Assembly (NCBI GenBank): GCA_937919825.1
Contig: CALFPA010000122.1
Coordinates: forward strand, 1-59,172
Length of the DNA stretch: 59,172 bases
DNA from: an uncultured Spartobacteria bacterium
Lineage (GTDB): Bacteria; Verrucomicrobiota; Verrucomicrobiia; Chthoniobacterales; Terrimicrobiaceae
Direction of reading: 5' to 3'
Shown: positions 1-59,172 of the stretch, one piece after another
Position numbering within the stretch: position 1 is the stretch's first letter
Layout of the letters: each line of letters opens with the position of its first letter
Translations under genes and position numbers: made by a program
Notes under the pieces: generated by a model
Told to the model about the DNA's origin: nothing
Database searches by the model: none
What the model saw: only the letters and a program-made list of their open reading frames with translations

Positions 1-822
1 ACAGAGAGCACAGAGTTGGAAGCACGGGCACGCTTGTCAGGCCAAGCTGGCGATGCATTTTCAGTTCCCTTCACAAGCGAGCTTGCGCGGGATTCTGAAA
101 CCCCATCGTGCACTCGCTTTGCGTATGCCTCTACTTCTTCTTCTTTGTGCGACACCAGCAATATGGTGCATGCTATTAGTTCGCATGAACTTGTTGGTCC
201 GTATTTTTTGTCATCGAATCGGTTTGTTGAGCGGAAAAATTTGAAGGGATTGATTCGGGCCTATGTAAGATATGTGGAAAGCTTTCAAGGAGGAATAAAG
301 GTTTGGCCTTTGGTCTTGCTGGGTGATGGCGAGTTGAGGTGTGATTTGGAAACGCTGTGCGTCGATCTCGGATTGCAATTTGCAAACAGCAAACAGGCGG
401 AAAACTTAAAACGTAATTCTTACAAACTTAAAACTCCCACCTCAGGCGGGCTGGTGGTCTTTACGGGATTTCGACAGATCGAGGAGTTGCCGGCTTTTTA
501 CGCAGGAGCGGGTGCATTTGTTCATCCCGCTTTGGAGGAGCCGTGGGGCTTGGTGATTAATGAGGCGATGGCGAGTGGGTTGCCGGTGCTGTCGAGTAGA
601 AATGTTGGCGCGGCTGAGGAATTGGTTGTCAATGGGAAAACGGGTTATCTTTTTGATCCCATGAATATTGAAGAAATGGCAAATGCCATGTCGAAGGTGG
701 CCGGCATGACTCAAGACGAGCGGTTGACCATGGGGCGTGCGGCTTTTGAAATGGTTGAACAAAAAGCTCCTGTGAAAGCTTTTGGCGAGGGTTTGGCGAA
801 GTTGCTTATGGGAGAACTTTGA
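1..822 (+). CDS. Glycosyltransferase, GT4/GT-B type (5' end outside window)
   Basis: C-terminal half of a GT-B glycosyltransferase that transfers sugar from an activated donor, probably in surface polysaccharide synthesis. The donor-binding domain shows the usual order: SRFVERKN, LLGDGEL, a GFR...ELPAFYAGA segment, then EPWGLVINEAMASGLPVL with the conserved E-x7-E pair, and NGKTGYLFDP. The frame is open from base 1 (reading T-E-S-T-E), so the true start lies upstream; a TTG at 16 is available but gives no sensible N-terminus. Two stretches do not fit the family: the first ~60 residues, beginning with a cacagag-type repeat, and a 22-residue N/K/T-rich insert at bases 376-441 between the strands DLGLQ and VVFTGF. 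One base separates it from the next glycosyltransferase, so the two are cotranscribed. Acceptor and sugar cannot be told from sequence. Confidence 0.85.
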   Translation, partial: TESTELEARARLSGQAGDAFSVPFTSELARDSETPSCTRFAYASTSSSLCDTSNMVHAISSHELVGPYFLSSNRFVERKNLKGLIRAYVRYVESFQGGIKVWPLVLLGDGELRCDLETLCVDLGLQFANSKQAENLKRNSYKLKTPTSGGLVVFTGFRQIEELPAFYAGAGAFVHPALEEPWGLVINEAMASGLPVLSSRNVGAAEELVVNGKTGYLFDPMNIEEMANAMSKVAGMTQDERLTMGRAAFEMVEQKAPVKAFGEGLAKLLMGEL

Positions 823-823
823 A

Positions 824-2008
824 ATGAGGGTGTTGAGTGTTCTAGAGTCGGCTTCGCGGGTTGACGGGGGGATTTTCGAGGCGGAGTTGGCTCTGCAGAA
901 GCAGTTGGTTCAGGTTTCTGGTGTCGAAGTGGATGTGGTGGCCTTGAGGGATGAATTTACGGATGCGGATGCACCAAGATGGTTGCCGCTGAAGCCCAAG
1001 GTGGGGGAGGTCATGGGACCGAGAGGTTTCGGATTTTCGCTGGGTTTGGGGGAAGCGATGAGTTCTAGTGTGGATGTAGGGTATTGTGCGGCGCTTTGGA
1101 AATATCCGGCGTGGGCGTTTCTCGATTGGCAAAAGCGAACCAGGAAGCCTGCCGTGGTGGCGCCTCACGGGTCGCTGGATGCGTGGGCTTTACAAAATTC
1201 CAAATGGAAAAAACGAATCGCGGCCGCTATTTTTAAAGACCGCCAACTTCGAAATGCAACCTGCTTCCGGGCGCTTTGCTCGGCGGAGGCGGATTCGATT
1301 CGGGCTTATGGGCTAAAGCAGCGAATTGAAATCGTGCCGAATGGGGTGGAGTTGGCGGAAAAATTAACCACAGAGGACACGGAGAGCACGGAGGGGAAGA
1401 AGAGGCTTTTGTTTTTGGGGAGGATTCATCCGAAGAAGGGGTTGGTTGGTGCGCTAAGAGCTTGGGCGGATATTCAAAATCCAAAATCCAAAATTCAGAA
1501 TTCAAAACAGTGGCAGTTCGTGATTGCGGGCTGGGATCAGGGTGGGCATGAGGGGGAGTTGAGGGCGCTTTGCGGGGAATTGGGACTCAAAGTTTGTAGT
1601 TTTCAGGGTTCAGTTTTCAGTAGGGAAGAGGCAGATGTGGTTTTTCATGGGCCGGCGTTTGGGGAGGAGAAAGAGGCGTTATTGCGGAGTGCTGCGGCGT
1701 TTATTTTGCCGAGTTTGAGCGAGGGGTTGCCCATGTCGGTGCTTGAGGCTTGGGCTTATGGATTGCCGGTTGTGATGACGCCGGAATGTAATTTGCCGGA
1801 GGGCTTTGCTTCTCAAGCGGCTCTTGAAATTCGGAATGGGGGAATGGGGAATTGGAGCTGGGAGGGTTTGCGGTCGTTGCTGGATATGAGCGATTCCGAT
1901 CGTATAGAGATGGGGCAGCGGGGTAGGAGGTTGGTGGAGGAGAAATTCACTTGGCCGAAGGTGGCGGCGCAGATGCATGAGCTTTTCCAGCAGCTTTTGG
2001 CGAAATAG
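824..2008 (+). CDS. Glycosyltransferase, GT4/GT-B type
   Basis: Full-length GT-B glycosyltransferase of 394 residues. The ATG at 824 is chosen because it gives a typical N-terminus (MRVLSVLESASRVDGGIFE) and lies one base after the preceding stop. The donor domain shows LFLGRIHPKKGL, FVIAGWDQGG, and SEGLPMSVLEAWAYGLPVV with the conserved E-x7-E glutamates. Three low-complexity loops interrupt otherwise normal family blocks: LTTEDTESTEG (bases 1364-1394), IQNPKSKIQNSK (1472-1508) and CSFQGSVFS (1592-1622). At DNA level they are cacagagga-, ttcaaaatccaaaatcc- and ttttcagggttcag-type repeats, all inserted in frame. Likely acts with the upstream gene on a surface polysaccharide. Followed by an intrinsic terminator. 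Confidence 0.87.
   Translation: MRVLSVLESASRVDGGIFEAELALQKQLVQVSGVEVDVVALRDEFTDADAPRWLPLKPKVGEVMGPRGFGFSLGLGEAMSSSVDVGYCAALWKYPAWAFLDWQKRTRKPAVVAPHGSLDAWALQNSKWKKRIAAAIFKDRQLRNATCFRALCSAEADSIRAYGLKQRIEIVPNGVELAEKLTTEDTESTEGKKRLLFLGRIHPKKGLVGALRAWADIQNPKSKIQNSKQWQFVIAGWDQGGHEGELRALCGELGLKVCSFQGSVFSREEADVVFHGPAFGEEKEALLRSAAAFILPSLSEGLPMSVLEAWAYGLPVVMTPECNLPEGFASQAALEIRNGGMGNWSWEGLRSLLDMSDSDRIEMGQRGRRLVEEKFTWPKVAAQMHELFQQLLAK
1364..1394 (+). repeat. In-frame cacagag-type dispersed repeat inside glycosyltransferase
   Basis: The stretch is built from repeated CACAGAGG/CACGGAG words and encodes TTEDTESTEG in a loop just before the LLFLGRIH strand. The same kind of sequence is the first thing in the window (bases 1-15, encoding TESTE) and occurs in degraded form at about 29979-30007 in non-coding DNA. 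I read it as a dispersed repeat tolerated in frame. Confidence 0.6.
1472..1508 (+). repeat. In-frame ATTCAAAATCCAAA-type repeat inside glycosyltransferase
   Basis: Tandem AAAATCC/AAAATTC words encode IQNPKSKIQNSK between the ALRAWAD helix and the QWQFVIAG strand, where the family normally has a short loop. A related in-frame copy (QNQKSNHPN) lies at 24537-24562 in the START-like gene. Confidence 0.55.
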
Positions 2009-2025
2009 CGGGAAAAAGCAAATTT

Positions 2026-2673
2026 TCAGGGCGAGAGCCGCACATGGGACCATGTGCGGTTTTTTTGTGTGTAAAGGAAGCGGTCGTGGAGGCGGTCGCC
2101 GCCGCCTTGCCAGAATTCGATGGTTTCGGGAATCACGCGGTAGCCGCCCCAGAAGTCGGGCTTCGGGATGTCGCCGTCGGCGAATTTGTTTTTTAAGTCT
2201 TCGAATTTCGCGAGAAGAACATTCCGCGAGGAGATGACTTGGCTTTGGTCCGAGACCCAGGCGCCGAGGCGGCTGCCGATGGGGCGGCTCATAAAATAAG
2301 CGAGCGATTCGGCCACGCTGATTTTTTCGACCGGGCCGGCGATCTCGATTTGGCGGGCAAGGGCGACCCAGGGGAATAGCAACGCGGCGCGCGGATTTTC
2401 GGCGACCTGCTGGGCTTTGCGGCTGCCGTAGTTTGTAAAAAAAACAAATCCTCGGTCGTCGTAAGCCTTCAGCAAAACGGTGCGGCAGGAAACTCGGCCG
2501 GAGCGATCGGCGGTGCCGAGGGTCATGGCATTTGGCTCGGGGATGCCGGATGCGCGGGCTTCATCGAACCACAGGCGAAATTGCGCGATCGGGTCGGATT
2601 TGAGGGATTCCTCGGTGAGCGGCTCGTGTTTGTAATCAACCCGGAGGCTGTGGATTTCGGAGTCAGAACTCAT
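2026..2673 (-). CDS. pdxH: Pyridoxamine 5'-phosphate oxidase
   Basis: FMN-dependent oxidase converting pyridoxine or pyridoxamine 5'-phosphate to pyridoxal 5'-phosphate, the last step or salvage step of vitamin B6 cofactor synthesis, in the cytoplasm. At 215 residues it has the normal family length. Recognisable blocks are DPIAQFRLWFDEA, EPNAMTLGTAD, GRVSCRTVLLKAYDDRGFVFFTNYGSRKA (FMN and substrate binding), ALLFPWVALARQIEI, and the C-terminal WGGYRVIPETIEFWQGG and HDRF...W...RLSP signature. The ATG overlaps the upstream DUF971 stop by 4 bases, so the two are translationally coupled. The 3' end overlaps the terminator of the convergent glycosyltransferase operon. Confidence 0.96.
   Translation of the reverse strand: MSSDSEIHSLRVDYKHEPLTEESLKSDPIAQFRLWFDEARASGIPEPNAMTLGTADRSGRVSCRTVLLKAYDDRGFVFFTNYGSRKAQQVAENPRAALLFPWVALARQIEIAGPVEKISVAESLAYFMSRPIGSRLGAWVSDQSQVISSRNVLLAKFEDLKNKFADGDIPKPDFWGGYRVIPETIEFWQGGGDRLHDRFLYTQKNRTWSHVRLSP
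2038..2066 (+). terminator. Intrinsic terminator of the glycosyltransferase operon
   Basis: A perfect 10-bp inverted repeat (CCGCACATGG / CCATGTGCGG) with a 2-base loop is followed directly by seven T. It lies 30 bases after the glycosyltransferase stop and points the right way for that operon. It sits inside the 3' end of the convergent pdxH gene, so the same bases also encode the W-S-H-V-R part of the PdxH C-terminus. Confidence 0.8.
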
Positions 2674-2984
2674 GGCACGAACTCGGTGAGGCGGCGGAGG
2701 TATTTATAGGAAAAAATTCCTGTCGAGTGGCCATCGCCCCATTTCGGCTGGATCGCATAGCCCCCGACGCCCTGCCATCCGGCGAGGTCGAAGCTCTTCT
2801 CGTTGTAGGTAACCGGTGGTCGAACGACATGGCCCATCACATCGGGCTCGCCGCCGCAGGCCGCGCAGGGGCAGTGGCGGCGGAGAAATTCGAGGGGGAG
2901 GTAAGTCTCGACCCCGTCGTTCCACGCAATGGCAAGTTCGGGTCCGATTTTTTGGATGGTGGAAGGTTGGAGGACGGGAGTCAT
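2670..2984 (-). CDS. DUF971 (GBBH-like N-terminal) domain protein
   Basis: Small protein of 104 residues consisting of one DUF971 domain, the zinc-binding-type module also found at the N-terminus of gamma-butyrobetaine hydroxylases. The family pattern is visible: W-x-DG-x-E-x-YLPLEFLRRHCPCAAC, then VGGYAIQPKWGDGHSTGIFSYKYLR. The two close cysteines (CPCAAC) and the DGH are the likely metal-site residues. Stand-alone DUF971 proteins have been linked to iron-sulfur cluster maintenance, but no function is shown here. It overlaps tsaB upstream and pdxH downstream by 4 bases each. Confidence 0.9.
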   Translation of the reverse strand: MTPVLQPSTIQKIGPELAIAWNDGVETYLPLEFLRRHCPCAACGGEPDVMGHVVRPPVTYNEKSFDLAGWQGVGGYAIQPKWGDGHSTGIFSYKYLRRLTEFVP

Positions 2985-3547
2985 GCGGCGGACTTGGTAA
3001 TGTGCGGTGGCTTCAAATAAATCGGATCGGCGGGTCCGAATTGGTTCGGATGCCGCGCCAGAAAACGCGCATGGGGGGCTTCATAACAAGCCGAATCCAG
3101 CATGGGGCTCGTGGAAAAAACCGGAATCCCATTTGCGAGGTGTGCGGTGGCTTCTTTGGGCGGGAGCAAATCGATCGGGGTGACGAGGGCTCCCCCGCGA
3201 ATATGGGCCAGAAACCACTGACCTGCCCGTGCGTCGCCGATCACAAAATACTCCGGAGCATCGTAGCCGATCACGGAGGGGATGCCTTTCAACACAGCTC
3301 CGCGAGCTTTGGCCAAGCCCCATGCGGCAGCGATCGAGGCGCGGAGACCGTTGTAGCTCCCCGGCCCGGTGCCCACGAGGACTTGCTCGAAATCATCGCA
3401 TCGGCACACGGCCTCCTCGAGGGCGGCGAAAAATTCCACGCCGCGCCCACGGGGGTTTTCAAACTCCAACGAGAAAAAATGCCGGTCGCCGTCGGTGACC
3501 GCGATACTGCCTCGTCCGCTGGAGCATTCGATCGACAGGGTTTTCAC
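2981..3547 (-). CDS. tsaB: tRNA threonylcarbamoyladenosine synthesis protein TsaB
   Basis: Non-catalytic actin-fold partner of TsaD needed for the t6A37 modification of ANN-decoding tRNAs. The 188-residue protein shows LSIECSSGRGSIAV at the N-terminus and the family signature GTGPGSYNGLRASIAAAWGLA. I chose the GTG at 3547 because it overlaps the tsaE stop as GTGA and has GGAGGA six bases upstream; an upstream in-frame extension into tsaE is unlikely to be used. Close coupling with tsaE fits the TsaBDE complex; tsaD is not in the window. Confidence 0.92.
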   Translation of the reverse strand: MKTLSIECSSGRGSIAVTDGDRHFFSLEFENPRGRGVEFFAALEEAVCRCDDFEQVLVGTGPGSYNGLRASIAAAWGLAKARGAVLKGIPSVIGYDAPEYFVIGDARAGQWFLAHIRGGALVTPIDLLPPKEATAHLANGIPVFSTSPMLDSACYEAPHARFLARHPNQFGPADPIYLKPPHITKSAA

Positions 3548-3993
3548 GGCATCCTCCGGATTTTTCTGGCTTCGCCATCCAGCGAAAAAACAAATCTCCA
3601 CGCGTTAGGCGGCAGGGCTTCTGGAAATTTATCACCCCACTCGAGGGCGGCGATGGTTGTCCCGGCGAGCAAATCGTCGAAGCCGAGCGCGGCGAGTTCG
3701 TCTGCGGAATCCAATCGATAGAGATCGAGGTGGACGAGGGGGAGACGCCCATCGGGATATTCGTGCACCAGCGTGAAAGTCGGGCTGGAAACCTCATCCG
3801 CTCTGCATCCTAGGCCTTCAGCGAGTCCTTTGACAAAAGTCGTTTTTCCCGCGCCAAGCGGACCTTCCAAACTCAAAACCTCGCCACCGCGCAGCAAACC
3901 AGCGAGTTGGCGTCCTGCTTCGTGCGTCTCGGCCACGGACCCGCAAACCCACTCCGTCGTCGGAATCTGATTTTCGAGGTGTGCGAATGCCAT
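3544..3993 (-). CDS. tsaE: tRNA threonylcarbamoyladenosine synthesis ATPase TsaE
   Basis: P-loop ATPase that works with TsaB and TsaD in t6A tRNA modification. The 149-residue protein has the Walker A motif GPLGAGKTTFVKG (about residues 44-56), the family motif SSPTFTLVHEY, and HLDLYRLDSADEL followed by an ALEWGDKFPEALP segment. Length and motif order are standard. It is the first gene of the minus-strand tsaE-tsaB-DUF971-pdxH run and is divergent from a small lipoprotein gene whose start lies only 32 bases away, so the promoter region is very short. Confidence 0.94.
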   Translation of the reverse strand: MAFAHLENQIPTTEWVCGSVAETHEAGRQLAGLLRGGEVLSLEGPLGAGKTTFVKGLAEGLGCRADEVSSPTFTLVHEYPDGRLPLVHLDLYRLDSADELAALGFDDLLAGTTIAALEWGDKFPEALPPNAWRFVFSLDGEARKIRRMP

Positions 3994-4025
3994 GTTGCAG
4001 TCAATTTAGTTCGCAGAATCCTGAC

Positions 4026-4373
4026 ATGACAATGCCTTCCCTCATTCCGCTCGCACGCCAAGGAATTGTTCTGGCCATTCTTCTTCTGCTCTCGGCCTGT
4101 AGCCAACCGGTCGAGACGATTCGTGAGATCGAGAGGAACCTCGAAATTTTTAAAGCTAGTCCCAACATGGTCACGCTCGAGGCGCTGGACAAATCCTTCG
4201 ACAAAATCCAGACGCAGATCGACACCCTGCAAGCCAAGGGCGACACGGTGCAAGCGGATCTCTATCGCCGCCAAGCCTTCACTCTCCGCTACGAATACCG
4301 CGCCGTGCGCCGGGAATTCATCCGCTGGAGCAACGAGCAGCTCAGTAAGAAACCACAGCCCGTTCTAGATTAG
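4026..4373 (+). CDS. Small lipoprotein of unknown function
   Basis: 115 residues from the ATG at 4026 (a second ATG at 4032 is possible). The N-terminus is a lipoprotein signal: a hydrophobic run followed by the lipobox LLSAC, giving a lipid-anchored protein. The mature part is short, charged and predicted helical (IREIERNLEIFKAS, KSFDKIQTQIDTLQAKGDTVQADLYRRQAF), consistent with a coiled-coil or helical hairpin in the periplasm. I do not recognise a family. The gene converges on the glycosyltransferase at 4365 and their stop ends overlap by 9 bases. Confidence 0.7.
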   Translation: MTMPSLIPLARQGIVLAILLLLSACSQPVETIREIERNLEIFKASPNMVTLEALDKSFDKIQTQIDTLQAKGDTVQADLYRRQAFTLRYEYRAVRREFIRWSNEQLSKKPQPVLD

Positions 4374-5618
4374 ATCCACCTTCGGGCTTGGGCGGAGTTG
4401 CTGCTCGATGGCGCGCAGGTTTTGATCCAGGGCGTCGAGACCAAAGCGGGAGATATTTTGGCGTGCTGCCTCGCGCATCGCCTCCAGTCGCTCAGGGTCT
4501 TCGTCGAGGGATTCCAGAGCTTTTGCCAGAGCGGTGGAATCCCGCGCCGGAACGATAAAACCGTCAATACCGTCGCGAACCACTTCGCCGCAATTCGGCG
4601 TGGTGATGACCGGAAGTCCGTGGGCCATGGCCTCGAGCTGGGTGAGTGCGAAGCCATCGGAAATCGTCGGCAAAACGAAAACATCGGCCTCGCGGTAAAA
4701 CTCGCGCACCCGGTCGCGCGTTACGGCGCCGTGGAAGGTCACATTCGACGGCGCGGTGACGACATGCTCGTCGGCAATCGCGATCGGGCCAGCGATATCA
4801 AAATGGAAATGTTTCTTGTCCAGCTTCCGCGCGGCTTCGAGGAGGTATTGGATTCCTTTGCGGAGATTCACCTGCCCGAGATAGAGCACCCGGAGCGGTC
4901 CCTCAGCCCGGGGCGGACTCGCGCGCTCGATCTCTTCGGACTCGTAAGCGAGGGGGACAATGGCAATTTTATTGGACGGCACGCCGAGCTTCGCCAGCGC
5001 ATTGAGGGTCCATTTCGAATTCACCATCACGACATCGGCGAGCGCCCACTCGGCCTTGCGCCAGGCCAAATACTCCTCCGGCACTCGCAGCGGTGCCTTC
5101 GCCCATCCGGGCCAAAGCTTCTCTTCCTCACGGACCATTTCGATCTCCACCTGCGAGGGATCCATTTGGCAAACGACAGTCGCCGCGCCTTGGTCCTTGG
5201 CCCATGCGGCCGCTTCGAGAAATCCTGTGTCGTAGCCGAAGAAGATCGTATTTTTCCAATCCTGCTCGTGGCGTTTCGCCATGGCCGCCCGCGTCTGGCG
5301 CCCGAACCAGCTGCCGATTTTAAGAAACTCCGAGTAGGGATCGCGGCGAGCGCCGAGTTTTCCGCGAAGTCCCGCCAGCAGCGCCGAAATGTTGAAGCCA
5401 TAGACCTCGGCATCGCTCAAATCCTCGTGCTGGCGTGTGAGCAGGCGTTTGGCGCGGAAGAGACGCCAAGCGCCGGCTGACCAGTAGTCGGTAAAAACCG
5501 CCTCAAGCCGACCGGATCGGTGAAGAACGCGCGGGGTGGCGTAGTGCTCCCGGGCTCCGATCTGCGCGCAGATCCAGGAGGTGCTGGGAGCATGGACTTT
5601 GAAGCGTTGCCTTGGAAT
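4365..5618 (-). CDS. Glycosyltransferase, GT4 type, with apparent non-AUG start
   Basis: GT-B glycosyltransferase. The C-terminal half has VLYLGQVNLRKG, FDIAGPIAIADE, and PTISDGFALTQLEAMAHGLPVI followed by NCGEVVRDGIDGFIVPA. The first ATG/GTG/TTG in frame is a TTG at 5420, but the frame stays open upstream and encodes convincing family sequence (APSTSWICAQIGAREHYATP, then FTDYWSAGAWRLFRAKRL). The frame is closed by a TAA just before an ATT at 5618, which I take as the likely start; no Shine-Dalgarno is obvious. From there the protein is 417 residues, normal for the family. Alternatives are a sequencing error near 5600 or a start codon not recognised here. It is the last gene of the long minus-strand run, 38 bases after coaX. 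Confidence 0.78.
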   Translation of the reverse strand: MPRQRFKVHAPSTSWICAQIGAREHYATPRVLHRSGRLEAVFTDYWSAGAWRLFRAKRLLTRQHEDLSDAEVYGFNISALLAGLRGKLGARRDPYSEFLKIGSWFGRQTRAAMAKRHEQDWKNTIFFGYDTGFLEAAAWAKDQGAATVVCQMDPSQVEIEMVREEEKLWPGWAKAPLRVPEEYLAWRKAEWALADVVMVNSKWTLNALAKLGVPSNKIAIVPLAYESEEIERASPPRAEGPLRVLYLGQVNLRKGIQYLLEAARKLDKKHFHFDIAGPIAIADEHVVTAPSNVTFHGAVTRDRVREFYREADVFVLPTISDGFALTQLEAMAHGLPVITTPNCGEVVRDGIDGFIVPARDSTALAKALESLDEDPERLEAMREAARQNISRFGLDALDQNLRAIEQQLRPSPKVDLI

Positions 5619-5656
5619 AGGGTCTTAAAAAATCAGCAAATGTCGAAAGCGGGAAA

Positions 5657-6400
5657 TCAAAAAGAGGCGTGCGTATTTTTGTCGGCGATGATCAAAAGGC
5701 CGCGCAGGGTCAGGAGGGGATCGACTGTGTCGAAGATTGCAAGTTTTCCAGCGATGAGCTTCGCGTCTCCACCGGTCGCAACGACGACGGGTTTCTTTTT
5801 ACGAAACGCCTCGGCGGTGATCTGCGAAAGGATTTCGCGGATCAGGCCGCGGTAGCCGTGGACCGCGCCGGCGAGCATGGCATCAATTGTGGAGCGGCCG
5901 ACGGCGGATTTCGGCTCTTTCAATTTCACGAGCGGGAGCAGGGCGGTTTTTTCGTGGAGGTAATTCGTCATCGCATTCAGCCCAGGGGCGATCACTCCGC
6001 CGATGTAGGATCCCTCCGCCGACAGCACATCGAATGTCACCGCTGTGCCGAAATCCACCACGATGGCTGGAGCGCCATAAAGAACGGCACAGGCGGCGGC
6101 GTTGGCTAGCCGGTCGCCGCCGATGGAGGCGGGATTCGGGTAATCGATGCCAACGCCCAGATCGAGATGGGGTCCGATGAGGACGGCGTGGGGAAATGCC
6201 GTGAGAACAGCGGAGTTTTTGGCGGGAACAACGGAGGAGAGAAAAACGGAATCGAGTTTGGTTTTTCCATCAAGGGCGCGGAGGGTGGCCGGGCTCAGCT
6301 CTGGCGTTGGCATGCGATGAATGCGGCCGATGCGAGGCCCCGTTGCGATGGCTGCTTTGGTGAAGCTATTGCTGATGTCGATGAGAAGCGTGCGTTTCAC
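5657..6400 (-). CDS. coaX: Type III pantothenate kinase
   Basis: Phosphorylates pantothenate in the first step of coenzyme A synthesis; the type III form uses ATP and a monovalent cation and is not feedback inhibited by CoA. The 247-residue protein shows the ASKHA-fold blocks: LLIDISNSFTKAA at the N-terminus (the usual DxGNT motif is changed to D-I-S-N-S), IDYPNPASIGGDRLANAAA, and VVDFGTAVTFDV, and ends with a GGDAKLIA motif. The GTG at 6400 overlaps the symporter stop as GTGA and gives the correct N-terminus; longer in-frame starts lie inside the symporter gene. Confidence 0.9.
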   Translation of the reverse strand: MKRTLLIDISNSFTKAAIATGPRIGRIHRMPTPELSPATLRALDGKTKLDSVFLSSVVPAKNSAVLTAFPHAVLIGPHLDLGVGIDYPNPASIGGDRLANAAACAVLYGAPAIVVDFGTAVTFDVLSAEGSYIGGVIAPGLNAMTNYLHEKTALLPLVKLKEPKSAVGRSTIDAMLAGAVHGYRGLIREILSQITAEAFRKKKPVVVATGGDAKLIAGKLAIFDTVDPLLTLRGLLIIADKNTHASF

Positions 6401-7701
6401 AGGGTGCGTTCGGGTTTCGAGACCACGGCGGCGACGACCAGATCGCCAGTGACATTCAGAGTGGTGCGACACATATCGAGGAAGCGGTCGATGCCGAGAA
6501 TGATCGCAATGGCATCGGCTGGAACGCCGATCGTGAGAAGGACGCCGACGACCAGAGGCAGCGAGCCACCGGGCACACCAGCTGTGCCGATGCCCGCCAT
6601 CACGCACATGAGCGCGACGACGAGTTGCTGGCCGAGACTGAGATCCACTCCGAAAACCTGAGCAAGAAAAAGCACCGTGACGCCCTCGTAGAGAGCGGTG
6701 CCGTTTTGGTTCGCACTGGCGCCAACGGTCAGCACGAACCGCCCGATGCGCGGGGGAATACCGAGGTTTTGCTCCGCAACCCGCAACGACACAGGCAGTG
6801 TCGCGTTGCTCGAGGAGGTGCTGAAAGCCGTGACGATCGCTTCGCGGGACTGCTTAAGAAACTCCCATGGCGACCGGTTCGCAAAAAATCTTAAGGCCAG
6901 CGGATAGACGACGAATTGCTGCAAGCCGAGCCCCAGCAAAACCACGCCGACATAGGCCCCGAGTGTGGTGAATAAATCCAGCCCCAGCCTTGCTGCCACA
7001 GCGAATCCAAGGCAGGCGACGCCGAACGGGGCGAGCTTGAGAGCGAAGCCGATAATCGTCATGCACACCTCGAACATCCCCTCGAAAAACCCCTTCAGCA
7101 CGGCGGTCTTTTCGGGTTTTGCCACAGCCATTGCCACGCCAACAAACAGGCTGAAGACCATCAGCGCGAGTAAGCCGCCGCCGGAGTTCTCGGGGTTGAA
7201 GGCGTTCACGGCCTCGGTGAGCGGGTTTTCCGGAATGAAATTCAGGAGCGTCGTGGAGATCGATTGGGGGCGGCTTCCACGCTCGATGCTTTTTTCCGAG
7301 GCACCGCCGTAGGAGGCGATGAGGGCTTCGCGTTTTTCCTCCGGCAGAGAGTGGCCTGGCTCAAGCAGGTTCACGAGCCCGAGGGCGATGCCGACCCCGG
7401 CGGCTGAGAGAAAAATGGTTGTCACCAGCGTGCGGATACCGATTCGTCCCAGCGTTCGGATGTCCCCCATTTCGAGGGTTCCCAGCACGATGGCCGAGAG
7501 GATCAGCGGAACGACGACCATGAAAATGATCCTCAAAAAAATGCGGCCTGCCGGTTGGATCACCTGATCGATCCACCAGTTCAGGGAGGGTTGCGAGGCT
7601 TCAGGCAGGAAGGCTCCTGCTGCGAGTCCCAACGCCAATCCAAAAACAAGACCGGCCAGAATGCGCGCGGCCTGAGAGCGGTTGTCCGCGCCGTCGGACA
7701 T
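6397..7701 (-). CDS. Dicarboxylate/amino acid:cation symporter (DAACS family)
   Basis: Inner-membrane secondary transporter of the GltP/DctA family, coupling uptake of glutamate or C4-dicarboxylates to Na+ or H+. 434 residues from the ATG at 7701. Several long hydrophobic segments are present, together with the family signatures: the serine-rich hairpin FSTSSSNATLPV, the NQNGTALYEG block of TM7, and GTAGVPGGSLPLV with DRFLDMCRTTLNVTGD in TM8. These residues form the substrate and cation sites. The substrate cannot be fixed from sequence. It lies 2 bases after the ACT-domain gene and overlaps coaX, so all three are cotranscribed. Confidence 0.92.
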   Translation of the reverse strand: MSDGADNRSQAARILAGLVFGLALGLAAGAFLPEASQPSLNWWIDQVIQPAGRIFLRIIFMVVVPLILSAIVLGTLEMGDIRTLGRIGIRTLVTTIFLSAAGVGIALGLVNLLEPGHSLPEEKREALIASYGGASEKSIERGSRPQSISTTLLNFIPENPLTEAVNAFNPENSGGGLLALMVFSLFVGVAMAVAKPEKTAVLKGFFEGMFEVCMTIIGFALKLAPFGVACLGFAVAARLGLDLFTTLGAYVGVVLLGLGLQQFVVYPLALRFFANRSPWEFLKQSREAIVTAFSTSSSNATLPVSLRVAEQNLGIPPRIGRFVLTVGASANQNGTALYEGVTVLFLAQVFGVDLSLGQQLVVALMCVMAGIGTAGVPGGSLPLVVGVLLTIGVPADAIAIILGIDRFLDMCRTTLNVTGDLVVAAVVSKPERTL

Positions 7702-7703
7702 CG

Positions 7704-8165
7704 TCAGCGGGAGAGATCGCCCTGGTTCAGGAGTTTGAATCCTTCGCCTATCAGCACGGACGAGGCGCACTCGATGTCATCGAGATGGATCGCGAGGAGG
7801 GCGCGGCCTCGGGGGCGGACTAGAAGCGGGTAGCTGAAGTGGACATTCACCTCTGCCATGAGCAAGGCGGCGAGCACCCCGGAAAGATCGGCTGGACCCT
7901 CGGCGAATTCGACGACCATCAATTCGCACACGCTGTGAGGGATGTCGTGCTCGCGGAAAATCTCTTGGGTGCGATCAGGATCGCTCACGATCATGCGACT
8001 GATGGCAGTCTCCGAGGACTCGGAAATACTGAGCGCAAGGACGACGACATTATTTTCATCGAGTAGGCGAACGAGTTCGAGCAAGGCGCCGACTTTATTT
8101 TGAAGAAAAACGGAAAACTGCCTGACTTGGGGGGAGTTCAGCTTCTCGGTCGTGGCGGGCGTCAT
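7704..8165 (-). CDS. Tandem ACT-domain protein
   Basis: 153 residues containing two ACT-like modules, QFSVFLQNKVGALLELVRLLDENN and a second half around GVLAALLMAEVNVHFSYPL. ACT domains bind small ligands, usually amino acids. No catalytic domain is attached, so this is probably a regulatory or ligand-sensing protein. Its place between an exported unknown gene and the symporter, with gaps of 5 and 2 bases, puts it in the same transcript; a link to amino acid transport is inference only. Confidence 0.82.
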   Translation of the reverse strand: MTPATTEKLNSPQVRQFSVFLQNKVGALLELVRLLDENNVVVLALSISESSETAISRMIVSDPDRTQEIFREHDIPHSVCELMVVEFAEGPADLSGVLAALLMAEVNVHFSYPLLVRPRGRALLAIHLDDIECASSVLIGEGFKLLNQGDLSR

Positions 8166-8170
8166 AGGAT

Positions 8171-8632
8171 TTACTTGTAGGAATATACCACGCAGGTCTC
8201 GGCCTTGTCACCCTTGGTCAATTCGAGCCGGATGTAATAGCGATCGCTCCGCGTGGGAGAAATTCCGGCCGTGGCGGATGTCTCGTCCATCGATTCCTCG
8301 CTGCTGGTGGGATTTCCCAAGCGGTCGAAAATCGAAACACGAATCTGCGAGCCAGGCGTGAGATTTGCAGCGGAGAACGAGTAGTTGTTTCGCGTGAAGA
8401 GATGCAAGGCGATGAGAGCGGGTTTGTTTTTTTCCAAAGTGCCGGACCAAAAGCCATCGCGCCTGGCGTATCCGAGGGCTTTGTATCCGGAGGCCACCTC
8501 GAGTGCGCGGCTGCGGGAACTCGAGGAAGTGGCGCTCCAATCCAGCGGTGCGGGCTTGGTTTGTGGCGGTTCGGCTTGCTGGGCGAACGCCACGCCGGAA
8601 GCCAACAAGGAAAGGACAAGGGCGCGCGTCAT
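8171..8632 (-). CDS. Secreted protein of unknown function
   Basis: 153 residues with a Sec signal peptide (MTRALVLSLLASGVAFAQQ, cleavage near AFA-QQ). The mature part begins with a Pro/Ser-rich stretch and then resembles a small beta domain (GFWSGTLEKNKPALIALHLF, then SIFDRLGNP and RYYIRLELTKG), similar in feel to pre-peptidase or beta-sandwich carbohydrate-binding domains. I do not recognise a named family. It overlaps the upstream gene by 4 bases and is followed 5 bases later by the ACT gene. Confidence 0.72.
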   Translation of the reverse strand: MTRALVLSLLASGVAFAQQAEPPQTKPAPLDWSATSSSSRSRALEVASGYKALGYARRDGFWSGTLEKNKPALIALHLFTRNNYSFSAANLTPGSQIRVSIFDRLGNPTSSEESMDETSATAGISPTRSDRYYIRLELTKGDKAETCVVYSYK

Positions 8633-9441
8633 GGCTTCGGTGGAGGCTGGGAGCTGGCGTTGAGGATAGCCGTTATCGTCACCGAGATATCCCGCACCGA
8701 GGTCTCGGAGAGCGGTTGGGAGGATTCTTGGGCCATGTGAGGCTGGAGAGTTTGGAGTCGAGAGAGGAAGGTTTGCGCCATCGGATTGGCTCGGGATTTC
8801 TCCGGCAAACCTTGGAGGCGATTAAGAAGATGGTTGAGAATCTCGGGTTGGACGAGCAGTTCGGAGGCTTTGGGGTTGGGAGTTTGGATGAGAAGATCGC
8901 AGGCGACTTCCATTTGCCGGACCCACGATCCGATCATGAGAAAAACAAGAAGATCGTAGTCATTTTGCTCCTGCATGGAGAGGCGAATGTCGTTTTGCAT
9001 GGCATCCAATTCCTCGCGCAAAGTGAGCCAATCACCCTTCTCGGCGAGGTCGGAAATGTTCTGACCTCGGGCGAGGACATTTTGGCTGACATTGAGTTTT
9101 TTCGCGAGATTCAGGATGTCGCGCCCGTAATTTTTGGTGGCTTGGCCATCCTGCGCCTCGATGGCGATATGGCAGTCGGCAATCAGCACGCCGATCTGGA
9201 GGGCAAGGTGTTCGCGGAGGGGGGTGGCGACTGGCACCGTGGGGCGGATGAGTTTGGTCCAGTTTGGCTCGAAACGCTTATCCACCGCAGAAAAAAACTC
9301 CCCGGCGGATGGAAGCGAAAGCGTTTCCATAAATACGGCGGAGCGCATGTCTTCTTCATCGAGCGGGGAGAATCTGGCAAAAGCCAAACTCCCTGCGATA
9401 AAAGCCAGGAAGGCGAGGGCGATGGATACCCGCTTGATCAC
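8629..9441 (-). CDS. Exported helical protein of unknown function
   Basis: 270 residues from the GTG at 9441. That start is chosen because it directly precedes a signal-like hydrophobic segment (KRVSIALAFLAFIAGSLAFA); a longer frame reaching 9762 runs into the upstream FAD gene in antisense-like sequence and is not credible. The mature protein is mostly alpha-helical and acidic, with no cysteine motif, repeat or catalytic signature I recognise. The C-terminus is Pro-rich (SSQPPPKP). It overlaps the next gene, also exported, suggesting a joint periplasmic role. Confidence 0.7.
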   Translation of the reverse strand: MIKRVSIALAFLAFIAGSLAFARFSPLDEEDMRSAVFMETLSLPSAGEFFSAVDKRFEPNWTKLIRPTVPVATPLREHLALQIGVLIADCHIAIEAQDGQATKNYGRDILNLAKKLNVSQNVLARGQNISDLAEKGDWLTLREELDAMQNDIRLSMQEQNDYDLLVFLMIGSWVRQMEVACDLLIQTPNPKASELLVQPEILNHLLNRLQGLPEKSRANPMAQTFLSRLQTLQPHMAQESSQPLSETSVRDISVTITAILNASSQPPPKP

Positions 9442-9532
9442 GCCAATAGAATAAGCCGCCGGGGGCGGGATTTCAAAGAGGGAAAGCCACCCGCTGCGGT
9501 TTTCCCCAGAAGGGCTGCGGGGGAAAACTACC

Positions 9533-10885
9533 TCAGAGGCCAATTTCCAAGATGGATCGGATTTTCGCTGCCACTTCCGCTTCTTGGTTTTCCGGGATCG
9601 ATTGCTCCTCGGATCGAGCCGTCTCAACGGCCGCCAACCCGGCAGCTTGGCCGATGGCCAGGGAAGTTCCAATGACTCGAAGGGCTCCCTGGGCCACATA
9701 GGCAGAAGAAATACAGCGCCCGGCCATGAGGAGGTTTCCAATGTCTTTCGAAATAAGAGCACGAAGTGGAACGGCAGTGGGTCGCACGCGAGTCGGATCG
9801 AAAACGATCGATCTCAAAAGAGAGGGGTCGGCAAAGACAGGCCAGCCTGCCCGACACACGGCGTCGTCAAAATCCGGGGATGATTGAAAATCCGCATCGG
9901 TCAGGCGATGGCGGCCAGTGACGCGGCGACTTTCCCGTTCGCAAGCCTGAGCGGGAACCACGGTGACTTCGCATTTTTCAAACCCCCGTATGGTTGATCG
10001 CAAAAAGCCTCCGAGTTCGTTCGCTAGATTGCTGCTCAAAATCTGAAAGCGGGTCAGCGAGTCGGGGTTCAAGGCGCTGAAGTGATCGCCTTCCGCATCA
10101 AGTCCCAAGCAGGCGTCGGGGTTTTCATCCATTTGCACCAGGCGAATCACGGCGAGGCCGATCTGTGGGGTCAGGACGCCTTGACTGAGCGCCTTCACCA
10201 GATGCTCGGAAAAAATCCGTCGACCCTCCTCGTCGCTCGCATTCGCCTCATGGCCACGAATGGAAAAAATGAAGGCCCTGCGGCGGTTCGTGCAAGATTC
10301 GTGGCCCTCGAAGTCAGCCCCCGCGAGAAATGCCAACTCCGCCTCGCGGGTGGTATCGAGAAAAGCGCGTGCTCGAACCGGTTCCTCGCGGCCGGCTAGT
10401 TCCACGCTTTCCACCCGAGACTCTGTGGCGTTTACCGAGCTAAGTCGGGTTTTAAGAGCGACGGTCAGATTTTTTTCGCGTTGGCACAAATCCCAGCAGT
10501 GGCGCGCATACTGGATCGGGGATTGGAAAATCACATCGAAAGGCCCGACGCGTTTCGGGGCCGTGCCCGTGCCGGAGCTCACGAGATGTTCGGCGAATTC
10601 TAAGGCCAATCCACCATTAGCTGGCCGAGGGATCATGTCCTGACTCGTGACATACATGCCCGCGAGGCTGTGAACAAATGTGTTCGCCGAAAATCCGCCG
10701 ATCGTTTCCGCCGAACTGAATAGAAGGGTCTTCGCGCCCGCTCGCGCCGAGGCAATGGCAGCCGCGAAGCCAGCCGGGCCCGAGCCGTCTACGATGACAT
10801 CATATTCCGATTCGATTTGAGAGGGGTCGTTGGTTTCCAAAAAGGGAAGGGGGTTTAATTCAAAAGGTGGCGAAGTGTGATCCAT
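9533..10885 (-). CDS. FAD-dependent oxidoreductase (FAD_oxidored type)
   Basis: 450-residue flavoprotein. The dinucleotide-binding fold is seen at about residues 29-51 (YDVIVDGSGPAGFAAAIASA, matching GxGxxG), followed by an acidic/serine strand end and GGFSAN. The C-terminal FAD contact is NLLMAGRCISSAYVAQGALRVIG, with an R-x-x-G-T block typical of PF12831-type enzymes. Members of this family are abundant in Verrucomicrobia and Planctomycetes and are mostly uncharacterised; the substrate is unknown. No signal peptide is visible. Located between the carboxypeptidase and exported genes, same strand. Confidence 0.85.
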   Translation of the reverse strand: MDHTSPPFELNPLPFLETNDPSQIESEYDVIVDGSGPAGFAAAIASARAGAKTLLFSSAETIGGFSANTFVHSLAGMYVTSQDMIPRPANGGLALEFAEHLVSSGTGTAPKRVGPFDVIFQSPIQYARHCWDLCQREKNLTVALKTRLSSVNATESRVESVELAGREEPVRARAFLDTTREAELAFLAGADFEGHESCTNRRRAFIFSIRGHEANASDEEGRRIFSEHLVKALSQGVLTPQIGLAVIRLVQMDENPDACLGLDAEGDHFSALNPDSLTRFQILSSNLANELGGFLRSTIRGFEKCEVTVVPAQACERESRRVTGRHRLTDADFQSSPDFDDAVCRAGWPVFADPSLLRSIVFDPTRVRPTAVPLRALISKDIGNLLMAGRCISSAYVAQGALRVIGTSLAIGQAAGLAAVETARSEEQSIPENQEAEVAAKIRSILEIGL

Positions 10886-10929
10886 GTTCGCGCAAATGGC
10901 AAACCGGCTCGGGTTTGATTTTTAGAAAA

Positions 10930-11859
10930 TCAAAAAATCGCATCGCCGAGCATGGAGTTCTCACCGCTGGCAAAAAAGAAAAAGGGAGCCGGGGCCCAAG
11001 CCATGGCTCGGGCGGCGTCGTTGAAGATGTGTTTCGTCTTGCTGCCGAGTTGAACGAGGATCACCTCGCGTCCATTGAGTCGCCCGCTGGAAATGAGGCA
11101 GCGGCCGGCCGCATTGGTGTAGCCCGTCTTCATTCCGTTGAACGCGGCCGAGCGGCCGAGCAGAAAATTGGTCGCTTCGAGGACCGAAACGCGTCCGCTA
11201 TTATGTCGGAATCGACATCCGCGCTTGAGCATCAACTTGCGGAGGACCGGGTTGCGGTAAGCGAAAAAAGCGACGCGAGCCATGTCTCGGGCGGTGGAAT
11301 ACTGCTGGGCAGGGAGGCCATTGCTGTTCGCAAAGTGGGAGGAATTGGCGCCGATCGCGCGCGCGGTGCTGTTCATTTTTTCTGCAAAGGCAGCTTCCGA
11401 TCCACTGTGGTCGCGGGCGAGCGCGGCGCAGGCGTCGTTCATGCTTTTCACCATGACGGTTTCAAGAAGTTGGTGGCGAGGGTAGCGATCGCCGACCTTG
11501 AGGTTGAGCTTGGTTGGCTCCGCACGGGTTTCTGGTTCGGCGATTGTCACGATCTCATCGAGGTTTCCGGCGCGCGCGACAAGCAAGGCGGTAAGAAGTT
11601 TTTGGGTGCTGGCGACGGGGCGGCGAGCATCGGCGTTCTTTTGAAAAAGAACCTTACCGCTCCGCGCATCGATAAGAATGGCGGACTGCGCGAGGATTTC
11701 CGGGGCGTTTGCAGGCCAAACCTCGGGTGCGCCTGCTGGAGATTCGGCGATGCGTGGAGGCGCGGCTGCCAAGGTCCGCGTAGGCGCGGTGGGAGTCGTG
11801 GAACATGCGGCGGCGAGCACTGAAAAAATCAGGATGGACAGCAGACGGGGAAATCTCAT
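10930..11859 (-). CDS. D-alanyl-D-alanine carboxypeptidase, S11 family, lipoprotein
   Basis: Low-molecular-weight penicillin-binding protein that trims the terminal D-Ala from peptidoglycan stem peptides in the periplasm. All three active-site motifs are present: STQK (SxxK, nucleophile), SMN (SxN) and MKTGYT (KTG). The start at 11859 gives a lipoprotein signal with lipobox LAAAC, so the enzyme is membrane anchored; an in-frame start further upstream would destroy that signal. 309 residues. The PBP5-type C-terminal domain and amphipathic tail are absent; the lipid anchor may replace the latter. It follows rsmH, linking it to the cell-wall/division theme. Confidence 0.9.
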   Translation of the reverse strand: MRFPRLLSILIFSVLAAACSTTPTAPTRTLAAAPPRIAESPAGAPEVWPANAPEILAQSAILIDARSGKVLFQKNADARRPVASTQKLLTALLVARAGNLDEIVTIAEPETRAEPTKLNLKVGDRYPRHQLLETVMVKSMNDACAALARDHSGSEAAFAEKMNSTARAIGANSSHFANSNGLPAQQYSTARDMARVAFFAYRNPVLRKLMLKRGCRFRHNSGRVSVLEATNFLLGRSAAFNGMKTGYTNAAGRCLISSGRLNGREVILVQLGSKTKHIFNDAARAMAWAPAPFFFFASGENSMLGDAIF

Positions 11860-11903
11860 GCGCGACACCGAAATCGAAAAAACCCCTCGCAGCAACGTGA
11901 TTT

Positions 11904-12926
11904 TCAACGGCGAGCCCAGCGGAGCTTCGCCGAGGTCGAGCGGGGATTGGTGTGGCATTCGGTCGGGCTGGCCCGAATCACATCGCGGCTGATTTCGGAG
12001 TAATGGCCTTCGCGTTGTCCGGCTTGGAAGGACTTCTTGACTCGCCGATCTTCGCCGGAGTGAAAGGTGAGAATGGCCACTCGCCCGCCAAGTCGAAGGC
12101 TGAATGGCAGGGATCGCAGAAGCGCATCAAGCGCAGCAAATTCCTCGTTCACCTCGATGCGGACGGCTTGAAATACGCGCGCAACCGATTTTTTCACTTC
12201 CATTTCCGGACGCTGGGAAATGACCTTTGGAATCGCCTCGGCTAATTCCACGGTGGAGGAAAAGGTTCGGCCAGCCAGTGCTGGGGCGAGGATTTCGGCA
12301 TGGGGTTCGTCGGAATTGTCGCGGAGGATTTCGGCGAGCTTTTCCGGTGCGATGCGTTCCAGCCATGTCGAAGCAGAAATCCCCTTGGCAGGGTTCATTC
12401 GCATATCGAGAGGCCCTGCGTGTTTGCTGGTGAAGCCGCGCGCGGGGTTGTCGAGTTGCATGGAGGACACCCCTAGGTCGGCAAGAATCATATCCGCGCC
12501 ATCGGCTCCGATGGATGCTAGAGCGGCTTGGATGCCGGCGAAGTTGGTTTTTCTGACCACCAGCAAATCCTCGCCGAAGCCCTCGGCGCGCAGCCGTGAC
12601 TCGGTGCGTGGCAGCTCGATCGGGTCCGCATCCAGCCCCAGGAGTCGGCCGGCGGGTTGGATGCGCTGGAGAATTTCTTGTGCGTGACCGCCGTGGCCAA
12701 GGGTGCAATCGACGGCCAGTTCGCCTGGCTTGGGATCGAGGGCGGCAAGGATTTCGCCAACCATGATCGGGACATGCGAGCCGGCTGGGGTTTTCCCCGA
12801 TGCGAGAACCTTGGCAATCGTCTCGGGATGTTTTTCGGGATCAAGCTCCTTGTATTTCTCCTCGAACCGGCGCGGGTATTTTCCGGAGTAGCGCGGGCGG
12901 CGGCGGTGCGGGGTCGAGTCGCTCAA
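11904..12926 (-). CDS. rsmH: 16S rRNA (cytosine1402-N4)-methyltransferase RsmH
   Basis: SAM-dependent methyltransferase modifying C1402 in the P site of 16S rRNA. The 340-residue sequence shows HVPIMVGEILAAL, VDCTLGHGGHAQEIL (SAM motif I), GLDADPIEL, ILADLGVSSMQLDNPARGFT, DMRMNP, and the C-terminal VAILTFHSGEDRRVKKSF. The N-terminus carries a ~45-residue charged extension (RRRPRYSGKYPRRFEEKYKELDP) before the usual start of the domain. The ATG overlaps the MazG-like gene stop by 4 bases. Here rsmH is not followed by the usual ftsL-ftsI-murE genes but by a D-Ala-D-Ala carboxypeptidase. Confidence 0.96.
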   Translation of the reverse strand: MSDSTPHRRRPRYSGKYPRRFEEKYKELDPEKHPETIAKVLASGKTPAGSHVPIMVGEILAALDPKPGELAVDCTLGHGGHAQEILQRIQPAGRLLGLDADPIELPRTESRLRAEGFGEDLLVVRKTNFAGIQAALASIGADGADMILADLGVSSMQLDNPARGFTSKHAGPLDMRMNPAKGISASTWLERIAPEKLAEILRDNSDEPHAEILAPALAGRTFSSTVELAEAIPKVISQRPEMEVKKSVARVFQAVRIEVNEEFAALDALLRSLPFSLRLGGRVAILTFHSGEDRRVKKSFQAGQREGHYSEISRDVIRASPTECHTNPRSTSAKLRWARR

Positions 12927-13273
12927 AGTTCGTTGTATTTGCGGTTCGAGCCGCGCGACTTCGACACCGGATACCGTTCCTCATTGCGGGCAAGCTTTGC
13001 GCGCATCGCCGCAGGGAGATCGATGTCACAATTCGATGCCATCTCAAAAAGCAGGATCGCCACATCGGCCATCTCGGAGGAGAGCTCCTCGCGACGCTCG
13101 ATGACCCGCTGCCTCGACTGGGCCTCGTTTTGCCAGACAAAATGCTGAAGGAGTTCCCCCGCCTCGGCGACGATGGCGACGGCCATTTCCTTGGGTCCGT
13201 GGAATTGCTCCCAATCGCGAGCATCGCGAAAGTCGATGATCTCGCGCGTGAGGGTTTGGATGCTGTCGTTCAT
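12923..13273 (-). CDS. MazG-like nucleotide pyrophosphohydrolase
   Basis: 116-residue all-alpha NTP pyrophosphohydrolase of the MazG/dUTPase-2 superfamily. It hydrolyses (d)NTPs to monophosphates, usually as housecleaning. The metal-binding pattern is visible as AIVAEAGELLQHF (ExxE-type) and later EELSSEMADVAILLFEMA (ExxD). RDWEQFHGPKEMA at the front is typical of the stand-alone short form (RS21-C6/YpjD-like). It is first in a pair with rsmH, overlapping by 4 bases. Confidence 0.9.
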   Translation of the reverse strand: MNDSIQTLTREIIDFRDARDWEQFHGPKEMAVAIVAEAGELLQHFVWQNEAQSRQRVIERREELSSEMADVAILLFEMASNCDIDLPAAMRAKLARNEERYPVSKSRGSNRKYNEL

Positions 13274-13379
13274 GCCGCGAGCATAGGCGGGGGCGCCACG
13301 GTGTGGAGTGTAAAGCAGCGATGACCGCCTGAGGATATGTGAATATGTGGGACTGACCCCCGGCGTGGAGTGGTTTAGC

Positions 13380-14249
13380 TTATACTAAGCGGGCGAGATC
13401 TTTAGGGAGGGGGCAAGTGAATATCATTTCTTTGCCGGTTATTGGGTGTGGAAATCGTAATGCGCTAGAGTGGAGGCCGAGGCGTTTGGCGGGGTTGCTT
13501 TTTGCGCCGTATTTTTTGTCTCCAATGATCGGACAACCGGCTTCGGCGAGCTGGACGCGAATCTGGTGGCGACGGCCGGTTTCCAAGGTCAACTCGACGA
13601 GTGATCGATTCGGTGTGGAGGCCAACACGCGAAAATGAGTCACGGCATGGCGGGTATTTTCACTGCGCGGCACGCTGAAAACTTTGTAGGGATTTGTCTC
13701 GTCGAGGTCGGACTCGAAAATGCCCGAGCGCTCGCGAAGGCGTCCTTCCACGATCGCCTCGTAGCGTTTTTCTGCCTCGTCCCAGTTGGATTGCAGGATT
13801 TCTTTGGACTCGGGAGTTTTTGCGAAAATCATGAGGCCCGAGGTTTCCTTGTCCAAGCGGTGCACGATCCATACCCGTGCGCGGGCCGTGGGATTTCCGC
13901 TGCGGACATGGTCCGTAAGTTGATGGTAGGCGGTTCTCTCCTGCTCGGCCTCGCTGGCGATACTGAGAAGATTCGGCGGCTTATCGATCACAATAATGTC
14001 TGCATCCTCAAAAAAAACGCGGATGCCGGAACCCACAACCGAGCGAGGCGAGGCATAGCGATCGTTCCGCACGGCGATAACATCCCCGGGGAGCAAAGGA
14101 TGGTTGAATTGGGAGATGGGACGGCCGTTCACCGTGATCGCCTGAAATTTCAGCCAAGTGCGGATCTGCTTCTTTTTGAGGTCGGGCCAAGCTTCAAAAC
14201 AATACGCCAGCAACTCGGCTGGGCTGGAAACTGTGGATGGCTTTGGCAT
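13380..14249 (-). CDS. RluA-family pseudouridine synthase
   Basis: Isomerises uridines to pseudouridine in rRNA (RluC/RluD-like) or tRNA. The 289-residue protein has an N-terminal S4-type RNA-binding domain (KKKQIRTWLKFQAITVNGRP) and the catalytic domain with IVIDKPPNLLSIAS, the active-site block VHRLDKETSGLMIFAK (catalytic Asp in HRLD), and ETGRRHQIRVQLAEAGCPIIGDKKYGA. The target site cannot be set from sequence. It begins the long minus-strand run, 106 bases upstream of the MazG-like gene; that gap carries GTGGGACTGACCCCC, a pattern I have seen as a dispersed motif. Confidence 0.93.
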   Translation of the reverse strand: MPKPSTVSSPAELLAYCFEAWPDLKKKQIRTWLKFQAITVNGRPISQFNHPLLPGDVIAVRNDRYASPRSVVGSGIRVFFEDADIIVIDKPPNLLSIASEAEQERTAYHQLTDHVRSGNPTARARVWIVHRLDKETSGLMIFAKTPESKEILQSNWDEAEKRYEAIVEGRLRERSGIFESDLDETNPYKVFSVPRSENTRHAVTHFRVLASTPNRSLVELTLETGRRHQIRVQLAEAGCPIIGDKKYGAKSNPAKRLGLHSSALRFPHPITGKEMIFTCPLPKDLARLV

Positions 14250-14350
14250 CGCGGAGATCGTAGCAAAAGAATCGCACGCGCGCCATTTCCACGCCGTTTT
14301 TTAGTTCATTGCCGCCTGCTGGTTTTCTTGCAAGGTTCCGCGCCCAGCAC

Positions 14351-16024
14351 ATGAAATTTGCTCAAAAAATCCCCCTGCTTTCAATTTCTGCATGGGTCAT
14401 TTGCTCCCTGCTAACCTCCGGGTGCGCCCAATACGCCAGCGTCTCCGAGCGGCGGCCGACTTTTCCCGCATCCCTAGCGGCCGACGGGGGTGGACTCGCC
14501 AAGCGCCTCAAGGCGGCTCTCCAAAAGCGCAAGAGCCATCCGACCGCTGGCCTCTCCAGCCTTCTGCTGGAAGCCCGCGCCGCCTCGCGCGAGTTGGCAA
14601 CGAATCCCTCCAACTCCACCGCCCGCGACACCTACAATTTCTCCGTCGCCCGCATTGTTGATACGCTCCAGCAAGCCCGGCTCGCGCCATGGGAGGCTCC
14701 GCTCCGGATTCCCTCCTCGGACGGCGAGTTCGTCCTCACCGTTAAAAAAAATCCCCGCCCTGGCTGGAATCCCGCCCTCTACAAATTCGTGCCCGCCGAC
14801 CAATTTGATGTCCACGGCAAGTATGTCCGCGAGCACTTGATCAAACCGGGCATCGGCGCGCCCATCGTCGCCATCGGCCGCGATAAAAACCGAGGCGCTG
14901 CCGAGACTTTTTCTCTTCCCCATATTTACTACGGCGTCACTGCGGTGATCCGCTTTCGAGGCTCTGTCGCCGAACTGGCCTTCGAAGACCCGCTCGCCAC
15001 CGAGAAGATTTCATTCGAAGGCGGTCGGCAACCACTCTCCGCCGATTTCACCGTGCCGCTCGCCGTGATGCTCCAAGAAGCCGAGCCGAAAAAATTTGAA
15101 CTCGCCCGTCTGCTTCATCCTGAAAAATACGCGGAGACTGCTCGAATCTCCCGTCTCCAACCCTACGATCCCAACAAGACCGTCGTCCTTGTCATCCACG
15201 GACTCATGGATACCCCTGCGACATGGACTCCGCTCATCAACCACCTCCGCAGCGACGAGACGATCCGCCAGAATTACCAATTCTGGTTCTACAGCTACCC
15301 GAGCGGATACCCCTTTCCCTACTCCGCCGCGATCCTGCGCCGCCAACTCGACGCCATCGGCAAAAAATATCCCATCCGCAAGCCCATGGTCGTTATCGGC
15401 CACAGTATGGGTGGATGCATCAGCCGACTTCTCATCACCGATCCCGGCACGGAACTCTGGAAAAAAATCTTCCGCCGTCCGCCCGATCAACTCGCCCTCG
15501 CCGGCGAGACCCGCAGCATTCTCGAAGAATCCCTCATCTTCGACTCACGCCCCGAAGTCGGCCGCGTGATCTTCGTCGCCGCCCCGCTCCGAGGCAGCGA
15601 CCTCGCCACCCATTGGCTCGGCCGCATCGGCTCCAGCCTGATCAGCCCACCGCGTCTGCTTTTTAAAGTAGGACAAGAGGCCCTCCAACTCGCCACCCTC
15701 CAAGCCGACGAACTTCGGCTCAATCGCGTCCCGAACAGCATCGACAACCTCGCGCCAAACAACCGATTCGTCCGCGCCATCAACACCATCCCGATGTCAT
15801 CCCGAGTGCCCGTGCATGTTATCGCTGGCGACCGCGGACTGGGCGGCAACAAAGATAAAACCAAACCCGTCCAATCCGATGGTGTCGTGCCGTATTGGAG
15901 TTCGCACATCCCCGAAGCGCAGTCCGAAAAAGTCGTCCCCTCTGATCACTCGGCCCACCAGAATTCGGAAGCAATCCACGAGATCGCTCGGATTTTGAAA
16001 CTCCACCGCTCCGAATCCCAATAG
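14351..16024 (+). CDS. Lipoprotein alpha/beta-hydrolase (lipase-like)
   Basis: 557-residue lipoprotein; the ATG at 14351 gives a signal with lipobox LTSGC, whereas the in-frame extension to 14309 adds an unlikely Pro/Arg-rich leader. The N-terminal ~270 residues are unassigned. The C-terminal half is an alpha/beta hydrolase: VVLVIHGLMDTPATW (oxyanion strand), VIGHSMGGCISRLL with the nucleophile Ser in GHSMG, FVAAPLRGSDLATHW, then SDGVVPYWSSHIPEA (acid region) and VPSDHSAHQ (catalytic His). The arrangement resembles DUF676/PGAP1-like lipases. Anchored in the cell envelope and likely acting on lipids or esters; substrate unknown. Divergent from the pseudouridine synthase. Confidence 0.85.
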   Translation: MKFAQKIPLLSISAWVICSLLTSGCAQYASVSERRPTFPASLAADGGGLAKRLKAALQKRKSHPTAGLSSLLLEARAASRELATNPSNSTARDTYNFSVARIVDTLQQARLAPWEAPLRIPSSDGEFVLTVKKNPRPGWNPALYKFVPADQFDVHGKYVREHLIKPGIGAPIVAIGRDKNRGAAETFSLPHIYYGVTAVIRFRGSVAELAFEDPLATEKISFEGGRQPLSADFTVPLAVMLQEAEPKKFELARLLHPEKYAETARISRLQPYDPNKTVVLVIHGLMDTPATWTPLINHLRSDETIRQNYQFWFYSYPSGYPFPYSAAILRRQLDAIGKKYPIRKPMVVIGHSMGGCISRLLITDPGTELWKKIFRRPPDQLALAGETRSILEESLIFDSRPEVGRVIFVAAPLRGSDLATHWLGRIGSSLISPPRLLFKVGQEALQLATLQADELRLNRVPNSIDNLAPNNRFVRAINTIPMSSRVPVHVIAGDRGLGGNKDKTKPVQSDGVVPYWSSHIPEAQSEKVVPSDHSAHQNSEAIHEIARILKLHRSESQ

Positions 16025-16069
16025 ACCCGTCGAGCGAATCCCTAGATGGGCGCGGTTTTTTTACGCTGA

Positions 16070-16579
16070 CTAATTTAGGAACTCGGCACCGAGGATTCGG
16101 CTTCTGGGGCGGAAGCGCTTGGCTTCCGCGAGCCGAGCGATATCGAGGGGATTTTTGACATCGGCATTTGGAATCTGGGTTTTTGCGGCTTCGCGTGGAG
16201 AGGCACTTTGATTGCTGATGCTCCCACTATCCTTCTGGATTTTATAGGAACCCTCGAAATCATAAGTCCAATAATTCTCCGTTCCCTTCGGATAATTAAA
16301 AACTACGATCGCGTGGCAGGCGGCCTCGCCGGTGTCAGGATTGAAAGCTCGATAGGTCACGACTTCTGACCAGACTTTGTATTGGTTCAAAGACTCCTTA
16401 AAAAGAATCGCCGTCGGCAAGCAGGCGTTGAATTCGCGCTCCATCCATTTTGCAGGATTGGAGGGGGTTCCGATTCCATCGATTGTCGAGCAGGCGGATA
16501 AAAGTAAGCCGATGAGAATCGGAAGAAGTTTGAGGCAAGCGGGGGGTTTCAGGCATTCATAGAATTTTTTTGAGATCAT
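16070..16579 (-). CDS. Lipoprotein of unknown function
   Basis: 169 residues with a lipoprotein signal (KLLPILIGLLLSAC, lipobox LLSAC at about residues 27-30). The mature part contains NACLPTAILFKESLNQYKVWSEVVTYRAF and ACHAIVVFNYPKGTENYWTYDFEGSYKI. The Cys followed later by a His (ACHAIV) and Asp/Asn-Tyr segment is reminiscent of papain-like transglutaminase/BTLCP folds, but this is a guess from pattern only. Converges on the hydrolase gene, with about 45 bases between the stops. Confidence 0.6.
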   Translation of the reverse strand: MISKKFYECLKPPACLKLLPILIGLLLSACSTIDGIGTPSNPAKWMEREFNACLPTAILFKESLNQYKVWSEVVTYRAFNPDTGEAACHAIVVFNYPKGTENYWTYDFEGSYKIQKDSGSISNQSASPREAAKTQIPNADVKNPLDIARLAEAKRFRPRSRILGAEFLN

Positions 16580-16989
16580 TTACTAGCGGATGGTTGTTTC
16601 GGCCTAAGAGGGACTTCGGAACAATCAGGGGCAGGGTATCCGCTAGCTTGGGGTGAAGGGGGCTTTTTGGATTTCTTGGAGTTACGATAAAATGTCGTCC
16701 ACGGAGGAATGGAATCGGGTCGCGCGTGTCGGGACTCTTCTGAAAACTACGAGAGGTCTCGGAGCGAAGACTCCTACGCTTGCGAGTTGGAAAAAACTGA
16801 CGACCTATCAGACAGCCCTTGGAGATTTCTTTTAACATGTTCCCGACCAAATACAGACCCTATTTTTGTTAGGAGCGGGAACGAAACCGACTTTAGATAA
16901 AATCCAACGCAGGGAAAGGAAAAAATTATAAAAAAAGCGTAATCGAAGGAAATGAAGCTGAAAGTAGCCGTTTCTTGTGCTTGGAGTCT
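16580..16989. other. Intergenic region, no convincing gene
   Basis: 410 bases without a gene I can defend. Short open frames exist on both strands but none has a recognisable product or a good start. The left part is GC-mixed and repetitive in feel (GGAGCGAAGACTCC around 16758-16773). The right part is AT-rich. An inverted pair GTTCCCG ... CGGGAAC spans about 16842-16883 with a long AT-rich spacer. It may hold the promoter of the upstream lipoprotein gene and the 3' end of the methyltransferase transcript. Confidence 0.5.
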
Positions 16990-18513
16990 CTAGCGTTTTT
17001 GTTTGATGTGGCACTCGACCATGCAGTCAAAACCTCCCATGTCGATCCGTTGTGAGGAATGCAGGCGGAGCAGAGGATTGGTGTTTTTAATCGGGAGCGG
17101 ATTGGCGAAAACCAGACATCCTCCGGGACGCAGAAGGCGGGCTGAGATGGCAAACAAATCGCGAATCAAGTCGGGGAGATTCGGGATCGGAACCCGACGA
17201 CCCATGGGCGGGTTTGTCAGGATTTGACTCAAGGAGCCAGGCTCGAACCGGGTATCGCGAAAATCGCATTTTTGGAATGAGGAAGAGATCCCGAGATCTG
17301 CCGTGGCGAAATTCGAGCGCGCAATTTCGAGCGCTTCGGCGCTGAGGTCGGAGCCGAAAATCCGGGTGACTCCGCCGAGGCGCGCCCTCTCGATGAGTTC
17401 CAGCCCGGAACCGCAGAAAGGATCCCAGACGAGATCGTGGCCGGAATTTCCCGCAAGCCGGGCGAGGCACGCAGCCAGCGGAGGATGGGAAGCCGCAGGC
17501 ACATCGCGCCTCCGATAAGCAAAGCGGGGATCAGGGGACAGACGGGGACGAAGCTCCACGGAAAACCTCCCCGCCGCAGGATAAACTTCGATCGCCCACG
17601 GAGCGTGGCGGGCATCATTCAAAATCTCGGGGCATAACTCGAAGGCGCGTTGAGTGACCTCTCGCACCCAGCCTCGCCGGTGGCCTTGCCCGATCCATTC
17701 CAGCCGGTAGCGGCTTGTTCCGTGCGTGAGGGCTTGCAGAAGGCCTCTGGTGCGCGGCGCCGCCACGAGAGCGGCGACGGCTTCCGGTTCGGCAGCGGGT
17801 AGAGTTCCCAAGACCAAGGAAAATGTGGCGAAGCACCGCAGGGAAAGGATGTCGCGAAATCGGAATGCCGCGCGGGGATGGAGCCTCACCAGGCCCGGCA
17901 GCGTGGAGTGGATGGAAAACAATGCGGAGGCTTGCGGGGATGACTCGAGCTCGTTTCGCACAAACACTTCGAGCCCCCGGCGGCAGCGCAGATGGATCGG
18001 GAGCTCGGTGAATTCTGGCACAAGGGATTCCAAAAGAATTTCCGCCGGGGATTCCTCACGGGCGATCCCGGCTTTGACCTTCATGGCGGTCTGCGAGGAG
18101 AGTTTGTCGATGACCTCGAGAGTGGCCTTGCCTCCGATTTTATCGAGGGCGCGGGAGAGATATTTTTTTTCGCGCTCGGGCGGGTTGGATTTTTCGAGAA
18201 GACCGATCAACGCCTCCTCATCGGCCTGCTCGGCTCCCGTTTTCGGCAAGGCGGCCATGGCATAGCGGCGGATTTTTTCATCCGGATCACGGAGTTGATC
18301 TCGAAGCCAAGCCGTCACTTCCGCGCGGAGGCCTGGAGGTTTTGACTCGAAAAAAACCACACCCACAGCGCGAACGAGGGCGGCTTGGCTCGCCCGGGTG
18401 ACGGCATCTGCAGCGTTGTAGGCGGGAACTTTTTCGCTCCAAAGCTCATTCCATGAAAGATGCCGGAGCTGTTTGTAGAGCTCTTTTGCGGCGTTGATTT
18501 TGTCTTTTTTCAA
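16990..18513 (-). CDS. THUMP/class I SAM-dependent RNA methyltransferase with N-terminal helical repeats
   Basis: The C-terminal ~200 residues are a class I methyltransferase of the RlmL/TrmN (Trm14-like) type: HDLVWDPFCGSGLELIERA (SAM motif I), IFGSDLSAEALEIA, and the catalytic motif TNPPMGRR (NPPx, amino-group N-methylation of G or A in RNA). Before it lies a THUMP-like region (LRCRRGLEVFVRNEL ... RYRLEW). The N-terminal ~200 residues are HEAT-like helical repeats (LRDPDEKIRRYAMAALPKTG), unusual for the family. The open frame runs back through the tRNA-Ser gene, so the start must be internal; I chose TTG at 18513, preceded by TAGGA, giving 507 residues. TTG/GTG near 18558 are alternatives. 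Confidence 0.75.
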   Translation of the reverse strand: MKKDKINAAKELYKQLRHLSWNELWSEKVPAYNAADAVTRASQAALVRAVGVVFFESKPPGLRAEVTAWLRDQLRDPDEKIRRYAMAALPKTGAEQADEEALIGLLEKSNPPEREKKYLSRALDKIGGKATLEVIDKLSSQTAMKVKAGIAREESPAEILLESLVPEFTELPIHLRCRRGLEVFVRNELESSPQASALFSIHSTLPGLVRLHPRAAFRFRDILSLRCFATFSLVLGTLPAAEPEAVAALVAAPRTRGLLQALTHGTSRYRLEWIGQGHRRGWVREVTQRAFELCPEILNDARHAPWAIEVYPAAGRFSVELRPRLSPDPRFAYRRRDVPAASHPPLAACLARLAGNSGHDLVWDPFCGSGLELIERARLGGVTRIFGSDLSAEALEIARSNFATADLGISSSFQKCDFRDTRFEPGSLSQILTNPPMGRRVPIPNLPDLIRDLFAISARLLRPGGCLVFANPLPIKNTNPLLRLHSSQRIDMGGFDCMVECHIKQKR

Positions 18514-18638
18514 TTTCCTACAGGCTTCTGATTTTCGGGTCGGTGAAGAGTAAATCACCAACCCAGCGAAAAGCGCGATGCCGATGCGCGGTCTCGAAGG
18601 AATTACCGTTTCGACTCTCTGCCGAGTCGGAGATCTGG

Positions 18639-18723
18639 CGGATGGGGAGGGATTCGAACCCCCGTTGCCTTGCGGCAAACACGCTTTCCAGGCGTGCGCA
18701 TTAGACCACTCTGCCACCCATCC
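18639..18723 (-). tRNA. tRNA-Ser(GGA)
   Basis: 85-base cloverleaf with a 7-bp acceptor stem (GGATGGG/CCCATCC), discriminator G, a T-arm with GGTTCGAATCC, and the long variable arm of a class II tRNA (GTTTGCCGCAAGGCAAC). The anticodon stem CACGC/GCGTG encloses the loop CTGGAAA, giving anticodon GGA (serine UCC/UCU). No CCA is encoded. Confidence 0.96.
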
Positions 18724-18880
18724 TGAGCTGGCGGGAAAGTTTTGATAGTCGAGAATCTGGCCAATGGCAATGGCGGGCTCGGGATTTCGAATTAATGAGG
18801 GCGGGAAAATTTCGCACAGGGGCTGCGAGGAATTTCGAATTGACCGAAACGCCGGGCCGCCACAGATTCCTCCCAGTCAC

Positions 18881-18954
18881 GCGGGTATAGCTTAGTGGTA
18901 AAGTTCCTGCCTTCCAAGCAGGCCATGCGGGTTCGATTCCCGCTACCCGCTCCA
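18881..18954 (+). tRNA. tRNA-Gly(TCC)
   Basis: Acceptor stem GCGGGTA/TACCCGC, D-arm with AGCTTAGTGGTA, anticodon stem CTGC-type around loop CTTCCAA (anticodon TCC, glycine GGA/GGG), T-arm GGTTCGATTCC, discriminator T and an encoded CCA at 18952-18954. It lies between two minus-strand tRNAs. Confidence 0.96.
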
Positions 18955-19119
18955 CTTCTTCTCCAATCCCCTCCAGTAAAGGAAATGCGAGATCATAGGC
19001 TGGATGCTTGCCGCTAAAAATAGGCCCCAGATTGCTAATTCTCTCTTCTGGTTTGTTGGGCTTGTGACAAATCAAGAATTCATTCCACGAGGCACATCTG
19101 GAATGGGGTAGAGGGAAAA

Positions 19120-19200
19120 TGCTCGGGGGGGGACTCGAACCCCCATGCCTTGCGGCATGCGCCCCTCAAACGCACGTGTCTGCCATTTCACCACCCGAGC
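19120..19200 (-). tRNA. tRNA-Leu(GAG)
   Basis: 81-base class II tRNA: acceptor GCTCGGG/CCCGAGC with discriminator A, T-arm GGTTCGAGTCC, variable arm GCATGCCGCAAGGCATG. The anticodon stem TGCGT/GCGCA encloses TTGAGGG, so the anticodon is GAG (leucine CUC/CUU). No CCA encoded. It lies 48 bases after the uvrB stop on the same strand and may share its transcript. Confidence 0.95.
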
Positions 19201-19248
19201 GAGGGAGGGCAAATCTAGGCTCCAACTTTCGCGATGCAAGCCGGATTT

Positions 19249-21402
19249 TCAGCCGCGTTTTTTTCGGGAGGGTTTTTTGTAGGCTACCTTGCGGCGGGCG
19301 GGCAGGGAGGAGGGCGAGGAGCCGGTTTTAAGCTCGTTGATCTGGTCGCGGAGCAAGGCTGCGCGCTCGTATTCCAATCGTCCAGCAGCCTCAGCCATAT
19401 CGCTCTCCAGTTCGCGAATTAGCTCACCGACATCGAAGTTCGCGCCACCCTCTTGCAGCATGGAGGATTCGCCACTGCCTTTGACGATGACATGCAGGCT
19501 TTCCTGAACAGCGCGGACGACGCTTCGCGGGGTGATGCCGTGCTCGGTGTTGTAGGTTTCCTGGATCGCTCGGCGGTGAGTGGAGACATCGATCAAGGCT
19601 CGCATGCTGCCGGTAATAGTGTCTGCGAAGAGCACGACTTCGCCATTCAGATGTCGCGCGGCTCGGCCAGAGGTTTGGATGAGGCTTGTCTGGCTTCGCA
19701 GGTAGCCTTCTTTGTCGGCATCAAGGATGCAAACGAGCGAGACCTCCGGAAGATCGAGACCTTCGCGGAGAAGGTTGATGCCGACCAAAACATCACACTC
19801 GCCAGCGCGGAGACTGCGTAAAATTTCCACGCGCTCGATGGTGTCGATGTCGCTGTGGAGGTAGCGCACCTTGAGCCCAATCTCGCGCAAGTAGTCAGCC
19901 AAATCCTCGGCGGTTTTCTTCGTGAGGGTGGTGATCAAAACCCGCTCGCCAATTTCGATGCGGCGTCGGCAAAGCTCGATCGTCTCGTCGATCTGCGCTT
20001 TCAACGGTCGAACCGTGATTTTTGGATCGAGCAACCCCGTGGGCCGGATGATTTGCTGAACGACCAGTGGCGCGCCAGGGGTGGCGAGATTCAAATCCGA
20101 GGCCTTGGCTGTGAGCAATCGCCGCATGTCATTTGTTTTCCCACCCTCGCCAAATTTATTCTCGGGATTCGGAATCCAGCCGGCGTTGCCGACGATGCTG
20201 TTGTTGAGTTCGAAGCCTCCCGGCGTTGCGCTCACATAGACGAGTTGGTTCGTCACCTCCATGAACTCGGTGAAATTCAATGGGCGGTTGTCCAGCGCGC
20301 TCGGCAGGCGGAAGCCGTAGTCCACCAGCACGCTCTTGCGCGAACGGTCGCCGGCATACATCCCGCCGATTTGCGGGACGGTGGCGTGCGACTCGTCGAT
20401 CACCAGCAAGTGGTCCTTCGGCAAAAAATCCATCAGCGTGTAGGGACGCGAGCCCGGCGGGCGGCCGGTGAGATGGCGCGAGTAGTTCTCGATGCCACTG
20501 CAGAAGCCCATTTCCTGCATCATCTCCAGATCGAACTCCGTGCGCATCTTGATCCGCTGGGCCTCGATCAACTTCCCCTCCCGCTCGAACTCCGCCACAC
20601 GCGCATCCAATTCCCCACGGATCGCAGCGATCGCGATTCGCAATTTGTCATGCGGCGTCACGAATTGCTTCGCCGGAAAAAGCGTGAAGGTAGTGAGCGT
20701 GGCCGAGGGTTTTCCTGTGAGGGGATCGAACTCGCTGATGCGCTCGATCTCGTCGCCGAAAAACTCCACGCGGATCGCCGTATCGTCATTTTGCGCCGGA
20801 TGCACCTCAACCACATCGCCGCGCACCCGGAATTTTCCCCGGCCGAACGCGATGTCATTCCGCTCGTAGAGCATCTCCACGATCTTCGCCAGAAACGCCT
20901 CACGCGTCATTTGCTGGCCTGGGCGGATCGTCAGGAGCATTTGCAAAAAATCCTCGGGCGACGCCAGGCCGTAGATGCACGACACGCTGGCCACAATGAT
21001 CGTGTCGCGCCGAGTGAGCAGCGAACTCACCGCCGAGAGGCGCAGGCGCTCGATCTCCTCGTTGATCGATGAATCCTTCTCGATGTAGGTGTCTGATCTC
21101 GGGATGTAGGCCTCCGGTTGGTAATAATCGAAGTAGCTCACGAAATACTCCACCGCGTTGCGCGGGAAGAACTGCTTGAACTCGCTGTAAAGCTGGGCCG
21201 CCAGCGTCTTGTTGTGCGACATGATCAGCGTCGGCCGACCGATGTCGCGGATCACATTCGCCATCGTAAAAGTCTTCCCCGAGCCCGTCACGCCGAGCAG
21301 CGTCTGGTGGCGGTTCCCCGCCGAGATCGAGCGAACCAGATTCGAAATCGCCTGGCCCTGATCCCCCTGCGGACCGAAACTGGAATCGAGCTCAAAAGAC
21401 AT
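19249..21402 (-). CDS. uvrB: Excinuclease ABC subunit B
   Basis: DNA-damage recognition helicase of nucleotide excision repair; loads on DNA with UvrA and recruits UvrC. 717 residues, slightly longer than usual through a basic C-terminal tail (KVAYKKPSRKKRG). Walker A is GVTGSGKT at residues 37-44. The damage-verifying beta-hairpin is at about residues 86-120 (YFDYYQPEAYIPRSDTYIEK). The helicase motifs VIDESHATVPQIGGMYAGDRSRK, VSATPGGFEL, LRAGECDVLVGINLLREGLD and TSGRAARH follow. The UVR domain for UvrC contact is near the end (GELIRELESDMAEAAGRLEYE). Neighbouring genes are unrelated, as is common for uvrB. Confidence 0.98.
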   Translation of the reverse strand: MSFELDSSFGPQGDQGQAISNLVRSISAGNRHQTLLGVTGSGKTFTMANVIRDIGRPTLIMSHNKTLAAQLYSEFKQFFPRNAVEYFVSYFDYYQPEAYIPRSDTYIEKDSSINEEIERLRLSAVSSLLTRRDTIIVASVSCIYGLASPEDFLQMLLTIRPGQQMTREAFLAKIVEMLYERNDIAFGRGKFRVRGDVVEVHPAQNDDTAIRVEFFGDEIERISEFDPLTGKPSATLTTFTLFPAKQFVTPHDKLRIAIAAIRGELDARVAEFEREGKLIEAQRIKMRTEFDLEMMQEMGFCSGIENYSRHLTGRPPGSRPYTLMDFLPKDHLLVIDESHATVPQIGGMYAGDRSRKSVLVDYGFRLPSALDNRPLNFTEFMEVTNQLVYVSATPGGFELNNSIVGNAGWIPNPENKFGEGGKTNDMRRLLTAKASDLNLATPGAPLVVQQIIRPTGLLDPKITVRPLKAQIDETIELCRRRIEIGERVLITTLTKKTAEDLADYLREIGLKVRYLHSDIDTIERVEILRSLRAGECDVLVGINLLREGLDLPEVSLVCILDADKEGYLRSQTSLIQTSGRAARHLNGEVVLFADTITGSMRALIDVSTHRRAIQETYNTEHGITPRSVVRAVQESLHVIVKGSGESSMLQEGGANFDVGELIRELESDMAEAAGRLEYERAALLRDQINELKTGSSPSSLPARRKVAYKKPSRKKRG

Positions 21403-21410
21403 AAACGGCG

Positions 21411-21439
21411 AGTATCCCGCCGGAGCCTCACTTGTGCAA
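21411..21439 (-). promoter_or_regulatory. Possible sigma-70-like promoter of uvrB
   Basis: On the minus strand TTGCAC (21439-21434) and GATACT (21416-21411) are separated by 17 bases, matching -35/-10 spacing with 4 of 6 bases each. Only 8 bases lie between the -10 and the uvrB ATG, so a transcript from here would be leaderless or nearly so. Weak evidence; no LexA-like operator was recognised. Confidence 0.3.
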
Positions 21440-21509
21440 TCGATGATCCATTCCGAGTCGAAAACGCCCTTATTTTTTCCCGAGCTTTGGCGGGCTCTCG
21501 AGGTAAAAT

Positions 21510-21992
21510 TTAGCTCGGATTACAGCCCTGAATTGCGTGCTCGGTGAAATACGGGAACTGATCTCGGCGGACAAGAGCGAGTAAATTCATGGAGGGCTGC
21601 CCTCCGTGACGGCCCAAACTTCCGCCGCCACGCGCCGTTGCTTCAAGGCACCGACGGAGCGTCGCCCTCCAATTCGTGTCGAGCCTCTCGATCCAGCACA
21701 GTGATGAAACTGTTCTGCTGGGCTCGCCGGGCTCCAATTCCCTCGCGCATCCATCCGTTAGTGTGGCAAGGGCCTCGAAAACCCGGGCTTCGTTTTCCAG
21801 ATTCGTGTCGATGAGGAGATCGATATCGCCCGTGTGGCGACCGTAGCCAGCGGCTCGAATCGAAAAACCACCCACAACGATAAAACTCGCTCCCCGGGCA
21901 TGAAGCTCGCGACACAAGGAAACAAGATCCTCCACCGAGGGATCGCGCGGGATCAGTTCCCCAGTTTCTGGATCGAATGGTCCATCAGCCAT
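21510..21992 (-). CDS. Small nucleotidyltransferase, toxin-like, C-terminus altered by repeat insertion
   Basis: 160 residues. The N-terminal half is a clear MNT/AbiEii-like nucleotidyltransferase: FIVVGGFSIRAAGYGRHTGDIDLLID has the G-G/S helix and the D-x-D metal-binding pair, followed by ALATLTDGCARELEPGE. From about residue 88 the sequence stops looking like the family, and residues ~106-134 are encoded by an 82-bp repeat element plus its target duplication (21589-21675), which adds 29 codons in frame. The last ~26 residues (LLALVRRDQFPYF...) follow the element. Similar proteins often pair with a small upstream protein, as here (40-base overlap), and may form toxin-antitoxin-like modules. 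The catalytic signature is intact, but the C-terminal fold is probably damaged. Confidence 0.55.
   Translation of the reverse strand: MADGPFDPETGELIPRDPSVEDLVSLCRELHARGASFIVVGGFSIRAAGYGRHTGDIDLLIDTNLENEARVFEALATLTDGCARELEPGEPSRTVSSLCWIERLDTNWRATLRRCLEATARGGGSLGRHGGQPSMNLLALVRRDQFPYFTEHAIQGCNPS
21584..21675. repeat. MITE-like 82-bp repeat with inverted ends and 5-bp target duplication
   Basis: The element (21589-21670) has imperfect inverted ends sharing the skeleton GGAGGGC-n4-CTCCGT-n4-GCC: left 21591-21614, right the complement of 21647-21670. Directly flanking it on both sides is AATTC (21584-21588 and 21671-21675), a plausible target-site duplication. A third copy of the same skeleton stands alone at 29924-29947. 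The element has no coding capacity, so it would need a transposase in trans. Confidence 0.65.
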
Positions 21993-22174
21993 TGGTCAGC
22001 CTCCTCGTGGGATTTGAACCTGTAGACGCCTTTTTTAATACGGGGATAAAAAGCCGTAGCAGCCCATTGGCGATTGGCCTCGGTTTCCTGGCGTGAAGCA
22101 ATGAGTTGGTCTGGCGGTCTGCGCCTTCCCACAACCTTTCCAACCGGGTCCTCGATATTCACCACGGGATGCAT
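21953..22174 (-). CDS. Small partner of the nucleotidyltransferase, antitoxin-like
   Basis: 73 residues; the C-terminus KKGVYRFKSHEEADQWLMDH is a pattern I associate with short proteins encoded directly upstream of small nucleotidyltransferases. The gene overlaps the nucleotidyltransferase by 40 bases and is cotranscribed with it. A toxin-antitoxin-like role is inferred from this layout only. No DNA-binding motif is evident. About 220 bases of non-coding sequence separate it from the sigma-54 regulator upstream. Confidence 0.55.
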   Translation of the reverse strand: MHPVVNIEDPVGKVVGRRRPPDQLIASRQETEANRQWAATAFYPRIKKGVYRFKSHEEADQWLMDHSIQKLGN

Positions 22175-22398
22175 GCTGGAGAAACTAAGCTCCGCCCGTG
22201 TGCTGGGCAGGAGGCAAGGCGGGGCAGGAGGTTTTGCTTGCTAAGAGGATGGCTTGGGCACTCCGGAAATTCCTCGGCGGTGGAGGCCGAAGAAAGTAAT
22301 GCCATCCACCAACACGAGGGCTTTCACTTTTAGCCCGCGCGCATTTTTTGGAATCGTAGTAGGGCGAGACGGCCCACATCCGCCGGTGAGGCTGTGTT

Positions 22399-23835
22399 TT
22401 ATTCCGCTTCGTCCGACACCGCGCTGTTGCGGTCGAGGCGTTTGCGGAGGGTGGCGCGGGTGATGCCGAGGAGTTTGGCGGCGCGGACTTGGTTGTCGCC
22501 GGTTTTTTGCATGGCGCGGAGGGTGAATTCGCGTTCGATCCAGGGCAGGATGGCGAGCGAGGGGTCTTGGACAGCGGCGTTGAAGAGGATTTCTACGGCG
22601 TTGTCTTTGGTGAGTTCGCGGGTCTCACTAGCCGAGGCTCCGCCGATGGCGGCCTCAGGGTCGGTGGTTCCTAGCGGGATGTCCTTCGGCAAAAGCGTGT
22701 CGGCGGTGGAGAGGACGGCGGCGCGCTGGAGGGTATTTTCCAGTTCGCGAACATTGCCGGGCCAGGGGTAGGCCTCGAGCACGCGGACGGCTTCCTCGGA
22801 AAGTTTGAGGCGGGGAGAGTGCGAGCGGTTGGCGATTTTTTGCAGGAAATACTCGGAGAGCAACCGGATGTCCTCGGAGCGCTGGCGGAGCGGCGGGATG
22901 TGCACGCGGACGACATTCAGGCGGTAGAACAAATCGTCGCGGAAGGTGCGCTTGGCCACCTCTTCTTCCAGGTTGCGGTTCGTTGCGCAGATGATTCGCA
23001 CATCGGTGTGGAGGGTTTCGTTTCCGCCCACACGGGAGAATTCCCCTTCCTGCAAAACACGCAGGAGTTTGCTTTGCACCTGGAGCGGCATTTCGCCGAT
23101 TTCGTCGAGGAAGAGAGTTCCTTTGTTGCATTGCTCGAAGCGGCCGATGCGCTGGGCGGTGGCGCCGGTGAACGAGCCTTTCTCGTGACCGAAAAGCTCG
23201 CTCTCAAGGAGGTTTTCGGGGATGGCGGCGCAGTTGATGGCGAGGAAAGTTTTGTTGCTCCGTGCGCTATAATTGTGAATCGCGACGGCGACGAGTTCCT
23301 TGCCTGAGCCGCTTTCGCCGGTGACCATCACCGCAGCCTCGCTGCCTGCCACGCGGCCGATCATTTTGAAGACCTGCTGCATGGCCTCCGAGCGCCCGAC
23401 GATCTCGTCTTGGTGTTGCTCCACGGTGAGCTGAGGCTTGAAAGTATTTGCGGACTTGAGTTCTGCAGACGCCTGTAGAGCGGAATCAGCGACGACCTTG
23501 AGATTGAAGGGGAGTTGCTCCTTGCGAACATAATCGAAGGCGCCCACTTTCATGGCCTCGATCACCGATTGGGTGGTGCCGAAGGCGCTCATGAGCACAA
23601 CGAGGGCGTTCGGCGAGTGCTTGCGGATTTTCACCAAAAGCTCGAGTCCCGTGAAGGGATGCAGATTCGTCTCGGCCATGACGAGTTCCGGCTCCTCCAT
23701 GCAAAAGGTCTTGTAGGCAGCGTCGGACGAGTCCTCCACGAGCACGCGAACTTTCGAACTCTCCAGCTGGTTTTTTGCCCAATCCAGAAAATCACTATCA
23801 CGATCGACCACAAGAATTGTCTGCTGCTTTGCCAT
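22399..23835 (-). CDS. Sigma-54-dependent NtrC-type regulator with Asp-to-Glu receiver
   Basis: 478 residues from the ATG at 23835. Domains: receiver-like (residues 5-125), AAA+ sigma-54 activator (about 143-375) and Fis-type helix-turn-helix (RAAKLLGITRATLRKRL). Walker A is GESGSGKE (173-180), the sigma-54 contact loop is GSFTGA (220-225, for GAFTGA), Walker B is LFLDEIGEMP, and the arginine-finger block is FRDDLFYRLNVV. In the receiver the acidic pair (D11, D13), S83 and K105 are kept, but the phospho-acceptor position aligns with E55 in LVMAETNLHP instead of Asp. The protein may therefore be active without phosphorylation. No histidine kinase is adjacent; targets are unknown. It is divergent from the START-like gene. 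Confidence 0.92.
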   Translation of the reverse strand: MAKQQTILVVDRDSDFLDWAKNQLESSKVRVLVEDSSDAAYKTFCMEEPELVMAETNLHPFTGLELLVKIRKHSPNALVVLMSAFGTTQSVIEAMKVGAFDYVRKEQLPFNLKVVADSALQASAELKSANTFKPQLTVEQHQDEIVGRSEAMQQVFKMIGRVAGSEAAVMVTGESGSGKELVAVAIHNYSARSNKTFLAINCAAIPENLLESELFGHEKGSFTGATAQRIGRFEQCNKGTLFLDEIGEMPLQVQSKLLRVLQEGEFSRVGGNETLHTDVRIICATNRNLEEEVAKRTFRDDLFYRLNVVRVHIPPLRQRSEDIRLLSEYFLQKIANRSHSPRLKLSEEAVRVLEAYPWPGNVRELENTLQRAAVLSTADTLLPKDIPLGTTDPEAAIGGASASETRELTKDNAVEILFNAAVQDPSLAILPWIEREFTLRAMQKTGDNQVRAAKLLGITRATLRKRLDRNSAVSDEAE

Positions 23836-23948
23836 AACCCCAAAAAAATTGCGTGTCGGCATCTAACACCATGGTCCGCCCTGCGAAAGTGATTTCTGGC
23901 AAGCGAGGTCTTGCGCGCCGCGCGGCTCCTGCTTTTCTACTGCTGGAA

Positions 23949-24638
23949 ATGTCAGGATTGCGTTTGTTTTTTCTCCTCGCGGCGGTGATTTGCGTCACTA
24001 CCCCAAGGGCCACGGCCGGGCTGCTCGATGAACTCGATGCCTCCGACCGCGCGAAAGTGCTGGCGGGCCACCAGGTCGCCTTGCAGGAAGAGGTCGAGGG
24101 AAAACCCTGGCCGCGCCTGCGAATTTACCAACTCGTAAGAGCCATGCCGGAAGAGGTCGCCGCGGTGTTTTTCGATTACAACAACTCGAAGACTTTCGTG
24201 CCCGATCTCCTCCATTCCAAAATCTCGAAAAAAATCTCCCCGTGTGTGCTGGAGGTCGACTACGAGGTCGATGTGCCGATCCTGACGGACGAGGCTTACA
24301 CGGCCCGAAACGACCTGAGGACAACCGAGGATGGCGGCTACCGTGTGTCGTGGAATCTCTTGCGAGCTCTCCAAACCAAGGACGCCACGGGTCATCTCCG
24401 GATCGACCCGCATGGCGAGGACGAATCCATCATTTGTTACACCAACCTTGTGACGCCGAGTTCCGGTATGGCCGGCATTTTGGAAAAACTCGCTATCTCG
24501 CGTATGAAGAAAACCGTCGAAGCGATGGTTCACCAGGTTCAAAATCAAAAATCCAATCATCCCAATGACCTTGCTCGACAGGTCGCAGCCCTGCGCGAGG
24601 CGATCGCGTCCGAATCCGCCGCCGTCGCCGCACCATGA
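23949..24638 (+). CDS. Secreted START/SRPBCC-like protein
   Basis: 229 residues from the ATG at 23949, which gives a signal peptide (MSGLRLFFLLAAVICVTTPRATAG). The mature protein resembles a START/polyketide-cyclase-like helix-grip fold: YQLVRAMPEEVAAVFFDYNNSKTFVPDL, CVLEVDYEVDVPI, GYRVSWNLLRA, and a long C-terminal amphipathic helix (KLAISRMKKTVEAMV). Such folds bind hydrophobic ligands. The segment QNQKSNHPN (bases 24537-24562) looks like a dispersed AAAATCAAAAATCC repeat read in frame. Its stop overlaps the MFS start by 4 bases. Confidence 0.72.
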   Translation: MSGLRLFFLLAAVICVTTPRATAGLLDELDASDRAKVLAGHQVALQEEVEGKPWPRLRIYQLVRAMPEEVAAVFFDYNNSKTFVPDLLHSKISKKISPCVLEVDYEVDVPILTDEAYTARNDLRTTEDGGYRVSWNLLRALQTKDATGHLRIDPHGEDESIICYTNLVTPSSGMAGILEKLAISRMKKTVEAMVHQVQNQKSNHPNDLARQVAALREAIASESAAVAAP

Positions 24639-25843
24639 AAAGCTCAAAAAAAACCCAGCTCGGAATCATTTTCCTAACGATCCTCATCAACATGGTGGGC
24701 TTTGGAATCGTGATTCCGGTCTTGCCATTTTACGCCACGGAATTCGGCGCCACGCCATTCGAGATCGGCTGGCTTTTCGGAATCTACTCGCTCGTTCAAT
24801 TCGTCTTCTCGCCATTCATCGGTCAGCTTTCCGACCGCTTCGGCCGTCGGCCTGTGCTGATTCTGAGCACGCTCGGAACAGCGGCGGGGTTTTTGGTGAT
24901 GGGCTTCAGCGAGACCCTCTTGATGCTTTTTGTGGGTCGCATCATCGATGGCGTCTCCGGCGGGAGCGTAGGCACCGCGCAGGCTTACATCGCCGACATT
25001 ACGGGTCCGGAGGAACGCTCGAAGGCGATGGGACTCATCGGCGCCGCGTTTGGCTTGGGCTTTATCTTCGGCCCCGCGCTCGGCGGAGTCATGGCGGCGT
25101 ATTTCGGCCACGCGGCACCGATGATCACGGCCGGCGTGCTGGCGATCATCAATGCACTTTTGATTTTCATCCTGCTGCCCGAGTCGCTTTCCAAGGAGCA
25201 ACGCGAGAGGTTGCCGAGAGAAAAACTTTTTCCGGGTCTCTTTCGCCACACGCGCACCGCAGAGTATGTCACCTGCGTAACGACCTACTTCATGCTCATC
25301 ACGGGATTTTCGATCATGACGGCTGTCTTCGCGCTCTTTGTCGCCAACCGCCATGGATTTGATGAAAAACAAACCGGCTACCTCTACGCGATGCTGGGAA
25401 TCATCGGAGTCTTCATCCAAGGAGGGCTGATCGGGCGGTTGGTGAAGCGATTTGGCGAGGGGCGCGTGGCGACAGTCGGCGCGGCATTGCTCGCGCTCGG
25501 GTTGTTTTTTGCTCCGCTGGTCAGCGGGCTCGGGGCGTTGTTGCTCGCCTGTGCGGCGATGGCGGCCGGGAACAGCCTTACGAACCCGACGATCTCTGGC
25601 ATCACCTCGCAATGCGTGGATGCCGACTGGCAGGGCCGCGCGCTCGGGGTGCTCCAATCCAGCGCGAGCCTGGCACGATTTCTCGGGCCGGTCATCGGCG
25701 GCTGGCTCCTGCAACTTGATCTCGCCAGCGGTCCCGGCAACTACGCCAAGAGCCCGCTATGGGCCGCGGCGGCCGTGCTTTTTGTGACTTTCCTGCTTTG
25801 CCTGCGCTTGCCGTCTTTCAAAAAAACTCCCGCGCGCCCTTGA
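24635..25843 (+). CDS. MFS transporter (TetA/DHA1-like)
   Basis: 402-residue inner-membrane permease with about 12 hydrophobic segments. Typical major-facilitator motifs are present: QLSDRFGRRPVLILS in the loop between TM2 and TM3 (motif A) and GPALGGVMAAYFG (motif C, characteristic of drug:H+ antiporters). GAAFGLGFIFGPALGG gives strong similarity to TetA-like exporters. A role in drug or metabolite efflux is likely but the substrate is unknown. ATGA overlap with the preceding START-like gene indicates coupling. Confidence 0.9.
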   Translation: MKSSKKTQLGIIFLTILINMVGFGIVIPVLPFYATEFGATPFEIGWLFGIYSLVQFVFSPFIGQLSDRFGRRPVLILSTLGTAAGFLVMGFSETLLMLFVGRIIDGVSGGSVGTAQAYIADITGPEERSKAMGLIGAAFGLGFIFGPALGGVMAAYFGHAAPMITAGVLAIINALLIFILLPESLSKEQRERLPREKLFPGLFRHTRTAEYVTCVTTYFMLITGFSIMTAVFALFVANRHGFDEKQTGYLYAMLGIIGVFIQGGLIGRLVKRFGEGRVATVGAALLALGLFFAPLVSGLGALLLACAAMAAGNSLTNPTISGITSQCVDADWQGRALGVLQSSASLARFLGPVIGGWLLQLDLASGPGNYAKSPLWAAAAVLFVTFLLCLRLPSFKKTPARP

Positions 25844-25865
25844 GCGGAATAGGTTTTTCCGAACC

Positions 25866-28139
25866 GTGAACCTGCACAAAAACATCCGCAAACCGCTTTT
25901 CGTCCTGATCGTCGTCGGGCTTTGCACGGTCTGGTCGCTTCTTTCGCAGGTGCAAATGCTGAGGCTCCCCGGCTCGGAGACATTCCTCGGCCCCGACGGT
26001 GCGCTGGCGTTTCTCGAGAATTTCACGATCGATGCGCGCCTGAGTTTTCGCGGGCCCATCGAGGCTCCAGTGAATTTGACCTATGTCGATGTGGACTCGG
26101 AGTCGATCCGGCGGTTGGGAAATTTCCCGTGGAACCGCGAGTTCTTCGCCCTTGCGCTCGATGCGTTGTTCCAGCAAGGCGGGGTCAAGGCGGCCGGGAT
26201 GGATTTTGTTTTTTCCAACGCCGGAGTTCCTGCGCTGGGCCGCGAGGAGGCGGAGAAAGGAACCCGTGCACTCGGCAAGGCGATCCACACGAATAAAAAC
26301 ATCGTTCTCGCCGCAACCTACGGCACGCAAAACCGCCCACTGGGCGAGATTTCGTCGTTCCCCTTCGTGTTTGAGCGCCGATACGGCAAAAGCGAAATCG
26401 GCCCACCCGAGCTGCCCTCGTTTCCTGTGGTCGGCCCGACCTGGGGCCACATCGGCCTGATCGACACGGTGGGCGAGGATGTGCGCTACCTGCCGTTTTT
26501 CGCCAAGACCGACCTGCACCTTTACTACCCGATGTCCCTCAACCTCGCGCTGCTCCACTGGGGCTTGGATGCCAGCGCCGTGAAAATCGAGAAAGATCGC
26601 ATGCGCGTGGTCGCCAAGGACGGCTCGGTCAAAGCCGAAATCCCTCTCGTCATGGGCCAACTCGTGGAGCCGAATTGGTTCAACGCATGGAATTCCGAAG
26701 CCGACCGCCACTTGAGCATCGTGGATGTGATGGCCTTCGGCCAGGCCGCCAAAACCGGCACGCCCGAGGAACAAGAACTCGCCAAAAAATTCTTCGAACC
26801 GCTGCGCGACAGCGTCGTTCTCATCGGCCCGGTCGATCCGCTTCTGAAGGACCTCAGCGTGATGCCGCTCAGCGGCCAAAACCCCGTCCCGCGCGTGTCG
26901 GTGCACGGAAATCTGCTGAAAACGATCACCTCCGGAAAATTCCTCCACCGCCTTCCGCAGGCGGGGAATGTTGCACTCATTTTTGCGCTCGGTTTCTGCG
27001 CCACGGCGTTCTCGCTTTTGCCAGACCGCTTCTCCCGCTCCGCCAAATTCCTCGGCGGCGCCATCGTCCTGCTCTACATCGGTGCGGCGTTCGTTCTCTT
27101 TCAGCACTACGAACTCCTCCTCCCGATCATCGCGCCCGTGGGTGCGGCGATTTCCTGCGGTTTCGCCGGCGCGTTCCTCCAACTTTCCAGCCAGGAGGAG
27201 CAGAAACGCCGGATCAAAGGAATGTTTGGCACCTACCTCTCGCCGGCGCTCGTGGAGCGTATGGTCGAAAGCGGCGACGAGCCGCAACTCGGCGGCGTCG
27301 ATGCCGAGATCACCGCGTTCTTCTCCGATGTTGCGGGCTTTTCCGGCTTCTCTGAACTCCTCACCCCGCAGCAACTCGTGGCACTGATGAACGAATACCT
27401 CACCGCCATGACCGATATCCTGATGGAGCAGGGTTGCTATGTGGACAAATACATCGGCGACGCAATCGTCGGCATCTACAACGCCCCCGCACCGGTGGAA
27501 AACCACGCCCTGCGCGCCTGCGTCGCCTCGCAGCTGCTCCGGCAGCGCATGGCGGATCTCCGCAAAAAATGGGTTTCGGAGGGAGACAAATGGCCGTCGA
27601 TTGTCGGTCAGATGCGGATGCGCATGGGTATGAACACCGGTTTTGCCACCGTCGGCAACATGGGCTCGAGCCGCCGCTTCAACTATACGATGATGGGCGA
27701 CGCTGTGAACCTCGCCGCTCGCTGCGAGAGCGGGGCGAAGAGTTACGGTGTTTACACGATGGTCACCGGTGAAACCCGCCGCGCTGCCGAAGCTGTGGGC
27801 GACGACTGCGTTTTCCGTTTCCTCGACAAAATCATCGTCAAGGGCCGCTCCGAACCCGCCGAAATGCACGAGATCGTCTGCCTCCGCTCCGACATCAACG
27901 ACGAGTCGAAGGAGTGCATCAAAATCTACGACGAGGGCACAGCGCACTATCTCTCGCAGGAATGGGATCGTGCGATTGCGGCCTTCGAGCGCTCGGCCAA
28001 GCTCGAGTGGAACCGCCCGGAGTTGAATCCCGACTCGCACGACACCCCCTCCACCGTGATGCTCACCCGCGCCCTGCGACTGAAAGCCAACCCACCCCAA
28101 GGCGTCTGGACCGGCGTTTACAAAATGGAGACCAAATAA
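25866..28139 (+). CDS. CHASE2-domain class III adenylate cyclase
   Basis: 757 residues, GTG start. An N-terminal TM segment is followed by a periplasmic CHASE2 sensor (YVDVDSESIRRLGNFPWNR ... VKAAGMDFVFSNAG), three closely spaced TM helices (about residues 360-440) and a cytoplasmic class III cyclase domain. The catalytic set is complete: metal Asps in FFSDVAGFSGFSE and YIGDAIVGIY, the adenine-selecting Lys in YVDKYIGD, and the transition-state Asn/Arg in DAVNLAARCES. It should make cAMP in response to an unknown periplasmic signal. A short TPR-like tail follows (ALSQEWDRAIAAFERSAK-type). Followed 27 bases later by an ABC exporter. Confidence 0.93.
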   Translation: MNLHKNIRKPLFVLIVVGLCTVWSLLSQVQMLRLPGSETFLGPDGALAFLENFTIDARLSFRGPIEAPVNLTYVDVDSESIRRLGNFPWNREFFALALDALFQQGGVKAAGMDFVFSNAGVPALGREEAEKGTRALGKAIHTNKNIVLAATYGTQNRPLGEISSFPFVFERRYGKSEIGPPELPSFPVVGPTWGHIGLIDTVGEDVRYLPFFAKTDLHLYYPMSLNLALLHWGLDASAVKIEKDRMRVVAKDGSVKAEIPLVMGQLVEPNWFNAWNSEADRHLSIVDVMAFGQAAKTGTPEEQELAKKFFEPLRDSVVLIGPVDPLLKDLSVMPLSGQNPVPRVSVHGNLLKTITSGKFLHRLPQAGNVALIFALGFCATAFSLLPDRFSRSAKFLGGAIVLLYIGAAFVLFQHYELLLPIIAPVGAAISCGFAGAFLQLSSQEEQKRRIKGMFGTYLSPALVERMVESGDEPQLGGVDAEITAFFSDVAGFSGFSELLTPQQLVALMNEYLTAMTDILMEQGCYVDKYIGDAIVGIYNAPAPVENHALRACVASQLLRQRMADLRKKWVSEGDKWPSIVGQMRMRMGMNTGFATVGNMGSSRRFNYTMMGDAVNLAARCESGAKSYGVYTMVTGETRRAAEAVGDDCVFRFLDKIIVKGRSEPAEMHEIVCLRSDINDESKECIKIYDEGTAHYLSQEWDRAIAAFERSAKLEWNRPELNPDSHDTPSTVMLTRALRLKANPPQGVWTGVYKMETK

Positions 28140-28166
28140 CCGGCGCCTCGGCCGTATCCTCGCCCG

Positions 28167-29888
28167 ATGCAGGTTTTCATTCGAGTTTTGCCCTATGTGA
28201 GGCACTATCCGTTCCTGGCTTTTGCCACGCTCTTCTGCGCAGTCGCCGGCACGCTGATGGTGATTGTCTTTCCGGCGGTAACCCAGCGAATCGTTGATGA
28301 AGTCATCGGCCAACACCGACCCGAACGATTGGTCCCGCTCATCGCCATAGGCCTCGCCGCCTTTCTCGCTCAGAGCGGCCTCAACAGCCTTCGCATTATT
28401 TTCAACAATCACTTCGAGCAGCGCGTGATTTTCGATCTCCGCAGCGAACTTTACGCGCACATCCAAAAGCTCCCCCTGCACTGGTTCGACAACCGGTCCA
28501 CCGGTGACATCATGACGCGCCTCGTCGAGGATGTGACGAATCTCGAACGCGTGCTCATCGACGGCATCGAGCAGGGCAGCGTGGCGATCCTGCAAATCCT
28601 CGTCGTCAGCGGCCTCATGCTCGCCTACAGCCCGTCGTTGACTGCTGCGGCTCTGGCGCCCATTCCCTTCCTCGCCGGCGGCGCGCTGGCCTACACGCTC
28701 ACCGCGCGCTCCCGCTACCGCACGCAACGCAAGGCCGTCTCCGCCCTCAACTCCATTCTCCACGACAACATCGCGGGCATCCGGCAGATCAAAACCTACA
28801 CGAGCGAGTCCCGCGAACACGCCCGGTTCGACCAAGCCAGCGACAAGGTCCGAACCGCCACGCTCACCGTGATGAAAGCCTGGGCATTTTACCAACCCGG
28901 CATGGAATTTCTCTCGTCACTTGGCCTCTTGATCGTGGCTGCGTTTGGAACCAGCCAAGTCCTCGGCGGACAGCTCGAGATCGGCGCGCTGGTGGCGTTT
29001 TTTGTTCTCACCCGCTATCTCTACGAACCTGTCGGACGCCTCCACCAGCTCAACCAGATTTTCCAATCCGGCCGCGCGGCAGGTGAACGGGTTTTCGAAA
29101 TCATGGACTCCGCGCCCGAGGTCGATGAAGGCACGAACCAGCCCCGCAAGCCGGTCCTCGGCAATGTCACCTATCGCGAGGTTTCTTTTTCCTATGATCC
29201 CAAGCTGCCCGTCCTCCATGAAGTGAGCCTCGAAGCGCGCGCCGGCGAGATGATCGCGCTCGTCGGCCCCACCGGCGCCGGCAAATCGACCCTCGTGAAT
29301 CTCCTCGTGCGTTTCTACGAATTCACCGGCGGGCAAATCACGATCGACGGCACCCCGTTGCGCGACATCCCCAAGGACCACCTGCGCGACAACATCGCCG
29401 TCGTGACGCAGGAGAGTTTTCTGTTCAACGGCACCGCCTCCCAAAACCTCCGCATCGGCAAACCCGAGGCCACCGAGGAGGACATGTGGCAAGCCCTCCG
29501 CGCCGCGAACGCCGAGGATTTCATCCGGCGCCTCCCAGAGGGGCTTCACGCGCAACTCGGCGAGCGCGGCGTGAAACTCAGCGTCGGCGAAAAACAACGC
29601 CTCTCCATCGCCCGCGCCCTCCTGAAAAACCCACCGATCCTCATCCTCGACGAAGCCACCGCCAGCGTGGATACCACCACCGAGCGCCTCATCCAGGAAG
29701 CTCTCGACCACTTGATGGAAAACCGCACGAGCTTCGTCATCGCCCACCGCCTCTCCACCGTTCGCCACGCCAACCAAATCCTCGTCCTCGAGCGCGGCCG
29801 TATCACCGAACGCGGCCGCCACGAGGAACTCCTCGCCTGCGGCGGGCTCTACACCGAGCTCTGCAAAAGCAGCCTGATCGAAAAATAA
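28167..29888 (+). CDS. ABC exporter, fused permease and ATPase (MsbA-like)
   Basis: 573-residue half-transporter that works as a homodimer or heterodimer. The N-terminal ~310 residues form a six-helix type IV ABC membrane domain including HWFDNRSTGDIMTRLVEDV. The ATPase domain has Walker A GPTGAGKSTLV, Q-loop VVTQESFLFNG, signature LSVGEKQR (variant of LSGGQ), Walker B ILILDEATASVD and the H-loop VIAHRLSTV. The family includes lipid A flippases and multidrug or peptide exporters; the substrate is not determined. Followed by repeat debris and no clear terminator. Confidence 0.93.
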   Translation: MQVFIRVLPYVRHYPFLAFATLFCAVAGTLMVIVFPAVTQRIVDEVIGQHRPERLVPLIAIGLAAFLAQSGLNSLRIIFNNHFEQRVIFDLRSELYAHIQKLPLHWFDNRSTGDIMTRLVEDVTNLERVLIDGIEQGSVAILQILVVSGLMLAYSPSLTAAALAPIPFLAGGALAYTLTARSRYRTQRKAVSALNSILHDNIAGIRQIKTYTSESREHARFDQASDKVRTATLTVMKAWAFYQPGMEFLSSLGLLIVAAFGTSQVLGGQLEIGALVAFFVLTRYLYEPVGRLHQLNQIFQSGRAAGERVFEIMDSAPEVDEGTNQPRKPVLGNVTYREVSFSYDPKLPVLHEVSLEARAGEMIALVGPTGAGKSTLVNLLVRFYEFTGGQITIDGTPLRDIPKDHLRDNIAVVTQESFLFNGTASQNLRIGKPEATEEDMWQALRAANAEDFIRRLPEGLHAQLGERGVKLSVGEKQRLSIARALLKNPPILILDEATASVDTTTERLIQEALDHLMENRTSFVIAHRLSTVRHANQILVLERGRITERGRHEELLACGGLYTELCKSSLIEK

Positions 29889-29891
29889 AAC

Positions 29892-29947
29892 CCCGGCGCG
29901 TCAGCGCCATTCGAAAACCCCTTGGAGGGCGGTGCTCCGTCAGCGCC
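29892..29947. repeat. Dispersed GC-rich palindromic repeats after the ABC exporter
   Basis: Two related blocks: CGGCGCGTCAGCGCC (29894-29908, hairpin GGCGC/GCGCC) and GGAGGGCGGTGCTCCGTCAGCGCC (29924-29947). The second has the GGAGGGC-n4-CTCCGT-n4-GCC skeleton found at both ends of the insertion in the nucleotidyltransferase gene. It is followed at 29979-30007 by a degenerate cacagcgacacaaag stretch of the cacagag type. Confidence 0.55.
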
Positions 29948-30027
29948 GATTCCCGAGTGAAGCCCTCAACAAAACACTTTCTCTCACAGCGACACAAAGC
30001 CCACGGAGTTATCAAAATTCGCAGCCT

Positions 30028-30090
30028 TTAGTTTTGCATGATCAGTTTCAGGATTGAGTCGGTGCTTTGGTTGGCTTGGGCTAGCATGGC
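30028..30090 (-). pseudogene. Relic of a flagellin gene (last 20 codons)
   Basis: On the minus strand this stretch reads AMLAQANQSTDSILKLIMQN and then TAA, which matches the conserved extreme C-terminus of bacterial flagellins (A-x-L-A-Q-A-N-Q-x-x-x-x-x-L-x-L). Upstream of residue A the reading frame goes straight into a CACGAAAGCACGAAG-type repeat (30096-30113) and no flagellin sequence continues. It is therefore a remnant of a lost flagellin gene. No other flagellar gene is in the window. Confidence 0.7.
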
Positions 30091-30178
30091 GCGACTTCTT
30101 CGTGCTTTCGTGTGGGAATTTATATTCGCGAGCGTAAAAATTCTAGACAGACAGCACAGAATGGCGGACTCTGGAACC

Positions 30179-30427
30179 ATGACAGTTTGCCAACTCCAAA
30201 CAGCCAAGCAGCGTTTTTCGGCCGTGGCGGAGAGCGCGGCGAAAGGGGTTCCTCAACTTGTGACGAAGCACGGGAGGCCGTTCGTCGTCATCGTGAGTGC
30301 AGAAGACTGGTGCAGGGAACACGAGCCAGAGCGGGGGATCTGGGATGTATTAAGAGACTGCCCTGCCGACTTGAGTGAACTCGATTTAGCCCGCAACAAG
30401 GATCTCCCGCGCCAGGTTTCATTTTGA
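30179..30427 (+). CDS. Phd/YefM-type antitoxin
   Basis: 82 residues from the ATG at 30179 (an ATG at 30161 is an alternative). The N-terminus QLQTAKQRFSAVAESAAKGVPQLVTKHGRPFVVIVSAEDW is the Phd/YefM DNA-binding dimer fold. The C-terminal part (LSELDLARNKDLPRQ) would wrap the toxin. Its TGA overlaps the TTG start of the PIN-domain toxin, as usual for type II modules, and such antitoxins normally repress their own promoter. Confidence 0.88.
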   Translation: MTVCQLQTAKQRFSAVAESAAKGVPQLVTKHGRPFVVIVSAEDWCREHEPERGIWDVLRDCPADLSELDLARNKDLPRQVSF

Positions 30428-30867
30428 ACTACCTGCTGGATACAAATATCCTGTGCGAGGCCACAAGGCCGCACCCGGACGCCCATGCCGCAGCATGGCT
30501 GAGCGCCCGACCCGCCCTCACGCTGTTCGTCAGCCTCGTCTCCATAGCGGAAATCCGGAAAGGTATTTTGCTCCTTCCGGAAGGTAAGAAGAGGACAAAA
30601 CTGGGGAGTTGGCTGGAATCCGAACTTCTTCCCGCTTTTGCCAGCCGCGTGATTCCGCTGGGCGAGGTAGAAATGAACGAGTGGGCCGCACTTCAAGCAG
30701 AAGCAGAAAAAAAGGGTCACAGGCTACCCGTAGTGGATAGCCTGATCGCAGCAACAGCACGGTGCCATGGGCTCACGCTTGCCACGCGAAATATCCAAGA
30801 CTTTTGCCATTGCGGAATTTCTATCCACAATCCTTGGGAGGAAACGAAGCGCTTGCCTGCCGCATGA
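30424..30867 (+). CDS. vapC: VapC-type PIN-domain toxin
   Basis: 147-residue PIN-domain ribonuclease, toxin of a type II module. Acidic active-site residues are visible in YLLDTNILCEA (first Asp), SIAEIRKGI (Glu), VVDSLIAATA (Asp) and TRNIQDF (last Asp). The TTG start at 30424 overlaps the antitoxin stop. Targets are typically tRNA or rRNA. The module sits between repeat debris and a damaged gene, consistent with an accessory insertion spot. Confidence 0.9.
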   Translation: MNYLLDTNILCEATRPHPDAHAAAWLSARPALTLFVSLVSIAEIRKGILLLPEGKKRTKLGSWLESELLPAFASRVIPLGEVEMNEWAALQAEAEKKGHRLPVVDSLIAATARCHGLTLATRNIQDFCHCGISIHNPWEETKRLPAA

Positions 30868-30913
30868 ACCTCCCCGCTTGCAACCCGCATCGGATCGCGC
30901 CATTTTATGAACG

Positions 30914-31533
30914 ATGAAACTTCGTCTGGATCTTCTGGAGCATCTGACGGAAGAGGACATCGCCGAGCAGGCGGAGTTGAATGTCCACCGCTTCAAACCC
31001 GAGCCGCTTTTCTTAAAAACTGGAGTTGGGAGTCTGTCGTCGGCATCAACCAGCGAGCGTGCGCAAGAGGTGGCTCACAGCATGGAATTAACTCAGAGAC
31101 TGGAGTCTCGTGCCAAGGCCTCTGGGAAAAAATCCATCCCGGGGAAATAACCCTCCTCGAAACTTTCGACCTTCTTCACAAGCTCCACCGCTCTGCTCCG
31201 TTCCTTTTCCTGAACGGAAACACTTTTTCCTTCATCGGTCGTGAACTCTGCCTTGCATTGTTCAGTGACCTCCCCGCCATGCGCCGACGCGAACTGGCTT
31301 CTGCCGTTGCCCACTACATCGCCGGTGTTTTGGACCGCGACTCGATGATTTCCGCCGTGGATTCGCTCTGGCAATCCGCCTCGCTGAGCGTGGGCGATCG
31401 TGTTCAAACGATGCGCGGCACGACTCGCGGTGTCGTCACCCGCATCCTCGAGGATGGCCGCATCGCCTGGCGTCCCGAGGATTCTACGCTCGAACTCATC
31501 GCCCTGCCCGAGAGCCTGCTTCCGCAGGATTAA
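30914..31533 (+). pseudogene. Unknown gene, apparently frameshifted
   Basis: Two overlapping frames seem to belong to one gene. Frame A begins MKLRLDLLEHLTEEDIAEQAELN at 30914 and ends at 31150. Frame B carries convincing protein from about 31135 to 31533 (EITLLETFDLLHKLH ... RRRELASAVAHYIAGVLDRDSMISAVDSLW ... RVQTMRGTTRGVVTRILEDGRIAWRPE). The frames meet at six A (31127-31132), a natural place for a -1 slip, sequencing error or mutation. The C-terminus resembles a short KOW/SH3-like beta barrel. No family recognised. If frame B is translated alone, its start is unclear. Confidence 0.45.
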
Positions 31534-31592
31534 GGCTGAGCCGTTGTTTTCCCTATTGAAGGCCCGTCGGCGGGGACATACAACGCCACTGC

Positions 31593-33128
31593 ATGCCAAC
31601 GGAACCTTTCCAGTCCAACCCGCTGCGTGATGGACTCAACCTTCGTTCGATCCCCGATCCCTGCTCGCTGATCATCTTCGGCGCGTCCGGCGATCTCACC
31701 CACCGCAAACTCGTTCCTGCGCTCTACAACCTCGCCGCCGACGGCGCGCTTCCGCAAGCCATCAGCGTGGTGGGTTTCGCCCGCCGCGACAAAACGAGCG
31801 AGGTTTTCCGGAAGGAACTCGGCGAGGCCGTTCGCAAATTCTCTCGCCAGGCGGTGAATGACGAGCTGTGGGAGAATTTCTCGAACTCGATCACTTACCA
31901 CCGAAGCGAATTCGATAACCCCGAGGGCTATGTCTCGCTCGCCCGCCATCTTGAGGAGCTCGACGCCGCCCGGGGCACACGCGGGAACCGGCTTTTTTAC
32001 CTCGCCGTCGCGCCCGACCAGTTTGAGGTGATTTTGGAAAACCTCCGCAAAAGCGGACTCAACACTGCCGCGCCGGGATCTTGGGCACGCGTGATTGTCG
32101 AGAAGCCGTTTGGCACCGACCTGCCTAGCGCGCGGCGTTTGAACGACCTCGTCGAGTCCGCCTTCGACGAATCCCAGACCTACCGCATCGACCACTACCT
32201 CGGCAAAGAGACAGCGCAAAACATCATGGTCATGCGTTTCGCCAACGCGATTTTCGAGGCGATGTGGAATTCCCGCTACATCGACCATGTCCAGATCACC
32301 GCCAGCGAGCCGCTCGGCGTGGAAGGCCGCGCGGGCTACTACGACAAATCCGGCGCGCTCCGTGACATGGTCCAGAATCATCTCCTCCAACTCCTCTGCC
32401 TCACGGCCATGGAGCCGCCCGCCGGGCTCGATGCCGACTCGATCCGCGATGAAAAGGTTAAGGTCCTGCGCTCGCTCCGCCCTCTCGCGGGCGACGAGGT
32501 TTTCCGCCATGTGGTCCGCGCCCAATACGGCGCCGGTGCGGTCAACGGCAAGCGTGTCGCCGCCTACCGCGACGAGCTCAATGTGAACCCCGAGTCGAAC
32601 ACCGAAACCTTTGTCGCCCTCGAGGTGAATGTGGACAACTGGCGCTGGGCGGGGGTTCCGTTTTTCATCCGCGTCGGCAAGCGGCTTCCCAAGGGCGGCA
32701 CCGAGATTGCAGTTCAATTCAAGAGCGTGCCGCCGGTGTTGTTCCGCGCCACGGGTGAAACGGTGGATGACAATGTGCTCGTGATCCGCATCCAGCCGGA
32801 CGAGGGGATTTCGCTTCGCATGTGCGCGAAGATGCCCGGCTCCAGCCTGCGCATCGAACCGGTGAAAATGGATTTCCACTACGGCACGAGCTTCGGCAAA
32901 GCCACGCCTGAGGCCTACGAGCGCCTACTCCTCGACGCCATGAGCGGCGACGCCACGCTGTTCGCCCGCCGCGACGAGGTCGAGGAGGCGTGGAAATTTA
33001 TCGATTTGATCCACGAGGCTTGGCGCACGCGCTCGAATGACCTCGCTATTTACTCCGCCGGATCCTGGGGCCCCAGCGAGGCCGATGAACTCATCAAGCG
33101 CCACGAAGCCACATGGAGAAGGCTGTGA
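31593..33128 (+). CDS. zwf: Glucose-6-phosphate 1-dehydrogenase
   Basis: Oxidises glucose 6-phosphate to 6-phosphogluconolactone with NADP+, the entry to the oxidative pentose phosphate pathway. 511 residues, standard length. The N-terminal Rossmann motif is IIFGASGDLTHRKLVPALY, and the active-site signature is RIDHYLGKETAQN (substrate Lys/His), with VEKPFGTDL before it. Followed by its assembly factor opcA in overlapping arrangement. Together with the transhydrogenase genes at 51-54 kb it points to active NADPH management. Confidence 0.97.
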   Translation: MPTEPFQSNPLRDGLNLRSIPDPCSLIIFGASGDLTHRKLVPALYNLAADGALPQAISVVGFARRDKTSEVFRKELGEAVRKFSRQAVNDELWENFSNSITYHRSEFDNPEGYVSLARHLEELDAARGTRGNRLFYLAVAPDQFEVILENLRKSGLNTAAPGSWARVIVEKPFGTDLPSARRLNDLVESAFDESQTYRIDHYLGKETAQNIMVMRFANAIFEAMWNSRYIDHVQITASEPLGVEGRAGYYDKSGALRDMVQNHLLQLLCLTAMEPPAGLDADSIRDEKVKVLRSLRPLAGDEVFRHVVRAQYGAGAVNGKRVAAYRDELNVNPESNTETFVALEVNVDNWRWAGVPFFIRVGKRLPKGGTEIAVQFKSVPPVLFRATGETVDDNVLVIRIQPDEGISLRMCAKMPGSSLRIEPVKMDFHYGTSFGKATPEAYERLLLDAMSGDATLFARRDEVEEAWKFIDLIHEAWRTRSNDLAIYSAGSWGPSEADELIKRHEATWRRL

Positions 33129-34219
33129 CATTCGATCCCTCAGGCCTTGGGCTGCCGGTCGAGATTGGCCTCATCGACAAAGAACTCGGCAAACTCTGGG
33201 AATCGAGTGACGACACGAAAACGCGCGCGTCGCTCATCAATTTCGTCATCCACACGGGAGATCCCAGCTCGCTCAAGGCAGACACCGAAATCATCTCCAC
33301 CATCGCCGCGAAGCACGCCTGCCGCGCGATTTTGATTTTTTCAAATCCTAGCGCGCCTGCTCCGGCAGCTCAGGCTTGGATCAACGCGCATTGCCATCAG
33401 ACGGGAAAAGGCGAGCGCCAACTCTGCTCGGAACAGATCACCTTCCGACTCGACGGCGAGAGTGCGAACGCGTTGCCGAACATTGTTTTTTCCCACCTCG
33501 ATACCGACCTGCCTCTCTGCCTCTGGTGGCAAGGCGACCTTCCCGAGCCTCTTGATGAGACGCTTTGGTCGTGGGTGGATCGCCTGATTTACGATAGTGC
33601 CAAGTGGTCCAGACCCGTTCATCAGCTCCATCTTGTTCGACATCTCACGGTGGGAAGCGGCAAGGGGACAGTGCTCTGCGATTTGAACTGGACCCGTCTC
33701 CAGCCCTGGCGCTACGCGCTTGCGAGTCTCTTTGATCATTCCGCTGCGTTCCCGAAGCTTAACCAGATCGATTCCATCAATGTCGAGTTGGGTAACGGGT
33801 CGCGAATTTCAGCCATGCTTCTTTTAGGGTGGTTCGCATCTCAACTTAATTGGACCGCTGCAAATTCCGGGGAGTCTCAATCCCTCTTTCGCGGCCGCCA
33901 AGGGGAGGGGCGCCCCCTTGATGAATTTTTATCTCCAGATAACCGGAAAATTTCTTTTGCGATTACTGAAAGCCAGAATCAGGAGCGAAACGCAGTTCTT
34001 ATTCGTTGCGGGGATTCCGAGTTCGAATTGTCGCATGCCGCGAACGCAGAATTTTTCGAAGCCAGAATCCATATTCCAGAAACGATCGATTCCCGGCAAA
34101 TCCTGCCATTCCCGCGCCGCAACACGACGGACACGCTCTTGGCAGAGCTCAGCCGCGCGGGGCGGCATCCGCTCTACACGAAGTCGCTGGAAAAAATCCT
34201 CCCTCTGCTCCGCCGCTGA
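33113..34219 (+). CDS. opcA: Glucose-6-phosphate dehydrogenase assembly protein OpcA
   Basis: 368 residues. OpcA activates or assembles Zwf in cyanobacteria and actinobacteria. Family-like blocks are TRASLINFVIHTGD, HACRAILIFSN, SEQITFRL, LPNIVFSHLDTDLPLCLWWQGDLP and LNWTRLQPWRYALASLFD. The ATG at 33113 overlaps zwf by 16 bases; the GTG at 33125, overlapping as GTGA with GGAGAAGG upstream, is an equally possible start. The sequence in the last third is less conserved. Direct coupling to zwf strongly supports the assignment. Confidence 0.87.
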   Translation: MEKAVTFDPSGLGLPVEIGLIDKELGKLWESSDDTKTRASLINFVIHTGDPSSLKADTEIISTIAAKHACRAILIFSNPSAPAPAAQAWINAHCHQTGKGERQLCSEQITFRLDGESANALPNIVFSHLDTDLPLCLWWQGDLPEPLDETLWSWVDRLIYDSAKWSRPVHQLHLVRHLTVGSGKGTVLCDLNWTRLQPWRYALASLFDHSAAFPKLNQIDSINVELGNGSRISAMLLLGWFASQLNWTAANSGESQSLFRGRQGEGRPLDEFLSPDNRKISFAITESQNQERNAVLIRCGDSEFELSHAANAEFFEARIHIPETIDSRQILPFPRRNTTDTLLAELSRAGRHPLYTKSLEKILPLLRR

Positions 34220-34222
34220 GCC

Positions 34223-34798
34223 TCAGCGCTTGTCGAGCACCTTGTTCCACTCATCAAGCCGCTTTTGCTGGGCGGCAAAGAGATCGTCGGTGGGATCGAG
34301 GATTTCGATTTTCTCAATTTTGTCACCCTGCCTGATGGCGTCCACGACATCCTGACCTTTCGTGACTCCGCCGAAGACGGTGTGCTTGCCATCGAGCCAA
34401 GGGGTCGGCACATGAGTCACGAAGAATTGGCTGCCATTCGTGCCCGGGCCGGCATTGGCCATCGAGAAAAGACCAGAGCGGTCATGCTTGAGCTCGGGTT
34501 TGCATTCATCTTCGAAGCGGTAGCCCGGACCGCCGCGTCCGGAACCTTCGGGGTCACCGCCTTGGATCATGAAATCGGGAATCACGCGGTGAAACGACAG
34601 GCCGTTGTAGTAGCCGCGCTTGGCGAGATTCAGGAAATTGGCGACGGTCACCGGAGTTTTGGAAGCGAGGAGGGTGGCTTCGATGGGACCTTTGTTTGTT
34701 GAAAGAATGATTCGGATGTCTTGCATGGAGGTGGTCTCTGTGGCGGAGGCGGTGGCGATTGTCAAACCGAGAAGCAAGGAAGTGATGAGTGTTTTCAT
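34223..34798 (-). CDS. Peptidyl-prolyl cis-trans isomerase, cyclophilin type, exported
   Basis: 191 residues. A Sec signal peptide ([19 protein letters not shown]) precedes a compact bacterial cyclophilin domain: [46 protein letters not shown] (catalytic Arg in FHRV), and [37 protein letters not shown]. Catalyses proline isomerisation during folding of periplasmic proteins. The ATG overlaps the ispG stop by 4 bases, so it is the last gene of the cdsA-dxr-rseP-ispG run. Confidence 0.94.
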
Positions 34799-36543
34799 AG
34801 GATGGGTGCCGCGGGTTCGACCCAGCGGTTGTTTTCTTTGATGAGGTCAACAAGGCGGTCGACCGCCTCGGCCTGGGGGATATGGAATTTCACCGGCGTC
34901 TTGCCGATGTAGAGGTTCACCTTGCCCGGCGCGCCGCCAACATAGCCGAAATCGGCGTCGGCCATTTCGCCGGGGCCGTTCACGATGCAACCCATGATCG
35001 CGATTTTCACGCCTTTGAGGTGCGCGGTGGCGGCCTTGATGCGGGCCGTGGTCTCTTGAAGATTGAAAAGTGTGCGGCCGCAGCTGGGGCACGCGACATA
35101 GTCGGTCTTGAAAATCCGGACCCCGGCGGCTTGGAGGATGTTGTGGGCGAGGCGGAGCAATTGGCCCGGCGCGGACTCGCCTTGAATCAGCACCGCATCG
35201 CCAATGCCGTCGCAGAGTAGCGAGCCGATGTTGGTCGAGGCGACGAGGAGGTTTTGGAGAAAATCGGACCCGCCCGGCGAGAAGGTATCCTTCAGTAAAA
35301 TAGGATGCCGGGGATCGAGCGCGGAGGCGAGTTGGCGGAAGGCATCGATCACGCCGAGTTCACACGAATCGGGGACCGTGACGAGAAGCGGGGTGGGGGA
35401 GGCATTGGTGCGGGCGACGGCTTCTGAATCGCGCGGGTCAATTTCGACAACGCCGGATTTTTCCAAAACGATCTCGGGTTTGTAATCGCCAAGCGCCTCG
35501 AGTTTGTGCCCGAGTTTTTCCCAAGTGGATTGCGTGGCGACCACGCGAACGAGTTCCGGGCAACCGAGTGGGATGCCGTCCACTTCGAGACGCTGACTGG
35601 CCCGGCGCGTGTAGGAAAAGGGATCGAAGGGCCAGGGGGAGAAGTTGGTCTTGGTGCGAACGACGGAATCCACCAACGCGCGGGCAACAGGGATTTCGTG
35701 CTCCGAATCCTCGGTGAGCGAGACGCGGATCGTGTCGCCGATGCCGTCGGCGAGCAGGCTGCCGATGCCGATCGCACTCTTGATGCGGCCGTCCTCGCCA
35801 TCTCCAGCTTCGGTGACGCCGAGGTGAATTGGGTAATTCCAATCGCCCTCCGTGCGGTCGAGTTCATCGAGCCGTGCAACGAGCAGGCGGTAGGCCTGGA
35901 TCATCACCTTCGGGTTCGATGCCTTCATCGAAAAAACAAAGTCGTGGTAGTCGAGTTCGCGGGCGATGCGGGCAAATTCCAGCGCGCTCTCCACCATGCC
36001 GAGCGGCGTGTCGCCAAAGCGGTTCATGATGCGGTCGCTCAGGCTGCCGTGGTTCGTGCCAATGCGCATCGAGATGCCGCGTTTCTGGCAGAGCTCGACA
36101 AGCGGCGCGAACCTCTCGCGGATCCGGCCGATTTCGGCGGCGTATTCCTCGTCGGTGTATTCGCGGATGTTGAATTTCTTCGAGTCGGCGAAATTGCCAG
36201 GGTTGATGCGGACCTTCTCGACCCAGTTGGCGGCCTCCAGCGCGGCTTCGGGTTTGAAATGGATGTCGGCGACGAGTGGGACATCGCAGCCGGTTTCCAA
36301 AAGTGCGGCGCGGATGTTTTCGAGGTTGCGGGCGTCTTTAACCGTAGGCGCGGTGATGCGGACGATTTCGCAACCGGCGTTGACGAGGCCTTGGGTTTCG
36401 CGAACGCACGCGGCGGTATCCATCGTGTCGCTGGTGAGCATCGACTGGACGCGGATGGGATTTTTCCCGCCGATGGCGGTGCGGCCGGTTTTGACCTCGC
36501 GCGTCGGGCGGCGGCCGGGGTGGTTGCGGAACTCCGGCGGCAT
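34795..36543 (-). CDS. ispG: (E)-4-hydroxy-3-methylbut-2-enyl-diphosphate synthase, long form
   Basis: Iron-sulfur enzyme of the MEP pathway converting MEcPP to HMBPP. 582 residues, the long form with an extra domain between the TIM barrel and the Fe-S domain, known from plants, chlamydiae, Bacteroidetes and relatives. N-terminus: [22 protein letters not shown]; barrel: [31 protein letters not shown]. Cluster cysteines lie in [16 protein letters not shown] (C-x2-C) and [20 protein letters not shown]. It follows rseP by 3 bases and shares the operon with dxr, two MEP genes in one transcript. Confidence 0.96.
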
Positions 36544-36546
36544 CGG

Positions 36547-37926
36547 CTAGTTCGACTTTGAGACCGGCACGGGCGCGTTCGAGGCCACGATGTCGCCCAC
36601 ATCGTAGAAGGTCAGGTAAAGCATAAACCCGATGAGGAGGAGCGCGCAGCCGGTTTGCACAACTTCGAGGACGCGCACGCTGATCGGCTTCCGGCGGATC
36701 GCTTCGATGATCGCGAGCGTGATGTGGCCGCCGTCGAGGACGGGAAACGGAAGGAGATTCAGCAAGGCGAGGTTCACATTGATCAGAACACTAAAAGCCA
36801 GCGCGATCCTCCAGCCATCGGGCGACTCGAAGATTTGGTAATAGAGTCGCATGATGCCGACTGGCCCGCTGAAGTGGGCAGCCTTCACATCCGAGGCGGG
36901 CGAGAGCAGCGCGCCGACCATCCGGAAGATGCTCGTCGCGGCGTCCTTCACTTGGTGGAAAGGATTAGGGTAGGCCAGCGTGGTCCGGCCCCACTCAATG
37001 CCGAAATTCACCGGCATGCCGTCGGCCGAGGGCGGAGGGAGAGTGATCGGAAGCTGTAGCGACTCCGCGCCGCGGTCGACTGTGAAAACGACCTCCTTGC
37101 CGCGGTTGGCGTCGATGATCGGTCCCATGTCGGAGAGGTTGAAAATCGGCTCACCGTTGAGGTCGGTGACGAGGTCTTCGGCGCGGAAGCCTGCCTTGTC
37201 GGCGAGGCTGCCCCGCACGACGAAGCCCACACCCGGCACGATGCGCGGCCCGATTTGGATTTCACGCAAGGCCGGCCGGCGCCAGCTTGAGGTCTCGGGT
37301 TTGGTCCAACCGCAATCGATCGAAACTTCCTGCCCCTCGCGCAGCACCGTCATGGGAATTGTCTGGCCCTCGCTGCGGACGATGCGCCACTTCACGCTGT
37401 CCGTGCCGCTCAGGAAGTGCTTCACGGGCTTGCCGTCCACGGTGAGGATTTGGTCGCCGGGGCGCAAACCGGATTGGTAGGCGGGGCCACCCTCTTTCAC
37501 AAATCCGATCGTCGTGCTGTCGATCTCGCTCTGCGGCTTGCCGACGAACCACACGATGAGCGCCATGGCAAAAGCCAGACCGAAACTGAAAAGCGGACCA
37601 GCGGCGGCAACGATGATTTTGTCGAGCGGCTTCACCGGCGGTAATTGCTCGCGTGGGGTTTGCGACTCGCCTTCCACCGCTTCCATCGGAGCAAGCTGAG
37701 GAATCGCAACGAACCCGCCGGCGGGGATCGAGCCGAGGCGGTATTCCACACCATTGATCGTTTTGCTCCAGATCGGCTTGCCGAACCAGATGGCGAATTT
37801 CTCCACCACCAGCCCGCGCCAGCGGGCAGCAAGGAAGTGGCCCAGTTCGTGGACCACGATGAGGAGGTTGAAAATCAGAATAACCTCGAGGCAGATGACA
37901 ATAAACTTCAGGCCGTCAAAAAACAT
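36547..37926 (-). CDS. rseP: RIP metalloprotease RseP (site-2 protease)
   Basis: Intramembrane zinc protease that cleaves transmembrane substrates such as anti-sigma factors and remnant signal peptides. 459 residues. The zinc site is VVHELGHFLAARW near residue 25, completed by the C-terminal LLNLLPFPVLDGGHI. Two PDZ-like periplasmic domains lie between (GPAYQSGLRPGDQILTVDGKP and DKAGFRAEDLVTDLNGEPI). Hydrophobic segments occur at both ends. The order cdsA-dxr-rseP is conserved in many bacteria. Confidence 0.95.
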   Translation of the reverse strand: MFFDGLKFIVICLEVILIFNLLIVVHELGHFLAARWRGLVVEKFAIWFGKPIWSKTINGVEYRLGSIPAGGFVAIPQLAPMEAVEGESQTPREQLPPVKPLDKIIVAAAGPLFSFGLAFAMALIVWFVGKPQSEIDSTTIGFVKEGGPAYQSGLRPGDQILTVDGKPVKHFLSGTDSVKWRIVRSEGQTIPMTVLREGQEVSIDCGWTKPETSSWRRPALREIQIGPRIVPGVGFVVRGSLADKAGFRAEDLVTDLNGEPIFNLSDMGPIIDANRGKEVVFTVDRGAESLQLPITLPPPSADGMPVNFGIEWGRTTLAYPNPFHQVKDAATSIFRMVGALLSPASDVKAAHFSGPVGIMRLYYQIFESPDGWRIALAFSVLINVNLALLNLLPFPVLDGGHITLAIIEAIRRKPISVRVLEVVQTGCALLLIGFMLYLTFYDVGDIVASNAPVPVSKSN

Positions 37927-37962
37927 AAATGGGTCACCACCATCCCCCGATTGGTGAAAAAA

Positions 37963-39066
37963 TCAATCCACGAGCGCGCGGGCGAGTTGGCGCGCCTCGG
38001 CGTCGGCCATGAGAATCGCCGAGAGGTCGGGATGCGGCGTGTGGGGGATTTGATCAAGAACCTGCGCGACGATACGCCAGATTCCGCTGAAGCCGATGCG
38101 CCCGGCGAGGAAAGATTCGACGGCGACCTCGTTGGCGGCATTCAGCACCGCAGGGCAGGCACCACCTAGCGTTCCGGCCTTCACCGCCAGATCCAGCGCG
38201 GGGAAATCCTCCCTCCGCGGTGCCTCGAATTCCAGCCGCCCGAGGGCTGCGAGGTCGAGCGGGGGCAGGGAATTTGCCACGCGCTCCGGCCAGGTCACGG
38301 CGTATTGAATCGGGAGCCGCATGTCGGAGTGGCCGAGTTGAGCGAGGACCGAGCCGTCCACAAACTCCACCATGGAATGCACGATGCTCTGCGGGTGCAC
38401 GACTACATCGACGCGCTCGATGCCGATATCGAAAAGCCACCGCGCCTCGATCATCTCGAGCGCCTTGTTGAAGAGCGTCGCCGAGTCGATTGTAATTTTT
38501 TTCCCCATGTTCCAAGTCGGATGCCGCAGCGCCATTTCGGGCGTCACATTTTCCAACTCCGCCGTGGGCGTCTGGCGGAACGGCCCGCCGGAACAGGTCA
38601 AAATCAAACGCCGCACCGAGGCGGTATCGCGTCCATCGAGGCATTGGAAAATCGCATTGTGTTCGCTATCCACCGGCAACACGCGCACGCCTCGCCGGCG
38701 GGCCGCCTCCATCACCACCTCGCCGGCCATGACGAGGATTTCCTTGCTCGCCACGGCGATGTCCTTGCCCGCCTCGATCGCCGCCAGCGCGGGACGAAGC
38801 CCACCGGTTCCGACAATCGCGATCAAAACCAGATCCGCTTCGGGCATTGTCGCCAACTCCACCAACCGCTCGACGCCGTTAGGTCCGCTGGAGAGAGCTG
38901 TCTTGGCTTCGGGAAATTCCCGCGCGGCCTCCGCCAATTCCTCGGCATTCGAGTGCGCCGACATCCCCACGATCCGCATCCGCGAGGGAATATCCTTCGC
39001 CACTTTGCGCGCGCTCCGGCCGATCGAGCCGGTGGCTCCGAGGATCACGATATTTCGCATCCTCAT
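37963..39066 (-). CDS. dxr: 1-deoxy-D-xylulose 5-phosphate reductoisomerase
   Basis: Second enzyme of the MEP isoprenoid pathway; rearranges and reduces DXP to MEP with NADPH. 367 residues. NADPH-binding motif VILGATGSIGRSARKVAKD at the N-terminus, ASKEILVMAGEVVME, PVDSEHNAIFQCL with the metal-binding Asp/Glu, and CSGGPFRQTP / MALRHPTWNMGKKITIDSATL in the catalytic domain. The ATG overlaps the cdsA stop by 4 bases. Next gene is rseP. Confidence 0.97.
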   Translation of the reverse strand: MRMRNIVILGATGSIGRSARKVAKDIPSRMRIVGMSAHSNAEELAEAAREFPEAKTALSSGPNGVERLVELATMPEADLVLIAIVGTGGLRPALAAIEAGKDIAVASKEILVMAGEVVMEAARRRGVRVLPVDSEHNAIFQCLDGRDTASVRRLILTCSGGPFRQTPTAELENVTPEMALRHPTWNMGKKITIDSATLFNKALEMIEARWLFDIGIERVDVVVHPQSIVHSMVEFVDGSVLAQLGHSDMRLPIQYAVTWPERVANSLPPLDLAALGRLEFEAPRREDFPALDLAVKAGTLGGACPAVLNAANEVAVESFLAGRIGFSGIWRIVAQVLDQIPHTPHPDLSAILMADAEARQLARALVD

Positions 39067-39941
39067 CCGACCCCCAGCACGAAGCGCATGTAGAACAACA
39101 GGATCGGCGCCGTGAAAAGAATGCTGTCGATGAGATCGAGCGTTCCACCGATGCCCGGGAGCATAGCGCTGGAATCTTTCGTGTGCGCGCCGCGTTTCAC
39201 GATCGACTCCGCCAAGTCGCCCACGACCGCTGCGAAGCCCAGCAGCAATCCCAGAAAAACAATGTCATCGAAACGGAACGCCGAGAGTTTTTCCGGCATG
39301 AGCGCATACATCCAGAAACTGCAGAGCAACGAGGAAAACAGCGCGCCGAAGAAGCCCTCCCAAGTTTTTTTCGGGCTGATGTGTGGGGCGAACGGGTGCT
39401 TCCCGAAGAGGCTCCCGAAGACATACGCGCCCATGTCGCTGAATTTCGTCACCGCCACGAGATACAGCACATACCACTGCCCGGTCGTCATTCCGTTCTC
39501 CAGGCGCGGCGTGAGGTAAATGATTTTTGTAATGAAGCTGAAAAGCCACGGAATGTAAAAAAGCCCGAAGACCGTGTAGCTCATCGCGCGTAAGGGGTCG
39601 TTTTCCGCGCCCCGGAACATCTGCCGAGCGAAAATCGTCACCAGAAAAAGCACGAGCACGAGCAACTCGAAGTCCCGGCTATTCTCCGAGCCGCTGGCTC
39701 TCGTAATCAAAAACCCGCCGCACAGCAGCACCGCCGCGCAAATCAACCCCGTGAGCGTGAAAACCCGGATGCCGTCGTGCTCGAGCATGCTGTAGTATTC
39801 CCACAGCGCGCGCATCGCCATGAAACCGACAAGAGCGAAAAACCCGATCTCCCAGCCGATGAGAATCGTGGCGAGTAGGAGCAACCAAAGAATGATCGTG
39901 CTCGAAAGTCTCAGAAAAAATGTCAGCCGCCCGGGCGTCAT
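39063..39941 (-). CDS. cdsA: Phosphatidate cytidylyltransferase
   Basis: Integral membrane enzyme making CDP-diacylglycerol from phosphatidate and CTP, the branch point of phospholipid synthesis. I chose the ATG at 39941 (292 residues); a TTG at 39977 would add 12 residues. Several TM helices; the C-terminal signature is KFSDMGAYVFGSLFGKHPFAPHISPKKTWEG, then GDLAESIVKRGAHTKDSSAMLPGIGGTLDLIDS, containing the conserved Lys and Asp residues. First gene of the operon and divergent from the mla operon, so two lipid systems share this short intergenic region (about 100 bases). Confidence 0.95.
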   Translation of the reverse strand: MTPGRLTFFLRLSSTIILWLLLLATILIGWEIGFFALVGFMAMRALWEYYSMLEHDGIRVFTLTGLICAAVLLCGGFLITRASGSENSRDFELLVLVLFLVTIFARQMFRGAENDPLRAMSYTVFGLFYIPWLFSFITKIIYLTPRLENGMTTGQWYVLYLVAVTKFSDMGAYVFGSLFGKHPFAPHISPKKTWEGFFGALFSSLLCSFWMYALMPEKLSAFRFDDIVFLGLLLGFAAVVGDLAESIVKRGAHTKDSSAMLPGIGGTLDLIDSILFTAPILLFYMRFVLGVG

Positions 39942-40043
39942 GAGCCGCAGATTGGCGAACTCCCGTCGCGGGTGCAATCCGCAAGGCGTCGGATTGCATC
40001 ACGGGTTGTAAAAATCCGCCGATCCTGCCAACCATTCCGACCA

Positions 40044-40820
40044 ATGGTGCGTCAACTCGGCCAAACGACTTTGGGAATCGTGCGCGATACCGGCGATTTC
40101 ACGCTGTTTTGCGGACGCGCCTTTATGTCGCTATCCAAAACGCGACGACTTCCGCGTCGCATTCTTCGCGCGGTTTACGAGCAGGGCGCGGTGTGTTTGC
40201 CGGTCATTGCGATTGTTGGGGTTTTCACCGGACTCGTTCTGGGATTGCAGGGCTACCATGTGCTGAGCCGGTTTGGTTCGGAGGGGCTTCTGGGCACGCT
40301 GGTTTCGCTCTCGCTCGTGCGGGAAATGGCGCCGGTGCTGGCGGCCTTGATGCTCGTCGGCCAGGCGGGATCCGCGTTTGCGGCGGAGTTGGGCATTCAG
40401 AGAAACACCGAGCAGATCGCCGCGCTGGAGACGATGGGTGTGAACAGCCTCGGCTACCTCGTGGCGCCGCGCCTGATCGCTGCTCTTCTGGTTTTTCCCG
40501 CGCAGGCGGCGCTCTTTGTCGTCCTCGGGTTGTGGGGAGGGAGTCTCTCGGGTTCGGTTTTGCTGGGGGTCGATTCGGGAGTTTATTGGTCTGCCGTCGA
40601 ACGGGCGGTGGAGTTCCGCGATCTGCGCGAGTGTTTTCTGAAAGCCGCAAGTTTCGGGGTATTGACCACGGCGATTTGCGCCTACATGGGCTTTCACGCT
40701 GACCGCAATACCTCCTCGGCCGGAGCGCGCGCGGTCAGCGCCTCGACCACCCGCGCGGTGGTGTTTTCGAGCATCACGGTGCTGATCGCCGATTATGTGA
40801 TCAGTTCATTTTTTATCTGA
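40044..40820 (+). CDS. mlaE: Mla ABC transporter permease MlaE
   Basis: Inner-membrane permease of the Mla system that moves phospholipids between inner and outer membranes. 258 residues from the ATG at 40044 (in-frame upstream extension is not credible). Family blocks: IVGVFTGLVLGLQGYHVLSRFGSE, SLVREMAPVLAALMLVGQAGSAFAAELG, RNTEQIAALETMGVNSLGYLVAPRLIA. First gene of mlaE-F-D-C-A, with 2 bases to mlaF. Confidence 0.95.
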   Translation: MVRQLGQTTLGIVRDTGDFTLFCGRAFMSLSKTRRLPRRILRAVYEQGAVCLPVIAIVGVFTGLVLGLQGYHVLSRFGSEGLLGTLVSLSLVREMAPVLAALMLVGQAGSAFAAELGIQRNTEQIAALETMGVNSLGYLVAPRLIAALLVFPAQAALFVVLGLWGGSLSGSVLLGVDSGVYWSAVERAVEFRDLRECFLKAASFGVLTTAICAYMGFHADRNTSSAGARAVSASTTRAVVFSSITVLIADYVISSFFI

Positions 40821-40822
40821 AA

Positions 40823-41611
40823 ATGGAGACCACGGATTTCGCGCTGGAGGTGGAGGGGTTGGAAAAGGGCTTCGATGGAAGCGCCGTTCTGAAAGGCGTG
40901 AGTCTTCGCGTGCCGCGCGGGAGTATTTTCACCGTTCTTGGACCGAGCGGCACCGGAAAATCCGTCCTCCTCAAGTGCATCGGAAACATCCTCGCGCCGG
41001 ACTCGGGGCGCATTGTCTTCGAGGGCCGCCCCCTTCGCGATCCGGCCGCGCGGGAGGATTTCCGGAAACGCTGCAGCTTTCTTTTTCAGGGGAATGCGCT
41101 GTTTGACTCGCTCACGGCGCTGGAAAATGTCGCGCTCCCGCTCGAGCAAACGACCTCGCTCGGCAAAGTAGAAATTTTCAAGCGAAGCCTCAAGGCCCTC
41201 CAGCAACTTGAGATGAAAGATTTCGCGGACCGCTACCCTGGGCGCCTTTCCGGCGGCATGCAAAAGCGTCTTGCCCTCGCCCGTGCGATCGTTACACAAC
41301 CCGAGATCGTGCTTTTCGACGAACCCACCGCCGGTCTCGACCCGCTCCGCCGGAATGCCGTTTTCTCCATGATCGCCAAATACCAACGCCGCTTCCGCTT
41401 CACGGCCCTCGTCGTTACACACGATGTGCCCGAGGCTCTTGCGGTTAGCGATCGCGTCGCCCTTCTCAACCAGGGCCGCATTGCCTTTGAGGGAACTCCC
41501 GCCGCGTTCGCTGCCTCCAGCGAGTCCGGGGTCGCGCTTTTCCGTGACAGCGTGGACGCCCTCCACCGAACCCTCGCTGCCATCCGCAGCGAACAACCAG
41601 CCACTTCATGA
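40823..41611 (+). CDS. mlaF: Mla ABC transporter ATP-binding protein MlaF
   Basis: 262-residue cytoplasmic ATPase driving the MlaE permease. Walker A GPSGTGKSVLLK, Q-loop FLFQGNALFDSL, signature RLSGGMQKRLALARA (LSGGM is typical of MlaF), Walker B EIVLFDEPTAGLDPL and H-loop LVVTHDVPEA. The stop overlaps the mlaD ATG (ATGA). Confidence 0.96.
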   Translation: METTDFALEVEGLEKGFDGSAVLKGVSLRVPRGSIFTVLGPSGTGKSVLLKCIGNILAPDSGRIVFEGRPLRDPAAREDFRKRCSFLFQGNALFDSLTALENVALPLEQTTSLGKVEIFKRSLKALQQLEMKDFADRYPGRLSGGMQKRLALARAIVTQPEIVLFDEPTAGLDPLRRNAVFSMIAKYQRRFRFTALVVTHDVPEALAVSDRVALLNQGRIAFEGTPAAFAASSESGVALFRDSVDALHRTLAAIRSEQPATS

Positions 41612-42090
41612 AAAAATACAAAGTCGAGTTTTTGGTCGGCCTCTTCGCCCTGCTCTCCCTTGCCGCGCTGGCGTGGCTCACGCTCCAAGCCGGCGCGGGC
41701 TCGATGCCGGCCGGTGAGACCTATGTCATCGAGTCCCGCTTCACCAACGCGGGTGGGCTCCATTCCGGCAGCAGCGTGCTCATGTCCGGCGTCACTGTGG
41801 GCCGCGTGGAGGATGTGCGCATGGAGCCGTCGGATTACAGCGCAATTGTCACCTTACGCATCCTTTCCGCTCTCCGCCTGCCGAGCGACTCCATGGCTTC
41901 GATCAAAACCTCGGGTCTCATCGGCGACAAATTTGTCTCCCTTTCACCTGGCGCCGAGGAGACCTATCTCAAACCCGGCGCGCGGATCACGATGACGGAA
42001 TCCGCCGTGGATCTGGAATCTCTCATTGGCAAAATGGCTTTCGGAGCGGTTGACAAAGCCGACGAAAAGAAAGATCAAAAAACAGAATAA
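41608..42090 (+). CDS. mlaD: MCE-domain protein MlaD
   Basis: 160 residues: one N-terminal TM anchor (KVEFLVGLFALLSLAALAWLTL) and one MCE domain (SRFTNAGGLHSGSSVLMSGVTVGRV ... SIKTSGLIGDKFVSLSPG) facing the periplasm, where it forms a hexameric ring on MlaE to pass phospholipids. Ends with a charged Lys/Asp-rich tail (KADEKKDQKTE). Length matches canonical MlaD. Confidence 0.95.
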   Translation: MKKYKVEFLVGLFALLSLAALAWLTLQAGAGSMPAGETYVIESRFTNAGGLHSGSSVLMSGVTVGRVEDVRMEPSDYSAIVTLRILSALRLPSDSMASIKTSGLIGDKFVSLSPGAEETYLKPGARITMTESAVDLESLIGKMAFGAVDKADEKKDQKTE

Positions 42091-42096
42091 TCGACT

Positions 42097-42684
42097 GTGA
42101 AAACAAACGCTCTTCTACTTTCCCTGATCCTCTCCTTATCTTGTGGAAAAGCCTTCGCCTCGACCGCCGCTGCGGAGAATTTTCTCAAAAAATCCGTCGG
42201 TGAGGTCGTGGAGGCCGCTAAAAATGCCACTGATGCCCCGGCGCTCGCCTCCGCCGTCCGTCCAATTCTTCTTAAAACCATCAGCTTCGACGCCATGACC
42301 CGCCGTTCCGTGGGGCCGGGTTGGCGGCAGTTCACCGACGCCGAACAAAAGGACGCCATCGGCTTTTTTACCACGCTGATCATTCGCACCTATTCCGCAA
42401 AGTTTACCCCGGGCGAACTCCCCGATGTCGTCTACAAAGCCGCGACGGAAACCGCTCCCGGTCGAGTCGAGGTCGCCACCTCCACGCTGTATAAAGGCAG
42501 CCGCTACGAAGTCACCTATCGACTCGAGCAGCCCGATGGCAAAGGTTGGCGCGTCACGGATGTGGTGATCGAAGGCGTCAGCATGATCGCGAATTACCGA
42601 GGCCAGCTCGACGCGCAGTTCAAATCCGGCGGCGCGGGGGCAGTCCTCGGCTCACTCCAAAAATCCATCAATTCCTCAAAATGA
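42097..42684 (+). CDS. mlaC: Periplasmic phospholipid-binding protein MlaC
   Basis: 195 residues, GTG start, signal peptide with LLLSLILSLSCGKAFAS. The MlaC/Ttg2 domain shows FLKKSVGEVVEAAKN, ISFDAMTRRSVGPGWRQFTDAEQKDAIGFFTTLIIRTYSAKF and YEVTYRLEQPDGKGWRVTDVVIEGVSMIANYRGQ. It shuttles phospholipid between MlaA at the outer membrane and MlaFED. The stop overlaps the mlaA start (ATGA). Confidence 0.95.
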   Translation: MKTNALLLSLILSLSCGKAFASTAAAENFLKKSVGEVVEAAKNATDAPALASAVRPILLKTISFDAMTRRSVGPGWRQFTDAEQKDAIGFFTTLIIRTYSAKFTPGELPDVVYKAATETAPGRVEVATSTLYKGSRYEVTYRLEQPDGKGWRVTDVVIEGVSMIANYRGQLDAQFKSGGAGAVLGSLQKSINSSK

Positions 42685-43787
42685 CACGCCCCCAAACTTC
42701 TCGCTCAGTTGTTACGCTTTTCCTCGGTGTGATCGTGAACGTCCTCACTCCCGAGGCCTTCGCTGAGTCGAGCCGGATTTACAGCTACACCACACAGGGC
42801 GCGGTGCCGGTGGACTTGAAAAAGGGCCGCCTCCCGAAAAACTCCTACGAGACCTACTACCTCGAGAGCGCCATACCCCAATCCTCTCGACCTGTTGCCA
42901 CGCCCAAGCCAAAAGCCACACCGAAACCCAAAGCCACGCCCAAGCCAAAAGCCACGCCGAAGCCCAAGGCGACACCGATTCCAAAGGCCACGCCGAAGCC
43001 CACGGCGCAACCAACCCCTCAGTCGACCTCAACACCCAAGCCCGCCGCGATTACGGTCACCAAAAAATCTTCGCCCACACCGGTTGCCAAGCCTCCCAAA
43101 TCCTCGCCGAAACCCGCGGCTCCTCCCGTGGATGACTTGGATGACTTGGATGAGTATGGCGACACCGTGAAGATCGCGGACCCCATCGAACCCGTGAACC
43201 GCGGAATGTTTTGGCTCAACCACCAACTCTACACCTACATCGCTCGGCCGATTTCGAAGGTCTACCGCACCATCCTGCCGAAGCCCGTCCGCACGGCCGT
43301 TCACAATGTCTACGACAACGCGGAGTATCCTGTCCGCGTGGTGAATCACTTGCTCCAAGGAAAACCCGGGCGCGCGGATCTCGAGACCCGCAAATTCCTT
43401 CTCAACTCCACCGCGGGCGTGGGCGGCATCTTCAAGCCCTCGGATCGTTTCCCCTCGCTCGCCGAGGTTCCCGACGCGGACACCGGCCAAACTTTTGCCA
43501 AATGGGGTATCGGCCATGGAGCTTATGTCGTTCTTCCCGTGATCGGCCCGCGCAGTGTGCGCGACACCGTGGGCCTGGCCGGGGATGTCGCCCTCAATCC
43601 CCTCACTTGGGTGCCGATCGGCGGAGTGGCCCAAGCCATCTCGATCCCGCTTGCGACCCCCAATACCGTTCGCAATGTGGACAGCCGGCTCAACGCCTAC
43701 GACGCCGCCACCGAGAACGCTGTCGATCCCTACCTCTCCCTCCGAGGCTCCTACATCCAGTATCGCCAAAAAGCTGCATCCAAGTAG
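42681..43787 (+). CDS. mlaA: MlaA (VacJ) with signal peptidase I-type leader and Pro/Lys/Thr-rich linker
   Basis: 368 residues. The C-terminal ~230 residues are the MlaA/VacJ fold that sits in the outer membrane and removes surface-exposed phospholipids: DPIEPVNRGMFWLNHQLYTYIARPISKVYR, RVVNHLLQGKPGRADLETRKFLLNSTAGVGGIF, FAKWGIGHGAYVVLPVIGPRSVRDT. MlaA is normally a lipoprotein, but here the leader (VVTLFLGVIVNVLTPEAFAES) has no lipobox Cys and looks cleaved at AFA-ES. Between leader and MlaA domain lies a ~110-residue linker with TPKPKA repeats, long enough to span or bind the periplasmic wall. Last gene of the mla operon. Confidence 0.92.
   Translation: MTRPQTSRSVVTLFLGVIVNVLTPEAFAESSRIYSYTTQGAVPVDLKKGRLPKNSYETYYLESAIPQSSRPVATPKPKATPKPKATPKPKATPKPKATPIPKATPKPTAQPTPQSTSTPKPAAITVTKKSSPTPVAKPPKSSPKPAAPPVDDLDDLDEYGDTVKIADPIEPVNRGMFWLNHQLYTYIARPISKVYRTILPKPVRTAVHNVYDNAEYPVRVVNHLLQGKPGRADLETRKFLLNSTAGVGGIFKPSDRFPSLAEVPDADTGQTFAKWGIGHGAYVVLPVIGPRSVRDTVGLAGDVALNPLTWVPIGGVAQAISIPLATPNTVRNVDSRLNAYDAATENAVDPYLSLRGSYIQYRQKAASK
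42898..43008 (+). repeat. Coding 18-bp tandem repeat (TPKPKA) in mlaA
   Basis: Imperfect tandem copies of an 18-base unit encode repeated TPKPKA, drifting to TPIPKA and TPKPTA at the right end. It is a coding microsatellite-like tract likely to vary in copy number. A similar SPKPSPKA tract occurs in the TonB-like gene at the window end. Confidence 0.8.
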
Positions 43788-43875
43788 GTCATCCCTCCTG
43801 GTCCGCAGGCGTTGCCATCCCTCCGCCGTTTGCTAGAGTCCGGAGCTCGCCACAGGGCACCTTTTTTCCAAATTC

Positions 43876-45522
43876 ATGAAAACTCTCGTCATCGGCCACC
43901 GCAATCCAGACATGGACTCGATCGTGGCTGCCCTCGGCTATGCGGAATTCAAGCGCGCCACCGGAATGGAAAATGCCATTGCTGCCCGCTGTGGAAATAC
44001 CAACGCCCGCATTGATTTTGCCCTCCGGAAGTTCGGGGTCGAGGCGCCGGTGTTCGTTCCCGATGTCTACCCCCGCGTGGAGGATGTGATGCAGCGGAAT
44101 GTCGTGAGCATCCACCGCGACGCTCCGATTTATCAAGCGATGACGCGCTTTAGCGAAGCCAAGTTCCGCGGGCTTCCGGTGGTCGATGACTCGCGCTCCT
44201 GCATCGGCCTCCTCTCGGCCTTCAAGCTCGGCAAATACTTGTTCCCGCCGCTCGAAAATCTCTCCTCGTGCCGTATTGTCGAGGCATCCATCTCGCACAT
44301 CCGAGATGCCATCCGTGGCATGGTGGTCACGGGCAAGGAGGATCCCAAGATCAAGCCCCGCATGCTTGTTGTGGCGGCCATGCACACCGCTTCATTCCAA
44401 AAACGCCTTGAGCAGCTTGACATCCCCTCCACTGTCCTGATCGTTGGAGACCGTTGGAATATTCAAGAAATGTCCATCCTGGCCGGTGTGCCGGTGATCA
44501 TCATCACGAATAATTTCTCCCCCACGGATCGCGCTCTTGCCCTCGCGCAGGAGCATGGCACCACGCTGCTCTCCTCGCCGCACGACACCGCCACCACCGT
44601 CATGCTCTCGCGGGCGGCCGTGACGGCCGGACAAATGCTCTCGCCGGAATTCATTCACCTCAATGGCGACGCCACCCTGTCCCAGACCAGAATGGATTTG
44701 GCCATGCATTCGCAGTTTGCCTTTCCTGTTTTGGGATCGCAGGGCCGATTGCAGGGCATCATCTCCAAGAGCGACCTGCTGAGGCCGGTTCCGCGCCAAC
44801 TCATCCTCGTCGATCACAACGAAATCACCCAGGCGGTTGCGGGCGCCGACGAGGTGTCGATCATTGAAATTCTCGACCACCATCGCATCGGCGTGGCGCC
44901 GACCCACCAGCCGATCCTTTTCATGAACCGCCCGGTCGGATCGACCAGCACGATCGTGGCCGATTGTTTCCGCCAGGCGCGGCTCCCGATTCCGAAACCC
45001 ATTGCCGGCCTGCTGATGTGCGGACTGATTTCGGACACGCTGAATCTCACCTCGCCGACCACGACCTCTGTGGATCGGGATATCATGGCAGAGCTATCCA
45101 AGATTTGCGGCGTGAAGCCCGCCGATCTTGCCTCCGAGATTTTCAGCGTTGGCTCACCCTTGATGACCCTATCGGCGAAGGATGTCATCACCGCCGACTG
45201 CAAGGAATACGAGGAGCATGGCATCAAGTTCAGCGTGTCCCAGATCGAGGAAATCAGCTTCGCCTCGTTCCAGAAACAGCGCGAGACCCTGATCGAGGAA
45301 TTGGAAAAATACCGTGCCTCGCATGGGTATCTTTTCTCCACGCTCCTCATCACCGATGTGAATACGCAGAACTCGATCCTCATCGTCCGTGGATCGGAGA
45401 GTTTCACGCGCCTCATCGATTTTCCCGAGGATGGAAGCCACGCGTGGAAACTCGACGGTGTCGTTTCGCGGAAAAAACAACTCCTGCCTTATCTCACCGC
45501 CATCCTGGCCCGCATGGCCTGA
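43876..45522 (+). CDS. Manganese-dependent inorganic pyrophosphatase with CBS/DRTGG regulatory insert
   Basis: Family II (DHH) pyrophosphatase hydrolysing PPi to phosphate, 548 residues. Catalytic residues: GHRNPDMDS (residues 7-15), EILDHHRIG (DHH) and the C-terminal DHHA2 domain with SRKKQL near the end. The domain is split by a regulatory insert: CBS motif VEDVMQRNVVSIHRDAPIYQAM, a DRTGG-like domain (LIVGDRWNIQEMSILAGVPVIIIT), and a second CBS half (MDLAMHSQFAFPVLGSQGRLQGIISKSDLL). CBS-PPases are controlled by adenine nucleotides and diadenosine polyphosphates. Convergent with the giant ABC gene (6 bases between stops). Confidence 0.93.
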   Translation: MKTLVIGHRNPDMDSIVAALGYAEFKRATGMENAIAARCGNTNARIDFALRKFGVEAPVFVPDVYPRVEDVMQRNVVSIHRDAPIYQAMTRFSEAKFRGLPVVDDSRSCIGLLSAFKLGKYLFPPLENLSSCRIVEASISHIRDAIRGMVVTGKEDPKIKPRMLVVAAMHTASFQKRLEQLDIPSTVLIVGDRWNIQEMSILAGVPVIIITNNFSPTDRALALAQEHGTTLLSSPHDTATTVMLSRAAVTAGQMLSPEFIHLNGDATLSQTRMDLAMHSQFAFPVLGSQGRLQGIISKSDLLRPVPRQLILVDHNEITQAVAGADEVSIIEILDHHRIGVAPTHQPILFMNRPVGSTSTIVADCFRQARLPIPKPIAGLLMCGLISDTLNLTSPTTTSVDRDIMAELSKICGVKPADLASEIFSVGSPLMTLSAKDVITADCKEYEEHGIKFSVSQIEEISFASFQKQRETLIEELEKYRASHGYLFSTLLITDVNTQNSILIVRGSESFTRLIDFPEDGSHAWKLDGVVSRKKQLLPYLTAILARMA

Positions 45523-45528
45523 TTTTTG

Positions 45529-48500
45529 TCAGGAATTCCGCACCCGGATTTGGGAGCGCAGGATCAAGTAGAGAACGAAAAAGAGGAAGAGGGTCGAGGC
45601 GATGAGGACGAGCGTGTTGAACCACAGAATCCCGGCGCGAAGACCGAGGTATTCTTTCATCGGTCCAAAGAAGACATTCAGGTGTCGGTCCTCGCGATAG
45701 TCGCTTTGCTCCATCTCGGCTTTGGACACGAGGTCGGTGACTTTTTGATTCACATAGAGCTGCTCGGCACTCACGCCGGTGCCGAAGTTGTCGAATTTCG
45801 AGGGTTCGAAACGCGCGCCGGCAATGACACCATCGATCCGCCGGAAGGCCTTGTTGATGCCTTCAGGCCGGGAGGCTTCGAGCCCGGAAAGAACAGCGAG
45901 GGCCTCTTTCAAATCATCCAGGCGATCGGCTTGATCGGGGGTGAGTTTTTTGGCGCGGATGATTTCGTTGATGAGAGATTGGATTTTTTCCTGGCGAATG
46001 GTGAGGGGGTTGAGCTTCGCCTGGGCATAGACGAGGGCCTCGTAGGACCAACGCGTGGGCATGATCTCGCAAATGAGCGGCACCTGCAGGTCGCTTCGCG
46101 GCGGCATCGAGCTTTCCGGATGGCGGATGGCCCACTGCTGGATGACATGGATGAAATCCAGATTGCGGTTCATCTCTTCGTATTTGATGAGCGCGCCGCT
46201 GAGAATGATCTGCGGAATCAACACCACAGGGATGATGAGGATGCCGGTCTTGCTTTGAGCGACGAGCGCGGAAATGACGAGCCCGATCGCGGCCCCGTTC
46301 GCTGCCGTGAGGAACATCGCCGTGAAGACGATCCAGAATCCATCGCGCAGGGAGAGCAGGGCGTTTCCAATGAGGGCAAAGAGCGCGCATTGAATGATCG
46401 CGAAGAAGGCCAGCGACAGAACCTTCGCAGTGACATAGAAGCCGAGGTTCACATTCAAATTCCGCTCGCGCATGAGCACCGCACGGTCATGGATAATGTC
46501 GTCCACGCTATTGGTGAGGCCGAGGAACATCGCCACGACGAGCGCGAGGAAGAGGTAGGTCGGAATGTGAAACGCCGAGGCGAAATCGTAAACGGCGCTC
46601 TCGGAATATCGGAGGACCATGCCGGTGAGCAGCGCCAGGAGCGGGGCCTCGAGGACTGTGGTGAGTAGGTTTGCGCGGTTGCGGAGTTTGCTCAGAAAAG
46701 CGCGGCGGAGCAGGACACCGAATTGGCGGAATTGCTCGCCCATTCGGAGGCGCTCGCCTTTGCGGGATTCGGGCAGGGGTTCCTGGGGTTGAGGCGCCGC
46801 CTCGCGAGGTGTGGGGGGTTGGCGGACTTCCTTGAGCAAGCGGTAGGCTTCGTATTTGTCGCGCCAGTAGTCAGGCGAGAAGCGCCTCGCGGGGATGAGT
46901 TGGCCTCGGTTGTTTTCCTCCAAAATAATGTCGCCGCCGAGGTCGCGCAGCGGGGTCTCGAGCACATCAAAAATGAACTCCGGCCGGGTCGTGCCGCAGA
47001 CTTCGCACCCGCCTGGGGAGGATTTGCCGGCCTGCCGGTTTTCCTCCGCCGCGAAATATTGGAGGGTTTCCAGAGGAGTGCCGAAAAAGACAAGCTTCCC
47101 GCCGCGGTCGAGCACCATGGCTTTGTGGAACATCTGGAAAATCCGTGAGGTCGGCTGGTGGATCGTCACGAGCACGATCTTGTTGTGCGACATGTCCCGG
47201 ATGATCTCCATGATGTGCTCGGAGTCCTTCGAGCTGAGGCCGCTCGTCGGCTCGTCAAAAAGATAAATGTCGGCCGAGCTGACCATATCGAGGCCGATGT
47301 TCAGCCGCTTGCGCTCGCCGCCGCTCAGGATTTTCTGGGCGGTCGAGCCGACGACGGAGCTCCGGCGCTCATTGAGCCCAAGCTCGGCGAGTTTGCCATC
47401 GATGCGGCGGATGCGCTCGCGCCGACCCAGATGCGGAGCGCGGATGGCGGCGGCGAAGTTGAGGTTTTCCTCGATCGTCAGGTGCTCATCGAACGCATCG
47501 TATTGCGGGATATAGGTGACATATTTTCTGAGCGATTCGTGGTTGGGGTAAAGAGAGAGGTCATTGAAAAGAACCTCGCCACGGATTGGTTGGAATTGAC
47601 CGGAAAGCGCGCGCAGGAGTGTGCTTTTGCCGCAACCGCTGGCTCCCATCACGCAAACCATCTCGCCGCGCTGGACCGTGAACGACACGCCATCCATCGC
47701 CACCGTGCCGCTGGCGAATTTACACTCGAGGTCATGCGCCTCGAGGGTTCGCACCACATTTTTTTCCTCCTCGATCAGCCGCTCGGAAAAGTCACAGCGC
47801 AAGATTTGGCTGGCATCCACGCGGATCGTATCGCCGTCCGCGAGAGGCGCGGAATTCCGCACCGGGTTGCCACGCACAAGGATCGGTCGGTCGGTGCGCA
47901 GGACCTCGACCGAGCCTTCCTTGCGATCATAGTCGCACTTGATTTTGAGAAGCACATCGCCGCCGGGGCCAGGGGATAAAAGAATGTCGTCCTCCTCGAG
48001 CAGGTTGGGGTTGTTCGAGACGAGGTATTCGCTTTTTGACGCCTTGAGAGCGAAACGACCGCCGTAGGATCTCGCCCGGAGGCGCAGGTGGTCGAGGTCG
48101 AGTTCGCTGTCGTCGTGAAAGACGATTTTGTCCTCCAGCGTGGCTGTCACTTCACGCCCCTCGGAGAGTCGCACGCCGCGAAGGACCGCATCGACATCGC
48201 GCAGGGCCTTCACTCGCACGCGGAGCCCGAAAGCCACTTGCAGGCAGGAATCCCGAGTGCGGTCCTTGCCGAGAGTGACCTCATCATCCTCGTTCACCGC
48301 GACGAAAATCTCGGGGAGGGTCACATTTTTCTTCGCGTTGAAATAGAAAACCAAGTCGGCGTAGCTGAGCACGACATCATCGGCCAGGACGCGCTGGCCG
48401 GTATAAAGACGGGCGAAACTCCCCGGCTCCAGCGCCCGCCCTTGAACGATCAGCTGACGGCCGCTGAGATTTTTTACGATCACGAGATCGCCGTAGCGGT

Positions 48501-49134
48501 AGGCGTGGAGCCGCTCCTCAGCCGTGAATCCTGGCATGACGACATCCGAGCGCTCTTCGTGGCCGAAGCTTACCATCTCGAGGGGCGAGGCACCCGTGCT
48601 GTAGATCGAGCTGTCGGTTTTTTCATCCGCATTGAGTTGGTAAACGATGTCGATCGCCTGAGTCGCCATGCCGAGTCGCGACATGAAAGCGTAGTAGGCC
48701 ACGACCGCTTCGTTTTTCAGGCCGGCGCGGGAGATCAGGTCGTAGAGCTGCACGCCGAGAAGGATCTTCCGCTCGTCGCTCAACTGACCGGAGAGTTTTT
48801 GGGCCATCCCGTCGAGATCCTGCCGCTGATTCAGCGCCCGCTGGAAAAGGTCGCGAAGCTCGGAGTAAACCGCGTCCGGATAATCGTAGCGCAGGAAGCC
48901 GAGGCTGGAGTCGATCTCCTCCTCGATCAGGTCGCCGTCCACTTGGGAAAACGCCGCGAGCACTTGGATGAGCGTCGGCAAAAGATTCGGCCCCTCCGTG
49001 ATGGTGCGCGGCTTCCGCTGGATCCGGCGGAGAGCGTGGCGGAAAAGCGATTGGCTCCGCGCAGCGAGGCGCAAAATAGCCTCGAGTCGGGATTGAATCC
49101 CGCTTGGCGGTCGAGGAGAGTTGACAGAGTCCAC
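45529..49134 (-). CDS. Large fusion ABC transporter: TerB-like, FHA-like, ABCG ATPase and ABC2 permease
   Basis: 1201 residues, GTG start. Residues ~50-170 resemble TerB (FSQVDGDLIEEEIDSSLGFL with acidic metal-type residues). Residues ~205-450 are beta-rich and end like an FHA domain (LADGDTIRVD). The ATPase follows: Walker A GASGCGKST (497-505), signature LSGGERKRLNIG, Walker B IYLFDEPTSGLSSKDS, H-loop VLVTIHQPTSR. A short insert carries C-E-V-C-G-T-T. The C-terminal ABC2 domain has six hydrophobic segments and a long soluble loop before the last TM. It is an ABCG-like exporter with an intact ATPase site; the substrate is unknown. The fused cytosolic domains suggest signal-controlled export. 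Confidence 0.88.
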   Translation of the reverse strand: MDSVNSPRPPSGIQSRLEAILRLAARSQSLFRHALRRIQRKPRTITEGPNLLPTLIQVLAAFSQVDGDLIEEEIDSSLGFLRYDYPDAVYSELRDLFQRALNQRQDLDGMAQKLSGQLSDERKILLGVQLYDLISRAGLKNEAVVAYYAFMSRLGMATQAIDIVYQLNADEKTDSSIYSTGASPLEMVSFGHEERSDVVMPGFTAEERLHAYRYGDLVIVKNLSGRQLIVQGRALEPGSFARLYTGQRVLADDVVLSYADLVFYFNAKKNVTLPEIFVAVNEDDEVTLGKDRTRDSCLQVAFGLRVRVKALRDVDAVLRGVRLSEGREVTATLEDKIVFHDDSELDLDHLRLRARSYGGRFALKASKSEYLVSNNPNLLEEDDILLSPGPGGDVLLKIKCDYDRKEGSVEVLRTDRPILVRGNPVRNSAPLADGDTIRVDASQILRCDFSERLIEEEKNVVRTLEAHDLECKFASGTVAMDGVSFTVQRGEMVCVMGASGCGKSTLLRALSGQFQPIRGEVLFNDLSLYPNHESLRKYVTYIPQYDAFDEHLTIEENLNFAAAIRAPHLGRRERIRRIDGKLAELGLNERRSSVVGSTAQKILSGGERKRLNIGLDMVSSADIYLFDEPTSGLSSKDSEHIMEIIRDMSHNKIVLVTIHQPTSRIFQMFHKAMVLDRGGKLVFFGTPLETLQYFAAEENRQAGKSSPGGCEVCGTTRPEFIFDVLETPLRDLGGDIILEENNRGQLIPARRFSPDYWRDKYEAYRLLKEVRQPPTPREAAPQPQEPLPESRKGERLRMGEQFRQFGVLLRRAFLSKLRNRANLLTTVLEAPLLALLTGMVLRYSESAVYDFASAFHIPTYLFLALVVAMFLGLTNSVDDIIHDRAVLMRERNLNVNLGFYVTAKVLSLAFFAIIQCALFALIGNALLSLRDGFWIVFTAMFLTAANGAAIGLVISALVAQSKTGILIIPVVLIPQIILSGALIKYEEMNRNLDFIHVIQQWAIRHPESSMPPRSDLQVPLICEIMPTRWSYEALVYAQAKLNPLTIRQEKIQSLINEIIRAKKLTPDQADRLDDLKEALAVLSGLEASRPEGINKAFRRIDGVIAGARFEPSKFDNFGTGVSAEQLYVNQKVTDLVSKAEMEQSDYREDRHLNVFFGPMKEYLGLRAGILWFNTLVLIASTLFLFFVLYLILRSQIRVRNS

Positions 49135-49245
49135 TGGCGCGCCAACCTATCCATGCCCGCTGTCCATTGCAATCCACGGCCTCGCCCAGCCAAGAATGGC
49201 ATTGCCGAACGGCAGGTTTTTCAAAAGAGTGTCAGATTAGATTCC

Positions 49246-50961
49246 ATGAGCACCGCCACCACTGAAGCCAAGCCCCTCAGCGCCAACGAAGTCATCAAAG
49301 CCGCCTCGCACCACCTCCGCGGCAGCCTAGCCCAAGAACTCGCTGACACCTCCACCGCGGCCATCACGGACGATTCCGGCCAGCTCACGAAATTCCACGG
49401 ACTCTATCTCCAAGACGACCGCGACCTCCGCCTCGCTCTCAAGAAAGCGGGCAAGGAAAAAGCCTTCTCGTTCATGCTCCGCGTCCGCCTCCCCGGCGGC
49501 AAGGCCACCGCGAACCAATGGCTAGTTCTTAACAAGCTCGCGGGTGATGTTTCCTCCCCCTCGCTCCGCCTCACCACCCGCCAAACCTTCCAATTTCACG
49601 GCGTCCTCAAGGGCAATGTCAAAAAGCTCGTCCAAGGCATGCACCAAGTCCTCCTCGATTCCATCGCGGCCTGCGGCGATGTGAACCGCAATGTCATGGC
49701 CCCGCCGAATCCCGAGCGCAGCGCTGCCGCCCAGTTGGTCTACGACCACGCGAAATCCTGGAGTGAATTCGCCCTCCCTAAAACCCGCGCCTACCACGAG
49801 ATCTACCTCGATGAGGAACTCGTCGCCGGCGGCGAGCCCGAGAGCGAGCCGATGTATGGCGACACCTACCTCCCGCGCAAATTCAAGACCGGCTTCGTCC
49901 TCCCGCCCTCGAACGATGTGGACATCTACTCCCAAGACCTCGGCTACATCGCCGCCGTCGAGGATGGAAAGCTCCTCGGCTACAATGTCACCGTCGGCGG
50001 CGGCCTCGGTATGAGCCATGGAAACGCCGAGACCTTTCCGCGCTTGGCCGACTGCATGGGCTTCATCACGCCCGACCTCGTCAACAAAGTCGGCGAAGCC
50101 GTCCTCACCACCCAGCGCGACTTCGGCGACCGCACAAACCGCAAACACGCCCGGCTCAAATACACCATCCAAGACCGCGGCATCGAGTGGTTCAAAGGCG
50201 AGGTCGAGAAACGCTCTGGCGTCTCGTTCGCGCCCGCCCGCCCTGTTCATTTCACCACCATCCAGGATCCCTTCGGCTGGCACGAATGCACGGACGGCAC
50301 TTGGTTCTACGGCCTCCATATCCTCAGCGGCCGCATCGTCGATAAAGACGGCTGGGCGATGAAAACCGCCCTCCGCGAAATCGCCGAAATCCACACCGGC
50401 GACTTCCGTCTCACCCCTTCCCAAAACCTCAGCATCAGCGGCGTCACGCCCGAGATGAAGCCCCGCATCGAGGCCATCCTCGCCAAGCATGGGCTCGACA
50501 AGGAAAACGACCGCTCCGGCCTGCGTCTGAACGCCCTCTCGTGCGTCGCGCTACCCACCTGTGGCCTCGCCCTTGCTGAGAGCGAACGCGCCCTGCCCGA
50601 GACTTTGGAAAAATTCGAAGCCGTCCTCGACGAGAACGGCCTCCGCCACGATGCCATCAGCATCCGCATCACGGGTTGCCCGAACGGCTGTGCCCGCCCC
50701 TACCTCGGCGAGATCGGCTTCGTCGGCAAAGCTCCCAACAAATACGCGCTCTACCTCGGCGCCCGCTACGACGGCACCCGGCTCAACCGCCTCTTCTCAC
50801 CGAGCACTACGATCGACGGCGCTGTCGAAATGCTCCGCCCGATCATCAAACGCTACGCCCTCGAGCGCCAACTAGGCGAAGGCTTCGGCGACTTCTGTGA
50901 CCGTGCCATCCTACCGGCGGATGCAACCTTCCACAGCGTCGGCACCCCCGCCGCCGCCTAA
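49246..50961 (+). CDS. cysI: Assimilatory sulfite reductase hemoprotein
   Basis: Reduces sulfite to sulfide with six electrons using siroheme and a [4Fe-4S] cluster. 571 residues, the length of E. coli CysI. The ATG at 49246 gives an N-terminus matching the family (SHHLRGSLAQELAD ... LTKFHGLYLQDDRDLR); the frame is open far upstream but only as antisense to the ABC gene. Cluster/siroheme cysteines: CVALPTCGLALAESERALP (C-x5-C) and TGCPNGCARPYLGEIGFVG (C-x3-C). No flavoprotein CysJ or other sulfur genes are adjacent, so the electron donor is elsewhere. Confidence 0.95.
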   Translation: MSTATTEAKPLSANEVIKAASHHLRGSLAQELADTSTAAITDDSGQLTKFHGLYLQDDRDLRLALKKAGKEKAFSFMLRVRLPGGKATANQWLVLNKLAGDVSSPSLRLTTRQTFQFHGVLKGNVKKLVQGMHQVLLDSIAACGDVNRNVMAPPNPERSAAAQLVYDHAKSWSEFALPKTRAYHEIYLDEELVAGGEPESEPMYGDTYLPRKFKTGFVLPPSNDVDIYSQDLGYIAAVEDGKLLGYNVTVGGGLGMSHGNAETFPRLADCMGFITPDLVNKVGEAVLTTQRDFGDRTNRKHARLKYTIQDRGIEWFKGEVEKRSGVSFAPARPVHFTTIQDPFGWHECTDGTWFYGLHILSGRIVDKDGWAMKTALREIAEIHTGDFRLTPSQNLSISGVTPEMKPRIEAILAKHGLDKENDRSGLRLNALSCVALPTCGLALAESERALPETLEKFEAVLDENGLRHDAISIRITGCPNGCARPYLGEIGFVGKAPNKYALYLGARYDGTRLNRLFSPSTTIDGAVEMLRPIIKRYALERQLGEGFGDFCDRAILPADATFHSVGTPAAA

Positions 50962-51017
50962 GGAAAAAATCTCCCGCGCACCCCTTGAAGGCTTTCTCGG
51001 GACCGGAGTCATGGAGT

Positions 51018-52418
51018 CTATTGGGCTTTCACTCCGGAGACGAGAGCTTGCAGGGAACCTTTGGCATCGCCGAAGAGCATTCGGCAGTTATCGCGAAAGA
51101 AGAGGTGATTCTCTATGCCCGCAAACCCTTTGCCCATGGAACGCTTCATCACGATCACAGTGCGGGATTTTTCAGCTTCAATGATTGGCATGCCGAAGAT
51201 GGGGCTGAACCTGTCCTCGCGAGCGGCGGGGTTCACCACATCATTCGCGCCAATGACGAGGCAGACATCCATGCGTTCCATTTGCGGGTTAATACTCTCC
51301 ATTTCGACGAGTTGGTCATATGAGACATTAGCTTCTGCAAGCAGGACATTCATGTGACCAGGCATCCGGCCGGCAACCGGGTGGATGGCAAAACTGGTCT
51401 CTACACCCCGCTTGGCAAGCTCATCGCAGAGTTCCCTCACTTGATGTTGGGCTTGGGCAACAGCAAGGCCGTATCCTGGAATAATAACAACTTGCTGGGA
51501 AATGCTTAATAGCATTGCGACTTCATCGATTTGAATTGGTTTGATGGATCCCTCGACATCTGTGGATTGGGATTCTCCGCCGGATCCGCTGCCGAAGGCA
51601 CCGAAGAGCACATTGGTCACTGGGCGGTTCATCGCCTTGCACATGAATAGCGTGAGTAAGGTGCCAGATGAGCCGACCAATGTGCCGGCAATGACCATGG
51701 CCACATTCGAGATGGCAAATCCGTCAGCAGCCACTGCCAGACCGGTAAAGGAATTGAGCAGCGAAATCACTACAGGCATATCTGCCCCGCCAATAGGAAG
51801 CACCATCATCGCTCCGAAAATGAGCGAGAGCGCGACAAAAACCAAAAGGGGGGCGGTGCTGGCATCGGCAGTGGCAAGCATCGCGCCCAACACAAGGATC
51901 GTCGCAAGGATGGCAGCATTGATAAATTTCTGGCCGGGGTAAGTCAGGGGCTTTTCAAATTTTCCCTGCAGCTTGAGGAAGGCGATCAGACTTCCAGAAA
52001 AAGAAAGTGCTCCGATGAGTGCGGCAAAGAGCATGACCGTGATAAACCCGGCCCCGCGCGGAGTGCCGCCGTGATGCAGTAACTCGACAGCAGCCACGAG
52101 GGCCGCTGCGCCGCCGCCCGCACCATTGAAAAGGGCAACCATCTGTGGCATGCCGGTCATCTTCACCGAATACGCTCCGATGGCTCCAATCACCAAGCCC
52201 GCAAGTATGCCGGCGATAATCAAGACGCTGTTGAGCATGGGAACGGCCCCATGCGCGGGGCCTTGCAGTTGAGGCACCACTGCTATGAGGGCCACGATCA
52301 TGCCAAAGCCGGCTACGAGATTCCCCGACCGGGCGGTTTTGGGCGAGTTGAGCATTTTGATGCCCAAAACGAAGAGCACTGCTGCAAAAAGAAAGGCGAA
52401 AGAGAGGAGGGCACTCAT
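51018..52418 (-). CDS. pntB: NAD(P) transhydrogenase subunit beta
   Basis: 466 residues: N-terminal half with about eight or nine TM helices (domain II, proton channel) and C-terminal NADP(H)-binding domain III. Signatures: VIIPGYGLAVAQAQHQVRELCDEL, HPVAGRMPGHMNVLLAEANVSYD, VIGANDVVNPAARED, PIFGMPIIEAEKSRTVIVMKRSM. With the alpha subunits it uses the proton motive force to reduce NADP+ by NADH. Overlaps the small subunit gene by 4 bases. Confidence 0.97.
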   Translation of the reverse strand: MSALLSFAFLFAAVLFVLGIKMLNSPKTARSGNLVAGFGMIVALIAVVPQLQGPAHGAVPMLNSVLIIAGILAGLVIGAIGAYSVKMTGMPQMVALFNGAGGGAAALVAAVELLHHGGTPRGAGFITVMLFAALIGALSFSGSLIAFLKLQGKFEKPLTYPGQKFINAAILATILVLGAMLATADASTAPLLVFVALSLIFGAMMVLPIGGADMPVVISLLNSFTGLAVAADGFAISNVAMVIAGTLVGSSGTLLTLFMCKAMNRPVTNVLFGAFGSGSGGESQSTDVEGSIKPIQIDEVAMLLSISQQVVIIPGYGLAVAQAQHQVRELCDELAKRGVETSFAIHPVAGRMPGHMNVLLAEANVSYDQLVEMESINPQMERMDVCLVIGANDVVNPAAREDRFSPIFGMPIIEAEKSRTVIVMKRSMGKGFAGIENHLFFRDNCRMLFGDAKGSLQALVSGVKAQ

Positions 52419-52699
52419 TTTTGGCGTCGTTTGAACATTTGCAACATCCGATCCGTAACCATGAATCCGCCGAAGACATTCGCGGCTCCAAGCACCACAG
52501 CAATAAAGCCGGCCACAAGCGCAGGAGTGCTATCCGCCGAGGCGAGCGTGAGCATCCCGCCGATGAGAATAATCCCGTGGATCGCATTGGTGCCGCTCAT
52601 TAAGGGGGTGTGTAGCAGCGCGGGGACACGGAAGATGAGTTCCACTCCCAGAAAAATGGACAGAATAAATATGAAGAAGGTGAGAAATTCAGCGCTCAT
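52415..52699 (-). CDS. pntAB: NAD(P) transhydrogenase subunit alpha part 2
   Basis: 94 residues with three or four TM helices (FLTFFIFILSIFLGVELIFRVPALLHTPLMSGTNAIHGIILIGGM), the membrane part that in E. coli is fused to PntA. The split three-gene arrangement is as in Rhodospirillum rubrum. Overlaps genes on both sides by 4 bases (ATGA). Confidence 0.95.
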   Translation of the reverse strand: MSAEFLTFFIFILSIFLGVELIFRVPALLHTPLMSGTNAIHGIILIGGMLTLASADSTPALVAGFIAVVLGAANVFGGFMVTDRMLQMFKRRQK

Positions 52700-53829
52700 G
52701 GGATGGTGGCAGCAATTTTTTCGTTAACGATTCGGCCCCCGTGGGTGATGAGGGCTCCTTGAATGAGTTCGTCCTCGAGACGCGGCACGAAGCGCCCCGC
52801 CTCACGATCCCAGAATTCCTCGATAAGCGAGGTCATGTTTGAGGAATACATCTGGCTCGCATGAATGGGCGCACAGCTCGCAAGATTCGGGATTCCGACG
52901 AGTTTCACACCACGGCGTTCGATGATCTGGTCAGGCACGATCCCCTCGACATTGCCGCCGCTTTCGACTGCCAAATCGACCACTACGGTTCCCGGCCGCA
53001 TGGCATCAAGCATCTCTGAGGTCACCAGCGTCGGTGCACAACGGCCGAAGACCTGTGCGGCAGTGATCACCACATCGGCCTCGCCGCATGATTTCTTCAT
53101 CGCATCGCGCTGTTTTTTGATCTGCTCTTCGGTGAGCGCTTTCGCGTAGCCATCTTTTGTTTGGCCTGTCTCGCCGAGATCGATTTTCAAAAACTGTGCT
53201 CCTAGCGAGCGCACCTGCTCCTCCACGACAGGCCGTGGGTCGTAGGCTTCGACCTTAGCGCCAAGCCGCTTGGCCGTCGCAATGGCCTGCAATCCCGCCA
53301 CGCCGACCCCGATGATAAAAACTTTCACCGGCATGATCGTGCCGGCGGGCGTCATCATCATCGGAAAGATTTTGCTCGATTGCTGCGCCGCAAGAATCAC
53401 CGCCGTGTAGCCCGCCAAACTCGCCTGCGATGAAAGCACATCCATTTTCTGGGCCCGCGTTGTGCGAGGCAGAAGCTCCATCGAAATCGCTGTCACACCA
53501 CGATCCGCCAGCGCCTTCACAATTTCCGGGGAATTGAATGGATCCAGCAATCCAGCCAACACACAGCCAGATCGCAAGCAGGCAACTTCATCGAGTGAAG
53601 GCTTGCGCACCTTCAAAACCACATCAGCTGTGCCTAGGAACGACTCGCGATCAAAAAAAATCTTAGCGTCTTTTGCCGCATAGGACTCATCGGAAAATGA
53701 AGATGGCAACCCGGCGCCAGACTCGATCGCGATCTCCGCGCCAATTTTTTTAAGCTTCGCGACATGGTCTGGAATCAGTGCCACGCGAGTTTCATGCGCA
53801 GACTTTTCTTTGGGGATGACGATTGTCAT
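52696..53829 (-). CDS. pntAA: NAD(P) transhydrogenase subunit alpha part 1
   Basis: 377-residue soluble NAD(H)-binding domain I. The ATG at 53829 gives the family N-terminus MTIVIPKEKSAHETRVALIPD; a TTG six codons upstream is less likely. Other blocks: VLKVRKPSLDEVACL, KVFIIGVGVAGLQAIATAKRLGAKVEAYDPRPVV (Rossmann motif GxGxxG), GRCAPTLVTSEMLDAMRPGTVVVDLA. First of the three pnt genes. Confidence 0.96.
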   Translation of the reverse strand: MTIVIPKEKSAHETRVALIPDHVAKLKKIGAEIAIESGAGLPSSFSDESYAAKDAKIFFDRESFLGTADVVLKVRKPSLDEVACLRSGCVLAGLLDPFNSPEIVKALADRGVTAISMELLPRTTRAQKMDVLSSQASLAGYTAVILAAQQSSKIFPMMMTPAGTIMPVKVFIIGVGVAGLQAIATAKRLGAKVEAYDPRPVVEEQVRSLGAQFLKIDLGETGQTKDGYAKALTEEQIKKQRDAMKKSCGEADVVITAAQVFGRCAPTLVTSEMLDAMRPGTVVVDLAVESGGNVEGIVPDQIIERRGVKLVGIPNLASCAPIHASQMYSSNMTSLIEEFWDREAGRFVPRLEDELIQGALITHGGRIVNEKIAATIP

Positions 53830-53889
53830 AGGGGGTATGCTGGACAACTCCTATCAATCCTTTCACAATTGAAAAGTCTTGAAATCAAA

Positions 53890-53914
53890 CACCAATCTCT
53901 TGGTGCAGTTTTTT
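53890..53914 (-). terminator. Weak hairpin near the end of the minus-strand small-gene group
   Basis: CACCAA-n4-TTGGTG forms a 6-bp stem with a 4-base loop. On the minus strand it is followed by TTTGATTT; on the plus strand by CAG and six T. It lies 120 bases past the 53-codon ORF at 54034 and just upstream of pntAA, so it could end the 56.8-54.0 kb transcript. The stem is short and evidence weak. Confidence 0.3.
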
Positions 53915-54033
53915 GGAAGGCGACCAAATTTTCAGCCCTCCGTGGTTTTAGTTGCGCGATCTCGAACGATTTTCTGTCGATTTTTTTCGATGGTCGACCC
54001 CGCCTGCCCTACTCCCCGCCCACGCCGGCGAAC

Positions 54034-54195
54034 TCACGCGGGAATAAGCTGTGATCGAGATTTGACCTTGCTGGCTTTCTGGCATTCCTCGGGGGTGGTA
54101 GCGAATTTGAGTTTGGCTTCGGCGCACTGGACGGCGAGGGCTTGTTTGGCGATGGCGCGGGCTTTTTGCACCGAACTCCTCAAAGCCTTGGACAT
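54034..54195 (-). CDS. Small ORF, possible 53-residue protein
   Basis: ATG at 54195, stop at 54034. The sequence is rich in Ala, Lys, Gln and Glu with an amphipathic helical pattern (VQKARAIAKQALAVQCAEAKLKFATTPEEC) and two cysteines. The amino acid composition reads like a real protein, which the overlapping alternative frames do not. No family recognised. It follows a 62-codon ORF on the same strand. GAGGGG lies 10-15 bases upstream of the start. Confidence 0.4.
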   Translation of the reverse strand: MSKALRSSVQKARAIAKQALAVQCAEAKLKFATTPEECQKASKVKSRSQLIPA

Positions 54196-54235
54196 CCAAG
54201 CAACCCCTCAAGCTTCCTGAATCTCAACAACGGCT

Positions 54236-54424
54236 CTATTGCAGCTCAAAGTTGATGTTCACCGTGTAGCCGTCGCCGGCGTTTTTTTTGCGCTCCTCAA
54301 AAAAGGTGCGGACTTTCTCGGAAAGTTTGGGGTCGCGCTCCGTCATCGCCTCGCGCTTGGCGTGGAGGCATTCGACGATATCGCGCAGACCATCGCGCCA
54401 AGTTCCGATTTTCTTTTCCCGCAA
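54236..54424 (-). CDS. Small ORF ending in a TonB-type C-terminal tail
   Basis: 62 residues from a TTG preceded by TAGGA, 3 bases after the PRC/BON gene stop. The first 47 residues are highly charged and helical (RDGLRDIVECLHAKREAMTE, KVRTFFEERKKN). The last 13, GDGYTVNINFELQ, are identical to the C-terminus of the TonB-like protein encoded at 58613-59172, and about 43 of 46 bases match between the two places. It may be a true small protein or a relic of a duplicated tonB-like gene. Function unknown. Confidence 0.5.
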   Translation of the reverse strand: MREKKIGTWRDGLRDIVECLHAKREAMTERDPKLSEKVRTFFEERKKNAGDGYTVNINFELQ

Positions 54425-54427
54425 ATC

Positions 54428-55471
54428 CTACCGGTCGATTTGCTTTTCTGCCTCGGTCATGGGTTTGACCTCGATCCGGTCGATGACATTTCCTGCTCCG
54501 GCGACGGAGGCGGCGTAGGAAAGGATGCGGTTCTTGTTCTCTTGGGTGGTTGCACGGCCACGGATGGTGGTTTTGCCGTTCAGCGTGGCAACTTCGACAT
54601 TTCTCCCGTAGTGGGAGAGGCGTTTGTCGGCGCTGATCAGTTCATCGATGCGGAGGGTGGTCTCCTTGTCCTTCGCGCTGGCTCCGTGAACCAAGGGCGC
54701 CTGCGGCATTCCCGGCCGGTCGGGCGCGTCTTCGCGGATATTGCCGTTCGCCTGGACATTGAATCGGGGGGCATTCACGAAAAGTTGCTGATGGTCGTTC
54801 AGCTCGAAGCCGTTGCGTTTGAGGTTGTATCGGAGGTTTTGGGGTTGCACCTCCTTGACGGGTTTGGTGGTATCGTAGGGTTGAATGAGGACGCCTTGGA
54901 TTCGCCCAGTCATGCGGTTCATGTTGCGCAATCCGAGGACATAACCCAGCCCCACGCCTTGGAGGTTTTCCACCGGCATACGGAAGAGATCCGAGGAGCG
55001 AATGACATAGCCGATAGGTTCTGCGCCTTTTTCGAAATAGGGCGTCTTTCCATAAAAGTGGTAAACTTCCGCAACGGTTTTTGGATCCGGCGGGCCCACT
55101 TTGTCGGACATCTCAAAGGTGGGCGCGTTTTGGAATTTTTCCTTGTCCATGTCCAGATACAGGGTTCCGGGTTTCCCGTCATCCACGAGCACACTGGGCG
55201 GCAGGACCTTCGTGGTTTCCCCGATGCTGAGGACACCGCCAAACGAGACGAGCATGCCGACATAGCGACCGTTTTCGATATCCACGGCCGCTCCGCTGAC
55301 ATGGCCGAGCGATTCACCTTTTCGGTTGTAAACGCGCTTGCCGACGATTTCGTCCCAGCGATTTCCCGGGGCATCGGCGTGGCAGGGAAGCGAGATGGCC
55401 GCAAACAAAGCGACAGTCAGCGCTTTTAGAAGTGATGGGGGATACTTGCCTTGCGGTGTGCGGGAAGTCAT
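54428..55471 (-). CDS. Exported PRC-barrel and BON-domain protein
   Basis: 347 residues from the ATG at 55471, which gives a signal peptide (LLKALTVALFAAISLPCHADA). Residues ~37-110 form a PRC-barrel (WDEIVGKRVYNRKGESLGHVSGAAVDIENGRYVGMLVSFGG), a second, diverged PRC-like unit follows (EPIGYVIRSSDLFRMPVEN ... LGYVLGLRN), and the C-terminal ~75 residues are a BON-like domain (LRIDELISADKRLSHYGRNVEVATLNGKTTIRG). BON domains attach to membranes, PRC-barrels bind proteins. A periplasmic envelope role is likely. Confidence 0.8.
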   Translation of the reverse strand: MTSRTPQGKYPPSLLKALTVALFAAISLPCHADAPGNRWDEIVGKRVYNRKGESLGHVSGAAVDIENGRYVGMLVSFGGVLSIGETTKVLPPSVLVDDGKPGTLYLDMDKEKFQNAPTFEMSDKVGPPDPKTVAEVYHFYGKTPYFEKGAEPIGYVIRSSDLFRMPVENLQGVGLGYVLGLRNMNRMTGRIQGVLIQPYDTTKPVKEVQPQNLRYNLKRNGFELNDHQQLFVNAPRFNVQANGNIREDAPDRPGMPQAPLVHGASAKDKETTLRIDELISADKRLSHYGRNVEVATLNGKTTIRGRATTQENKNRILSYAASVAGAGNVIDRIEVKPMTEAEKQIDR

Positions 55472-55506
55472 AAGGTCTGATCGGCAGGTTGAATTTATCT
55501 TCAGGT

Positions 55507-56793
55507 TCAAGCAATCGGAATCCGGGGTCGGCGGAGCACTTTGGCGGCGGTGATGATCAGCAGAATTGCTCCGGCAAAAATGGCGGCAACGAGCCACATG
55601 GCACGCTGGAATATTCTATCGATCGTGGCGTTACTCATTTGCTGAAGCTCTCCTGCGAGCTTCCATGGCGTCGCTTGGGGGTCTTGTGGGGCGCTCATGA
55701 GCAATTGAGCGGCTGCCATCGCGGCATTCAACTCGATGATGGCCTGCCTGGCTTTTTCAAGAGTCTCGGTGGTTTGCGCGGGAGTCCATGGCTCGGCATC
55801 GGAATCCGAACCGACTGACTTAATGCGTTCGTAGGATTCGACCGTGGCACGGGCGTTTTCCACGAGCGGGTGGAGGGCCGGAAGGAGTTCGCGGATGGTC
55901 CTGGACTGGGTGTCTGCGAGGTTTTGAAGATCTTGGGGCAGTGTGTCGATCGAGGCTGCAGCCATTTCAGCGCTCCGGCTGAAGGATTGCAAATTGGGCT
56001 CTGCGCCAACCTGGGCGAGCATGAGGGAGGATTGCATGGTGGCCATGCGAGGCATGCGCTCGATGTAAAACATGAGCCGCTCCCCGGTGTGAAGGGCTTC
56101 CTCGAAATCGCCGACCGTCTTTTGGAATTCCGACAAGAACGGAACGGGGGCGGATTCTCGGGATCTCCCGGCGCGAAGGTCTGCGAGATCACGAAGCCTG
56201 ATTCCCGAGACATAAATGGCTTCTGGGTTCGCCTTCTGCCAATCGCGGATTTTGGAATCAAGTTCCGCGCGTCCCCTTTCACCAATATAATCCACCAGAA
56301 TAGCTCCGATCTGGGCATGCAGGGAATCGTAGGTGGCATTCATTGCACCGAGTTGATCGCCCCAAAAGTCCGAGCCCATTTTCTCGCGGACCATCTGGCG
56401 TCCCAAGCTGACAAAGACATACATGTCCAAAAGGTTGGCGGTTGGGTCGCGACCGGCGGCGATTTGCATGGATGCCGCGCAGAAGAGCACTTTAAATGTT
56501 TCGACGCGCAGGCGCTTGGCTGGATCGGTGTTCTTGCGCAAACACGCGTCCGCATTCTCCCAAATCGCCATGGTGTAGCGATCGGAGAAATCCATCATCT
56601 CCTGCTGGAGAATAAGCGCCCGGCTGTTTTTCGAAGCAGGCTTGCGGGGTTTGCCGGTCAGGAACTCCAGCGGATGCGCGTCGGCCTGCGGTTTGAACAG
56701 ATCGATGGCCCGACTCGGCGAAAGCGGCATCAAAACAAGTAGTGAGGCGACAAGCGCGCTGGCTCGAATCCGTTGTTGCGAGGCGTTTCTCAC
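55507..56793 (-). CDS. Large exported protein with C-terminal membrane anchor, unknown function
   Basis: 428 residues with a Sec signal (IRASALVASLLVLMPLSPSRA) and one C-terminal TM helix (MWLVAAIFAGAILLIITAAKVLRR). The region between is mostly helical with many Ala/Leu/Glu residues, compatible with coiled coils, especially residues 240-390. No catalytic motif recognised. It is 35 bases upstream of the PRC/BON gene, so the two probably form one transcript and a shared envelope function; divergent from a small secreted gene. Confidence 0.75.
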   Translation of the reverse strand: MRNASQQRIRASALVASLLVLMPLSPSRAIDLFKPQADAHPLEFLTGKPRKPASKNSRALILQQEMMDFSDRYTMAIWENADACLRKNTDPAKRLRVETFKVLFCAASMQIAAGRDPTANLLDMYVFVSLGRQMVREKMGSDFWGDQLGAMNATYDSLHAQIGAILVDYIGERGRAELDSKIRDWQKANPEAIYVSGIRLRDLADLRAGRSRESAPVPFLSEFQKTVGDFEEALHTGERLMFYIERMPRMATMQSSLMLAQVGAEPNLQSFSRSAEMAAASIDTLPQDLQNLADTQSRTIRELLPALHPLVENARATVESYERIKSVGSDSDAEPWTPAQTTETLEKARQAIIELNAAMAAAQLLMSAPQDPQATPWKLAGELQQMSNATIDRIFQRAMWLVAAIFAGAILLIITAAKVLRRPRIPIA

Positions 56794-56891
56794 GGAGTGC
56801 CGATAGCGAGCGCGATGTCGTCTGTCAATTCCCCATCATCTCGCCAAGCAGAAGAATTGAATGCCATTCGAAAACCTGACTCAATCCTGCG

Positions 56892-57467
56892 ATGCCTCTG
56901 CGTTTCCTCACCGAAGTCATCGTAGCATGTCTCTGCCTCCTCGCTCAGCAGTATACCTTGTTGGCGGTTTCTGAAAATCTTGAGGAAACATGCCGGGGCG
57001 AGGGGTTCGAAATCTTCGTCAGCGCGAGAAAAGAAGGCGAAGGTTGGAAAGTTCGACTAGAGCCCCGAGGGTTAAGCTCGGACTCGAGAATCCAAACCTT
57101 CGAGAAGGACTCCCCGCCCACCCGCGTCCTTTTCGAGGACATGACCGGAGATGGCATCCAAGAGCTTTTTCTGATTTTTACCTCGCCCGGCAGCGGAAGC
57201 CACGGATCGGTATTGGCCTTCTCGACGAATGGCAAAAAAGCCCTCACCGATATCGTGATCGACGAACCGAAAGCGGAGGATCTTGAAGGCTACATGGGGC
57301 ACGATGAGTTTGAAGTCGTGGAGAACACCTTTGTGCGACGATTTCCCGTATACAAAAGCGAAGATGAAAATGCGAAGCCGACCGGCGGATGGCGGCAGTT
57401 CCAATACAAGCTCCGCCCGGGCGAGGCGGCTTGGCATTTGCGTCTGGACCGCGTGGTATCGTTCTAG
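56892..57467 (+). CDS. Secreted protein, PliI-like or FG-GAP-like
   Basis: 191 residues with a Sec signal peptide (FLTEVIVACLCLLAQQYTLLAVS). The block LFEDMTGDGIQELFLIFTSPGSGSHGSVLAFSTNGKKAL combines a D-x-T-G-D-G calcium-binding-like loop with a GSGSHG segment that resembles the S-G-S-Y-G loop of periplasmic lysozyme inhibitors (PliI). The assignment is by motif feel only. It is divergent from the 55.5-kb gene with a ~98-base shared upstream region. Confidence 0.6.
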   Translation: MPLRFLTEVIVACLCLLAQQYTLLAVSENLEETCRGEGFEIFVSARKEGEGWKVRLEPRGLSSDSRIQTFEKDSPPTRVLFEDMTGDGIQELFLIFTSPGSGSHGSVLAFSTNGKKALTDIVIDEPKAEDLEGYMGHDEFEVVENTFVRRFPVYKSEDENAKPTGGWRQFQYKLRPGEAAWHLRLDRVVSF

Positions 57468-57499
57468 GATGCCTCCGCTACATCTGCGATGGAATCATC

Positions 57500-58126
57500 A
57501 TGCCAAGCCGCTCGAATGCGGCATTGATTTACTACACGGCTGGTCTGCCAAGCACAGTTTCTGCGGGGTCGCCTTTGTTGTTTGGCAATATTGCTTACCC
57601 TTTCAACGGTTCTTACTCTTTAGGGAGCAGTTCCGGCATCTCTTTTGGTATTACACCAGCACATAACGGGTTGTTTTCTGAAGAAAACAACAATGGAATA
57701 GAATGGGCTGCCGGTCCGGGGATTGGGGGAACCGCACTTCTCTACAATGGGAATATCCTTAAATTTGCGAACGGATCTTCCATTAGTGCCGGTTCTGCCT
57801 CCAATTGGACATCCTCTGACCCAGGTTTTGCTCAAGACGGGCAGGCAGGAAATTGGAATGCTGGGGGATCCGGTTTTGCCGGCCTAAGATATAATGCCGG
57901 AGCTGGCAACTATTTCTATGGATGGGTAGAGATGAATTACAATGCGGCTGCGGATACGGTGACGGTGAGCAGATTTGCATTTCAAGATGTCGCGAATATT
58001 GCCGCACCGACTTCCATCCCCGAGCCCGGCCAAGTCGCCGCGTCGCTCCTGCTGCTCGGCGGCATCGGCGGGTATGTCGCTTGGAAACGCCGTCAGAATA
58101 ATCGCCCTTCAGTCCAGACCGCTTAA
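57500..58126 (+). CDS. PEP-CTERM sorting-domain protein, N-terminus apparently truncated
   Basis: 208 residues. The C-terminus is a clear PEP-CTERM signal: IPEPGQVAASLLLLGGIGGYVAWKRRQ (PEP motif, TM helix, basic tail), recognised by exosortase. The body is Gly/Ser/Asn-rich, typical of secreted PEP-CTERM proteins. Such proteins begin with a signal peptide, but here the ATG at 57500 leads directly into SRSNAALIYYTAG, which looks like the junction after a signal peptide. The upstream frame crosses the preceding gene's end. The signal peptide is probably lost, or an unrecognised start is used. Base composition is more AT-rich than neighbours. Confidence 0.75.
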   Translation: MPSRSNAALIYYTAGLPSTVSAGSPLLFGNIAYPFNGSYSLGSSSGISFGITPAHNGLFSEENNNGIEWAAGPGIGGTALLYNGNILKFANGSSISAGSASNWTSSDPGFAQDGQAGNWNAGGSGFAGLRYNAGAGNYFYGWVEMNYNAAADTVTVSRFAFQDVANIAAPTSIPEPGQVAASLLLLGGIGGYVAWKRRQNNRPSVQTA

Positions 58127-58144
58127 TCACCCGGTTATCATTGC

Positions 58145-58537
58145 TTGACGGTGAGCCCGGTTTCTCTGTTGCGATGGATCGTTATGTGGCTCGCGATCCT
58201 TGCTATCTCGGGCTGTGGTCACGGGATGGCTTGGAAGGAATCGGTCTCACTCGCGCCGGATAAAATCGCCAGGCGGCAACTCGAATACACCGATTCCCAT
58301 GGCGTGAATATCTACACATTTTTCACCGGAGGCCGATACCGCTACGCCACGCTCTCACAAAACCGGAGCTACGCAGACTCTCGCGAGGGGAGCTATGAAT
58401 ACGAGCGCACCGGAAAGAAAACGGGCACAATCAGATTCGAAAACGAACCCTCAATCCGCTTGAGTTTCACCGGCCCTCAATCCGCCGTAGGCCGAGTGGA
58501 TGCGGATGAGCGAGTTTACCGATTCCTTATGGAGTGA
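58145..58537 (+). CDS. Small lipoprotein of unknown function
   Basis: 130 residues from TTG at 58145 (GTG at 58151 and ATG at 58184 are alternatives). Hydrophobic leader with lipobox AISGC. The mature domain is a small beta-rich unit (DSHGVNIYTFFTGGRYRYATLSQNRSYADSREGSYEYERTGKKTGTIRF), similar in layout to META/lipocalin-like domains in which GSYEYxxT repeats form strands. No function assigned. Convergent with the TonB-like gene. Confidence 0.65.
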   Translation: MTVSPVSLLRWIVMWLAILAISGCGHGMAWKESVSLAPDKIARRQLEYTDSHGVNIYTFFTGGRYRYATLSQNRSYADSREGSYEYERTGKKTGTIRFENEPSIRLSFTGPQSAVGRVDADERVYRFLME

Positions 58538-58612
58538 AGACAGGTGGGCTTGGATTTCGGCTCCCCCAACCCGTGGGTATCGCGTAGTTGGCAGCGGATA
58601 AGAGGAGAGAGC

Positions 58613-59172
58613 CTACTGCAGCTCGAAGTTGATGTTCACCGTGTAGCCGTCGCCGGAGCCGAGGCCGGTGGGCGGGGAATCGATTTTTGTGACGCGCCCG
58701 AGGGCGGTTTGCACGGATTGATCCATGATCGGGTTGCCGCTGGATTTCACGATCTCCGAGCTTTTGATCGTGCCGTCGCGGCCGATGTGGATTTTGACCG
58801 TGCAGACAAAAGATTTGTCCTGCTCGAAGATGGATGTCGGTTGCTCCCACTGGCTGAAAAAGCGGTCGTGGATGAGGTCGTGATACCAACCGAACTCGCT
58901 GGCGGTCCCTCCGCCGCCGGATTTTGCGGCGGTGCCGGAACCCGCGGCGGCAGTGCCCGGGCCCTTGGTTTTGGTGAAGGCTTTTTTCTTCGCGTCCTCG
59001 GCGGCGGTGTCGGCTTTCTTTTCAGCAGCGGGCGAGGATTTGGGTTTTGGCGAGGCTTTCGGCGAGGATTTGGGGGAAGGCTTGGGCGATGGTTTCGGAG
59101 AGGCCTTCGGAGAGGCCTTCGGCGAGGGTTTCGGAGAGGGTTTGGGAGAGGGTTTGGGGGAAGTCTTCGGGG
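58613..59172 (-). CDS. TonB/TolA-like energy-transducer protein (N-terminus outside window)
   Basis: C-terminal 185 residues visible; the start lies beyond the window end. The left-most part in protein order is a long SPKPSPKA-type repeat (bases 59035-59172), the rigid Pro/Lys/Ser linker expected to cross the periplasm, then a charged stretch (EKKADTAAEDAKKKAF). The C-terminal TonB_C domain shows FGWYHDLIHDRFFSQWEQP, CTVKIHIGRDGTIKSSEIVKSSGNPIMDQSVQTAL and ends GDGYTVNINFELQ. It probably couples proton motive force from an ExbBD/TolQR pair (not in the window) to the outer membrane. Confidence 0.85.
   Translation of the reverse strand, partial: PKTSPKPSPKPSPKPSPKASPKASPKPSPKPSPKSSPKASPKPKSSPAAEKKADTAAEDAKKKAFTKTKGPGTAAAGSGTAAKSGGGGTASEFGWYHDLIHDRFFSQWEQPTSIFEQDKSFVCTVKIHIGRDGTIKSSEIVKSSGNPIMDQSVQTALGRVTKIDSPPTGLGSGDGYTVNINFELQ
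59035..59172 (-). repeat. Coding tandem repeat (SPKP/SPKA) in the TonB-like gene
   Basis: Tandem 12-base units encode SPKP, SPKA and SPKS in the periplasmic linker and run to the window edge. Units differ at third codon positions but are near-identical in pairs (for example the two AGGCCTTCGGAG copies at 59101-59115), indicating recent expansion. Copy number is likely to vary between strains. Confidence 0.8.

Follow-up and report, generated by a model that had tools for sequence, protein, structure and literature searches.

A conserved ABCG-type transporter of Verrucomicrobiota with a TerB-like domain and degenerate FHA-like domains predicted at its N-terminus

The window, i.e., the whole stretch of 59,172 nucleotides that was analysed, carries at positions 45529–49134 a single open reading frame on the minus strand, which starts with GTG at 49134 and encodes a protein of 1201 aa. 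The initial annotation had placed one giant gene at this position, without stating its strand, and the ORF list agrees with it. Going from the N-terminus to the C-terminus of the protein, the gene and its parts are as follows.

45529–49134, minus strand: the whole gene, 1201 aa, with the stop codon at 45529–45531 (ORF list, start common to close relatives).
48631–48981, minus strand: predicted TerB-like seven-helix domain, residues about 52–168 (AF2, structural match to 2h5n, hhalign, Pfam in relatives).
48328–48579, minus strand: beta domain 1, a probable degenerate FHA domain, residues about 186–269 (AF2, hhalign).
48067–48312, minus strand: beta domain 2, of similar strand order, residues about 275–356 (AF2; weak in hhalign).
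47761–48057, minus strand: beta domain 3, with a predicted FHA fold but without the phosphothreonine-contact residues, residues about 360–458 (VIA, hhalign, residue table, cysteine counts).
47047–47748, minus strand: ABCG-type nucleotide-binding domain (NBD), residues about 463–696 (Pfam ABC_tran, motif conservation, PDB matches to ABCG and PDR proteins).
46969–47043, minus strand: post-NBD linker with C710-x2-C713 (DNA 46996–47007), followed by the conserved PEFIFDVLETPLRD (cysteine counts, pLDDT, HMM alignment).
46180–46728, minus strand: ABC2 membrane domain up to TM5, residues about 803–985 (PF01061, hydropathy, Foldseek).
45631–46167, minus strand: long helical insert between TM5 and TM6, presumed periplasmic, residues about 990–1168 (hydropathy, AF2 helices).
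45541–45615, minus strand: TM6, residues about 1174–1198 (hydropathy).

Relatives of the transporter were found at 80 loci of the genome collection, at 47–99% identity and mostly over their full length; the ABCG-type gene is conserved along its whole length in more than 60 of them, and in a 47-member alignment of the family the mean column identity was 59%. The GTG start was identical in close relatives. Since relatives occur at 80 loci and close relatives share the GTG, the frame is a real gene and not a chance ORF. In its own genome the transporter is single-copy, and the remaining matches span the ATPase domain only. Diverged second-copy relatives, L123 and L124 (ORFs of 1117 and 999 aa), were seen in genomes that also carry the main copy; they belong to the wider transporter family.

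Of 288 genomes sampled from the phylum, 47 contained a relative of the transporter. The N-terminal module was found in 41 of the 288, only in the transporter protein, and its carriers belong to the same order and to two further families of the class. In six carriers from other families of the phylum, only the transporter part matched at the threshold used, and the four of these six that were inspected had shorter N-termini. The search of plasmids gave no relative of the N-terminal module. The transporter is widespread in Chthoniobacterales and Verrucomicrobiales. The family probably also reaches the gut genus Akkermansia. The loci include entries named Akkermansia and Verrucomicrobium, though environmental 'Akkermansia muciniphila' entries may represent misassigned MAGs.

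On one side the gene is flanked by a convergent DHH/CBS/DRTGG pyrophosphatase gene and mla genes, and on the other by a divergent sulfite/nitrite reductase gene. Among the 80 loci this order was kept only in the closest, near-identical relative (L007), and neither a general partner gene nor a conserved operon was found across them. In 15 relatives of one Chthoniobacterales lineage, a gene for a metallo-beta-lactamase-fold protein borders the 3' end of the transporter gene or is close to it; the hydrolase is directly downstream at L013 (11578–12387), and also at L017, L020, L022, L025, L079 and others. In one other local arrangement, limited to a single lineage, genes for a GAF-SpoIIE phosphatase and a STAS protein stand divergently beside the transporter (L001, 3315–5303; also L002, L003 and L050). 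Within the window itself, the gene for the DHH/DHHA2 inorganic pyrophosphatase, which carries CBS and DRTGG regulatory domains (43876–45522, plus strand), and the ABC gene are separated at their ends by 6 bases. Upstream of the pyrophosphatase gene, an MlaA-type protein with an N-terminal linker of PKATPKPK repeats (42546–43787, plus strand) closes an mlaEFDCA-like cluster at 40–43.8 kb. Further away, a 428-aa protein without a Pfam match (55507–56793, minus strand) adjoins a PRC-barrel/BON protein.

With the full-length protein, Pfam returned ABC_tran (6.7e-30) and ABC2_membrane (PF01061, 7.3e-24), both above the cut-offs and in one chain, with the NBD N-terminal to the membrane domain. Walker A, the LSGGERKR signature, Walker B and the H-switch histidine are intact and are kept in nearly all of 66 relatives. 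TIGR00955 matched residues 477–989 with 218 bits, against its own cut-off of 736, and the closest solved sequence relatives were ABCG and PDR transporters. The full-length AF2 model (pLDDT 76, pTM 0.48) pointed in the same direction: the best 50 Foldseek matches were all ABCG proteins, with E values of 1e-17 to 1e-22. Their TM-scores were low, which is what one expects when a model has several domains of uncertain placement. Hydropathy gave transmembrane segments at about 823–983, then about 180 residues without any, and a last segment at 1174–1198; judged from the sequence, this pattern is of the ABCG type with an enlarged TM5–TM6 insert, which, by the topology of ABCG proteins, is presumed to face the periplasm. 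The ABCG and ABC2 domains named by the initial annotation are thus well founded.

The N-terminus was modelled by AF2 over residues 44–470 with 51 sequences (pLDDT 83.6, pTM 0.75). In the model, seven helices are followed by three beta-rich units, the first two of which are closed by a helix. The helical part aligned with 2h5n at a VIA-align Z of 10.2 over 109 residues. A TerB profile retrieves 2h5n at 1.2e-5, beside 2ou3 and 2jxu; therefore, the match to 2h5n is a match to the TerB fold. In support of that, hhalign related the helical domain to TerB with 92% probability. Pfam was less sensitive: with the full-length protein it gave no FHA match and placed TerB under the cut-off (0.019; 15.7–17.7 bits against PF05099, whose gathering score is 24.4). 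With the N-termini of 51 relatives it matched TerB in 39 (best 6.7e-6) and FHA in 18 (best 7.9e-6). Some homologues do exceed the TerB cut-off; one of them is the diverged relative L123, with 27.8 bits, which is 29% identical to the transporter in an alignment running from TerB to the membrane domain.

When the N-terminal model was used in Foldseek, the matches were almost exclusively FHA domains, with EssC first. VIA-align of model residues of about 311–417 gave Z 10.5 with 1wv3 (EssC), 10.1 with 3gqs and 10.0 with EmbR; domain 3 matched FHA-2 of Rv1747 (6cah) at Z 8.3 and dozens of FHA chains at Z 8–10.5, and its hhalign probability for FHA was 91%. Clearly, as modelled, domain 3 has an FHA fold. 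Domain 1, predicted to have eight strands and a helix, is probably an FHA fold as well (hhalign 51%, P 1.5e-4), whereas the assignment of domain 2 is uncertain (hhalign 7%). PDB profile matches of domain 2 to polyubiquitin were rejected as repeat artefacts, with 2–4 bits per copy. The TerB-like and FHA-like domains suggested by the initial annotation, which a model with neither fold would have refuted, were both recovered by structure prediction.

An FHA fold need not imply phosphothreonine binding, and we compared domain 3 with FHA I of Rv1747, whose phosphothreonine-contact residues are G32, R33, S47, H50 and N69 (PMC5549992). At the positions set by profile alignment, the canonical contact Arg, Ser, His and Asn are absent from domain 3 in 51 of 51 relatives. 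The Gly-Arg position is occupied by S373 (51/51) and N374 (50/51), no Ser-x-x-His was found in residues 387–398 of the 51 relatives, and the Asn-loop position holds R416 in 40 of 51. What is strictly conserved in domain 3 is instead the motif Y370-x2-S373-N374-x-P. A parallel is offered by the FHA domains of EssC, which likewise have no phosphothreonine residues and no identified partner, but are needed to keep the protein stable (PMC4925161). Moreover, no Ser/Thr kinase gene was found in the flanks of the 80 relative loci, some of which lie on short contigs, and no canonical FHA gene was linked to the transporter at these loci except at L054; the genome itself has four kinases of the Hanks type and three matches to canonical FHA, all on other contigs. 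A phospho-switch is disfavoured by the missing contact residues, the EssC parallel and the lack of a kinase gene in the flanks. The initial annotation had suggested that export is controlled by phospho-peptide binding and had named a linked kinase as something to test for; such control is not supported by these results. Docking or stabilisation is a more likely role for the FHA domains than switching by phosphorylation.

The protein resembles several known systems, each in part. Rv1747 of Mycobacterium tuberculosis, a characterised ABC exporter with the order FHA-FHA-NBD-TMD (PMC5549992, PMC3908365), is also a single chain with N-terminal FHA fused to an NBD and a membrane domain, and is thought to export a cell-envelope component. 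However, all phosphothreonine residues are kept in its FHA I, and it is encoded in the same operon as pknF, whereas the Verrucomicrobiota transporter has lost these residues, has no linked kinase and carries an additional TerB-like domain. With the ABCG/White and PDR transporters (ABCG25, ABCG5/G8, Pdr5) it shares the NBD-before-TMD order, PF01061, the post-NBD cysteine segment and the TM5–TM6 insert, but it is prokaryotic, has a 460-residue N-terminal TerB-FHA extension, and its TM5–TM6 insert is much longer. The tandem FHA domains of EssC/YukBA in type VII secretion (1wv3, 5fwh, 9qks), among the best fold matches, are also FHA repeats that lack phosphothreonine residues and sit on the cytosolic side of a membrane ATPase; that ATPase, however, is of the FtsK type, serves protein secretion, has no TerB and is not an ABC exporter. 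Finally, TerB proteins (2jxu, 2ou3, 2h5n) have the helical fold in common with the transporter, which keeps the first D-G-x5-E motif, but they are stand-alone or belong to ter operons, and here the domain is fused to a transporter in a genome without a TerD gene. The view that no characterised example exists thus fails for the fusion of FHA with a half ABC exporter, given Rv1747; of TerB, FHA and ABCG in combination, we likewise found no description in the open-access literature. What is apparently new here is the addition of a TerB-like domain and a degenerate FHA array to the known FHA-ABC exporter fusion.

The explanation that we consider probable for the protein as a whole is an ABCG homodimer exporter with a docking and stabilising TerB-FHA module. 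By analogy with the family, the half-transporter would work as a homodimer and would use ATP to export a molecule related to the envelope, which is probably lipid-like or amphipathic. The cytosolic N-terminus of about 460 residues, with the TerB-like domain and up to three FHA-like beta-sandwiches, would sit beside the NBDs and could act in docking and stabilisation, presumably with a partner protein or a ligand as the thing docked. In its favour, the module was always fused to the transporter in the 288-genome sample. A more specific idea, in which the TerB-FHA module would be a novel type of sensor that gates the ABCG exporter via a non-phosphorylated ligand or partner, with Y370-x2-S373-N374-x-P replacing the phosphate-binding Gly-Arg loop, is unlikely.

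It is doubtful that the N-terminal module takes no part in signalling or docking and only helps the transporter to fold, dimerise or anchor. The need of EssC for FHA domains that lack an identified partner and the lack of generally conserved neighbour genes would fit such a role, but the strict conservation of motifs such as Y370-x2-S373-N374 in the TerB/FHA regions exceeds what a passive spacer needs.

It is also unlikely that the exporter is gated by metal or redox state, with the TerB acidic residues or cysteines (C710/C713, C400, C447) as sensors of metal or thiol. The acidic motif D66-G67-x5-E73 is nearly invariant in the family, as are C400 (65/66 relatives) and C447 (66/66) of domain 3, and C710-x2-C713 has counterparts in distant relatives of the phylum. 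However, the second acidic D-G-x5-E motif of TerB is unrecognisable by eye and looks lost, no above-threshold TerB match and no TerD gene were found in the genome, and C400 and C447 might have no role beyond core packing. The extra C-x2-C noted by the initial annotation does exist as C710/C713, but the control by metal state which was attached to it is not borne out: of 66 relatives, 44 carry the motif and 22 do not, the latter including every one below 50% identity, and no second cysteine pair was found near it in the sequence. It lies in a low-confidence loop (AF2 pLDDT <50), and the HMM alignment pairs it, about one residue out of register, with the 'GYVCPSRQTTADFL' segment of yeast Pdr5; from this alignment, it is best read as a local variant of the ordinary ABCG/PDR post-NBD segment. 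The motif could be ancient, with a later loss in some members of the group. Being far better conserved, C400 and C447 would be the cysteines to test rather than C710 and C713.

The least probable is an exporter under phospho-control like Rv1747, in which a Ser/Thr kinase would act on the transporter or a partner and transport would be switched by FHA binding of the resulting phosphothreonine: the FHA fold on a half ABC exporter, the four Hanks kinases that could act in trans, the genes for a GAF-SpoIIE phosphatase and a STAS protein that some relatives have a short way upstream, and the room that residue inspection alone leaves for phospho-binding by a non-canonical mode are set against contact residues missing in every relative and flanks without a kinase gene.

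The protein represents a conserved family of Verrucomicrobiota transporters that seems not to have been described before. On an ABC exporter, FHA domains that lack the phosphate-recognition residues warn against equating 'FHA' with 'phospho-regulated', and make the transporter a test case for alternative roles of such domains. If the family reaches Akkermansia, its envelope export there would matter to the interaction with the host.
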